Shown here: one piece after another, positions 1-37,884 of the stretch
Layout: every line of letters starts with the position of its first letter
Position numbering within the stretch: the stretch's first letter is position 1
Assembly: GCA_017933995.1 (NCBI GenBank)
Contig: JAGBKI010000030.1
Coordinates: forward strand, 1-37,884
DNA from: Bacteroidaceae bacterium
GTDB taxonomy: Bacteria > Bacteroidota > Bacteroidia > Bacteroidales > Bacteroidaceae
Length of the DNA: 37,884 bases
Reading direction: 5' to 3'
Notes under the pieces: generated by a model
Told to the model about the DNA's origin: nothing
Database searches by the model: none
The model's input: the letters and a program-made list of their open reading frames with translations, nothing else
Program-made: the position numbers and the translations under genes

Positions 1-136
1 AGCGCACCTGCGGCAAGACGGCAAAACAGAACGGACGCTGAAAGCGTCCCCCCTCTGTAACCGCAGGTACGCGAAGTGCAACGGAGCGCACCTGCGGCAA
101 GACGGCAAAACAGAACGGACGCTGAAAGCGTCCCCC
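1..136. repeat. 52-bp direct duplication, 84 bp apart
   Basis: Bases 1-52 are repeated exactly at 85-136. Each copy ends in a small hairpin (33-49 and 117-133) with a 7-bp stem GGACGCT/AGCGTCC and a 3-nt loop. Between the copies, 61-72 and 86-97 form a near-perfect inverted repeat around CCGCAGGT/ACCTGCGG. The spacing of 84 bp equals four 21-bp units, the period of the other arrays in this window. No convincing gene lies here. The repeat runs off the left edge, so its full length is unknown. Confidence 0.85.
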
Positions 137-182
137 ACCAGCGCTTACAGTTTCGCGCGAAACGCCACGCGACAGACTTCCG

Positions 183-1058
183 ATGGCCAACGACACATCC
201 CTTTCCACTCCCCGGCTTTTCACATCCGCCGACGCCCGCGCCCTGCTGCGCCCGCGCCCCGCCGACGGCCATAAAGGCACGTTCGGCACGGCACTGCTGG
301 TGTGCGGCAGCCGCACGATGGGCGGCTGCGCTGTGCTGGCGGCGCGCGCCTGCCTCAGGAGCGGAGCGGGAAAAGCCGTGCTGCACGTGCCCGAAAGCCT
401 CCGCGCCGTCGTGATGGCCGCTGTGCCGGAAGCCGTCGTGAGTCTCGACGCCGACCCTATGGGCGACGTCTTCACCGCAATGCCCGCCGGACGTTTCGAC
501 GCCATAGCCGTCGGCCCCGGACTGGGACAAAGCCCTGCGACCGCCCGCGCCCTGCTCGACGGTATGGCCGCCCACGGCACGACGCCCCACGTCATCGACG
601 CCGACGCTCTCAACCTGCTCGCCGCAACGCCCCACTGGACTGACCGCCTGCCCGCCCGCGCCGTGCTGACGCCCCATCCGGGCGAACTCGCCAGGCTGGC
701 AGGCCGCACCATACCCGAAGCCGAGCGCTTGGAAACGGCGCGCGAAATGGCTATACGCACCGGCGCCGTCGTGGTGGCCAAGGGACACCCCACGCACATC
801 GCCATGCCCAACGGCACGACCTACACCAACACCACCGGCTCGGACGCCATCGCCACCGCTGGCAGCGGCGACGTGCTGACGGGCATCACCGCCGGACTGC
901 TCGCCCAGGGCTACGCGCCCGAAGCCGCCGCGCCCCTGGCCGTCTACCTGCACGGCCTCGCGGGCGACCTCGCCGCCCAAAGCCTCGGCCACCACAGCGT
1001 CATCGCCAGCGACATCGCGGACTACCTGCCGCAAGCCTTCCTCAAAACATTTTCATAA
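183..1058 (+). CDS. nnrD: ADP-dependent (S)-NAD(P)H-hydrate dehydratase, stand-alone
   Basis: Cytosolic metabolite-repair enzyme of the carbohydrate-kinase-like NnrD/YjeF C-terminal family. It dehydrates damaged NAD(P)H hydrate back to NAD(P)H using ADP. Visible family motifs over 291 residues are HKGTFG near residue 30, GPGLG, TPHPGELARL and the C-terminal nucleotide-binding TAGSGDVLTG. The ATG at 183 gives the normal start of this domain. In many Bacteroidetes the protein is bifunctional, with an N-terminal NnrE epimerase and about 500 residues. Here only the dehydratase half exists, and repeat DNA lies directly upstream, so the epimerase must be encoded elsewhere or be absent. The next gene starts 10 bp downstream, so the two are probably co-transcribed. 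Confidence 0.92.
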   Translation: MANDTSLSTPRLFTSADARALLRPRPADGHKGTFGTALLVCGSRTMGGCAVLAARACLRSGAGKAVLHVPESLRAVVMAAVPEAVVSLDADPMGDVFTAMPAGRFDAIAVGPGLGQSPATARALLDGMAAHGTTPHVIDADALNLLAATPHWTDRLPARAVLTPHPGELARLAGRTIPEAERLETAREMAIRTGAVVVAKGHPTHIAMPNGTTYTNTTGSDAIATAGSGDVLTGITAGLLAQGYAPEAAAPLAVYLHGLAGDLAAQSLGHHSVIASDIADYLPQAFLKTFS

Positions 1059-1068
1059 GAAACTTCCC

Positions 1069-2124
1069 ATGAAGCGCAACACGATTTTCGCAACCCTATT
1101 GCTCCTGCTCCTCGCCCCCACGACGTTCGCCCAGACCCACGTCACGCAGCGCAAGCCCGGCTCCTACGACGACGGCATCACCTACTACCTGCCGCGCACA
1201 CGCCTGCAGATTGTCATCACAGCCGACCGCACCACGCACCACGCGGGCGAACTCGCTCCTTACGCCCAGCAATACCTGCGCATCAGCGACGCGGCACAGA
1301 CCGACTACGACGAATGGCAGATTATGTCCATTGCGCTCATCCCCTACGGCGTGGCCGACTCGACGCGCGCCTACACCGTGCGCTTCAACCAGCGCAGCAG
1401 CGCGTCGTTCCTCAAACTGGCGCCCGACGGCTGCCTGCTGGCCATCAACGGCGAGGCTGCCGACGTGCCGCAACTGGCCACGCCCTCCGTCACGCCCGTG
1501 CAAGGCGCGCCTGCCGACCGTGGCGGCTACAAGACGCAGGAGATGCTCGCCGCCGGAAGCACGGAAAAAATGGCCGAACTGGCCGCAGAGGAGATTTACG
1601 ACATACGCGAAAACCGCAGTCTGTTGTCGAAAGGACAGGCAGACTTTATGCCCGCCGACGGAGAGCAGATGAAACTGATGCTCGCCACGCTCGACCGCCA
1701 GGAAAAGGGTTTGCTGCGGCTTTTCACGGGCTATGAAACAAAAGAGCGCCATGTCCTGACGCTCGACTACGAACCCGATCCCTCCCGTGGCCAGCGCGAC
1801 GTGGCTTTCCGCTTCAGCCGGTGGAACGGACTGGTGGACCGCGACGACCTGTCGGGCGAACCGTATTTCTTTGACCTGCAGTTCGCCGCCCCGCCCGCCC
1901 CGCAAAGCGCGCAGACCAGCGAGACGCTGCGCTACATGGCGCCCGGCAACGTGACGCTGGCGCTGACCAGCCGCGCCGGGACGCACCTCGGCGCCACCAT
2001 CCCCATGGCGCAATACGGCCGCGTGGAGAACCTCGGCGGCGACTTGTTCAACAACCAGTTCCGCACGCACGTCACCGTCTCGCCCATCAACGGCGGAATC
2101 CTCAAGATAGAGGTGGCGAAATAA
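1069..2124 (+). CDS. DUF4831 family secreted protein
   Basis: A 351-residue protein with a clear signal peptide (residues 1-21, ending in FAQ) and no further membrane segment, so probably periplasmic or outer-membrane associated. The region after the signal, beginning GSYDDGITYYLPRT, and the DIRENRSLLSKGQADFMPAD block are typical of DUF4831, a Bacteroidetes family of unknown function. It starts 10 bp after the NAD(P)H-hydrate dehydratase gene and probably shares its transcript; I infer no functional link from that. It ends facing the tsf operon, with a hairpin between. Confidence 0.8.
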   Translation: MKRNTIFATLLLLLLAPTTFAQTHVTQRKPGSYDDGITYYLPRTRLQIVITADRTTHHAGELAPYAQQYLRISDAAQTDYDEWQIMSIALIPYGVADSTRAYTVRFNQRSSASFLKLAPDGCLLAINGEAADVPQLATPSVTPVQGAPADRGGYKTQEMLAAGSTEKMAELAAEEIYDIRENRSLLSKGQADFMPADGEQMKLMLATLDRQEKGLLRLFTGYETKERHVLTLDYEPDPSRGQRDVAFRFSRWNGLVDRDDLSGEPYFFDLQFAAPPAPQSAQTSETLRYMAPGNVTLALTSRAGTHLGATIPMAQYGRVENLGGDLFNNQFRTHVTVSPINGGILKIEVAK

Positions 2125-2154
2125 GCGTGGCCACGTCGGCGGCTCCTACAACGG

Positions 2155-2198
2155 ACAAAAAAGAAAGCAGGGCGGAACATCGGTGTTCCGCCCTGCTT
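2155..2198 (-). terminator. Rho-independent terminator of the tsf operon
   Basis: A perfect 15-bp stem (2165-2179 with 2184-2198) closes on a TCGG tetraloop. Read on the minus strand it is followed by a run rich in U (complement of 2155-2164), so it terminates rplM-rpsI-rpsB-tsf. The plus-strand side lacks a comparable U-run, though the stem may still block read-through from the converging DUF4831 gene. Confidence 0.88.
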
Positions 2199-2218
2199 CG
2201 TATGCAAAAGGGATGGGC

Positions 2219-3043
2219 TTACTCGGCGCGCAGCGTGAAACGCTTGAATGCCGTAACGGTGCATTCCTTGTCAGCCTGCTGGAGATACTTGGCCACGGAA
2301 AGGCTGCCGTCCATGATGTAAGCCTGGCGGAGCAGGCACTGCTCGGCGTAGAACTTGTTCATGCGGCCCTGGGCAATCTGCTCAACGAGCTTTTCGGGCT
2401 TGCCTTCCTCACGCGTCTTCTCAACAGCAATCTTGAACTCCTGCTCGCGAATTGCTTCAGGCACGTCGTCCTTGTCGATGCTCACGGGGTTCATGGCAGC
2501 CACCTGCATGGCCACGTTGTGACCGTACTCCTCGGCCACAGCCTTGTTCAAGGCCACGAGCGTGCAGAGCTGGTTCTTGTTCTGGTGGTTGTAAGCGGAG
2601 ATGCTCTCGCCTTCAATGGTGAGGTAGCCGTCCAGCTCCATCTTCTCGCCGGTCACGCCGCTGCGGGCGGTAACCAGAGCGGGCACAGCCTGGCCGTCAA
2701 TGGTCAGAGCGTTCACCTCTTCGAGCGTCTTGCAGCGGTTGGCCACAGCGGCATCGAGAATCTGCTGCGTAAGTGCAACGAAGTCGGCGTTCTGAGCCAC
2801 GAAGTCGGTCTCACACTTCAGGGCGATGATAGCGCCGAAGTTTCCGTCTACTTTCACGAGCACGCAGCCTTCGCTTGCCTCGCGGTCGCTGCGCTTTGCG
2901 GCGATGGCAAGGCCACGCTCGCGAATCAGCTCGCCAGCCTTTTCCATGTCACCGTTGGCATCGGCCAGCGCCTTCTTGCAGTCGGCAAGACCGGCGTTGG
3001 TCATAGCGCGCAGTTTCTTGATATCTTCAATCGATATAGCCAT
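2219..3043 (-). CDS. tsf: Translation elongation factor Ts
   Basis: Guanine-nucleotide exchange factor for EF-Tu. The 274-residue product has the conserved N-terminal UBA-like module (LRAMTNAGLADCKKAL, residues about 11-26) and the core exchange motif (LKCETDFVAQN, about residues 75-85), in the long Bacteroidetes form with full dimerization domains. It follows rpsB by 35 bp in the usual rpsB-tsf pair and is the last gene before the terminator at 2155-2198. Confidence 0.98.
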   Translation of the reverse strand: MAISIEDIKKLRAMTNAGLADCKKALADANGDMEKAGELIRERGLAIAAKRSDREASEGCVLVKVDGNFGAIIALKCETDFVAQNADFVALTQQILDAAVANRCKTLEEVNALTIDGQAVPALVTARSGVTGEKMELDGYLTIEGESISAYNHQNKNQLCTLVALNKAVAEEYGHNVAMQVAAMNPVSIDKDDVPEAIREQEFKIAVEKTREEGKPEKLVEQIAQGRMNKFYAEQCLLRQAYIMDGSLSVAKYLQQADKECTVTAFKRFTLRAE

Positions 3044-3078
3044 TTCAGTAAAGTTTCTTATGGATTAAAAAATGTGTG

Positions 3079-3981
3079 TTATGCTTCTGCGGCGGGCGCT
3101 TCCTCGGCGGGCTTCTCCTCCACGGGGGCGGGGACTGCTTCGGGTTCGGCCTTCACTTCCTCAGCTTGGGGTGCGGCGGGCGCGGCGGCCTCTGCCTGAC
3201 GGGGCGTGCGGCCTGTGGTGCGGCGGCGGCCACGTGCGGCGGGTGCCTCGGCCTCGTTCTGCTGAGCGGCGGCGGCTTCGTCGGCTTTTTCGGCTTTACG
3301 CTCCTCCTGACCTTCCTTGATGGCGGCACAGCAAGTGCCCAGAATCAGTTCGATGCTGGTGCTGGCGTCGTCGTTGGCGGGAATTACAAAGTCAATGTCC
3401 TTGGGGTCGCTGTTGGTGTCCACGATGGCGTAGACGGGAATGCCCAGACGATTGGCCTCGGCCACTGCGATGTGTTCCTTGAGCACGTCGACAACGAACA
3501 AAGCGGCGGGCAGACGATTCAGGTCGGAGATGCTTCCAAGGTTCTTCTCCAGCTTCGCGCGCTGACGGGAGATCTGAAGAAGTTCGCGCTTGCTGAGATT
3601 GGCGAAAGTGCCATCAGCCGTCATCTTGTCGATGGTGGCCATTTTTTTCACGGCCTTGCGAATGGTGGGGAAGTTGGTAAGCATACCGCCCGGCCAGCGC
3701 TCGGTGACGTAGGGCATACCTACGCTCTTGGCAGCTTCGGCTACGACGTCTTTAGCCTGCTTCTTGGTGGCAACGAAAAGCACGCGCTTGCCGCTGCGGG
3801 CTACTGCCTTGAGCGACTCGGCGGCTTGGTCGAGCATGGATACGGTCTTGTGAAGGTCGATGATGTGGATGCCGTTGCGCTCCATGAAAATGTAAGGAGC
3901 CATGGCGGGGTTCCACTTGCGCTTGAGGTGTCCGAAGTGGCAGCCTGCCTCAAGCAGTTGGTCGAATGTTGTTCTTGCCAT
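3079..3981 (-). CDS. rpsB: 30S ribosomal protein S2 (uS2) with long acidic tail
   Basis: Ribosomal protein S2, starting MARTTFDQLLEAGCHFGHLK, with the conserved FVATKKQAKD and VTERWPGGMLTNF blocks. The globular domain ends near residue 230. It is followed by about 70 residues rich in Ala, Glu and Pro with a short basic stretch (RGRRRTTGRTPRQ), giving 300 residues in all, longer than the roughly 240 of E. coli. Tails like this occur in Bacteroidetes S2 and are probably disordered. The gene is preceded by a 189-bp spacer with a large stem-loop (4021-4083), which suggests its own post-transcriptional control within the operon. Confidence 0.97.
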   Translation of the reverse strand: MARTTFDQLLEAGCHFGHLKRKWNPAMAPYIFMERNGIHIIDLHKTVSMLDQAAESLKAVARSGKRVLFVATKKQAKDVVAEAAKSVGMPYVTERWPGGMLTNFPTIRKAVKKMATIDKMTADGTFANLSKRELLQISRQRAKLEKNLGSISDLNRLPAALFVVDVLKEHIAVAEANRLGIPVYAIVDTNSDPKDIDFVIPANDDASTSIELILGTCCAAIKEGQEERKAEKADEAAAAQQNEAEAPAARGRRRTTGRTPRQAEAAAPAAPQAEEVKAEPEAVPAPVEEKPAEEAPAAEA

Positions 3982-4020
3982 TGTTGGTTGTGGGTTTGTT
4001 GTTGTTTACGTTCCTTGTGA

Positions 4021-4083
4021 GTTGAACCCGTGCGCGCACTCCGTATTTATATACGCGCGTGCGCGCGAGGGCTTTCGTTCAAC
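4021..4083 (-). promoter_or_regulatory. Candidate rpsB leader stem-loop
   Basis: On the minus-strand transcript upstream of rpsB, GTTGAAC (complement of 4077-4083) pairs with GTTCAAC (complement of 4021-4027). A 5-nt one-sided bulge GAAAG interrupts, then CCC/GGG and a GC-rich stem (GCGCGCAC with GTGCGCGC) continue to a roughly 19-nt AU-rich apical loop containing UAUAUAAAUAC. No U-run follows, so it is not a standard terminator, and I see no TAnnTTTG box in the 3982-4170 spacer. A further hairpin lies at 4100-4118 (GCCCCGC/GCGGGGC). Ribosomal protein operons are often controlled by such mRNA structures; that role here is inference. Confidence 0.55.
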
Positions 4084-4170
4084 CAGCCTCCGGGTAGCAG
4101 CCCCGCTGTGCGCGGGGCGGGTCCCGGCGGTTTGGATGCTAAACTGCGCTTAGCCAGTGGGGCAGGCGGA

Positions 4171-4557
4171 TTAACGCTTGCTGAACTGGAAGCGACGGCG
4201 TGCCTTGGGCTGTCCTGGCTTCTTGCGCTCGACCTCGCGGCTGTCGCGTGTCATGAAGCCTTCGGCGCGAAGGGCTTTCTTGTCGTCGGCGTTGATCTTG
4301 ACCAGGGCGCGGGCAATTGCCAGGCGCACGGCCTGCGACTGGCCGGTGAAGCCACCGCCGCAGACGTTTACCTTGATGTCGTACTTCTCTACGGCGTCGA
4401 GGAGCGTCAGGGGCTGCTTCACGACGTACTGCAATATGCTCGAGGGGAAGTACTCTGTGATGTCGCGCTTGTTGATGGTGATTTTGCCGGAACCTTCATT
4501 GACGAAGATGCGGGCTACGGCGCTCTTGCGGCGACCGATGGTGTGTATCTGTTCCAT
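4171..4557 (-). CDS. rpsI: 30S ribosomal protein S9 (uS9)
   Basis: A 128-residue S9, near the family length. The N-terminal IHTIGRRKSAVARI, the middle GGFTGQSQAVRLAIARAL and the basic C-terminal tail ending in KARRRFQFSKR are diagnostic; the terminal Lys-Arg reaches the P-site tRNA in known ribosomes. It starts 11 bp after the rplM stop, in the conserved rplM-rpsI pair. Confidence 0.98.
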   Translation of the reverse strand: MEQIHTIGRRKSAVARIFVNEGSGKITINKRDITEYFPSSILQYVVKQPLTLLDAVEKYDIKVNVCGGGFTGQSQAVRLAIARALVKINADDKKALRAEGFMTRDSREVERKKPGQPKARRRFQFSKR

Positions 4558-4568
4558 TGTTTGCGCTT

Positions 4569-5030
4569 TTATTTGAGGGTGTTAATGTCGATGGCTTTCG
4601 GGCTCTGGGCTTCGTGGGGATGCTCTGCGCCTTCGTAGATATAGAGGTTGCGAAGGAGCTGCGCACCAAGCCGGTTCTTCGGCAGCATTCCCTTCACGAC
4701 GCGGCGGATGAGGCGGTCGGTGCCGTCCTTCTTGGCCAAAATCGTCGCGGGGGTGTTTTCGCGCTGGCCACCGGGGTAGCCGGTGTAGCTGTAGTAGATG
4801 CGGTCGGTCATCTTCTTGCCGGTAAGAATAAACTTCTCGGCGTTGATGATAATTACATTGTCGCCGCAATCAACGTGGGGCGTGAAATTTGGCTTGTACT
4901 TGCCGCGAAGCAGTTTTGCCACGCGTGTGCCAAGGCGTCCGAGCACTTGGTCCGTTGCGTCAACGACCACCCACTCTTTTGTGGCGGTTTCCTTATTGAC
5001 GGAAATGGTTTTGTAACTGAGTGTGTCCAC
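4569..5030 (-). CDS. rplM: 50S ribosomal protein L13 (uL13), GTG start
   Basis: A 153-residue L13 with the family blocks KEWVVVDATDQVLGRLGTRV, TPHVDCGDNVIIINAEKF, SYTGYPGGQRE and GMLPKNRLGAQLLRNLYIY. The start is a GTG at 5028-5030. It gives the N-terminus MDTLSYKTISVNKETATKEW, which matches the conserved start of Bacteroidales L13, and there is no in-frame ATG at that place. First gene of the L13-S9-S2-EF-Ts transcript, with a promoter and a 5' leader of about 130 nt. Confidence 0.97.
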   Translation of the reverse strand: MDTLSYKTISVNKETATKEWVVVDATDQVLGRLGTRVAKLLRGKYKPNFTPHVDCGDNVIIINAEKFILTGKKMTDRIYYSYTGYPGGQRENTPATILAKKDGTDRLIRRVVKGMLPKNRLGAQLLRNLYIYEGAEHPHEAQSPKAIDINTLK

Positions 5031-5200
5031 TGTTTTCTTTTGTGAAAAAGGGTTTGTTTTGTTTGTTATCTCCGCCGCGATTCCCGAACCACCTGTCCGG
5101 CCAAAGACAAAGGCTATTCACACGCGGCGCAGCGGCTTGGAGAGCCGCCTTGATAATAATCGGCGTGCAAAAGTACGAAAAAGGTTTCACTTGCAAAACT
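5031..5200 (-). promoter_or_regulatory. rplM promoter and structured 5' leader
   Basis: On the minus strand a -7 box TACTTTTG (5168-5175) lies 18 bp after a -33-like TTTTG element near 5195, matching the Bacteroidetes TAnnTTTG promoter. Transcription should start close to 5160, leaving about 130 nt of leader. Within it, near 5120-5142, is a GC-rich hairpin (GCGGCT with AGCCGC, 5-nt loop), followed by an A/C-rich unstructured stretch before the GTG. Ribosomal protein L13 leaders are known in other phyla. I cannot test a covariance model here, so a regulatory role is inference. Confidence 0.6.
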
Positions 5201-5295
5201 TTCGCTGCTTTTTTTTGTGCTTTTCGGCGCAGCGACAGTGCTTTTGGCCGCGCCGGGATGCGCCCTTCGCTTTCCACTTATCCCCTTGATGCGCC

Positions 5296-5505
5296 GCTAC
5301 GAGGGGCGGAAATCGCAAGCGGATGGGCGGAAATCGCGAGCGCGGTGCTTCAAAAAGTTTTTTGTACGGACTAAATCTGCAAATTAAGCCTTAGTTTCTA
5401 CAAATTAAGGCTTAGTTTGGCGAAATCAAGGCTTAGTTTGTACAAACTTAGGCTTAATTTGCAGAATTAGTCCGCTGCGAAGAGGATTTAGTCTGCTGCG
5501 AACGG
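5296..5505. repeat. Array of ten 21-bp palindromic units
   Basis: The 550-bp gap between the rplM promoter and the AraC gene holds a strictly 21-bp periodic array. Four adjacent 17-bp near-palindromes of consensus AAAYTAAGNCTTARTTT begin at 5381, 5402, 5423 and 5444. To the right two units share TTAGTC-GCTGCGAA (5467 and 5488). To the left two units share GGGCGGAAATCGC-AGCG (5304 and 5325). The whole is roughly mirror-symmetric: 5368-5397 and 5444-5473 are 30-bp inverted repeats with only two or three differences. There are no unique spacers and no coding sense. Confidence 0.9.
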
Positions 5506-5580
5506 AATTTCGGCCTTTCCTGTCGCGAAAGTGTGCGGACAAAAAAAGGGCGGGAACGAAGAAAAGGGGGAATGCAGCCG

Positions 5581-6456
5581 TCAGACGAGCTGGGCGGAGC
5601 GGCGGTAGGCGAGCGGGGTGAGGCCGGTGGCGCGGCGGAAGAACTTGCAGAAGACGCTGGGCGTGGGGAAGGCCATGGCGTAGGCCACGTCGGCGACGCT
5701 GAGGTCGCGCCGCGTGTGGAGCAGCAGCTTGGCGTGGAGCACGGCGGCGCGGTTCACCCAGTGCATCACGCTTTGGCCGCTGGCTGCCTTGACGACGGCG
5801 GAAAGGTAGTGGGGCGTGATGCAAAGGCGGTCGGCATAAAAACCGACGGTGCGCTCGCGGTCGGCGTGCTGTGTGGCCAGGCGGCGGAAGCGGTGGAACA
5901 GCGTTTCGGCGCGCGTGCCTCCCGCTGTTTCGGCTGTGGGCGCGGGGGCATCGAGGCTTTGCAGCGTGGCGACGAGGGCGCGCAACAGGTGGGCCACAGC
6001 AGCCCGGCGCAGCGGCTCGTGGCTGGCCAGTTCGTAGAGCAGGCGCGCCATGCGCAGGCAGAGTGCCCAGTCGGACGCGGCAGGGTGGAGGTACATCGAC
6101 GCGAGGCCGTCCACCTGTTCCTTGAAAGCCACGCCGACGACGTCGAAGTCGGGACTGAACGCGAGCGGCTCGATGATGTTGTCGGGCGGCTGCACCATCA
6201 CGTCGCCCGTCGCAAGGCTGTATTCCTGCATATTGACCACGCTGCGCGCTGTGCCGGCGGTGACGAAGATGATGCGCCATTCGCCGATGCGGTAGAGCGC
6301 GCCCGTGTCGACGAAACGCGCGCGCAGCGGACCGGGATGGAACACCACGGCCACGTCGGGGCGCACCAGGGCTTCGCCGCCCCAATCGGCGAGCGGCGAA
6401 AAGTCCGTCCGCTCGATGTCGAAGTCGTGAAGGGTTTTCGCAGTGGCTCTTTTCAT
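5581..6456 (-). CDS. AraC-family transcriptional regulator
   Basis: A DNA-binding regulator of 291 residues from the ATG at 6456. An in-frame upstream ATG at 6651 would run through the neighbour's promoter and coding start, so I reject it. The N-terminal half has a cupin-like sensor pattern (FVDTGALYRIGEWRI, ATGDVMVQPPDN). The C-terminal 100 residues carry the two AraC helix-turn-helix motifs (FYADRLCITPHYLSAVVK and VADVAYAMAFPTPSVFCKFF, then RRATGLTPLAYR). It is divergent from the TolC-like gene with 131 bp between, so it most likely controls the adjoining export cluster. The inducer cannot be read from the sequence. Confidence 0.92.
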   Translation of the reverse strand: MKRATAKTLHDFDIERTDFSPLADWGGEALVRPDVAVVFHPGPLRARFVDTGALYRIGEWRIIFVTAGTARSVVNMQEYSLATGDVMVQPPDNIIEPLAFSPDFDVVGVAFKEQVDGLASMYLHPAASDWALCLRMARLLYELASHEPLRRAAVAHLLRALVATLQSLDAPAPTAETAGGTRAETLFHRFRRLATQHADRERTVGFYADRLCITPHYLSAVVKAASGQSVMHWVNRAAVLHAKLLLHTRRDLSVADVAYAMAFPTPSVFCKFFRRATGLTPLAYRRSAQLV

Positions 6457-6554
6457 ACAAAGGGAACGTGTTTCAGGCCGCAAATATAGGCAAAAACATA
6501 CAACGGGAACATTTTTGTGCTTTTTAGGCTTATATATAAAATACGCCTGCGCCC

Positions 6555-6562
6555 TACCTTTG
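6555..6562 (+). promoter_or_regulatory. Promoter -7 box of the export cluster
   Basis: TACCTTTG fits the Bacteroidetes TAnnTTTG box and lies 26 bp before the ATG of the TolC-like gene. The -33 element is weak: a TA-rich stretch TTATATATAAAAT lies upstream where a stronger TTTG would be expected. That fits a promoter needing an activator such as the divergent AraC protein (inference). Confidence 0.6.
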
Positions 6563-6587
6563 CACCCGAAAACCAACCACAGGAACG

Positions 6588-7877
6588 ATGAAACGCTTTC
6601 TCCTACTACTTGTATTGGCAGTGCTCGCAACGTCAGCGGCATTGCGGGCACAGCGCGTGACGCTGGACGAGTGCCGCGCGGCGGCGCGCCGCAACTACCC
6701 CACAGCGGCGCGCCACGACCTCATCCGCCAGACGTCTGAAATGACGCAGGCCAACATCGCCAAGGGCTGGCTGCCGCAGGTGTCGGCCACGGCGCAGGGC
6801 ACGGCGCAGAGCGCGGTGGCGACGCTGCCCGACGGTCTCTCGACTATGCTCGCCTCGCAGGGCTACTCGGCACGCGGTATCTCGCGTTTCCAGTATCGCG
6901 CGGGCCTCGACGTGCAGCAGACGGTCTATGACGGCGGGCGCATCCGCGCGGCCTCGGACGTGGAGCGCGGCGCGGCGGTGCTGGAGGGCGCGAGCCTCGA
7001 CGCCGACCTCTACGCCGTGGAGGAACGCGCGGAGCAACTGTTTTTCGGCGCGCTGCTGCTGGACGAGCGCCTGCGCATCGGCACGGAGCGCATCGCGCTG
7101 GCGGCTGACAACCTGCGCAAACTGCGCGCGATGCTGCAGGGCGGCACGGCGGCGCAGTGCGACGTGGCGGCGATGGAGGCCGAACTCATCGCGGCGCGGC
7201 AGGACAGCCTATCGCTGGCGTGCGACCGCGACCGCGTCCTTCGCACGCTGGCTTTGCTCTGCGGTTTCGACGAGATGCCGCAAACGTTGGTGCGCCCCAC
7301 CCTTTCGGACATCGGACAGGCGGGCACGCGCCCCGAACTGCGCGTCATCGACGCCCGCCTGTCGCTGCTCGACGCGCGCCGCCGCCAATACGACAGCGCG
7401 CTGCGCCCCACGCTGAGCCTTTTCGGGCAGGGCTGGTACGGCTACACGGGCTTCGATATGTTCCACGATATGATGCACCGCACGCCGACGCTCAACGGCC
7501 TTGCGGGCGTGCGCCTTTCGTGGAACATCACGCCGCTCTACACGCGCCGCCAGGACCTCGCCACCCTGCGCCTGCAACGCCAGGAGGCCGAAACGGCGCG
7601 CGAGACGTTCCTGCTGAACCAGCGCATCGCGGCGACAGAGCAACAGGCGTCGCTCGCCAAGTGGCAGCGGCTCATCGCGCAAGATGCCGACATCGTGCGG
7701 CTGCGCACGGAGGTGCGCACCGCCGCCGAGGCGCGCCTGGCGGGCGGCACGGTCGACGTGAACGGTCTCGTGCAGGAACTCACGCGTGAACGCCTGGCCA
7801 AGGACACGCGCGCCCTCCACGAAATCCAGTTGCTACAGGAAGCCTGCGCCCTGCGCCATACAGCGTGGGACGAATAA
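6588..7877 (+). CDS. TolC-family outer membrane efflux channel
   Basis: Outer membrane factor of a tripartite exporter, 429 residues. A signal peptide (residues 1-22, ending in LRAQ) is followed by two OEP-type repeats rich in long Ala/Leu/Glu/Arg helices. RVTLDECRAAARRNYPTA at the start of the mature protein is the family's typical N-terminus, and the segment starting AGLDVQQTVYDGGRI corresponds to the first beta strand and helix entry. It heads a plus-strand cluster with a lipoprotein adaptor, two ABC ATPases and two permeases, which together make a complete pump. The substrate is unknown. A 205-bp spacer with a palindromic element follows. Confidence 0.9.
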   Translation: MKRFLLLLVLAVLATSAALRAQRVTLDECRAAARRNYPTAARHDLIRQTSEMTQANIAKGWLPQVSATAQGTAQSAVATLPDGLSTMLASQGYSARGISRFQYRAGLDVQQTVYDGGRIRAASDVERGAAVLEGASLDADLYAVEERAEQLFFGALLLDERLRIGTERIALAADNLRKLRAMLQGGTAAQCDVAAMEAELIAARQDSLSLACDRDRVLRTLALLCGFDEMPQTLVRPTLSDIGQAGTRPELRVIDARLSLLDARRRQYDSALRPTLSLFGQGWYGYTGFDMFHDMMHRTPTLNGLAGVRLSWNITPLYTRRQDLATLRLQRQEAETARETFLLNQRIAATEQQASLAKWQRLIAQDADIVRLRTEVRTAAEARLAGGTVDVNGLVQELTRERLAKDTRALHEIQLLQEACALRHTAWDE

Positions 7878-7913
7878 ATTCAACACACCCGTTGCGATCT
7901 TGTTGTATTTGTT

Positions 7914-8017
7914 CAATTTTGATTATAATTTTGATAAATTTCTGCGCGAAGCGCATAAAGAATAGTCGCCTACGGCGAGAAATCTTACAAAATTTAATTC
8001 AAAATTAATCAAAATCC
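7914..8017. repeat. Palindromic element, copy 1, double mini-hairpin core
   Basis: A 39-bp core (7942-7980) contains two tight hairpins, TGCGC-GAA-GCGCA and TCGCC-TAC-GGCGA, about 10 bp apart. Imperfect inverted AT-rich arms of about 28 bp (7914-7941 and 7990-8017, built on ATTTTGATTA and AATTTTGA) flank it. The core recurs at 20250-20288. It sits between the TolC-like and adaptor genes of one cluster. It has no U-run and no coding potential. Confidence 0.85.
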
Positions 8018-8082
8018 ACTTTCCCCAAATTTATTCCACCAACACTTACACTCCGTATTATATATAGCACCACACAACCACT

Positions 8083-9141
8083 ATGAAAAAGCACTTGATG
8101 ATACTCCCGCTCGCAGCCGCGCTGACGGCCTGCGGCGAAAAGGACGTGCAGTACGACGCCTCGGGCGTGTTCGAGGTCACGGAAGTGACGGTCTCGGCAC
8201 AGGCCACGGGCGAAATAACCAGCCTCACGCTCGAAGAGGGCGACACGGTGGCGCCCGGCGTGCTGCTCGGCACCATCGACGACACACAGTTGCGCCTGCA
8301 ACGCCAGGCACTCGACAGCGAAAAGGCGCGCGTGGCCGCTGGACAGGACCAGGCACGCGCCGCACAGGAGCAGGCACGCGCCGCACAGCGCCAGACTGAG
8401 GCGCAGAAGCGCGCCGCCGACACGCGCCGCCTCGACCTGGAGCGGCAGGTGGCCGCTTTGCGCCAGCAGATAGCCAACCTGCAGCACGAGGAGGCGCGCT
8501 TCCGCCAACTGGTGGCCGAGGGCGCGGCGGCGCAGAAGCAGGTGGACGACATCACGCAGCAGATTGCCGTCGCCCAGCGGCAGTTGGCCGCCACCGAGGA
8601 GCAGATTGCCCAGGCCAACAGCGGCGTGGAACTGGGCCGCGCGGCCTACGACGCGCAAGGCGAGGGCTTTGGCGCGCAGGCCACGGGCTACGAGGCGCAG
8701 GAGCGCGGCCTCGGCGCACAGGGTGAGGGCATCGGCACACAGCAGGCGCAACTGGACGACCGTATCGCCCACACGCGTATCGCCTCTCCCATCGGCGGCA
8801 CCGTGCTGGCCAAATATATGGAACAGGGCGAATACGCCACAGCGGGACGCCCGCTGTTCAAGGTGGCCGACGTCAGCCGCATGACGCTGCGCGCCTACGT
8901 CACCGCCGACCAACTCACGCGCCTGAAAATCGGCCAGCGCGTCACGGTCTACGCCGACCAGGGCACCGACGGGCGCAAGGCTTACGCGGGCACCGTGGCA
9001 TGGATTTCGGAGCGCGCCGAGTTCACCCCGCGCACCATCCAGACGCGCGATGAGCGCGCCAACCTCGTCTACGCCGTGAAGATTAGCGTCGCCAACGACG
9101 GCCTCATCAAGCGCGGGATGTACGGCGACGTGAAGTTTTGA
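8083..9141 (+). CDS. HlyD/MFP-family periplasmic adaptor lipoprotein
   Basis: Membrane fusion protein linking inner-membrane transporter and outer channel, 352 residues. A lipoprotein signal (LTAC, Cys17) anchors it. A split biotinyl-lipoyl domain lies at about 30-65 (VTVSAQATGEITSLTLEEGD) and again at about 225-265 (TRIASPIGGTVLAKYMEQGE). Between them is a long Gln/Ala-rich coiled coil (about 70-190) followed by an odd Gly/Gln/Glu-rich stretch containing GEGFGAQ, GLGAQ and GEGIGTQ. A beta-barrel domain follows. Family and order match YbhG-type adaptors. The 91-bp spacer to the ATPase gene is a low-complexity repeat. Confidence 0.9.
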   Translation: MKKHLMILPLAAALTACGEKDVQYDASGVFEVTEVTVSAQATGEITSLTLEEGDTVAPGVLLGTIDDTQLRLQRQALDSEKARVAAGQDQARAAQEQARAAQRQTEAQKRAADTRRLDLERQVAALRQQIANLQHEEARFRQLVAEGAAAQKQVDDITQQIAVAQRQLAATEEQIAQANSGVELGRAAYDAQGEGFGAQATGYEAQERGLGAQGEGIGTQQAQLDDRIAHTRIASPIGGTVLAKYMEQGEYATAGRPLFKVADVSRMTLRAYVTADQLTRLKIGQRVTVYADQGTDGRKAYAGTVAWISERAEFTPRTIQTRDERANLVYAVKISVANDGLIKRGMYGDVKF

Positions 9142-9151
9142 GAGAGCAGGA

Positions 9152-9232
9152 AGATTAGAAACAATAGAGACCATAGAGACTATAGAAACTCTAAGGATTC
9201 TAAAGACTCTAAGAATTCTACCCCCCCACCCC
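9152..9232 (+). repeat. 9-bp tandem microrepeat and C-tract before the ATPase gene
   Basis: The spacer before the first ABC ATPase is low complexity: loose ATAGAGAC-like repeats, then four 9-bp units (ACTCTAAGG, ATTCTAAAG, ACTCTAAGA, ATTCTA) starting at 9188, 9197, 9206 and 9215, then seven C residues at 9221-9227 just before the ATG at 9233. No ribosome-binding site of the Shine-Dalgarno type is visible. The C-tract could slip in replication and alter the leader. Confidence 0.8.
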
Positions 9233-10168
9233 ATGACCCCAATCGTTTCCGTCCGCGAACTCCGCAAGAGCTACACCCGTGGGCGCGTCGAGGCGCTGCG
9301 CGGTGTCAGTTTCGACGTCAGCGAGGGCGAGATGTTCGGCCTCATCGGCCCCGACGGCGCGGGCAAGACCACCATCTTCCGCATCCTGGCCACGCTGCTG
9401 CTGCCCGACAGCGGCAGCGCCACGGTCGACGGCCTCGACATCCGCCGCGACTACACCGCGCTGCGCCACCGCATCGGCTATATGCCGGGCCGCTTCTCGC
9501 TCTACCCCGACCTCACCGTGGGCGAGAACCTACACTTCTTCGCCTCGACCTTCGGCACGACGGTGGAGGAGAACTACGACCTGGTGCGCGACATCTACAG
9601 CCAAATCGAGCCGTTCGCCGACCGCCGCGCGGGCAAACTCAGCGGCGGGATGAAACAGAAGCTCGCCCTGTCGTGCGCCCTCATCCACGCCCCGCGCGTC
9701 TTGTTCCTCGACGAACCCACCACGGGCGTAGACCCCGTGAGCCGCCGCGAGTTTTGGCAAATGCTGGGTGCGCTGCGACGGCAGTACGGCATCAGCGTCA
9801 TCGCCTCCACGCCCTATATGGACGAAGCGGCGGAGTGCGACCGCATAGCGCTCATCCAGGACGGCGCGTTCCTCACCACCGACTCGCCCGCCGACATCGT
9901 GCGCGCCTACGACAAACGCCTCTGGGCCGTGAGCAGCGACCGTATGCACCAGTTGCTCGACGACCTGCGCGCCTGGCCCCACACGGAGACGGCCTTCAGT
10001 TTCGGCGAGGCGTACCACGTCACCGTCACATCCGACGCCCGCCCCGACAACCTGCGACAGTTCCTTGAAAACGCCGGCCACCGCGACGTCGCCGTCGCCG
10101 AGACGCAGCCGGGCATCGAGGACTGTTTTATGGCGTTGGCCACACCCACTTCAACTCCCAGCGTATGA
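9233..10168 (+). CDS. ABC exporter ATPase subunit 1 (YbhF N-half-like)
   Basis: Nucleotide-binding subunit of an ABC-2 exporter, 311 residues. Walker A is GPDGAGKTT (39-47), the signature is LSGGMKQ (136-142) and Walker B ends LFLDEP with catalytic Glu161. The H-loop position, normally His, is Pro194 in STPYMDEA, so this subunit should contribute a weakened catalytic site. The C-terminal 90 residues form an extension typical of YbhF-like proteins. It overlaps the next ATPase gene by 4 bp (ATGA). In E. coli YbhF both ATPase halves are one polypeptide; here they are two genes. Confidence 0.93.
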   Translation: MTPIVSVRELRKSYTRGRVEALRGVSFDVSEGEMFGLIGPDGAGKTTIFRILATLLLPDSGSATVDGLDIRRDYTALRHRIGYMPGRFSLYPDLTVGENLHFFASTFGTTVEENYDLVRDIYSQIEPFADRRAGKLSGGMKQKLALSCALIHAPRVLFLDEPTTGVDPVSRREFWQMLGALRRQYGISVIASTPYMDEAAECDRIALIQDGAFLTTDSPADIVRAYDKRLWAVSSDRMHQLLDDLRAWPHTETAFSFGEAYHVTVTSDARPDNLRQFLENAGHRDVAVAETQPGIEDCFMALATPTSTPSV

Positions 10169-10911
10169 ACCCCGAAAAGATTGTCATCGAGGCCGAGGGG
10201 CTGACCAAACGCTTCGGCACGTTCACAGCCACCGACCACATCACGTTCCGCGTAGCAGCGGGCGAAATCTTCGGATTTCTCGGTGCCAACGGCGCGGGCA
10301 AGACCACGGCGATGCGTATGCTCTGCGGGCTGTCGCAGCCCACCGAGGGGCGCGCCCGCGTGGCCGGTTTCGACGTGGCCACAGAGCACGAGCAGGTGAA
10401 GCGCCACATCGGCTACATGTCGCAGCGGTTCTCGCTCTACGACGACCTGACCGTCAGCGAGAACCTGCGCCTGTTCGGCGGCATATACGGCATGAAGCGC
10501 GCCGACGTGCGCCGCAAGACGCGCGAGTTGCTCGATGAACTCGACATGGCTGCGTCGGCCCGCAAGCGCGTGGGTTCGCTGCCGCTGGGATGGAAACAGA
10601 AACTGGCTTTCTCGCTCAGCGTGTTCCACGACCCGCAAATCGTCTTCCTCGACGAGCCGACGGGCGGCGTCGACCCCGTGACGCGCCGCCGTTTCTGGGA
10701 ACTCATCTACCGCGCCGCCGACCGTGGCGTGACGGTCTTCGTCACGACGCACTATATGGACGAGGCCGAATACTGCGACCGCGTCTCCATTATGGTCGAC
10801 GGCCAGATACGCGCGCTCGACACCCCCGCCGCCCTCAAGCGGCAGTACCACACGGACTCCATGTACGGCGTCTTCTACGCCCTGGCAAGGACGGCGAAGC
10901 GCGCAGACTAA
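10165..10911 (+). CDS. ABC exporter ATPase subunit 2 (YbhF C-half-like)
   Basis: Second ATPase of the exporter, 248 residues. Walker A is GANGAGKTT (40-48), Walker B ends VFLDEP with Glu164, and the H-loop is intact (His196 in VTTHYMDEAEYCDRV). Its signature motif is LPLGWKQ (139-145) instead of LSGGQ. The defects in the two ATPases are complementary: subunit 1 lacks the H-loop His, subunit 2 has the altered signature. If they pair head to tail, one composite site is degenerate and one canonical. Translation is coupled to subunit 1 by the 4-bp overlap, and the first permease begins 12 bp downstream. Confidence 0.93.
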   Translation: MNPEKIVIEAEGLTKRFGTFTATDHITFRVAAGEIFGFLGANGAGKTTAMRMLCGLSQPTEGRARVAGFDVATEHEQVKRHIGYMSQRFSLYDDLTVSENLRLFGGIYGMKRADVRRKTRELLDELDMAASARKRVGSLPLGWKQKLAFSLSVFHDPQIVFLDEPTGGVDPVTRRRFWELIYRAADRGVTVFVTTHYMDEAEYCDRVSIMVDGQIRALDTPAALKRQYHTDSMYGVFYALARTAKRAD

Positions 10912-10923
10912 CCCACCGACAAG

Positions 10924-12069
10924 ATGAAACAGAAAAAGCAAGCCCACAGCCCCGTTCAGTTCCGCTCCTTCCTCGCCAAGGAGTTCCGGCACATGGCGCG
11001 CGACTGGCGCACGCTGCTCATCCTTGTGGCGATGCCCGTCATTATGGTGCTGCTCTTCGGCTACGCCGTCACCACCGAGGTGAAAGGCACGCGCACCGCC
11101 GTGCTCGACCCGTCGCACGACTACCTAACGCGGCGCATCACCGACGCGCTGGCCGCCAACACCCGCTTCGACCTCTCGGCCACCTGCGCCTCAATGGACG
11201 AGGTAGACGCCCTGTTCCGCGAGGGGCAAATCGACATGGCCGTGGTCTTCGCGCCCGACTTCGCCAGCCGCGTGACCACGGAGCGCGAGGCCGCCATCGA
11301 ACTGCTTGTGGACGGCAGCGAACCCAACCAGGCCGCCATACGCCAGGGCTACGCCATGCAGGTGGTGGCCTCCGTGGCTGCCCAGAGCGCACAGGCCGCA
11401 GCCAGTGCAGCGCAGACGGCACAGCCGCAAATCAACGTCGTGACCCGTATGCTCTACAACCCGCAGGGGCGCAGCGAGTTCAACTTCGTGCCCGCCGTCA
11501 TCGGCATGATACTCCTGCTGCTCTGCACGCTGATGACGAGCATCAGCATCGTGCGCGAAAAGGAGATGGGCACGATGGAGGTGCTGCTGGCCTCGCCCCT
11601 GCCGCCGTCGGTCATCGTGGCGGCCAAACTGGTGCCCTACTTCGTGGTGTCGGCGGTGAACCTGACCACCATTCTGCTGCTGTCGCGCTTCCTGCTCGGC
11701 GTACCGATAGCGGGCAGCCTCGCCGCGCTGGTAGGCGTCTCCTTAATCTATATATGCGTCGCGCTGGCGCTGGGACTGCTCATCTCCACGCTCGTCCGCA
11801 CGCAGCTCGCCGCCATGCTGCTGTCGCTGTTGCTCATCGTGCCGACGATGTACCTCAGCGGCATGGTGTTCCAGATTGACAGTATGCCCGTCCCGGCGCA
11901 ATACGCCTCCGCCCTCGTCCCCGCCCGCTGGTTTATGGACGCCGCCCGCCGCCTGATGATACAAGGCGTGGACGCCCGCCACATCCTTGGCGACGTCCTC
12001 GCCCTCTGCCTCCAGCTCCTCGTCCTCGCCACACTGGCCGTGAAGTGCTTTAAGACGAGGCTGGAATAA
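10924..12069 (+). CDS. ABC-2 type permease 1 (YbhS/YbhR-like)
   Basis: Inner-membrane permease, 381 residues. One membrane helix lies near residues 30-48 (LLILVAMPVIMVLLFGYAV). A large extracytoplasmic domain follows (about 50-190), then five C-terminal helices from about residue 195, the ABC-2 membrane domain. The IVREKEMGTMEVLLASPLPP motif between the second and third helices is diagnostic of ABC2_membrane_3. It works with the second permease at 12203 and the two ATPases upstream. Confidence 0.92.
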   Translation: MKQKKQAHSPVQFRSFLAKEFRHMARDWRTLLILVAMPVIMVLLFGYAVTTEVKGTRTAVLDPSHDYLTRRITDALAANTRFDLSATCASMDEVDALFREGQIDMAVVFAPDFASRVTTEREAAIELLVDGSEPNQAAIRQGYAMQVVASVAAQSAQAAASAAQTAQPQINVVTRMLYNPQGRSEFNFVPAVIGMILLLLCTLMTSISIVREKEMGTMEVLLASPLPPSVIVAAKLVPYFVVSAVNLTTILLLSRFLLGVPIAGSLAALVGVSLIYICVALALGLLISTLVRTQLAAMLLSLLLIVPTMYLSGMVFQIDSMPVPAQYASALVPARWFMDAARRLMIQGVDARHILGDVLALCLQLLVLATLAVKCFKTRLE

Positions 12070-12202
12070 ACATTAAACAATAAACATTAAACAATAACCA
12101 TAGCCCTACGGCATTGAATCGACGCACAGCCAACGTTTAATGTTTATTGTTCAACGTTTAATGTTTAACGGCCAACGTTTATAGTTTATTGTTTATTGTA
12201 CA
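12068..12202. repeat. AT-rich inverted repeat between the two permease genes
   Basis: The 133-bp spacer is built of ATTAAACAATAAAC-type repeats. A 16-17-bp perfect inverted repeat (12076-12092 with 12035 plus 100, i.e. 12135-12151) encloses a small hairpin GCC-CTAC-GGC at 12103-12112. More half-repeats of TTTAATGTTTA and GTTTATTGTTTATT follow up to the start codon. The layout, AT-rich inverted arms around a C(G)CCTACGG(C) mini-hairpin, resembles the elements at 7914 and 20238, although the arms differ in sequence. Confidence 0.75.
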
Positions 12203-13306
12203 ATGTCCCCTCTCCCCTACCTCCTCGAAAAAGAGTTCAAGCAGATGATGCGCAACATCGTGCTGCCCGTGGTGTTCGTGCTGCTGCCCGTGGCGATGAT
12301 AAACGTCGTGCCGCGCCTGGCCACGCAGGAGGTGAAGCACGTGCGCTTCTGCGCCGTGGACAACGACCGCAGCACCGGCAGCGAACGCCTCGTGCAGAAA
12401 CTCGCCGCGTCGGCCTACTTCGACCTCGTGGCCACGCCGGCCACCCACAGCGCGGCGATGGCCGAAGTGGAGAGCGGCGCAGCCGACCTCATCGTCGAAA
12501 TCGCGCCCGACTTCGAGCGCAACCTTGTGCGCACCGGGCGCGCCGACATCTCCCTGCTGGCCAACGCCGTCGACGGCACCAAGAGCGGCCTCGGCGCCAG
12601 CTATGCCGCGCAAATCATCAACGACTACGCCGCATCGCTGGCCGACCCGGGCAGTGCCGCCGATGCCGCCTCGCTCATCACCACGCGCTACCTCTACAAC
12701 GTCACGCTGGACTACAAGACCTACATGATACCCGGCCTTATGGGTATGCTGCTCGTACTGCTCGTGGGCTTCCTGCCCGCGCTGAACATCGTGGGCGAAA
12801 AGGAGCGCGGCACCATCGAGCAGATGAACGTCACGCCCGTGGGCAAGTTCACCTTCATCCTCTCGAAACTCATCCCCTATTGGGCCGTGGGCCTCGCGGT
12901 GCTGGCCTTCTCCATGGCGCTGGCCGCCGGCATCCACGGCGTCACGCCCAAAAGCGGCGCGGGCGCGGTGTTCGTCTTCGCCACCGTGTTCATCCTCGTC
13001 GTGTCGAGCCTCGGCCTCATCGTGTCGAACTACAGCGACACGACGCAGCAAGCCTCGCTCGTGATGTTCTTCTTCCTGGTCATCTTCATCCTGCTGAGCG
13101 GCCTGCTGACGCCCGTCACGTCGATGCCCCGCTGGGCGCAGGTCATCACCTACGCCAACCCGCTGCGCCACTTTATGGAGGCCATGCGCGGCATCTACAT
13201 CAAGGGCGCCACGCTGCCCGACCTCCTGCCCCAGTTCCTCCGCCTCACCGCCATGGCCGCCCTGCTGTGGGTGTGGGCCATTGGGAGTTACCGAAAGTCA
13301 CAGTAA
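12203..13306 (+). CDS. ABC-2 type permease 2 (YbhR/YbhS-like)
   Basis: Second permease, 367 residues, with the same plan as its neighbour. An N-terminal helix (about 15-35, VVFVLLPVAMINVV) is followed by an extracytoplasmic domain and five C-terminal helices from about 175. The coupling motif VGEKERGTIEQMNVTPVGKF is conserved. The tail includes the helix near residue 350 (ALLWVWAIGSY). Last gene of the export cluster; the repeat-filled spacer upstream may uncouple it from permease 1. Confidence 0.92.
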   Translation: MSPLPYLLEKEFKQMMRNIVLPVVFVLLPVAMINVVPRLATQEVKHVRFCAVDNDRSTGSERLVQKLAASAYFDLVATPATHSAAMAEVESGAADLIVEIAPDFERNLVRTGRADISLLANAVDGTKSGLGASYAAQIINDYAASLADPGSAADAASLITTRYLYNVTLDYKTYMIPGLMGMLLVLLVGFLPALNIVGEKERGTIEQMNVTPVGKFTFILSKLIPYWAVGLAVLAFSMALAAGIHGVTPKSGAGAVFVFATVFILVVSSLGLIVSNYSDTTQQASLVMFFFLVIFILLSGLLTPVTSMPRWAQVITYANPLRHFMEAMRGIYIKGATLPDLLPQFLRLTAMAALLWVWAIGSYRKSQ

Positions 13307-13332
13307 ACAAACGACAAGTCCACTTTGTGGTG

Positions 13333-13340
13333 TAACTTTG
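13333..13340 (+). promoter_or_regulatory. Promoter -7 box upstream of hemW
   Basis: TAACTTTG fits TAnnTTTG and would place the transcript start near 13348, about 39 nt before the hemW TTG codon. A second match, TACCTTTG at 13382-13389, overlaps the start codon itself. If that one were used, the leader and start would be lost, so I favour the upstream box. Confidence 0.5.
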
Positions 13341-13386
13341 CGCCCGATAAAGCGCGTTCCACCACAGCGCGCCCACGTTACTACCT

Positions 13387-14517
13387 TTGGCCGGTCTGTA
13401 CATACACATCCCTTTCTGCCGCACGCGCTGCATCTATTGCGACTTTTGCAGCAGCACCCTCGGCGACGATGCCCAGGCGCGCTACGCCGACGCCCTATGC
13501 AACGAGATGGACGCCCGGCGCGACTACTGCCACACGCGCCGCATGGAAACCCTCTATATCGGCGGCGGCACCCCCTCCTTGCTGAACGACACGCTGCTGG
13601 AGCGCATCTTGTGTCACGCGCGGCGCGTATTTGACTTTCCCGTCGATGCTGAAGTCACTGTCGAGGCCAATCCCGACGACATCAACCCCGCGCGTATGCG
13701 CCGCTGGAAGGAGGTGCTGGGCATCAACCGCCTCAGTATGGGCGTGCAGTCGTTCCAAGAAGCCGAACTGCGCTGGATGAACCGCCGCCACACGGGGCGC
13801 CAGGCCAGAGAGGCTGTACGCAGTGCGTATGAAGCGGGGCTGGAAAACATCAGCATAGACCTTATCTACGGTCTGCCAGGTTCTGATATCCACAGCTGGA
13901 GCGACACACTGCGACAGGCGCTTGCCCTGCCCGTGTGCCACCTTTCGGCATATTGCTTGAGCGTCGAACCGCGCACACCTTTAGGGAAGATGTGCGCCAC
14001 GAAAAAAACTGTGCTGCCCGACGAGGAAGTGAGCGAAGCGCAATACAGACTGCTCGTCGAAGCCACCAGCAAGGCCGGATTCGTGCACTACGAAATTTCG
14101 AACTTCGCACGCCCGACCTACCATGCACGCCATAACGCAGCTTATTGGGACGGTACGCCCTACCTTGGCCTCGGCGCGGGCGCACACTCGTTCGACGGAC
14201 ACACGCGCCGTGCCAACACCGACAACGTTCAGACCTACATCAACGCCGACGGCCACCCGCCGTTCACAACCGAAACACTTTCCGACTCAGAGCGCGCCAA
14301 CGAAACCGTCTTCACAGCCCTGCGCACCGCCAAGGGGCTTGACCTCCGCCGTTTCCGCAAGCAGTTCGGCGACGACGCGCTTCGCTACATACTGCAACAG
14401 GCCGCGCGCCATCTCGCAACCCACCGCCTTGTGCGCGAGGGCGACACGCTGCGTCTCAGCAAGGAGGGTGTCTTCGTTTCCGACAGCATAGTGGCCGACT
14501 TGATGGACGTGGATTGA
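13387..14517 (+). CDS. hemW: HemW-type radical SAM heme chaperone, TTG start
   Basis: A 376-residue member of the HemN/HemW radical SAM family, which transfers heme to target proteins. Residues Cys11, Cys15 and Cys18 form the CxxxCxxC [4Fe-4S] motif in YIHIPFCRTRCIYCDF. The substrate and SAM segments GGGTPSLL, VEANPDD and LSMGVQSFQEAEL follow. The HemW-type C-terminal domain (YWDGTPYLGLGAGAHSF) is complete. The only start giving the conserved MAGLYIHIPF N-terminus is TTG at 13387; an in-frame stop lies at 13348 with no ATG between. The single conserved set of cysteines and the length favour HemW over coproporphyrinogen dehydrogenase. Confidence 0.9.
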   Translation: MAGLYIHIPFCRTRCIYCDFCSSTLGDDAQARYADALCNEMDARRDYCHTRRMETLYIGGGTPSLLNDTLLERILCHARRVFDFPVDAEVTVEANPDDINPARMRRWKEVLGINRLSMGVQSFQEAELRWMNRRHTGRQAREAVRSAYEAGLENISIDLIYGLPGSDIHSWSDTLRQALALPVCHLSAYCLSVEPRTPLGKMCATKKTVLPDEEVSEAQYRLLVEATSKAGFVHYEISNFARPTYHARHNAAYWDGTPYLGLGAGAHSFDGHTRRANTDNVQTYINADGHPPFTTETLSDSERANETVFTALRTAKGLDLRRFRKQFGDDALRYILQQAARHLATHRLVREGDTLRLSKEGVFVSDSIVADLMDVD

Positions 14518-14566
14518 CAAAAGCCTGCGTAAAACCCTGCAAAACAGCGAAAAGAACGCCACCAAG

Positions 14567-14597
14567 TTGTATGCGTCGCAAAAAACGCCTACATTTG
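14567..14597 (+). promoter_or_regulatory. Promoter of the M6 metalloprotease gene
   Basis: A TTG (14567-14569) and a TACATTTG -7 box (14590-14597) are separated by 20 bp, a good match to the Bacteroidetes -33/-7 promoter. It supports the ATG at 14634 as start rather than the earlier in-frame ATG at 14514 that overlaps the hemW stop. Confidence 0.7.
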
Positions 14598-14633
14598 TGC
14601 GCTTTTTTACCGCATCACGCTAACCCTACGTAT

Positions 14634-16433
14634 ATGAAACGACTGTTACTCCCCCTTTTCCTGCTCCTTGTCGCCCTTTCCGCCACGGCGCAGCCCGCCG
14701 AACGCTTTTTGCTCACTGGCCAGCAGCCCTCGGGCGCGCGCGTGCGTATATATAAGGAGGGAAACGCCCGTACCGCTTTCTTCTCCACCATCGACGGGTT
14801 GGCAGTGGTTCATGCCGACGACGGTGCCTACTATTATGCCAGCCTTGGCGCGCACGGCCTTGAGGCTTCAAGCATGCTGGCTCACGACCCTGCGCAACGC
14901 AGTGCCGAAGAGGCGCTGTTTGCAAAGGACAACGCCCTGACCACACCCCAAGCATACGCTGGCATCACCGCACACCGTGCACCCAACCGCGCTGCGGCTC
15001 GTACCACAAGCGGCCTTGGCGAATACGGGAAGCCAGCAAACGGCATTGTGTCCAGCATCGGCAGCATCACCATCCCCGTCATTATGGTGGAGTTCCCCGA
15101 CCGCGCCTTTATGGACACCGTCGACGTGGAAAAAGTGACGCGCTACCTCAACGAGCCGGGCTACCACGACGAGCGTTATACCGACGGTAGCGTGCGCGAC
15201 TATTTCCTGGCGCAGAGCGACAGCCTCTTCCAGCCCACGTTCAGCGTCGTGGCGCGCGTCACCGTGTCGCAGAACTACGCCTACTACGGGCGCAACAACG
15301 GCTCGCAGCGCGACACGAACGTCTCCGTACTGTTGCGCGAAGCCATAAATGCAGCTGTTGCGCAAGGTGCCGACTTCACGCCCTGCATCGTGAACGGCCG
15401 CGTGCCGCTCGTGAGCCTCTTCCTGGCAGGCCCCGGCGAGCACAACTCCTTCGAGGACGGATACGAGGACTACATCTGGGCGGCCTACCGCAGTTATTCC
15501 TACACCGCCAGCAACGGCGTCAAGTTCGCCAGTTTCTTTGTCGGCGATGAGATGCGCCAGACCTACCAGCGCGTAAACGAGGGCACCGACGAAGACCCCG
15601 AATACAAGTACGTCGTCACGGGCCAGATGCTCGATGGCATGGGCGTTTTCTGCCACGAGTTCAGCCACGCCCTCGGCCTGCCCGACTTCTACAGCACCTC
15701 CACCGGCAACGGTGTCATCGACTTTTGGAGCTTGATGGACTACGGCCAGTACTTCCGCAACGGCTACCGCCCCGTGGGCTACAACGCCTACGAGCGCAGC
15801 TTTATGGGCTGGCTCCGCGTCAATGACCTGGGCGACGAGGAGCAACTCGTCACCATCGCGCCCCTCGGCAGCCAGAAGGGCAAGGACAGCCAGTGCTACC
15901 GCCTGGTCAATCCCGCTAACGAGAAAGAATATTACCTGCTGGAGAACCGTCAGGCTGGCACGTGGTATCCCGAGCAACTGGGGCATGGCCTGCTCATCAC
16001 GCATGTGGACTACCTTGCCACTGCTTGGTCGGCCAACACGCCCAACAACGCCTCCGCCCACCCGCGCTTCCAGGTGTTCCCCGCCGACGGTGCTAACCAA
16101 GTCTATTCCAACGTGCGCAGCTACGCGCCTTTCGCCAGTGACCCCTTCCCCGGCACAGGCGGTGTCACCGAGATAGCCTCGTTCCCGCTCTATACCGGCG
16201 GCACGCTCGAACGCCCCTTCTACGACATCGCCGAGGAGGCCGACGGCACAGTCACATTCAAGTACCTCAGTCCTACAGTGGGCATCGCCAACGTACAAAC
16301 AACCGCCGCAGCGCACGCAACCGAGGTCTACACCCTCGATGGACGCCCCGTAGCAGCCGGAAAGCGCAACTTGCCCGCTGGAATCTACATCGTGAAAAGC
16401 GGAAATACGACAAAAAAACTCATCATTCGCTAA
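14634..16433 (+). CDS. M6-family metalloprotease with T9SS C-terminal signal
   Basis: A secreted zinc protease of 599 residues. A signal peptide (1-19, ending ATAQ) is followed by a propeptide-like region and the M6 catalytic domain, with HEFSHALGLPDFY (His341, Glu342, His345) and the following SLMDYGQYF Met-turn-like segment. The last 75 residues have the type IX secretion sorting-domain pattern (VYTLDGRPVAAGKRNLPAGI, ending KLIIR), so the enzyme is probably exported through T9SS and surface attached. Substrates are not readable; relatives degrade host or environmental proteins. Confidence 0.9.
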   Translation: MKRLLLPLFLLLVALSATAQPAERFLLTGQQPSGARVRIYKEGNARTAFFSTIDGLAVVHADDGAYYYASLGAHGLEASSMLAHDPAQRSAEEALFAKDNALTTPQAYAGITAHRAPNRAAARTTSGLGEYGKPANGIVSSIGSITIPVIMVEFPDRAFMDTVDVEKVTRYLNEPGYHDERYTDGSVRDYFLAQSDSLFQPTFSVVARVTVSQNYAYYGRNNGSQRDTNVSVLLREAINAAVAQGADFTPCIVNGRVPLVSLFLAGPGEHNSFEDGYEDYIWAAYRSYSYTASNGVKFASFFVGDEMRQTYQRVNEGTDEDPEYKYVVTGQMLDGMGVFCHEFSHALGLPDFYSTSTGNGVIDFWSLMDYGQYFRNGYRPVGYNAYERSFMGWLRVNDLGDEEQLVTIAPLGSQKGKDSQCYRLVNPANEKEYYLLENRQAGTWYPEQLGHGLLITHVDYLATAWSANTPNNASAHPRFQVFPADGANQVYSNVRSYAPFASDPFPGTGGVTEIASFPLYTGGTLERPFYDIAEEADGTVTFKYLSPTVGIANVQTTAAAHATEVYTLDGRPVAAGKRNLPAGIYIVKSGNTTKKLIIR

Positions 16434-16513
16434 ACCGAAAGCACAAAATGGTAGGCGGAAATCTTAATAAGTCTTAACAAAAGCGCGCGAACGTTAAAGA
16501 AAGTAGCCAAGCC

Positions 16514-16544
16514 TTGGCCGTTTTTAACATAGAGCCTACTTTTG
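16514..16544 (+). promoter_or_regulatory. Promoter of the M23 peptidase gene
   Basis: TTG at 16514-16516 and TACTTTTG at 16537-16544, 20 bp apart, match the Bacteroidetes promoter consensus. The predicted start leaves a short leader before the ATG at 16570. Confidence 0.7.
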
Positions 16545-16569
16545 CAACGGATTTCAGAAACAGAATGTT

Positions 16570-17304
16570 ATGAATTTGAACCAAAAACAACTCCAAACAG
16601 CAGCCTTCGCGCTGTTCTCTCTCTTCGCAATCAACACCAACGCACAAGATAGCCCCGTGCCCCAGGCACCCGCCGACCGTCCCCTCAACGCCATCCAACT
16701 CACTTGTCTGGACAACGTTGAAATCGTCCCCGAAGCCGCTGCCACACGTTTTCAAGACGGCTACGCCCTCTACGACTCGTGGAACAACACCCGCGCCCAT
16801 TGCTACGCTAACACCGCTAAGCCCGACAGCTTCGACATCGACTTGAGCGGTTTCCACATGCCTGTGGCCAGCACGCGCGTCAGCAGCAACTTCGGCTACC
16901 GCCCCCGTTTCCGCCGCGTGCACAAAGGTATGGACATCGGCGCAGCAACCGGCGACACCATCTATGCAGCTTGGGACGGCAAGGTACGCATCGTGCGCTA
17001 CGAGGCCAACGGTTACGGCAACTTTGTTGTAGTGCGCCACCCCAACGGACTTGAAACGATTTACGGCCACATGTCCAAACAACTCTGCTCGGTCGACCAG
17101 GAGGTGAAAGCCGGTCAGCCCATCGGTCTTGTGGGCAACACGGGGCGTAGTTTCGGTTCGCACCTTCATTTCGAGACCCGCCTGCTGGGCGAAGCCATTG
17201 ACCCCTCGTTGCTTTTCGACATCCCCGGACGCAAAATGCAAAACGATCACTTTGTTTACCGCCGCAGCGACAGCCAGAACGGCGTTGTAATGGCCCGCAA
17301 GTAA
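16570..17304 (+). CDS. M23-family peptidoglycan endopeptidase
   Basis: A secreted or periplasmic metallopeptidase (LytM type) of 244 residues that would cut peptide cross-links in peptidoglycan. A signal peptide (about 1-25, ending TNAQ) precedes a short linker and the M23 domain. Zinc ligands are visible as His118 and Asp122 (HKGMD) and His200 in SHLHFE, with catalytic His167 (YGHMSK) and His198. All key residues are present, so it should be active rather than a degenerate EnvC/NlpD-like activator. It has its own promoter and terminator and is therefore probably monocistronic. Confidence 0.92.
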   Translation: MNLNQKQLQTAAFALFSLFAINTNAQDSPVPQAPADRPLNAIQLTCLDNVEIVPEAAATRFQDGYALYDSWNNTRAHCYANTAKPDSFDIDLSGFHMPVASTRVSSNFGYRPRFRRVHKGMDIGAATGDTIYAAWDGKVRIVRYEANGYGNFVVVRHPNGLETIYGHMSKQLCSVDQEVKAGQPIGLVGNTGRSFGSHLHFETRLLGEAIDPSLLFDIPGRKMQNDHFVYRRSDSQNGVVMARK

Positions 17305-17334
17305 AAACAAACATTCCCAACCCAACCATAGCAA

Positions 17335-17366
17335 AGAGCCACGGAAGTTCCGTGGCTCTTTTTTTT
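17335..17366 (+). terminator. Rho-independent terminator after the M23 gene
   Basis: A 10- to 12-bp perfect stem (AGAGCCACGG with CCGTGGCTCT) with a very short loop is followed by a run of ten T residues to 17366. It lies between the convergent M23 and ABC-F genes. Confidence 0.95.
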
Positions 17367-17392
17367 AAATCATACGTTTGAACCGCAATGGA

Positions 17393-19456
17393 CTAATTAC
17401 GCTCCAGCGCTTCCGCCGCCGCCTCCCAGGTTTCCATCGCCTCGGCGAGGGCTTGCGAAATTTCGGCGTGGCGGGTGAAGAGGTCGGGAGCGGGATTGGG
17501 ACGGGTCAGTGCGGCTTCGAGGTCGGAGAGTTCCTCTTCGAGGCGCGCCACCTCGGCCTCGGCCAGCTCCACGGCGCGTTCCTGTTTGCGACGCTCGCGC
17601 GCCTGCGCTTTCTGCTCGGCGTAGGAGAGGCGCGCGGCGGCTTTTCCGCCGTCACCGTCTGCAACTTGCGGCGACGGGAACGCGCCGGAGGAATTTCCCG
17701 TGGCCTTTGAGTTTGAAGTTGAGCCGTTTGATTTTGAAATTAAGCCGTTTAACTTTGAAGTTAAAGGCCACGCGTTCCGACCGTCGCCCGTCGGGGCTGT
17801 TGTGGTGGCCGTGGCGTCGGGGCGCAGGGCGTTCAACTGGTCCAGCGTCTCGATGTCCTTTTTTCGGAGGAAGTCGTAGATGCCGCCGATGTGCTCGCGC
17901 ACACGCCCGTCGCCGAACTCGTAGACGCGCTCCACGAGACCGTCGAGGAAGTCGCGGTCATGGCTCACGAGGATGACGGTGCCGTCGAAGGCGCGCACGG
18001 CCTCCTTGAGGACGTCCTTGGTGCGGAGGTCGAGGTGGTTGGTGGGTTCGTCGAGAATGAGCAGGTTGACGGGTTCGAGCAGCAGTTTGATCATAGCCAA
18101 CCGGCTGCGCTCGCCGCCGCTGAGCACCTTGACTTTCTTGTCGCTGGCCTCGCCACCGAACATAAAGGCGCCGAGGATGTCGCGCAGGCGCAGGCGCACC
18201 TCGCCCGTGGCCACGCGGTCGATGGTGTCGTAGACGGTCTGCTCGCCGTCAAGCAGCTGTGCCTGGTTTTGGGCGTAGTATCCGATGGCGACGTTGTGGC
18301 CTATCTTTAGTGTGCCGTCAAAGGGGATTTCGCCCATAATGCACTTCACGAGCGTGGTCTTGCCCTCGCCGTTGCGCCCCACGAAGGCCACTTTCTCGCC
18401 ACGGCGGATGGTGAGTGTGGCGTCGCTGAAAACGGTGTGCGCGCCGTAGCGTTTCGTCACGCCGTCGCAGATGACGGGGAAGTCGCCCGACCGCTGGCAC
18501 GGGGGAAACTTCAGGTTGAGCGCACTGTTGTCCACTTCGTCGACCTCGATGGGGACGATTTTGGCCAGTTGCTTGATGCGGCTCTGCACCTGCACGGCCT
18601 TGGTGGGCTTGTAGCGGAAACGCTCGATGAAGTCCTTGATGTCGGCAATCTCCTTCTGCTGGTTCTGGTAGGCGCGCAGTTGCTGCTCGCGGCGCTCGCG
18701 GCGCAGGCGGACGTACTCGTCGTATGGCACGCGGTAGTCCGTGAGGGTGCCGCACGAGATTTCGATGGTGCGGTTGGTGACGTTGTTGAGGAAGGCGCGG
18801 TCGTGGCTGACCAGCATCACGGCGGCGCGGCTGCGCGATAGGTACTGCTCCAGCCAGCGTATGCTCTCGATGTCGAGGTGGTTGGTGGGTTCGTCGAGCA
18901 GCAGCACGTCGGGCTTGCGCAACAGGAGTTTGGCCAGTTCGATGCGCATACGCCAGCCACCGGAGAGTTCGCCGGTGGGCCGCTGCAGTTCGTCCTGGCG
19001 GAAGCCGAGGCCGCGCAGGGTGCGCTCGGTCTCGGCGCGGAAGTTGTCGGCGCCAATGAGGGCCAGGCGCTCGCTCTCGGCGGTGAAGCGCTCCACGAGG
19101 TCGGCATAGGCGGGCGTGTCGTAGTCGGTGCGACCGGCCATCTCGTCGGCCATGGCGTCGACCTCGGCCTGGAGGGCGCGCACGTCGTCGAAGGCCGAGA
19201 GCGTCTCGTCGATGACGGAGCGCGTGTCGGTGGTCTGCATCACCTGTGGCAGGTAGCCCACACTGATGCCGCGCTGCGCGCCGACGCTGCCCGAGGTGGG
19301 CGACTGCTGGCCGGCCAGGATTTTGAGCAACGTACTCTTGCCGGCACCGTTCTTGCCGGTCAGGGCCACGCGCTCGCGGGCGTTGATGACGAACGAGGCG
19401 CCACGGAACAGCGGCGTGGCGCCGAAAGAGACGGATATGTCGTTGGCGGAAAGCAT
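17393..19456 (-). CDS. ABC-F family ATPase with repeat-derived linker
   Basis: A soluble ABC-F protein of 687 residues with two ATPase domains and no membrane domain; such proteins act on the ribosome. Domain 1 has GKNGAGKST (34-42) and LSGGWRMRIELAKLLL; domain 2 has GRNGEGKTT and LSGGERSRLAMIKLLL. The interdomain linker holds the basic ABC-F arm (RRERREQQLRAYQNQQKEI). A C-terminal coiled coil (about 600-687) is Uup/YdiF-like. The start is the ATG at 19456; a longer reading overlaps the upstream barrel gene. Residues about 562-586, Ser/Asn/Lys-rich, are encoded by a 21-bp repeat insertion (17700-17771). Confidence 0.93.
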   Translation of the reverse strand: MLSANDISVSFGATPLFRGASFVINARERVALTGKNGAGKSTLLKILAGQQSPTSGSVGAQRGISVGYLPQVMQTTDTRSVIDETLSAFDDVRALQAEVDAMADEMAGRTDYDTPAYADLVERFTAESERLALIGADNFRAETERTLRGLGFRQDELQRPTGELSGGWRMRIELAKLLLRKPDVLLLDEPTNHLDIESIRWLEQYLSRSRAAVMLVSHDRAFLNNVTNRTIEISCGTLTDYRVPYDEYVRLRRERREQQLRAYQNQQKEIADIKDFIERFRYKPTKAVQVQSRIKQLAKIVPIEVDEVDNSALNLKFPPCQRSGDFPVICDGVTKRYGAHTVFSDATLTIRRGEKVAFVGRNGEGKTTLVKCIMGEIPFDGTLKIGHNVAIGYYAQNQAQLLDGEQTVYDTIDRVATGEVRLRLRDILGAFMFGGEASDKKVKVLSGGERSRLAMIKLLLEPVNLLILDEPTNHLDLRTKDVLKEAVRAFDGTVILVSHDRDFLDGLVERVYEFGDGRVREHIGGIYDFLRKKDIETLDQLNALRPDATATTTAPTGDGRNAWPLTSKLNGLISKSNGSTSNSKATGNSSGAFPSPQVADGDGGKAAARLSYAEQKAQARERRKQERAVELAEAEVARLEEELSDLEAALTRPNPAPDLFTRHAEISQALAEAMETWEAAAEALERN
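17700..17771. repeat. 21-bp repeat insertion inside the ABC-F gene
   Basis: Three units starting TTTGAA at 17712, 17733 and 17754 repeat at exactly 21 bp; the second contains AAATTAAGCC, also found in the 5380 unit of the intergenic array. The block is bounded by a perfect 9-bp inverted repeat, GTGGCCTTT (17700-17708) and AAAGGCCAC (17763-17771). Because 21 bp is seven codons, the frame is kept. It is translated as a Ser/Lys/Asn/Gly heptad repeat between the second ATPase domain and the C-terminal coiled coil. Confidence 0.82.
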
Positions 19457-19472
19457 TAATCGGTTGGTTGGG

Positions 19473-20198
19473 CTACTTGAAAACATCCCGCAGGTACACG
19501 AGTTTGACGAAGATGGTGCCGTTGGCGGAGCGCGAGAAGACGTCCTTCTTGGCGTTGCCGTAGAGGTCGGACAGGCCGTAGTAGTAGCGTCCCTCCAGTG
19601 CGAAGTGGCCCGCGCGGGTGTGCCATTCGAGGCCCGCCCCGGCGGTGATGCCGTAGTCAAAGCGGTGTTCTATGTCCATCGTGTACTGCGAGGAGAACAT
19701 GTTGGGACGGTCGGGGTTGCCGTCGGCATCGACGGTCCACGTGCTGCTGCGGTGGGCGCGCTCGCCGATGCAGAGACCCAGCTGCGGCCCGGCCAGGACG
19801 TAGAACATCACGCCGCGCTGCTCCCTGCCCCACCCCAGGCGAGCCAGCACAGGCAGTTGCAGGTAGTCCTGGTCGCGGCGGTAGGTGTCGGGCAGCGGCT
19901 GGCTGTTGTGGTCGAGCACTTCCTCCTTCCAGCCCAGGCGGGTGAAGTTGAGTTCGCCCTGGATGGCGCAATAGGTGTTGAAGTACTTCTCGCTGGTGTA
20001 GCGCACGGTGATGCCCACGGTGGGGGCGACGTGGAGCGACTGCTTGATGTTGGGGTCGAAGTCGATGGTGTTCATCGCCACGCCCGCGCTGCCGCCTATG
20101 GCCAGTGCGTTGCGCGCCTCGCCCACCTGCGCCACGGCGGCGGTGGGCAGCAAGAGGCAAAGGAGCAGGGCGGCGATGAGGGAGCGGATATGGGGCAT
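19473..20198 (-). CDS. PorT-like outer membrane beta-barrel protein
   Basis: A 241-residue outer membrane protein of the PorT/OMP_b-brl_2 type. A signal peptide (1-23, ending AVAQ) is followed by alternating strands with aromatic girdle residues, such as VAPTVGITVRYTSEKYFNTY and LQLPVLARLGWGREQRGVMF. In relatives, PorT belongs to the T9SS machinery, but many barrels of this family have other roles, so I leave the symbol blank. The ATG at 20198 starts the signal peptide; an upstream in-frame ATG at 20264 would translate the palindromic element. It lies 16 bp before the ABC-F gene and is probably co-transcribed with it. Confidence 0.82.
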   Translation of the reverse strand: MPHIRSLIAALLLCLLLPTAAVAQVGEARNALAIGGSAGVAMNTIDFDPNIKQSLHVAPTVGITVRYTSEKYFNTYCAIQGELNFTRLGWKEEVLDHNSQPLPDTYRRDQDYLQLPVLARLGWGREQRGVMFYVLAGPQLGLCIGERAHRSSTWTVDADGNPDRPNMFSSQYTMDIEHRFDYGITAGAGLEWHTRAGHFALEGRYYYGLSDLYGNAKKDVFSRSANGTIFVKLVYLRDVFK

Positions 20199-20237
20199 CG
20201 TGTATAGGGGGATGTTAAGGGAGTGAAGAGAAGTGAG

Positions 20238-20325
20238 TTTGAATAATTTCTGCGCAAAGCGCACAAGATGTAGTCGCCTACGGCGAGAGATTATTCAAAG
20301 TTAAATTCAAAATTATTCAAGCCGC
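20238..20325. repeat. Palindromic element, copy 2, double mini-hairpin core
   Basis: The core 20250-20288 matches 7942-7980 over 39 bp, with six differences. All of these fall in the first hairpin's loop or in the linker between hairpins; both stems are unchanged. An inner arm pair GAATAAT / ATTATTC encloses it, and AT-rich half-repeats (AAATTCAAAATTATTCAA) continue on the right. It lies in the 181-bp spacer between the LysM protein and PorT-like genes. Its orientation relative to transcription is opposite to that of copy 1. I see nothing else from 20326 to 20379 beyond AT-rich sequence. Confidence 0.85.
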
Positions 20326-20379
20326 TGTGTCAAATACCTTACATTAAATGATATGAATCCGTAACGATTTTACCTCCTT

Positions 20380-21915
20380 TCACCTCACCCCTATCACTTC
20401 AATCCTGCGCTCCTTGGCGAAATGCACGAGCCAAGTGTTGGTGTTGGCGTAGCCGCCGGTGGGCGCGGTCTTGGTGAAGCGCAGGTGCGACTGCACCGCC
20501 GTGACGCCCTCGGCCTCCTGGCCGTGATAGAGGTCGCGGTGGCGGAAGAAGGGCGTGGCCGTCTGCATCACAACGTCGTAGCCCAGCGCACCGTAGCGCG
20601 GGTAGTAGGGCTGCATGTCCTGCCCGAAGCGGTCGCGGTACTTGCGCACGAAAACCTTCACCTGGTCGTCGTAGGGGTTGTAGAAACTCGGGGCGAAGAG
20701 GTAGGTGTCGCAGGCGTACCACGTCATACGGTCGGTGTCTTGGTGGCGCTGCCAGTCGGGATAGGCCAGCAGCGAGGTGCTGAGCAGCGGCATCTCGGCG
20801 CGCAGGCGGTCGAGGCGCGCCAGCACGGCCTTGTAGTCGGCCTCCGTGCTGCCGTCGGGTACGAACAGCACACGGTCGTGTGAGGAGAAGACGCCCAGTA
20901 TGTCGCGGTCGGCGAAGTTCACGGGCAGCGTGGAGAACGTCGCACCCTGGGCTGCGGCCTTGGTGCGCAGGGCGGCGACGAAAGCCGTTTCGTTGGCCTC
21001 GGGCGTAGAGAGGAAGACGAGGTGCGTGCGCCCGAACTGGCGCGCCACGACCTCGGCAGCGGCGGGATTGCGGTGCTTTTCGGGCGTATTGACCACGTAG
21101 ACCGAGGGGTTGGTGTCCACCTCCTGTGCCTTTGAACTGAAAGGAATGACGAGGCGCGTGCCGACCGAGCGGGCATAGTCGGCCAGGACGCGGAAGTGGG
21201 TGGGATAGAGCGGGCCGTAGATGATGTCGACGGGGTTGGCGCGCAGTTTGGCGCGTATCTCGGTGAGCTGGGCATCGGCGGGGTCTTCCTCGTAGACGTA
21301 CATCACGACGCGGCGTCCCTGCCGTCCCAGGTCGTCGGCGGCGAGGAGCGCACCGTTGTAGAACTCTTTGCAGCGTGCCACCTCGTCGCGCTGCGCCTTG
21401 AGCGGCATCACGAGGGCTACGCGCATCCCGTTGTTACCAGTCTGCGTGCCGCCGCGCCCGGGTGCGGACGGCGCGGCGGCTGCACTGACACCGGGGATGA
21501 GCAGCACGGCACCGGCCTGCAGGACGAAGTCCTCGCGCTGCATGGCGGGGTTGGCCTGGCGCAGGGCATCGACGCTGACACCGTACTGGTGGGCGATGCC
21601 CCACAGCGTCTCGCCCGCCTGCACCGTGTGGCGCAGGGTGGAACCGGCTGTGGCGGCACTGCCGGGCGCGGCGGTCTGGGGAATGCGCACCACCTGCCCG
21701 CGACGCAGGCCGGTGGACGACACGCCGGGGTTGGCGGCCTCGATGGCCTCAATCGTCACACCGTAGCGGCGCGACAGGCCGTAGAGCGTCTCGTGCGCCT
21801 CGACGGTGTGCTGCACATAGGACGTCTGCGCCCGCACAACGGCGGGCAGCGACAGCAGCAGCGCCATGGCCATCAGCACAGCGGCGGCAAGCGAACGGTT
21901 TGTCGTGGGTCTCAT
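20380..21915 (-). CDS. LysM domain and periplasmic-binding-protein fusion
   Basis: An exported protein of 511 residues. The signal peptide (1-30, ending VRAQ) is followed by two LysM peptidoglycan-binding modules (about 34-79, HTVEAHETLYGLSRRYGV, and 94-141, HTVQAGETLWGIAHQYGV). A low-complexity linker follows, then a type I periplasmic-binding fold from about residue 165 (MRVALVMPLKAQRDEVARC, YGPLYPTHF, FSSKAQEVDTNPSVYVVNTP) to the end. This architecture occurs in Bacteroidetes, but its ligand is unknown to me; an LpoA-like cell-wall role is possible. The start is the ATG at 21915; the longer reading overlaps the cytidine deaminase gene 26 bp upstream. Confidence 0.87.
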   Translation of the reverse strand: MRPTTNRSLAAAVLMAMALLLSLPAVVRAQTSYVQHTVEAHETLYGLSRRYGVTIEAIEAANPGVSSTGLRRGQVVRIPQTAAPGSAATAGSTLRHTVQAGETLWGIAHQYGVSVDALRQANPAMQREDFVLQAGAVLLIPGVSAAAAPSAPGRGGTQTGNNGMRVALVMPLKAQRDEVARCKEFYNGALLAADDLGRQGRRVVMYVYEEDPADAQLTEIRAKLRANPVDIIYGPLYPTHFRVLADYARSVGTRLVIPFSSKAQEVDTNPSVYVVNTPEKHRNPAAAEVVARQFGRTHLVFLSTPEANETAFVAALRTKAAAQGATFSTLPVNFADRDILGVFSSHDRVLFVPDGSTEADYKAVLARLDRLRAEMPLLSTSLLAYPDWQRHQDTDRMTWYACDTYLFAPSFYNPYDDQVKVFVRKYRDRFGQDMQPYYPRYGALGYDVVMQTATPFFRHRDLYHGQEAEGVTAVQSHLRFTKTAPTGGYANTNTWLVHFAKERRIEVIGVR

Positions 21916-21940
21916 AAGGCTGGGGTTGGTGAGGAAAAAA

Positions 21941-22420
21941 TCAGAGGAACGTGCCATCGAAACTGAAGGGCAGCAGCGAGGACACGCCTTCGATGACGTA
22001 GGTGCCCGACGTGCCGTAGAGCAACACGCGCATCGTGGTGTCGTGGCGTTGCTCGGTCTCGGCCAGCACCTGGCGGCACATTCCGCAAGGCGGGATGGGG
22101 CGTTCGGTGAACTGCCCGGAGCTGTCTCGGGCGGCAATGGCGAGGGTCTTCACCGCCGACTGGGGGTAGGCCGCACCGATGTAGGACAGGGCGGTGCGCT
22201 CGGCGCAGATGCCGTTGGGCGTAGCGGCGTTCTCCTGGTTGCTGCCGCAGACGGTCTCGCCTGTGTCGAGCAGGGCCGCCGCACCCACGCTGAAACGCGA
22301 ATAGGGCGCATAACTGGTGAAGGTGGCCTCCTTGGCGCGGTCCACCAGCGCGCGGTCGGCCTCGGCCAATTCCTCGTAGGCCAGACGCTGGTAGGCAATG
22401 TGGATATCAAGGTGCTCCAT
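21941..22420 (-). CDS. cdd: Cytidine deaminase
   Basis: Zinc-dependent pyrimidine-salvage enzyme converting cytidine and deoxycytidine to uridine and deoxyuridine. The 159-residue protein has the catalytic CAE (Cys72, Glu74) and PCGMCRQ (Cys112, Cys115) motifs, together with FSVGAAAL and the substrate-binding NQENAA segment. It is slightly longer than the common 130-residue homotetrameric form, as usual in Bacteroidetes. First gene of a minus-strand run with the LysM protein, PorT-like barrel and ABC-F genes. Confidence 0.96.
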   Translation of the reverse strand: MEHLDIHIAYQRLAYEELAEADRALVDRAKEATFTSYAPYSRFSVGAAALLDTGETVCGSNQENAATPNGICAERTALSYIGAAYPQSAVKTLAIAARDSSGQFTERPIPPCGMCRQVLAETEQRHDTTMRVLLYGTSGTYVIEGVSSLLPFSFDGTFL

Positions 22421-22926
22421 TGTTTCCTTTATGGTTCGTTTTCACAAGTGTAGCGGGAGAGTAAAAAACACAGCCGATACTGCCAGTATTTCCCAGTGCC
22501 ACACCAATATTCCTTACATTTAAAAAGCAAAATAACAAAAAACTGTCGACAAGACAAAGCTTCAGCCACAGTTTCTTGCATTTTCGGGTTGATAACGCCC
22601 GCAGAGCGTCCCCTTCGACGCCTCTCCCCCCCCCTCTCCCACCCCGTCCGCTTACACGCGCGTACATATATAATACGGTATAGCGGGAGGGGCGGAAATC
22701 CGACGGTTGGGGACGGTGGGTTATCCGAAAAGGGGGCGTTCCAAGAGCTTGCCGCTGGTTTCGTAGGCTTTCACACGGCTTCTGCACACACCCGAACGTT
22801 TATGAAATAAGCCAAACAGAGACACAATCATTTTTTTATCCATTAAAATAAGTACCACTGGCAAGATTATGCACACTGATTTTGCTTTTTTTTACGCGGC
22901 AACCATTTTCGTTAAAATTAATTCAA
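22421..22926. other. Non-coding spacer with C-tract and AT-rich patches
   Basis: About 500 bp between divergent cdd and the 23013 gene. I see no gene. It contains a pyrimidine-rich run with nine C residues (22626-22634) and an alternating TACATATATAATACGG segment near 22663-22678, resembling similar TATATA motifs at 4041 and 8057. A GGGCGGAAATCC motif near 22690 is reminiscent of the left units of the 5296 array. No clear cdd promoter box was found. Confidence 0.5.
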
Positions 22927-22934
22927 TACTTTTG
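22927..22934 (+). promoter_or_regulatory. Promoter -7 box for the 23013 gene
   Basis: TACTTTTG fits TAnnTTTG and would start a transcript about 70 nt before the ATG at 23013. The -33 element is weak (TTTTCG near 22906). Confidence 0.55.
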
Positions 22935-23012
22935 CCAGCGGAGATAACAAATAACTAAAGAGAAAAAGCGAACAGCTTTCTCTGAACGGAAACCACAAAA
23001 ACCCCAACCACT

Positions 23013-23786
23013 ATGAGGAAACTTGCATTGCTCACGCTCGGCCTCGTGTGCCTGCTTCCCGCAGGCGTGAAGGCACAAGACAGCGAACTCTTCAACCACC
23101 TCGGCCTCGGCATCTCGCTCGGCACCGACGGTATTGGCTTTGAAGCCGCCACCCCCATCGGACGCTACGTGCAGGCGCGTACTGGAATCAGTTTTATGCC
23201 CGCCTTCAGCTACAGCGACGACGTGAAACTCTACACCTCGACCGACCTGAACACCGGTAGTGAGGTTGACCGCAAAGTCAATGCCAAGGGCAAGCTGAAC
23301 ATGACGGACTGGAAGTTGCTGTTCGACATTTACCCCTCGACCAAGAGTGCTTTCCACTTCACCGCCGGTTTCTACCTCGGCAAGAAGAACGTCGTGACCG
23401 CAAAGAACACGGAGATTGACCCGCTGCTTGTACATGGCGGTGCAATCCTCATCGGCGGCCAGCCGTTTGGTGCCAACCAGGAAGGTGTGGCCAACATCCA
23501 CGTGCGCGTCAACAGCTTCAAGCCCTATCTCGGCATCGGTTTCGGTCGCGCCGTGCCGCGTAAGAGCCGCCTTGCCGTGACCTGCGACCTGGGCGTACAG
23601 TTTTGGGGCAAGCCCAAAGTTTATGCCTACAACGACGACATCCTGCACGGTGGTATGAAAGAGGTCAAATACCAGAACATCGACCCCAACAGCAGCGCAG
23701 CCGACGCACGCGACGCCATTAAAATCATCAACGGCATCAGTGTGTGGCCCGTGCTCAACATCCGTCTGAACGGACGAATCTTCTAA
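23013..23786 (+). CDS. Predicted outer membrane beta-barrel protein
   Basis: A 257-residue exported protein of unknown function. The signal peptide ends VKAQ (about residue 22). The mature part has strand-like alternation and Gly/aromatic-rich turns (HLGLGISLGTDGIGFEAA, FHFTAGFYLGKKN, YLGIGFGRAV) and ends in a phenylalanine (LNGRIF), as outer-membrane barrels commonly do for BAM recognition. It has its own promoter and is followed 37 bp later by a lipoprotein gene, so the two probably form a surface-protein pair. Confidence 0.75.
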   Translation: MRKLALLTLGLVCLLPAGVKAQDSELFNHLGLGISLGTDGIGFEAATPIGRYVQARTGISFMPAFSYSDDVKLYTSTDLNTGSEVDRKVNAKGKLNMTDWKLLFDIYPSTKSAFHFTAGFYLGKKNVVTAKNTEIDPLLVHGGAILIGGQPFGANQEGVANIHVRVNSFKPYLGIGFGRAVPRKSRLAVTCDLGVQFWGKPKVYAYNDDILHGGMKEVKYQNIDPNSSAADARDAIKIINGISVWPVLNIRLNGRIF

Positions 23787-23823
23787 AGTCAAATCAAAAT
23801 TAATCCCAAACCCAAACAAAAAA

Positions 23824-24780
23824 ATGAAAAAGTATTTCATCCTGCTGAGCCTTCTGGTTCTGCCCTTCGCTTTCACAAGCTGCGGAAGCGATGACGACAA
23901 CAACGACAACAACTTCATCGGCAAAGCCCTGACCGACCCCGCGCTGAAGGCCGCCGCTGACGAGTACTACAAAATGCTCAAGGAAGACAACCCAGAGCTT
24001 GGCGCCATTGACGAGCTGGTCCTCAAACTCACCGAGGACGGACTGGCCGAAGTGTGGAGCAAAGGCGGCAGGGTTGCCGAAGAGGCTACACGCCGTCTGC
24101 TTGCCGAAGGCGAGGAGTATGTGACCATCGCAAAATACACCAAGGAGGGCGACGTTTACACCATTGAGGGTGTAGGCACTTTCTCCGTGAAAAAGACTGC
24201 CGACAACAAGGCCAGCATCAGCCTCAACTTTGGCGAGAACCTCACGGCTAACCTCGTGGCCGAAGTCATCAAGAGCGGGATTAATCCCACGACCCTTGTG
24301 AACCAGGTTTGCCGCACTTGGCAGATTATCCAGACCAACATCGCTGTAAAGGGCGGCGACCTCGGCAACGACTCCTACTCCAAGAACTTCGTATGGGGCG
24401 ACGCCAGCAACCTCAAGGTTATCGCCGACGACATTGACGGCCAGGACAAGCTGAAGAACGTCCGCATGAAGGACAACCTTGGCGACCGCTACACTTCCAT
24501 TCAAGACGTTACCCTCTCGCGCAACGGCTCCATCATCATCCGCTACACCAACGGCCTCAAGGACGTAGGTACCATCAGCAGGATTGCCGACAACGGCGAA
24601 GTAACCATCGACTGGGAGAACGAACTCTACTCCAACCAGTATCTCGTCGGCGACATCAAGATTACAGCCACCATTGAGAGCAACTGCCTGCGTCTGTCCT
24701 TCTTCAGCAACGTTGAGGCCGAGAACGTACCGCAGCCCTATGAGGTACAGGTTGAGTTCACGATGCAGTGGGCTAACTAA
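23824..24780 (+). CDS. Surface or periplasmic lipoprotein, unknown function
   Basis: A 318-residue lipoprotein: the signal ends FTSC with Cys20, followed by GSDDDNNDNN. An acidic sequence after the Cys is known as a surface-export signal in Bacteroidetes lipoproteins, so a surface location is likely. The mature part has a helical N-terminal region (about 35-110) and beta-rich repeats afterwards, with no motif I recognise. It lies 37 bp after the barrel gene and ends just before a strong terminator. Confidence 0.75.
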   Translation: MKKYFILLSLLVLPFAFTSCGSDDDNNDNNFIGKALTDPALKAAADEYYKMLKEDNPELGAIDELVLKLTEDGLAEVWSKGGRVAEEATRRLLAEGEEYVTIAKYTKEGDVYTIEGVGTFSVKKTADNKASISLNFGENLTANLVAEVIKSGINPTTLVNQVCRTWQIIQTNIAVKGGDLGNDSYSKNFVWGDASNLKVIADDIDGQDKLKNVRMKDNLGDRYTSIQDVTLSRNGSIIIRYTNGLKDVGTISRIADNGEVTIDWENELYSNQYLVGDIKITATIESNCLRLSFFSNVEAENVPQPYEVQVEFTMQWAN

Positions 24781-24836
24781 GCCACGATACAGCAGAAAAA
24801 AGCTGACAGGCATTCTCCGCCCGCCGCTTTTCTAAA

Positions 24837-24874
24837 AAACCGCCGCGAAAGGTTCTTTCCTCTCGCGGCGGTTT
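24837..24874 (+). terminator. Rho-independent terminator after the 23824 lipoprotein
   Basis: AAACCGCCGCGA (24837-24848) pairs perfectly with TCGCGGCGGTTT (24863-24874) around a 14-nt loop. T-rich sequence follows, and A residues precede it, so it can act in both directions. Confidence 0.92.
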
Positions 24875-24878
24875 TTGT

Positions 24879-24947
24879 TTACGGATGCTTCGTTGGGATA
24901 CTTGCAGGCAGTGAAAGGCAATAGTCCCGAAATTCTTCAACGTTCAT
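24879..24947 (-). pseudogene. Truncated MmcQ/YjbR-family gene start
   Basis: A 22-residue reading from the ATG at 24947 begins MNVEEFRDYCLSLPA and then stops. This N-terminus is characteristic of MmcQ/YjbR-like DNA-binding proteins (about 110-120 residues, CyaY-like fold). The rest is missing: the sequence runs straight into the terminator at 24837-24874. I read it as the 5' scar of a deleted gene. A chance resemblance over about 13 residues cannot be excluded. Confidence 0.5.
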
Positions 24948-24963
24948 ATTGTTAAAGTGGAAT

Positions 24964-25185
24964 TTAATTGTTTTCTCTTTTTCTCTTACGGAATAGCTGA
25001 CTCCAAGAATTCCAACCTTTGCTATCAAGATAGTCAAACAGAAAGACAAGGGCTGTAAAGGCCAAAGCCGATATGGCATCATGTGCTGGCGACCTTAATT
25101 CAGCAAAGACCAAATAGTCTATACAAACATTTATGAGAATGCAAACCACATACAATACGATTGCTCTGCGTATATATCTTTTCAT
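24964..25185 (-). CDS. Small predicted membrane protein
   Basis: A 73-residue protein with a basic N-terminus (MKRYIRRA), two hydrophobic segments (about 9-29, IVLYVVCILINVCIDYLVFA, and 39-56, ISALAFTALVFLFDYLD) and a highly basic tail (RKRKREN), so probably a two-helix inner-membrane protein with both ends inside. An alternative start at 25197 adds four residues. The sequence is AT-richer than its surroundings, and the gene sits directly upstream of the YjbR scar, which it may once have accompanied. No family recognised. Confidence 0.5.
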   Translation of the reverse strand: MKRYIRRAIVLYVVCILINVCIDYLVFAELRSPAHDAISALAFTALVFLFDYLDSKGWNSWSQLFRKRKRENN

Positions 25186-25218
25186 TATTACTGTCATTAA
25201 AATCCAATTTACGCTTTC

Positions 25219-25767
25219 TCAAAAGCCCGCCTCTGCCTCGCCGCGCTCGTAGAGGGTCCAGCCGCCGTCGTTCTTCCAATAGCCTGCGAATTGCAGGGTC
25301 GCTTCGTCGGCGGAGGCGAAAAGCACATTGTCCAGGTACGCCGTCGTGGTGTTACCCTCGTCCGCCCAAGTTGCGTGTAGGTGCAGGCGGCTCTCGCCCA
25401 CGCCCTGGCTGTTACGCTCCCAGGCGAGCGACCAACTGCCCGCAAAGGTGCCGTTCTCGTCGGCCACGTCCGCCCAGTCGGTGTACTGCTCCCGCCCGTC
25501 AATGGTCACGAGGCTGCGCGTCTGCCATTTGCGCCGTCCGCTGAACGTCCCGTCGGCATTGAACGTCAGCTGTTCAAACACGCGCTGCCTGTCGAGCGTT
25601 CGCTCGTAGTGCCACGTGCCGACGATGAGCGCGGCGTACTGCGCGCGCAGTTGCTCCGTCATTTCGTGCGCTTCGGGGTCGGCCCATTCCGGGTCGCTGC
25701 TGCAAGAGGCGAGGGAGATGGCAGCGAGCATCGCAAAGGCGAGTCTCCAAATCTTCATCAGTTTCAT
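25219..25767 (-). CDS. Lipoprotein with lipocalin-like pattern
   Basis: A 182-residue lipoprotein (LASC, Cys22; Cys19 if the ATG at 25758 is used). The mature part resembles lipocalin-like domains of Bacteroidetes: LIVGTWHYERT near residue 48, FNADGTFSGRRKW near 69, then repeated antiparallel-strand patterns. No catalytic motif is visible. It is GC-rich like the chromosome. It and the small membrane protein gene are read in the same direction, 33 bp apart. Confidence 0.7.
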   Translation of the reverse strand: MKLMKIWRLAFAMLAAISLASCSSDPEWADPEAHEMTEQLRAQYAALIVGTWHYERTLDRQRVFEQLTFNADGTFSGRRKWQTRSLVTIDGREQYTDWADVADENGTFAGSWSLAWERNSQGVGESRLHLHATWADEGNTTTAYLDNVLFASADEATLQFAGYWKNDGGWTLYERGEAEAGF

Positions 25768-26005
25768 AGTAATTATGCTGTTATGTTATATCGCTTTCAA
25801 TATTATTATTTATGATACATTTGTGGTCATTTATGGACATTCGTGTGAAAGAATAAATTACGAATTATTTTCGCGGTAAATTTACGCAACGCGGCGAGAA
25901 CTAACCGCGCTCGCGGCGCGTTAAGCTGTCGAACTGCCACGAACATTCCGCTCCGATGAGTTCTGGCGGTCTCGATGTCGGCGCTGGACATAAAAGACTG
26001 CGCGA
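25768..26005. other. Intergenic stretch, no gene seen
   Basis: A 238-bp gap between two minus-strand genes, AT-rich at the left and GC-rich from about 25890. It holds a TACATTTG box (25816-25823) in plus orientation with nothing sensible to transcribe, and a small CCGCG/CGCGG hairpin near 25907. It may be remains of lost DNA; I see no gene, terminator or RNA. Confidence 0.4.
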
Positions 26006-26596
26006 CTATAGTTCATCGCTTACTGATTTGTAGGAATTATCACTATAGGTTAAGTCCACCGCTATCATAATATCTCTTGAAATGGTTTCATATCTATAGC
26101 AAGCCACATTAACTATCCTGTTCGGTTCTGCTGAATATCCCATTTTACAGGCGTACACGGTTGTATCTGTCGCTTCAACATCGGCAACCTTATATTTCTT
26201 TGCGATTGCCTCTGCGACTCCTTCGTAGGATTGCAATGCGGATGCTTTATCTTTGCTGGCGTTATAGAATGAAATATAATTTAATCTTCCATTATCAAAA
26301 CCAACCCGAAGCATCTCCCAAGTAAATCCGCCAAAAGAGAAATATCCACCCGTCTTGGAGGTAAAATGCACTTTATCATCTGTGCTAACATAAGACTGTA
26401 CCTCCAAGCCGTGCTCCTTAAAGTGTTTAATTACGTCTTGCTTTGTGTCACCAAAATGCGCATCAAAGAAAACGCCTTGTATGCTATCGTTTAATGCTTC
26501 TCCTTTGATAGGAAAAGGCTGCGCGTTTTGCATGTCGCAAGCCACCATCGTGTTTGCAATTATCAATGCGAAGAAAAATTTTATTGCAGTTTTCAT
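26006..26596 (-). CDS. AT-rich lipoprotein, unknown function
   Basis: A 196-residue lipoprotein: the signal ends VAC with Cys20 (MVACDMQNAQPF). The ATG at 26596 is chosen because a lipobox follows it and a promoter box lies just upstream; the longer reading from 26722 crosses that promoter. The mature protein has IQGVFFDAHFGDTKQDVIKHF near residue 40, a pattern seen in small Bacteroidetes proteins of unknown role. Its base composition is clearly lower in GC than the flanking chromosome, suggesting recent acquisition. Confidence 0.65.
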   Translation of the reverse strand: MKTAIKFFFALIIANTMVACDMQNAQPFPIKGEALNDSIQGVFFDAHFGDTKQDVIKHFKEHGLEVQSYVSTDDKVHFTSKTGGYFSFGGFTWEMLRVGFDNGRLNYISFYNASKDKASALQSYEGVAEAIAKKYKVADVEATDTTVYACKMGYSAEPNRIVNVACYRYETISRDIMIAVDLTYSDNSYKSVSDEL

Positions 26597-26617
26597 AATA
26601 GAGTTATCTTGTGCCTG

Positions 26618-26625
26618 CAAATTTA
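26618..26625 (-). promoter_or_regulatory. Promoter -7 box for the 26006-26596 lipoprotein
   Basis: Read on the minus strand this is TAAATTTG, matching TAnnTTTG, 22 bp upstream of the ATG at 26596. The leader would be short (about 15 nt). Confidence 0.55.
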
Positions 26626-26780
26626 CGAAGAGATAAAGGAAGCACGAAAAAAACGCTGCCTGAAAGACGGCTGCATTCAGAGTTATGGACATAAAAATAA
26701 GTCGAGCATCCGCGCTATTCACTTTCTTTTCCTATCTTCGCCCCGGAAGCATAGATTTTTCAAACCAAAACCTCGAAGAC

Positions 26781-27281
26781 ATGAAGAAATCACTATTATT
26801 CATTGCCCTCCTTGCCTGCACGCTTTCCGCGCAGGCGCAGCTTGAGACTTGGGGCGACGAGACCACGGGAATCATTAAGTACCCGGCTCTCATTGCCGAC
26901 TATGCACGGGATGGAGATGGCAATCACGAGATTATCGGCGTGAGAGGAGAGTACATCACGAAGAATGTACTCATCAAGAAGTTCCAGTTCACCTACACCT
27001 CCACGGGCGAGGACTGCATCGAAAGCATCGTCTTCCGCATACAGCGCGACAAGCCTACCGAGATTGTCGGCGGCCTGATTACCCACGAGGAGAAAGGATG
27101 GAGCACGGTTGAAGACGTGGAGGTGCGCTTTGTGCCGACAGACGACAAGTGGGTGCATTGGTCGGGGTCGCTCATCGCCAACCCTAACCACAAGCACGAG
27201 GTTGTCCAGATCACCACTTTGCGCGTAAACACCGTCAAGAAGAAAGACTACCACATGGAACTCATTTCAAGTGACAAGTAG
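26781..27281 (+). CDS. Small secreted protein, unknown function
   Basis: A 166-residue protein with a signal peptide ending SAQAQ (about residue 19). The mature part looks all-beta: IIGVRGEYITKNVLIKKFQF, TYTSTGEDCIESIVFRI and KWVHWSGSLIANPNHKHE. No known motif. The ATG at 26781 starts the signal peptide; a -7-like TATCTTCG lies near 26735. The gene is closed by a strong terminator and stands alone between divergent and convergent neighbours. Confidence 0.65.
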   Translation: MKKSLLFIALLACTLSAQAQLETWGDETTGIIKYPALIADYARDGDGNHEIIGVRGEYITKNVLIKKFQFTYTSTGEDCIESIVFRIQRDKPTEIVGGLITHEEKGWSTVEDVEVRFVPTDDKWVHWSGSLIANPNHKHEVVQITTLRVNTVKKKDYHMELISSDK

Positions 27282-27294
27282 CCGCCCTGCGGAC

Positions 27295-27360
27295 AAGACT
27301 GCGCCCCGTTCCGGGATGATGCGACAGGCATTCATCTTGAAACGGGGCGCAGTCTTTCTA
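27295..27360 (+). terminator. Long-stem terminator
   Basis: A perfect 16-bp stem, AAGACTGCGCCCCGTT (27295-27310) with its complement at 27341-27356, has a 30-nt loop and is followed by TCTATT. The stem is strong and the U-run imperfect. It may also limit read-through from the converging 27446-28048 gene. The rest of 27361-27445 holds nothing I recognise. Confidence 0.75.
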
Positions 27361-27445
27361 TTGGCGACAAGACCGACATGGATATCTTTATGTTAGTCTT
27401 TTTGCAGGATAATGGCTTTTCTTATTGGTGTCGATTGTGTTGCCG

Positions 27446-28048
27446 TCAGGCAGGGGCAACGAGTTTGCAGAAGTTGGGGTAGGAGCCGTCGTAGCGCGAG
27501 AGTTGGTAGGGGGCGAGGCGCAGGGCGAAGGTGGCGCGCACGCTACTGAGGTCGAAGTAGGCGCAGAGCAGGGCGGCGTGGTTGAAGTCGGTCTGCGTGC
27601 CGCGCCGGATGAGTTCGCGGCAGACGCGCTCGTGCAGCCCGGTGTCGCCCTCGGCCTGCTGCATTTCGCGGAACAGCAGGTAGTGGCACGGAAGCGTGCC
27701 GCCGCGCAGTAGGTGGGCGGCGCGCACGGCACGGTCGTCGCCGCCGAAGAGGCGCAGCAGGCGTTCGGCATCGTCGAGCCGCTGGCAGTGGGGCAGCAGG
27801 GCGGTGAGGATTTTACGGCGGTCGATGTCGCTGACGTCGGGGCGCGCGGCGTATTCCTCAAAACGCGCGTCGGCGAGGTCGAGGCGTCCGGCGCGGCGCA
27901 ACCGCACGGCCTCCTTGAGGTAGGTGCCGAGGAAGGCGCGGGGCGAGAGGGGGACGGTCTGCACGAAACTGGCCCAGAAAGCCGCGCTGTCGCTGAAACG
28001 CCCCACGACGTCGCGGCTATCTTGCTTCGAGTAGGCAGACATTCTCAA
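27446..28048 (-). CDS. Hypothetical protein, overlaps rlmD 3' end
   Basis: A 200-residue protein with no signal peptide or membrane helix. It is mostly helical and Arg/Leu/Ala-rich (RAFLGTYLKEAVRLRRAGRL, RRKILTALLPHCQRLDDAERLL), which suggests a TPR-like or other alpha-solenoid fold. An alternative ATG at 28039 is equally plausible. The gene begins inside the last 32 bp of the upstream methyltransferase gene, so the two are translationally linked. I recognise no family; the high-GC codon use agrees with a genuine chromosomal gene. Confidence 0.7.
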   Translation of the reverse strand: MRMSAYSKQDSRDVVGRFSDSAAFWASFVQTVPLSPRAFLGTYLKEAVRLRRAGRLDLADARFEEYAARPDVSDIDRRKILTALLPHCQRLDDAERLLRLFGGDDRAVRAAHLLRGGTLPCHYLLFREMQQAEGDTGLHERVCRELIRRGTQTDFNHAALLCAYFDLSSVRATFALRLAPYQLSRYDGSYPNFCKLVAPA

Positions 28049-29435
28049 CGTGGTGGGTGTGGGGGAACATGTCGACGGGCTGTACGGCGGCGACGCGGTA
28101 TTTGGCGTCGAGCGCGGCGAGGTCGCGGGCCTGCGTGGCGGGGTTGCAGCTGACGTAGACGATGCGGCGCGGGGCGGTGGCGAGGATGGTCTCGACGACG
28201 CCGGGATGCATACCGGCGCGCGGCGGGTCGGTGATGATGACGTCGGGGCGGCCCTGGGCGGCGATGAACCCGGGTGTGAGGATGTCCTTCATGTCGCCCG
28301 CGAAAAAGGCGGTGTTGCTGATGCCGTTGATGCGGGCGTTCTCCTTGGCGTCGTCGATGGCCTCGGGAACGTACTCGATGCCCACGACGCGGGCGGCCTG
28401 GCGCGCCACGAAGAGGGCGATGGTGCCGGTGCCGGTATAGAGGTCGTAGACGGTCTCGTTGCCTGTCAGCGCGGCGAAGCGGCGCGCCACTTTGTAGAGT
28501 TCGTAGGCCTGGTGCGTGTTGGTCTGGTAGAAACTTTTGGGTCCCACCTTGAAGCGCAGCCCCTCCATCTGCTCGTAGATGAAGTCCGTGCCGACGTAGG
28601 TGTGCACGGGAAGGTCGCCGATGGTGTCGTTGCACTTGAGGTTGTGGACGTAGAGCAACGAGGTGACCTCGGGGAAGTTCTCGTGGACGTATTCGAGCAG
28701 CGCCATAGCCTGCCGCTCCTCCTCGTCCGTGCGCCAGGCAAACTGCATGAGCAGCATCAGTTCGCCGGTGTCGCTGGTGCGGAGCATCATCGAGCGCAGC
28801 AGCCCCTCCTGCCGCCGCAGGTCGTAGTACGTGAGGCCGTGGCTGTCGGCATAGGCGCGGATGGCGTTGCGCAGGCGGTTGTTGATGTCGGGCATGAGGC
28901 CGCATTCGTGGATGTCGAGTATCTTGTCGAATGCCCCGGCGATGTGGAAGCCCACGGCGTTGGGGTTTTCCACCGGCTCGCCGCTCTCGATGACCTCGCG
29001 CGTGAGCCACCGCTTGTTGCTGAAGCCGAACTCCAGTTTGTTGCGGTAGGCGCGCGTCTCGGCGCTGCCCAGTATGGGCGACACGGGCGGCAGTTCCACC
29101 TTGCCGATGCGGCGCAGGGCGTCCTCCACCTGTTTCTGTTTGTAGTGCAGCTGGCGGTCGTAGCGCAGGCACTGCCACTTGCAGCCGCCGCACACGCCGA
29201 AATGGGGGCAGAACGGCTCGTCGCGCTCGGGGCTGTAGGTGTGTATGGCCACGGCCTCGGCCTCGGCGTAACTGTGCTTCTTGCGGCGCAGTTGCAGGTC
29301 GCAGACGTCGCCCGGCACGACGTAGGGCGCGAAGACCACGAGGCCGTCGACGCGCGCCAGAGCCTTGCCCTCGGCGGCGATGTCCTCGATGGTGATGTGC
29401 TCGAGCAGCGGTAGCGGTTTGTTTTTGCGGGACAT
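28017..29435 (-). CDS. rlmD: 23S rRNA (uracil-5-)-methyltransferase RlmD-type
   Basis: SAM-dependent RNA methyltransferase of the RlmD/TrmA family, 472 residues from the ATG at 29435. An N-terminal TRAM domain (about 12-65) binds RNA. Cys76, Cys82 and Cys85 (CPHFGVCGGCKW), with a later Cys, match the [4Fe-4S] site. The catalytic part has YDLYTGTGTIALF (SAM site), ITDPPRAGM and the nucleophilic Cys in YVSCNPATQARDL. It methylates a uracil of 23S rRNA in relatives; the exact base is not readable. It is the last clearly native gene before the mobile DNA. Confidence 0.93.
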   Translation of the reverse strand: MSRKNKPLPLLEHITIEDIAAEGKALARVDGLVVFAPYVVPGDVCDLQLRRKKHSYAEAEAVAIHTYSPERDEPFCPHFGVCGGCKWQCLRYDRQLHYKQKQVEDALRRIGKVELPPVSPILGSAETRAYRNKLEFGFSNKRWLTREVIESGEPVENPNAVGFHIAGAFDKILDIHECGLMPDINNRLRNAIRAYADSHGLTYYDLRRQEGLLRSMMLRTSDTGELMLLMQFAWRTDEEERQAMALLEYVHENFPEVTSLLYVHNLKCNDTIGDLPVHTYVGTDFIYEQMEGLRFKVGPKSFYQTNTHQAYELYKVARRFAALTGNETVYDLYTGTGTIALFVARQAARVVGIEYVPEAIDDAKENARINGISNTAFFAGDMKDILTPGFIAAQGRPDVIITDPPRAGMHPGVVETILATAPRRIVYVSCNPATQARDLAALDAKYRVAAVQPVDMFPHTHHVENVCLLEAR

Positions 29436-29502
29436 AGACGTTCTTGGGGAAATCGTATAATTCGTTCGTACTTCAACGCGGGCACAGCCCGTTTCCAAAG
29501 CG

Positions 29503-29510
29503 CAAAGATA
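29503..29510 (-). promoter_or_regulatory. rlmD promoter -7 box
   Basis: On the minus strand this reads TATCTTTG, a match to TAnnTTTG, about 68 bp upstream of the rlmD ATG. The GC-rich chromosome gives way to AT-rich sequence shortly beyond it. Confidence 0.6.
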
Positions 29511-29757
29511 CAAAAAACGCTCAGAAGTGAGGGATAAGGGGAGCAGAATGAGGAATCAGGCTGCGCGAAAGACAAATGTGTAGCATGTCGTCGCGTGTGG
29601 CACGCAGCGGTTTAACGCTCATTTTCTATAGTTTATTGCCTCAAATATCTATTATCTCTGCTAAAACTTTGTTTAAAAACGGAAATCCCGGCAAGCAAAC
29701 GCCGCCTGCAATCATATACATCTTGCTAATAATCAATAACATAGAAAACAGCAGCAT

Positions 29758-29931
29758 CTCAAATCTCAGTTATCTCAGTAAAAAAAACAGCACAGCACAT
29801 AGCGGACACACCGAATCCAACAGCCTATAACTCACTTATAATCAATAATATAAATAATAATATAAGTAAAAAAAGAGACGACGTAGGTGTCCGAAAAACA
29901 ACTGAGATAACTGAGATAACTGAGATTTGAG
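29758..29931. repeat. Large nested palindrome with ACTGAGATA repeats
   Basis: A perfect 22-bp inverted repeat (29758-29779 and 29910-29931) frames nested shorter ones: CGGACAC/GTGTCCG and, in the centre, ACTTATA/TATAAGT. On the right side ACTGAGATA is repeated in tandem (29901 and 29910, 9-bp period) and merges into a TTTGAGATTT tail. The sequence is AT-rich and non-coding. It begins the transition from chromosome to mobile element. A role in recombination or as a protein-binding end sequence is inference. Confidence 0.75.
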
Positions 29932-29963
29932 ATTTCAAGACGATTGACACCCGCCGAAAGCCA

Positions 29964-30006
29964 TTAAACCCAAAATCTGTCATTAGACCGACGGATTTGG
30001 GTTAAA
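29964..30006. repeat. Imperfect hairpin
   Basis: TTAAACCCAAAATC (29964-29977) pairs with GATTTGGGTTAA (29994-30005) with a one-base bulge and a 16-nt loop. No gene adjoins it, so it is not obviously a terminator. Confidence 0.55.
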
Positions 30007-30131
30007 ACAAATCGAATAACCAACGAGTCCGATATTTTCTCCCCTGCCACCTCCTTCGTCTGCCGCGAAGCCAGGTTGATAGATTGACAGACAGCAGGAA
30101 AACCAAACGGGACATTCGCGACAGAAAAATC

Positions 30132-30235
30132 CGGTTTTCTTCGAAAACAAGCGGAGTGTCTTTGAAAAAAGGCGGAGTATCTTTGAAAACAGGCGGAGTA
30201 TCACTGAAAACCGACGGATGTGGCGCTTCAAAAGG
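30132..30235. repeat. 21-bp tandem array at the element border
   Basis: Units beginning CGG at 30152, 30173, 30194 and 30215 are spaced exactly 21 bp, with consensus CGGAGTATCTTTGAAAACAGG; a diverged unit begins near 30132. An open frame can be drawn through it in several frames simply because the period is a multiple of three, so I do not call a gene. The TTTGAAAAC core resembles the TTTGAA units in the ABC-F gene. Confidence 0.85.
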
Positions 30236-30253
30236 AGGGCTGCCAACAAAAAG

Positions 30254-30280
30254 GGTGAGGCCGTTTTGCTGGCCTCCCCC
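30254..30280. repeat. GC-rich hairpin
   Basis: GAGGCC (30257-30262) pairs with GGCCTC (30271-30276) around GTTTTGCT, with partial extension by GGG and CCC outside. It is not followed by a clean U-run. From 30281 to 30587 I see only AT-rich non-coding sequence, including a duplicated TTGGGTGT (30422 and 30434) that can pair with ACACCCAA at 30455-30462. Confidence 0.5.
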
Positions 30281-30587
30281 TTGGGGTTTTGCGGAGAGAG
30301 AGGCTCTTTGACGAGTTGTTTCTTAAAGTATCATAGATACCGCAAACCGCTATTTATCAAACACTTGCGAAAGCCATTTCAATATCATAATATCACTAAC
30401 ATTCTTGCACAATCACCATTTTTGGGTGTAAAATTGGGTGTAGATTAGAAATTCACACCCAAACAGCAAACCTTGATTAAGTCATGTTTTCGACTCAGAA
30501 AACACGTCTTTTGCCACTTGCAGCTTAATAAACATTAAAAAACACAAGTTTTTGAAGCAAGGTTATTGCTTTGTCCCAAATTTGTTA

Positions 30588-30595
30588 TAATTTTG
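30588..30595 (+). promoter_or_regulatory. Promoter of the AbiE-type operon
   Basis: TAATTTTG matches TAnnTTTG, with a TTG at 30566-30568, 19 bp upstream. The start of transcription would lie about 12 nt before the antitoxin ATG at 30615. Type IV AbiEi antitoxins repress their own promoters, so operators may lie around here; none is obvious to me. Confidence 0.6.
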
Positions 30596-30614
30596 TGCCA
30601 AAGTTTAGATTGGT

Positions 30615-31220
30615 ATGGTTGACAGTACAGCAAAAAGAATTGAGGCGGCCGTTGGCTCTGAACCCGAGGGGAAGATAATCTTTTCCTCAGACTATGCCGA
30701 AATGGGTACACCAGAAGCTATAAAGAAATCACTCATTAGGTTGTGCGAGCGTAATGTTATCGTAAGACTTGCCCATGGTATATATTACAAACCGAAATTT
30801 GACCAAGAACTCGGCCTTGGTATGCTGCTGCCAAGTTTGGACGATATCGCCCAGGCTATTGCCAAACGTGACCATTCCCGCATTGTTCCTACAGGCGACT
30901 ATGCCCTCAATAGTCTTGGGCTAAGCACACAAGTTCCTGCAAATGCTGTGTACCTAACAGATGGTTCACCCCGAAGAATAACCATCGGTAAGGGGCATGG
31001 CATTGTGTTCAAACATACTTCGGAACTGAAAGTCCTGAGCTTCCGCTCTGATTTGATGATGCGTATTGTTGCTGCAATGAGGGCCATAGGAGAGGGCAAA
31101 ATAACCAATGAGCAGAAGCATGTTTTGAAAGAATATATAAATAATGTGTCCGATGAAGATTACAATGAGGACATTAAACTTGCACCGCTATGGGTGAGAA
31201 AGGAGTTAATCACGCTATGA
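30615..31220 (+). CDS. AbiEi-like antitoxin (DUF6088 type)
   Basis: Antitoxin of a type IV toxin-antitoxin pair, 201 residues. The N-terminal winged-helix part (about 1-70: KIIFSSDYAEMGTPEAIKKS, LIRLCERNVIVRLAHGIYYK) matches the AbiEi antitoxin DNA-binding domain. RIVPTGDYALNSLGLSTQVP and VYLTDGSPRRITIGKG are the DUF6088 core. It would repress its own operon and neutralise the toxin without binding it directly, as known for AbiE. The stop overlaps the toxin ATG by 4 bp (ATGA). Confidence 0.88.
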   Translation: MVDSTAKRIEAAVGSEPEGKIIFSSDYAEMGTPEAIKKSLIRLCERNVIVRLAHGIYYKPKFDQELGLGMLLPSLDDIAQAIAKRDHSRIVPTGDYALNSLGLSTQVPANAVYLTDGSPRRITIGKGHGIVFKHTSELKVLSFRSDLMMRIVAAMRAIGEGKITNEQKHVLKEYINNVSDEDYNEDIKLAPLWVRKELITL

Positions 31221-32227
31221 AATTTATAGAACTATCGCAGGATCAGAGAAGGCTTGTCTTCACGCAAGCTTCAGCTCAGACAGGTATCAACGTCAACCTG
31301 ACCGAAAAAGACTGGTGGATATGTCAGGTACTTGCTGCCCTTTTCAAACTTCCGAGTGCCGAACACACAAGTTTCAAAGGTGGCACGTCGCTGAGTAAAT
31401 GCTGGAAGCTGATAGATAGGATATCGGAGGACATTGATATTGGCATCAACCGCGAATATCTGGGCTTTGGCGGAACTCTGTCAAAGACACAAATCAGCGA
31501 CAAACTGAGACGCGCTGCTTGTAGCTTCGTCAGAGACAATTTGCAGTATGAACTTCACGATGCACTGATTGACGAAGGGCTTTCAGAAGATATGTTCAAG
31601 ATACATGTGAACATCACCTCCGTAACCACTACAGACCCTGAGATAATCGAAGTGGAATATCCTTCGCTTTTCGAGACCAATCCTTACATCCGCAATGTGG
31701 TTCGTATCGAAGTCAGCGGCAGGTCGATGAGTGAGCCTGTACAGGCAGTTACGCTTAACCCTATTATAGATGAGGTGTTCCCAGATGCGCGTTGGGAAAA
31801 GAGCACCTTCGATGTTAGAGCTGTACTCCCAGAACGAACCTTCTTGGAGAAGATATTCCTATTGCATGAAGAATTCAGCAAACCCAGTGAAAATATCAGA
31901 GTTGAGAGGATGTCAAGACACATGTATGACATCGGCCAGATTCTTCGCACGCCGATTGCAGAACGTGCGTTGAACGATGAGCAACTTTTTCGCCAGGTGA
32001 TACAACATCGCAAAACTTTTATAGGACTTCGTGGATTTGACTATGATTCACTTTTCCCATCCAGCCTGTCAATCCTGCCTCCAGAGTCTGTGCAGGATGC
32101 ATGGCGTTCTGATTACGAACAGATGCGGTTGCACATGATTTATGGTGAAAGCATCCCATTTGACGGATTAATAGAGCAACTTAGGACTCTGAATGGCCAT
32201 ATAAGACAATTGGGTTATCAAAAGTAG
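31217..32227 (+). CDS. AbiEii/AbiGii-family nucleotidyltransferase toxin
   Basis: Toxin partner, 336 residues, of the DUF1814/AbiEii nucleotidyltransferase family. The catalytic signature is present: SFKGGTSLSKCW (GG at 55-56, Ser57-equivalent) and SEDIDIGI with Asp72 and Asp74 as metal ligands. KDWWICQVLAALF near residue 31 is typical of the family. Known members modify tRNA or otherwise use NTPs, giving growth arrest and abortive phage defence. The ATG at 31217 is chosen because it overlaps the antitoxin stop; an earlier in-frame ATG at 31190 would overlap more. Confidence 0.9.
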   Translation: MKFIELSQDQRRLVFTQASAQTGINVNLTEKDWWICQVLAALFKLPSAEHTSFKGGTSLSKCWKLIDRISEDIDIGINREYLGFGGTLSKTQISDKLRRAACSFVRDNLQYELHDALIDEGLSEDMFKIHVNITSVTTTDPEIIEVEYPSLFETNPYIRNVVRIEVSGRSMSEPVQAVTLNPIIDEVFPDARWEKSTFDVRAVLPERTFLEKIFLLHEEFSKPSENIRVERMSRHMYDIGQILRTPIAERALNDEQLFRQVIQHRKTFIGLRGFDYDSLFPSSLSILPPESVQDAWRSDYEQMRLHMIYGESIPFDGLIEQLRTLNGHIRQLGYQK

Positions 32228-32244
32228 TTTTAACAGCAAAGCGT

Positions 32245-33531
32245 ATGAACATCAAACGAAATATCATCTTTGCCCTTGAAGGACGGAAGAAAAACGGTGT
32301 AGCAATTACCGAGAATGTGCCTATCCGCATGAGGGTGAACTTTTCTGGGCATCGTGTTGACTTCACGATGGCCTACCGTATTGATGCAGCCAAGTGGGAT
32401 GCAGCCAAGCAAAGAGTAAAGAATGGCTGTACCAATAAACTGAAAGTCTCTGCATCAGAAATCAATGCGGAGCTGACACGGAGCTACACACTGATTCAGG
32501 ATATTTTCAAGGAATTCGAACTTCAGGAGGTGATGCCGACGACAGAGCAATTGAGAGATGCATATACTTCAAGAAGTAAGGTTGAAGACCCAAAGGCTGA
32601 AGAACTCGTCCCTCAAAAGACCTTTTGGGATATATACGATGAGTTTACAGAAGTAAACGGCAAACTGAATGATTGGACGAAGGCCACTTATGAAAAATTT
32701 GCGGCACAGAAGAATCATCTGCACGATTTCAATCCTAATATCACATTTGATGACTTCACCGAGGACGGTCTGAATGATTATATAGATTTTCTTGGCCACC
32801 AATTAGAAATGCGTAATAGCACCATATCGAAGCAAGTAGGCTTCTTGAAATGGTTTTTAAGGTGGAGCAAGAAAAAAGGATATCATCAGAATGCTGCTTA
32901 CGAAACATTCAAACCCAAATTGAAGAATCCAGAGAAAGCAATTATATTCCTGACTCGACAGGAGCAAGAACAATTGCGTGACTATCAAATTCCTGCGGGC
33001 AAGCAATATCTGGAACGTGTGCGTGATGTATTCTCATTCTGTTGCTTTACAGGACTGAGATATTCGGATGCTTACAATCTCCGCCGAAGCGATGTGAAGG
33101 AAGACCACATCGACATCACAACCATAAAGACAACTGACCACTTGAAGATTGAACTTAACAAGCACAGTCGTTCTATCCTTGACAAATACAAGGATATACC
33201 CTTTAAGGATGACAAGGCACTGCCTGTCATCAGCAACCAGAGAATGAATGAATATCTGAAGGAGCTATGCGAACTGGCAGGTATTGACTCCCCTATACAT
33301 ATTACATATTATCGCGGACAGCAGCGCATAGATGAGACTCGCCCCAAATATGAATTGATGGGGACACATGCTGGTCGTCGTACCTTTATATGCAATGCCA
33401 TTCTTCTTGGTATTCCAGCAAACGTAATTATGAAGTGGACAGGACACAGCGATTACAAGGCCATGAAGCCTTATATTGATGTAGCCGATGAGACAAAGGT
33501 TAGTGCCATGTCTAAGTTTGACCTAATGTAA
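32245..33531 (+). CDS. Tyrosine recombinase / integrase
   Basis: Site-specific recombinase of 428 residues for integration and excision of the element. An Arm-DNA-binding domain (about 1-95, starting MNIKRNIIFALEGRKKNGVA) precedes the SAM-like core-binding domain (about 110-215). The catalytic residues are all visible: Arg272 (TGLRYSD), Lys295, His375 and Arg378 (HAGRR), His401 (TGHSDY) and Tyr410 (KPYIDV). It starts 17 bp after the toxin gene, so it may be partly read from the AbiE promoter. Confidence 0.95.
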   Translation: MNIKRNIIFALEGRKKNGVAITENVPIRMRVNFSGHRVDFTMAYRIDAAKWDAAKQRVKNGCTNKLKVSASEINAELTRSYTLIQDIFKEFELQEVMPTTEQLRDAYTSRSKVEDPKAEELVPQKTFWDIYDEFTEVNGKLNDWTKATYEKFAAQKNHLHDFNPNITFDDFTEDGLNDYIDFLGHQLEMRNSTISKQVGFLKWFLRWSKKKGYHQNAAYETFKPKLKNPEKAIIFLTRQEQEQLRDYQIPAGKQYLERVRDVFSFCCFTGLRYSDAYNLRRSDVKEDHIDITTIKTTDHLKIELNKHSRSILDKYKDIPFKDDKALPVISNQRMNEYLKELCELAGIDSPIHITYYRGQQRIDETRPKYELMGTHAGRRTFICNAILLGIPANVIMKWTGHSDYKAMKPYIDVADETKVSAMSKFDLM

Positions 33532-33540
33532 TCGACAAAT

Positions 33541-34464
33541 ATGATTATAGAGCCAGAAAAATACTTTCAGTACACCATTCCCAAGTTGCATACGCTATGG
33601 AATGGAAAAATTCGGGACTTTAGCCGTCAGGCCATAGCTGGTTATCTACATTTTATCTCAGCTTACCAAGACAAAAATTTGGTTGTGCTAATAACTGAAT
33701 CTGCTAAAGACAAGCTACAGGCTTATTATAATGAGAAGACAACTCAAAATGGGAATGCACCATTATTAGAGCTGTCCCATGCTGGCCGTTGGTATGCTAA
33801 TGGTTTCACATCTGCCTATAATTATTGCGAGCAATATGAGCAAGAACACCCTTCTGCTAAGGTTGATTTTGCCCTTTATGCTGATAAACTTGAGCAAGCA
33901 AATGAAAGTCAGGCTTCTTCATGTTCCGAATTTAATCGCAATTACATCATAAACCTTGGACGGGTAGAAGGTGTACGCTTTTATCTTGAAGAACAAAAGC
34001 CTGTCGACAATACTGAGAGCAATACAATACCAACTTCTCAGCCCCAAGATGAGGAACCCGAGGTTGAAGAAACTACAATGTTCAACTCTACAGGATTAAC
34101 GCTATGGCAAAATCTTAAGCCAGCCCCTTCGAATCAACGTGTCATCCATGCCATTGAAGACATACTGAAGCGTCATAAGGGTAAGAAATCAGAGCGAACC
34201 ATTGTAGGTTATTGCATAATTGCCATCAGGGGACTTGTTAAGGAAGATGCCTCTGAGAAGATTCTGACAGCAGCTTTTCGGAACGACTATTTCCCAGAAG
34301 ACAACATGGATAAGTTCTCGGCTTCCATCTATCGGGTACTAAGGGCCTATAGTAAGAAGGATTCCAAGTGTGTTCATAATCCAGATGAGCAATGGGGCGA
34401 CCAAAAAGAAGCCATCCTACAGGAAGTAAAAACTCATATTCGGAAAGCTATGTCGAGCATTTAG
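33541..34464 (+). CDS. Unknown two-part protein after the integrase
   Basis: A 307-residue cytosolic protein, 9 bp after the integrase stop and likely in the same operon. The N-terminal part (about 1-160) is helical with many aromatic residues (EPEKYFQYTIPKLHTLWNGK, HAGRWYANGFTSAYNYCEQY, NLGRVEGVRFYLEEQ). An acidic Pro/Glu linker (about 165-185) leads to a C-terminal basic helical part (about 195-300: VIHAIEDILKRHKGKKSERT). I do not recognise the family. Its position suggests an accessory role in recombination or element control. Confidence 0.7.
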   Translation: MIIEPEKYFQYTIPKLHTLWNGKIRDFSRQAIAGYLHFISAYQDKNLVVLITESAKDKLQAYYNEKTTQNGNAPLLELSHAGRWYANGFTSAYNYCEQYEQEHPSAKVDFALYADKLEQANESQASSCSEFNRNYIINLGRVEGVRFYLEEQKPVDNTESNTIPTSQPQDEEPEVEETTMFNSTGLTLWQNLKPAPSNQRVIHAIEDILKRHKGKKSERTIVGYCIIAIRGLVKEDASEKILTAAFRNDYFPEDNMDKFSASIYRVLRAYSKKDSKCVHNPDEQWGDQKEAILQEVKTHIRKAMSSI

Positions 34465-34507
34465 TCATCAATCACATCATCATACATCATCATATGCTCC
34501 ATCTACA

Positions 34508-34542
34508 GGGTGTACCTTGACAACAGAGGTACACCTTTTTTT
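34508..34542 (+). terminator. Terminator of the integrase operon
   Basis: GGTGTACC plus T (34509-34517) pairs with A plus GGTACACC (34527-34535), a 9-bp stem with a 9-nt loop, followed by seven T residues. It separates the AbiE-integrase block from the replication module. The remaining 34543-34680 spacer is AT-rich and shows nothing else. Confidence 0.92.
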
Positions 34543-34705
34543 GTGTCTATAGAGTCATCATCACCAAATAATTGCCCATCGTGATTATCCAAACCAAATC
34601 ATTTCCCAGATAGCGTTCCAAACCTTCCAAACGGCTATCCAAATAATCGCATAAATCACTGAGTATCAACCGATATTTAGTGATTTTTCTATTATAATCC
34701 TGCCC

Positions 34706-34713
34706 TAACTTTG
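34706..34713 (+). promoter_or_regulatory. Promoter of the DUF3853-DUF3987 operon
   Basis: TAACTTTG matches TAnnTTTG; a T-run (34684-34688) about 18 bp upstream can serve as -33 element. The transcript would start near 34721, leaving about 90 nt of leader before the ATG at 34813. Confidence 0.6.
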
Positions 34714-34812
34714 CACTCGAAAACGTGACGCAAGAGTACGAGCTGCGCCATGTATGGCAAAGAAAAGATGAGCCTCGTACCTCATCTTGGAAGCCAAAAT
34801 TGCAAAAAATAG

Positions 34813-35139
34813 ATGAATATGCAATTAGAAGAACTAATGAAGAAGCCGTTATGGCAGATGACTGGCGAGGAATTCCTTTTTCTACAGAACTCTTCTCGCC
34901 AAGGGGAGAACTATGTACTGGCCCCTGTCGTTGAGACGCCCCAAAAGAAGTACGAGTATGGCATCCGAGGTATCGCTAAGATATTTGGGTGTTCTATACC
35001 AACAGCCAACCGCATTAAGAAGAGCGGAAGGATTGATGCTGCCATCACGCAAGTTGGCCGCAAAATCATTGTGGATGCTGACCAAGCACTACAGTTGGCT
35101 CAAGAAAAGAATACTAATAATAAGAAAGGAGGTAAATGA
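34813..35139 (+). CDS. DUF3853 family helix-turn-helix protein
   Basis: A 108-residue protein. The central GIRGIAKIFGCSIPTANRIK segment (about 50-70) is a MerR/excisionase-like helix-turn-helix, followed by GRIDAAITQVGRKIIVD, the wing typical of excisionase-type DNA binders. DUF3853 proteins are regular members of Bacteroidetes mobile elements, next to DUF3987 or VirE-N genes. It likely regulates excision or the replication operon (inference). A second in-frame ATG lies at 34819. Its stop overlaps the next start. Confidence 0.85.
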   Translation: MNMQLEELMKKPLWQMTGEEFLFLQNSSRQGENYVLAPVVETPQKKYEYGIRGIAKIFGCSIPTANRIKKSGRIDAAITQVGRKIIVDADQALQLAQEKNTNNKKGGK

Positions 35140-36569
35140 TGTCAGAACAAATCACTCCTTTTGAGGGTAACGGACAACCCGATGTCCTTTCACTCATCAA
35201 CGCAGAGGCAAGCAAGGTGGAGCCAAGAACATTGGCTTTGCCTGCTCCCTCCGTTGAATTAGCACCGCCTTCACTGCCAGTGCCTACTCTTACTTTACCT
35301 GACCTCCCTGAACAGAACAAGGTGGAACATCACTTGAAGGCAGAGACTTTCAGCGAGCCTGTGTTACCCATTGATGGATTGTCTGAGGCAGTGCAGGAGT
35401 ATATCCGTACCGTGGCCGACTCCTATGGCTGTCCGCAGGAGTTTGTGGTGGCGAACTGTTTCTTTACGGCTGGCATTGCCGCAGGGAAGAAAGCACAGCT
35501 TGTCACCAACCCCTACACCAACTACCCATGCGACTTCTTTTGTCTGGTGGGCAAGCCCAGCCGCAACAAGACTGGCCCCCTCAAAGAGGTAACACGTCCG
35601 CTCCGTGAGCAGGACAAGGCCAACTTCGCCAAGTATGCCGAAGAGAAAGCCGCTTACGACCAATGCAAGCGAGAAAACAAGTATTACAATGGTGAGCTGC
35701 CTGTATTCCACCAGTTGGTGGCTGGTGACAGTTCGCCAGAGTCCCGTAACGCCTTGCTTGCACAGGGCGATATGATGGGCATTGTTGCCGATGAGCTGAA
35801 GTCGTTTATTGATTCCTTTGGCCGTTACAGCAAAGGCGGCAATGGTGCCGGTGCGGAGATCTCCCAGATGCTTTCCATTTGGTCTAACGTCGGCTTTGCT
35901 ATCAACCGCAAGTCGGAAGAAACGAAACTGATTGAAGACCCAGCGATGAGTATCATCGGTGGCATACAGCCAGGGCTGCTCGGTAAGACCTTCGGCTCTG
36001 ATGCTTTGATGGATTCGGGCTTCACCCTGCGTTTCCTTTTCGTATATCCCGATAAGGCTGAGTTCGTCAAGAGGGCAGAACGCAAACGGATGACACAGGA
36101 ACTGCGTGATGATTGGAACAGCACCATCGGCAGGTTGTTCAACATGCAGCCGATGGTGCTTCACCTTTCCCACGAGGCAGAACGCCTCTATGCTAATTAC
36201 GCTGATACCAACGACATGAGGGCTGATGCGGAAGAGGATTGCTATATCGGTGGTATGATACAGAAGATGAATATCCATATGCTGCGATTGGCCATCATGA
36301 TTCATCTGCTGTCCGACCATTGGAATGAGTCTGTCATCACCGCCGCAGCCATGAACTATGCCATCCGTGTAGCCGACTACTTCACGCGCATCCACACCGA
36401 GCGTATCTATCCGTTGCTTAGGGATTCCACTGGTGGCTCACGCTCGATGACGAATGGGGACCTGCTTCGGGCTGTCAATCGGCAGTTCAAAATAAAGTCG
36501 CAGAACTCCCTTGCCGAGGTTCTCGGAGTTTCTCAACAATATGTCAATAAAATGCTAAAAGTACCATGA
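35136..36569 (+). CDS. DUF3987 helicase-like replication protein
   Basis: A 477-residue protein of the DUF3987 family, P-loop proteins found with prim-pol enzymes on mobile elements. The P-loop region is LVGKPSRNKTGPLKEV, a modified Walker A. A Walker-B-like GIVADELKSFIDSFGRYSKG and the arginine-bearing DSGFTLRFLFVYPDK follow. The last 25 residues form a helix-turn-helix (SLAEVLGVSQQYVNKML). The start has a strong Shine-Dalgarno (AAGGAGGT, unusual in this phylum) inside the DUF3853 gene; ATG codons at 35136 and 35139 are both possible. It probably unwinds element DNA with the VirE-N protein (inference). Confidence 0.85.
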   Translation: MMSEQITPFEGNGQPDVLSLINAEASKVEPRTLALPAPSVELAPPSLPVPTLTLPDLPEQNKVEHHLKAETFSEPVLPIDGLSEAVQEYIRTVADSYGCPQEFVVANCFFTAGIAAGKKAQLVTNPYTNYPCDFFCLVGKPSRNKTGPLKEVTRPLREQDKANFAKYAEEKAAYDQCKRENKYYNGELPVFHQLVAGDSSPESRNALLAQGDMMGIVADELKSFIDSFGRYSKGGNGAGAEISQMLSIWSNVGFAINRKSEETKLIEDPAMSIIGGIQPGLLGKTFGSDALMDSGFTLRFLFVYPDKAEFVKRAERKRMTQELRDDWNSTIGRLFNMQPMVLHLSHEAERLYANYADTNDMRADAEEDCYIGGMIQKMNIHMLRLAIMIHLLSDHWNESVITAAAMNYAIRVADYFTRIHTERIYPLLRDSTGGSRSMTNGDLLRAVNRQFKIKSQNSLAEVLGVSQQYVNKMLKVP

Positions 36570-37006
36570 TGGTTAACTTCGTCTTCCTCTGTCGCGACTC
36601 GGCAGAGTTTGAGCAAGCTCATTCTGCTCTCGCTACTCCATCGGTTGTAGTTGTAGATACACAGAAACCGAGGTCGCTGAAAAAATCATTTTTTAACATT
36701 CAACCATGAATAAATGTTAAATTCTGCCTTTTTCACACCTCGTGAGCCCAGTATTTTCGTTGTTCAAAATGAACGATTTAACAAATCTAAACATTTTGGC
36801 AAAAAAACAGGTACTTTTTCAGTGGACTCGAAACCGCTGTATATAAAGGGCGCAAGCCTACAACTACCCTACAACCAAAGGTTCTTCCCTCTCGCCGACG
36901 GGCATTATATACATGGTTGTAACCATGTTGTAGCGTTAAGTCCTGTGTTTATGACACTTTACGTCAACCTACAACTACAACAACGAACTTAAAAACATTA
37001 AACAAG
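36570..37006. repeat. Spacer with CTACAA/TTGTAG repeats and hairpins
   Basis: A 437-bp gap between the DUF3987 and VirE-N genes. CTACAA or its complement occurs at 36645 and 36651 (as TTGTAGTTGTAG), 36858, 36869, 36928, 36969 and 36975. CATGGTTGTAACCATG (36912-36927) is a perfect 7-bp inverted repeat with a 2-nt centre. A bulged hairpin GCAGAGTTTGAGC/GCTCATTCTGC lies at 36602-36627. No gene is visible despite a 92-codon open frame. The cluster directly before the prim-pol gene could be an iteron-type replication origin or an operator region. Confidence 0.6.
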
Positions 37007-37884
37007 ATGAAAAATATATTCGATACCAAGATAAGTTTCTATGCCAACGTAACGGATAACGTAGGCACTGAGATAAACTTGCGCGGGTTTCTCTTCTGCG
37101 ACAAGTACAAGGAACAGATAGAGGCAATCCGTTCCCTGACTGACGAGGAACAGCAAAAGAGCCTGAAGAAACAGTTGCCCTTAGCTACTATCTCAGGCAC
37201 ATTTGCCCCTATCCGTCGGGCTGATAACCTCGTGGCTCACTCGGGGTTACTTTGCATCGACATCGACCGCAAGGACAATATGGGCGTTGATTGGTTCAAC
37301 GACCTGAAGAATGAGTGGCACAACATCCCCCAGATTCTTTATGCTGCCCACAGTGTGAGAGGTGAAGGTTGGTTTGCCATCTTCCGTATTGCCCATCCCG
37401 ACAAACACAAGGAACACTTCGAAGCCTTGCGACGTGACTTTGCCCATGAAGGGCTGGTCATAGATGCTGCTTGCAAGGACGTGAGCCGGATGCGCACTAT
37501 CTCATACGACCCTGAGCCGTATGTGAATGAAGATGCTACTATATATAATAAGGTGTGGGTAGAGCCAAAGTCTGTTTCACGGCCATTTTATAGTTGTACG
37601 AGTGGTGGTGATGACACGGAGCAAGTGGAACGCTGCTGCCGTGAGATTGCTGCTCGTTGTATAGACATTACCGCTACTTACGACGATTGGTTCCATGTAG
37701 GTGCAGCTTTGGCATCACTCGGTGAGCGTGGGCGCAGTCTGTTCCACCTTGTCAGTTCACAGAACGCAAAGTACAAAGCTGTTGAGACGGACAGAAAGTT
37801 CGACAACTGCCTACGTTACGTGAACAACATTTCCATAGGAACATTCTTCCATATCTGCTCACAGTATGGAATCAACTGGAAGGA
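37007..37884 (+). CDS. VirE-N / prim-pol protein, cut by window end
   Basis: The first 292 residues are visible without a stop; the gene runs off the edge. It begins MKNIFDTKISFYANVTDNVG, the VirE N-terminal (BT4734-like) domain. Prim-pol (AEP) motifs are visible: LLCIDIDRKD with Asp85 and Asp87 as metal ligands, and SVRGEGWFAIFRI as the sGxG motif. A PriCT-like primase C-terminal segment follows (about 225-290: TYDDWFHVGAALASLGERGR). With the DUF3987 protein upstream it forms a primase-helicase pair that would start element DNA replication. Confidence 0.88.
   Translation, partial: MKNIFDTKISFYANVTDNVGTEINLRGFLFCDKYKEQIEAIRSLTDEEQQKSLKKQLPLATISGTFAPIRRADNLVAHSGLLCIDIDRKDNMGVDWFNDLKNEWHNIPQILYAAHSVRGEGWFAIFRIAHPDKHKEHFEALRRDFAHEGLVIDAACKDVSRMRTISYDPEPYVNEDATIYNKVWVEPKSVSRPFYSCTSGGDDTEQVERCCREIAARCIDITATYDDWFHVGAALASLGERGRSLFHLVSSQNAKYKAVETDRKFDNCLRYVNNISIGTFFHICSQYGINWK

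What the first reader, a model, noticed from the sequence alone, without database searches (positions are those of the whole stretch)
5296..5505. Ten-unit array with an exact 21-bp period between the ribosomal operon and an AraC gene
Units start every 21 bp without drift over about 210 bp. Four central units are near-palindromes (AAAYTAAGNCTTARTTT) at 5381, 5402, 5423 and 5444, and the outer units differ from them but resemble their neighbours, with mirror symmetry overall. Two helical turns per unit would put all sites on one face of DNA, fitting a cooperative binding array, a nucleoid-protein site or a recombining selfish repeat. There are no spacers as in CRISPR. Period and symmetry are seen directly; function is inference.
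Basis: partly seen in the sequence, partly recalled or inferred. Interest (0 to 1): 0.8.

Follow-up and report, generated by a model that had tools for sequence, protein, structure and literature searches.

The report
Evenly spaced four-palindrome DNA arrays
The repeat beside the ribosomal operon is one of dozens of sites of the same build, each with four DNA palindromes two helical turns apart, that keep their distance from one another along this gut bacterium's chromosome, and some relatives show the same layout written in quite different letters.

Summary
The array is real, and it belongs to a genome-wide family. Period 21 bp; core of four palindromic units (5381-5464); weaker units in register over about 252 bp (5297-5548). 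The genome holds 290 such units at <=1 mismatch. Of 59 arrays read, 55 have exactly four core units. In 57 aligned arrays information falls symmetrically from about 30 bits per core unit to background at the fifth flank unit. None of the 59 lies inside a gene; they sit at operon boundaries without promoter or terminator polarity. In 35 listed intervals the smallest is 7.8 kb. Similar four-unit arrays in other letters occur in four other Bacteroidales genomes: G021 and G003 (21 bp), Candidatus Physcousia equi and an uncultured MAG (22 bp); unit number is looser in G003 and Physcousia. In G003, 0 of 96 intervals are under 7 kb (22 expected). 31 of 58 genus genomes show no match to the layout pattern. 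Best reading: cooperative protein-binding sites that organise the chromosome, whose letters change in concert between species. The protein is unknown. RAYT, hairpin and curvature explanations did not pass their tests. Ten narrow paper searches listed no description.

The parts
5381..5464 (.). Core: four 21-bp units, each a 17-bp odd-centred palindrome (consensus AAAYTAAGNCTTARTTT) plus 4 bp; linkers CTAC, GGCG, GTAC and end mark GCAG
   Evidence: Seen directly. Consensus from 57 arrays at 30-33 bits per unit. 55 of 59 arrays have exactly four units.
5297..5380 (.). Left flank: four units in the same 21-bp register, information fading outward; the innermost unit holds ACGGACT, one base off the family word GCGGACT
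   Evidence: 16.4, 9.6, 6.5 and 3.0 bits per unit for flank units -1 to -4 over 57 arrays (background about 1.1); sequence.
5465..5548 (.). Right flank: four units in register; the innermost holds AGTCCGC
   Evidence: 12.2, 8.9, 5.9 and 2.7 bits per unit for +1 to +4. Over 57 arrays, left and right first flank units match slightly more than shuffled (0.588 vs 0.532, P 0.0006).
5079..5148 (-). Neighbour, not part of the array: L13-Bacteroidia ribosomal leader RNA
   Evidence: Rfam RF03127, 57.1 bits, gathering score 38.
5581..6453 (-). Neighbour, not part of the array: AraC-type regulator gene; the array lies between it and the rplM operon, both on the minus strand
   Evidence: HTH_18 E 3.1e-18 and HTH_AraC E 2.5e-06.

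Best explanation
The array is a chromosomal binding site for a multimeric DNA-binding protein. Four dimers (or one tetrad of dimers) would sit on four palindromes spaced two helical turns apart, hence on one face of the DNA, and the complex would spread cooperatively over weaker units on each side. Some 80-100 such sites, mostly at least 7 kb apart and at operon boundaries, would act as chromosome-organising points: loop or domain anchors, or tethers. Their letters diverge between species while the layout stays, by co-change with the protein's specificity, helped by copying of cores between arrays. SHOWN: layout, copy number, usual number four, register, fading flanks, position between genes, spacing in the listed hits, recurrence in other letters, excess of near-identical cores. 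INFERRED: that a protein binds, that it is cooperative, and the organising role. The protein is not identified.
For: Units: 290 at <=1 mismatch in the own genome; unit plus half of the next, 247/255 at <=3 mismatches against 0/0 for the reversed control. Number four: 55 of 59 own arrays; 37 of 37 pairs of facing array ends in the list exactly 80 bp apart (my count by eye); 20 of 20 in G021 and 10 of 20 in G003; 17 of 20 in G059 and 10 of 20 in G058. Fading flanks over three to four units in own, G021 and G059. Gene context: of 59 own arrays 0 inside genes; 52 classifiable, 19 divergent, 19 tandem, 14 convergent, against 80 tandem, 14 divergent, 11 convergent among other pairs. Spacing: own 0 intervals under 7 kb against 9.2 expected (17 contigs, 50 arrays); G003 0 of 96 against 22 expected, CV 0.67 against 0.99; G058 0 of 12 under 7 kb against 3.4 expected, P 0.013. 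Halves facing each other across a linker are identical in only 4-7% against 22-24% expected. Core pairs at >=95% identity: 20 of 3192 against 1.95 expected.
Against: No binding protein was found or tested. Only 6 of 58 genus genomes, own included, show more than 20 matches to the layout pattern and 31 show none, so the system is patchy or written in letters that the pattern misses. Flanks beyond the first unit are at or near background in G003 and G058, and unit number is looser there (G003 2-5; G058 1-5). Position is not kept at rplM within the genus. Only 3 of 20 G021 arrays were seen beside the same genes as an own array, one of them at an unlike distance, with no chance rate worked out. 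In G003, arrays with at least two unit hits keep the minimum but have CV 1.15. G059 has one 6.6-kb interval, to a single weak unit. Spacing rests on truncated hit lists, and the 7-kb cut was set after seeing the G003 list. One own array overlaps a predicted gene start by about 50 bp (L069), and one of 20 G003 arrays lies inside a predicted gene.
Confidence: 0.53

Rival explanations
1. A non-autonomous mobile repeat with target immunity: the array moves as a unit and is barred from inserting near another copy, which makes the spacing.
For: L029 and L045 are inverted copies: 79 of 80 core bases equal and >=70% identity over a contiguous stretch of about 170 bp. L044 and L051 share part of core and right flank at 67-95% per unit, in a register shifted by one unit. 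A minimum distance of about 7 kb in two species is what immunity would give. Positions turn over between species.
Against: Two clear copied pairs among 58 arrays compared; other pairs in the top lists have flank identity of at most 0.57 (mean 0.40, sd 0.05). No Y1 (RAYT) transposase in G003 or in the 55%-complete G021, against 5 in own and 2 in G058; other transposase families were not searched. None of four exact two-unit patterns occurs in the viral contig collection.
Confidence: 0.19
2. Concerted evolution alone: old intergenic repeats homogenised by gene conversion, without function; fading flanks reflect conversion tract ends.
For: Excess of near-identical cores: 20 pairs at >=0.95 against 1.95 expected, some with unlike flanks, for example L067/window 0.96 core, 0.46 flank.
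Against: Does not explain the usual number four, the same layout at 22 bp in other letters, flank units in register with their own words, or the spacing.
Confidence: 0.1
3. A regulon operator: a transcription factor's sites at many promoters.
For: Palindromic, dimer-type sites; many arrays lie upstream of genes; the window array lies upstream of rplM.
Against: 14 of 52 own arrays lie between convergent genes, likewise 4 of 16 in G021 and 6 of 17 in G003. A regulon would not be expected to keep a minimum spacing (inference). The scan found no sigma-70-type match at the window array, but that scan does not cover other promoter types, so it says little here.
Confidence: 0.08
4. An RNA element or bidirectional terminator acting as a long hairpin.
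For: The window array folds as RNA at -89.4 kcal/mol, z -7.8. First flank units match across the axis slightly more than shuffled (P 0.0006).
Against: Core units 1/4 pair no better than shuffled (0.853 vs 0.852) and 2/3 pair worse (0.785 vs 0.842); flank units 2-4 show nothing (P 0.21-0.63); G059 flank units 1-3 show nothing (P 0.30-0.91). No terminator-like match. No single gene orientation is preferred.
Confidence: 0.04

Closest known systems
MatP/matS, Noc/NBS and SlmA-type dispersed chromosome sites (recalled, no call)
   Same: Tens of palindromic sites for one protein spread over the chromosome; a role in organising the nucleoid or division.
   Different: Those are single short sites (recalled). 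Here a site is usually a tetrad of palindromes in helical register with fading flanks, a kept minimum distance, and letters that change between species of one genus.
REP/BIME elements and RAYTs (recalled; RAYT tested)
   Same: Intergenic, palindromic, mosaic, species-specific, many copies.
   Different: No Y1 transposase found in two of four genomes; usual number four and 21/22-bp register; pairing between arms is not favoured.
BldC-type cooperative multimers on DNA direct repeats (PMC5859096; abstract and section list seen)
   Same: Cooperative oligomers on repeated sites: a model for the fading flanks.
   Different: BldC sites vary in length and binding is asymmetric, head to tail, on direct repeats (abstract). 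Here the units are palindromes and the core number is nearly fixed.
Iterons of plasmid origins (recalled)
   Same: Tandem protein sites about two helical turns apart.
   Different: Iterons mark one origin; here at least 78 arrays are listed in one genome.
Phased A-tracts and curved DNA (PMC3940949; passages seen)
   Same: Helical-period pattern of AA/TT.
   Different: AA/TT phasing is not above a period-keeping column permutation (P 0.34-0.78).

Membership tests
REP/BIME with RAYT | Y1-type (RAYT) transposase present in genomes carrying the element | tested here: not met
   PF01797: own 5, G058 2, G003 0, G021 0. G003 is 96% complete with 97 listed arrays; G021 is 55% complete, so its 0 weighs less.
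REP/BIME with RAYT | Hairpin arms kept by compensating changes | tested here: not met
   Core units 1/4 and 2/3 pair no better, or worse, than shuffled; the first flank unit is weakly better.
CRISPR array | Identical repeats separated by unique spacers of similar length | tested here: not met
   No spacers; units contiguous at 21 bp and mutually different.
VNTR or satellite array | Variable number of near-identical units | tested here: not met
   Four units in 55 of 59 (own), 20 of 20 (G021) and 17 of 20 (G059); looser in G003 (10 of 20) and G058 (10 of 20). Units differ within an array.
Nucleoid-organising site family (MatP/matS, Noc, SlmA type) | Many dispersed palindromic sites per chromosome with non-random distribution | tested here: met
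   78 own and 97 G003 arrays listed; no listed interval under 7 kb in either. G003 units are not palindromic at their centre.
Nucleoid-organising site family (MatP/matS, Noc, SlmA type) | Specific binding by a known protein of the family | not testable with these tools
   No protein identified; no binding data; these families were not searched for in the genomes.
Tn7/Mu-like element ends with target immunity | Transposase sites at the ends of an element that carries genes | not tested
   Transposase genes of this kind were not searched, and no second end was looked for.
Phased A-tract (curvature) element | AA/TT phasing at the helical period above that expected for composition and period | tested here: not met
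   Column-permutation P 0.41 (own, 57 arrays), 0.44 (G021, 20), 0.34 (G003, 20), 0.78 (G058, 3).

The most novel reading that the evidence does not exclude
Some Bacteroidales lineages carry an undescribed chromosome-organising system. It has about 100 tetrad sites per genome (four palindromes in 21- or 22-bp register, with cooperative shoulders), set roughly 20 kb apart, read by a fast-changing DNA-binding protein, so that each species rewrites all its sites in concert, much as eukaryotic centromeric DNA and its binding proteins diverge while the layout is kept.
Probability: 0.4. Interest if true: 0.93.

Novelty: categorically new. Interest (0 to 1): 0.85.

Why it matters
If true, a dominant gut order has a chromosome-organising system that none of my ten paper searches turned up. 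Sites with a tetrad layout, kept spacing and species-specific letters would give a direct handle: the binding protein can be fished with the array DNA and its role tested by contact mapping. The concerted change of about 100 sites between related species would also make a bacterial case of site and protein co-divergence testable. I call it categorically new because REP/BIME, CRISPR, VNTR and curved-DNA elements each failed a defining feature when tested, and the one kind whose tested feature was met (MatP/Noc/SlmA-type sites) has no known protein shown here and a different site build; that rating rests on open-access papers only.

Tried and rejected
Curvature: AA/TT phasing no better than a column-permutation null. 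RNA hairpin or terminator: stable fold but no general pairing preference across arrays and no terminator match. REP/RAYT: not found in G003 and G021. Phage-borne: 0 viral contigs for four exact two-unit patterns. Origin or terminus zoning in G003: dnaA lies at 1.082 Mb, GC skew of 40 sampled stretches is noisy, and 0-0.4 Mb holds few listed arrays; no zoning claimed. Conserved place at rplM: not within the genus; five other loci do have arrays upstream of rplM (L120, L128, L129, L148, L164), but L129 is a 7-bp repeat and I make no claim. Order-wide 21/22-bp excess: at a strict setting lags 22 and 21 lead (8 and 4; other lags at most 3), but at a looser one lags 18, 23 and 30 come close (22: 10, 21: 7, those three 6 each), so I do not claim it for the whole order. 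Papers: ten searches over open-access full text; two returned nothing, and the others listed at most 20 papers of which none, by its title and abstract start, describes these arrays. Of PMC3940949 I saw passages, of PMC5859096 the abstract and section list.

Dropped rows: L038 (2 units) and L044 (3 units) were left out of the 57-array alignment. One locus near a contig end in each set of 20 was left out of the profiles, not of the unit counts. In the own interval test only contigs of known length with at least two arrays were used (17 contigs, 50 of 78 arrays); 59 own arrays were read, the other 19 are known from pattern hits alone. The 12-kb cut for G058 (0 against 5.4 expected, P 5e-5) was picked after seeing the intervals, and some G058 sites counted there have only one or two units (L303, L310).

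Corrected on checking: the L029/L045 homology is about 170 bp, not 210; the L120 array lies upstream, not downstream, of rplM (my note has it otherwise); L044/L051 added as a second copied pair, and the mobile-repeat odds raised a little for it, the best explanation lowered a little.

Full report
What is there. The stretch 5296-5505 has a period of exactly 21 bp. Lag-21 identity is 0.545, against 0.254 (sd 0.032, maximum 0.39) in 20,000 shuffles. The middle is four units, each a 17-bp odd-centred palindrome plus 4 bp, at 5381-5401, 5402-5422, 5423-5443 and 5444-5464. It lies between an AraC-type gene (5581-6453, minus strand) and rplM (4569-5030, minus strand), whose L13-Bacteroidia leader is at 5079-5148. 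The genes after rplM look like rpsI, rpsB and tsf (named by eye from the ORFs).

One of many. The own genome (G000, 2.48 Mb in 66 contigs, 83.7% complete) holds 290 single units at <=1 mismatch, and 247 + 255 matches of unit-plus-half-unit at <=3 mismatches, with 0 for the reversed control. The array-end pattern gives 83 + 80 matches at <=1 mismatch, but its control gives 23 + 24. From the listed hits I count 78 distinct arrays and estimate 80-95. In the list 37 of 37 pairs of facing ends lie exactly 80 bp apart (my count by eye). I fetched 58 further loci, chosen from the list, and read them with the window. 55 of 59 arrays have exactly four units; the others have 2, 3, 5 and 6.

Anatomy. In 57 arrays aligned on the core, information per unit is 3.0, 6.5, 9.6 and 16.4 bits for left flank units -4 to -1, 30.8, 30.1, 30.1 and 33.4 for the core, and 12.2, 8.9, 5.9 and 2.7 for +1 to +4, over a background of about 1.1. 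Flank units use other words (GTGTGGGC, AGTCCGC, AAAGCCAC and the like, with complements on the other side; read). The core is a mosaic of a few half-words: AAATTAAG 194, AAACTAAG 127 and AAACTTAG 86 of 456. Halves facing each other across a linker are rarely the same (4-7% against 22-24% expected). A CGCC/GGCG linker occurs exactly once in 38 of 57 arrays, none in 11, two in 8 (binomial expectation 25, 18, 12).

Place and spacing. By a self-trained codon model, none of the 59 own arrays lies inside a gene; one (L069) overlaps a predicted start by about 50 bp. Of 52 classifiable, 19 lie between divergent, 19 between tandem and 14 between convergent genes, while other neighbouring pairs in the same loci are 80 tandem, 14 divergent and 11 convergent. 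In G021 the counts are 10 tandem, 2 divergent, 4 convergent (other pairs 58, 8, 2); in G003 9, 2, 6 (other pairs 45, 10, 3), with one G003 array inside a predicted gene. Of 35 intervals between listed own arrays the smallest is 7.8 kb; on 17 contigs of known length no interval is under 7 kb against 9.2 expected, reached in 0 of 20,000 simulations. The 7-kb cut was set after seeing the G003 list.

Relatives. The exact unit is rare in the genus: 10 of 58 genomes including own have any match, and only own (290) and G021 (40) have many. A layout pattern (TTTN4AAA every 21 bp, three times, <=1 mismatch) gives 177 matches in G003, 158 in own, 92 in G026, 41 in G021, 34 in G013, 27 in G007 and 0-11 elsewhere; 31 of 58 genomes have none, and control matches reach 47 in G022. 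G021:C19 has the contig length and rplM coordinates of the roe-deer rumen MAG RGIG5034 (L127), and G012 the rplM coordinates of Prevotellamassilia timonensis An873 (L129), so the window's genus appears to be the one with Prevotellamassilia (inference).

Same layout, other letters. G021: 20 of 20 arrays have four core units, with fading flanks and its own end marks. G003: unit AAACGTSGGAGATTTT, 97 + 114 matches, control 1 + 0; 10 of 20 arrays have four units, 5 three, 4 five and 1 two, and only the first flank units stand out. Its listed hits (14 of the reverse hits are cut off) make 97 arrays with no interval under 7.0 kb of 96 against 22 expected, CV 0.67 against 0.99; the 62 arrays with at least two hits keep the minimum but have CV 1.15. 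Candidatus Physcousia equi (G058): unit AGTTTCTGNNGCAGAAACT at 22 bp, 252 + 259 matches at <=2 mismatches, control 0; four units in 10 of 20, five in 7, and three, two and one in one each, with hardly any flank signal. On 13 contigs of known length 10 of 12 intervals are 17.8-24.3 kb (the others 12.3 and 82.9) and none is under 7 kb against 3.4 expected (P 0.013); six more intervals on other contigs run from 7.5 to 63 kb. Uncultured Bacteroidales SI.B26 bin 71 (G059): AACCCANAACTGTGGGTT at 22 bp, 86 + 83 matches, control 0, and 0 or 1 in five other genomes; four units in 17 of 20, with flanks of 5.7, 14, 19.6 and 23.2 bits on the left and 21.4, 21.9, 16.6 and 8.2 on the right. One of its three intervals that I worked out is 6.6 kb, to a single weak unit.

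How it spreads and changes. L029/L045 (inverted) share 79 of 80 core bases and a contiguous homology of about 170 bp; L044/L051 share part of core and right flank, one unit out of step. Over all, 20 of 3192 core comparisons reach 95% identity against 1.95 after block shuffling (0 of 300 shuffles reached it), so cores are copied or converted between arrays. Positions turn over: of 29 rplM loci of the genus 28 have no array at the 0.55 threshold in the 738-1497 bp held upstream, and one (L120) has another kind 0.85 kb upstream. 3 of 20 G021 arrays were seen beside the same genes as an own array (L216/L070, L209/L047 and, at an unlike distance, L220/L066).

Interpretation. The usual tetrad, helical register, fading shoulders, operon boundaries and kept spacing point to a nucleoprotein site with a chromosome-wide job. 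I put this at 0.53, with the protein and the job both inferred. A mobile repeat with target immunity is the strongest rival (0.19). RNA hairpin, curvature, RAYT and phage carriage were tested and not supported.

Limits. Hit lists were truncated at about 100 rows, several genomes are incomplete MAGs, the two 22-bp genomes were chosen because a 22-bp array showed in their fetched rplM neighbourhood, and most genus members were not shown to have the layout. The paper library is open-access only and the searches were narrow.

Noticed in passing
window 30111-30239: Another 21-bp array with a different unit (TCTTTGAAAACAGGCGGAGTA, about four copies) before a DUF6088/AbiEii toxin-antitoxin-like pair and a tyrosine integrase.
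   Followed up: no
window 17706-17764: AT-rich 21-bp repeat (TTTGACTTTGAAGTTAAGCCG) in frame inside a long ORF that looks, by eye, like an ABC-F ATPase, adding seven-residue repeats.
   Followed up: no
window 12065-12199: Heptamer repeats (TTTAATG/TTTATTG type) in opposite orientations between two genes that look, by eye, like ABC transporter permeases.
   Followed up: no
L022, L027, L028, L029, L041, L047, L050, L051, L053, L058, L067, L069, L076: A second dispersed palindrome, GACGCTGGAAGCGTC, 27 copies in 13 of 59 own loci; it may be the REP-like partner of the five Y1 transposase hits in this genome.
   Followed up: partly
L040 1489-1826: Long imperfect 21-bp array of about 16 units (CCATTCTCCCCCACTCCCACA type), unrelated in letters to the main family.
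   Followed up: no
L045 about 2050-2245: The outer flank words of one array recur as near-perfect 42-bp tandem repeats.
   Followed up: partly
L211 844-1113, L215 4125-4236, L222 3742-3870, L224 3802-3922 and 4148-4236, L235 3908-4164: Other 21-bp arrays with their own units close to main-family arrays in G021 and G003, as if 21-bp tandem arrays of arbitrary sequence arise often here.
   Followed up: partly
L120 2805-3026; L128 9538-9716; L148 9516-9642; L164 9577-9728; L129 2544-2817: Arrays of unlike letters upstream of rplM in five other genomes (L129 a TTGACC 7-bp repeat); perhaps this boundary is a favoured place.
   Followed up: partly
G022: 47 matches to the control register (AAAN4TTT every 21 bp), perhaps another array family with the opposite phase.
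   Followed up: no
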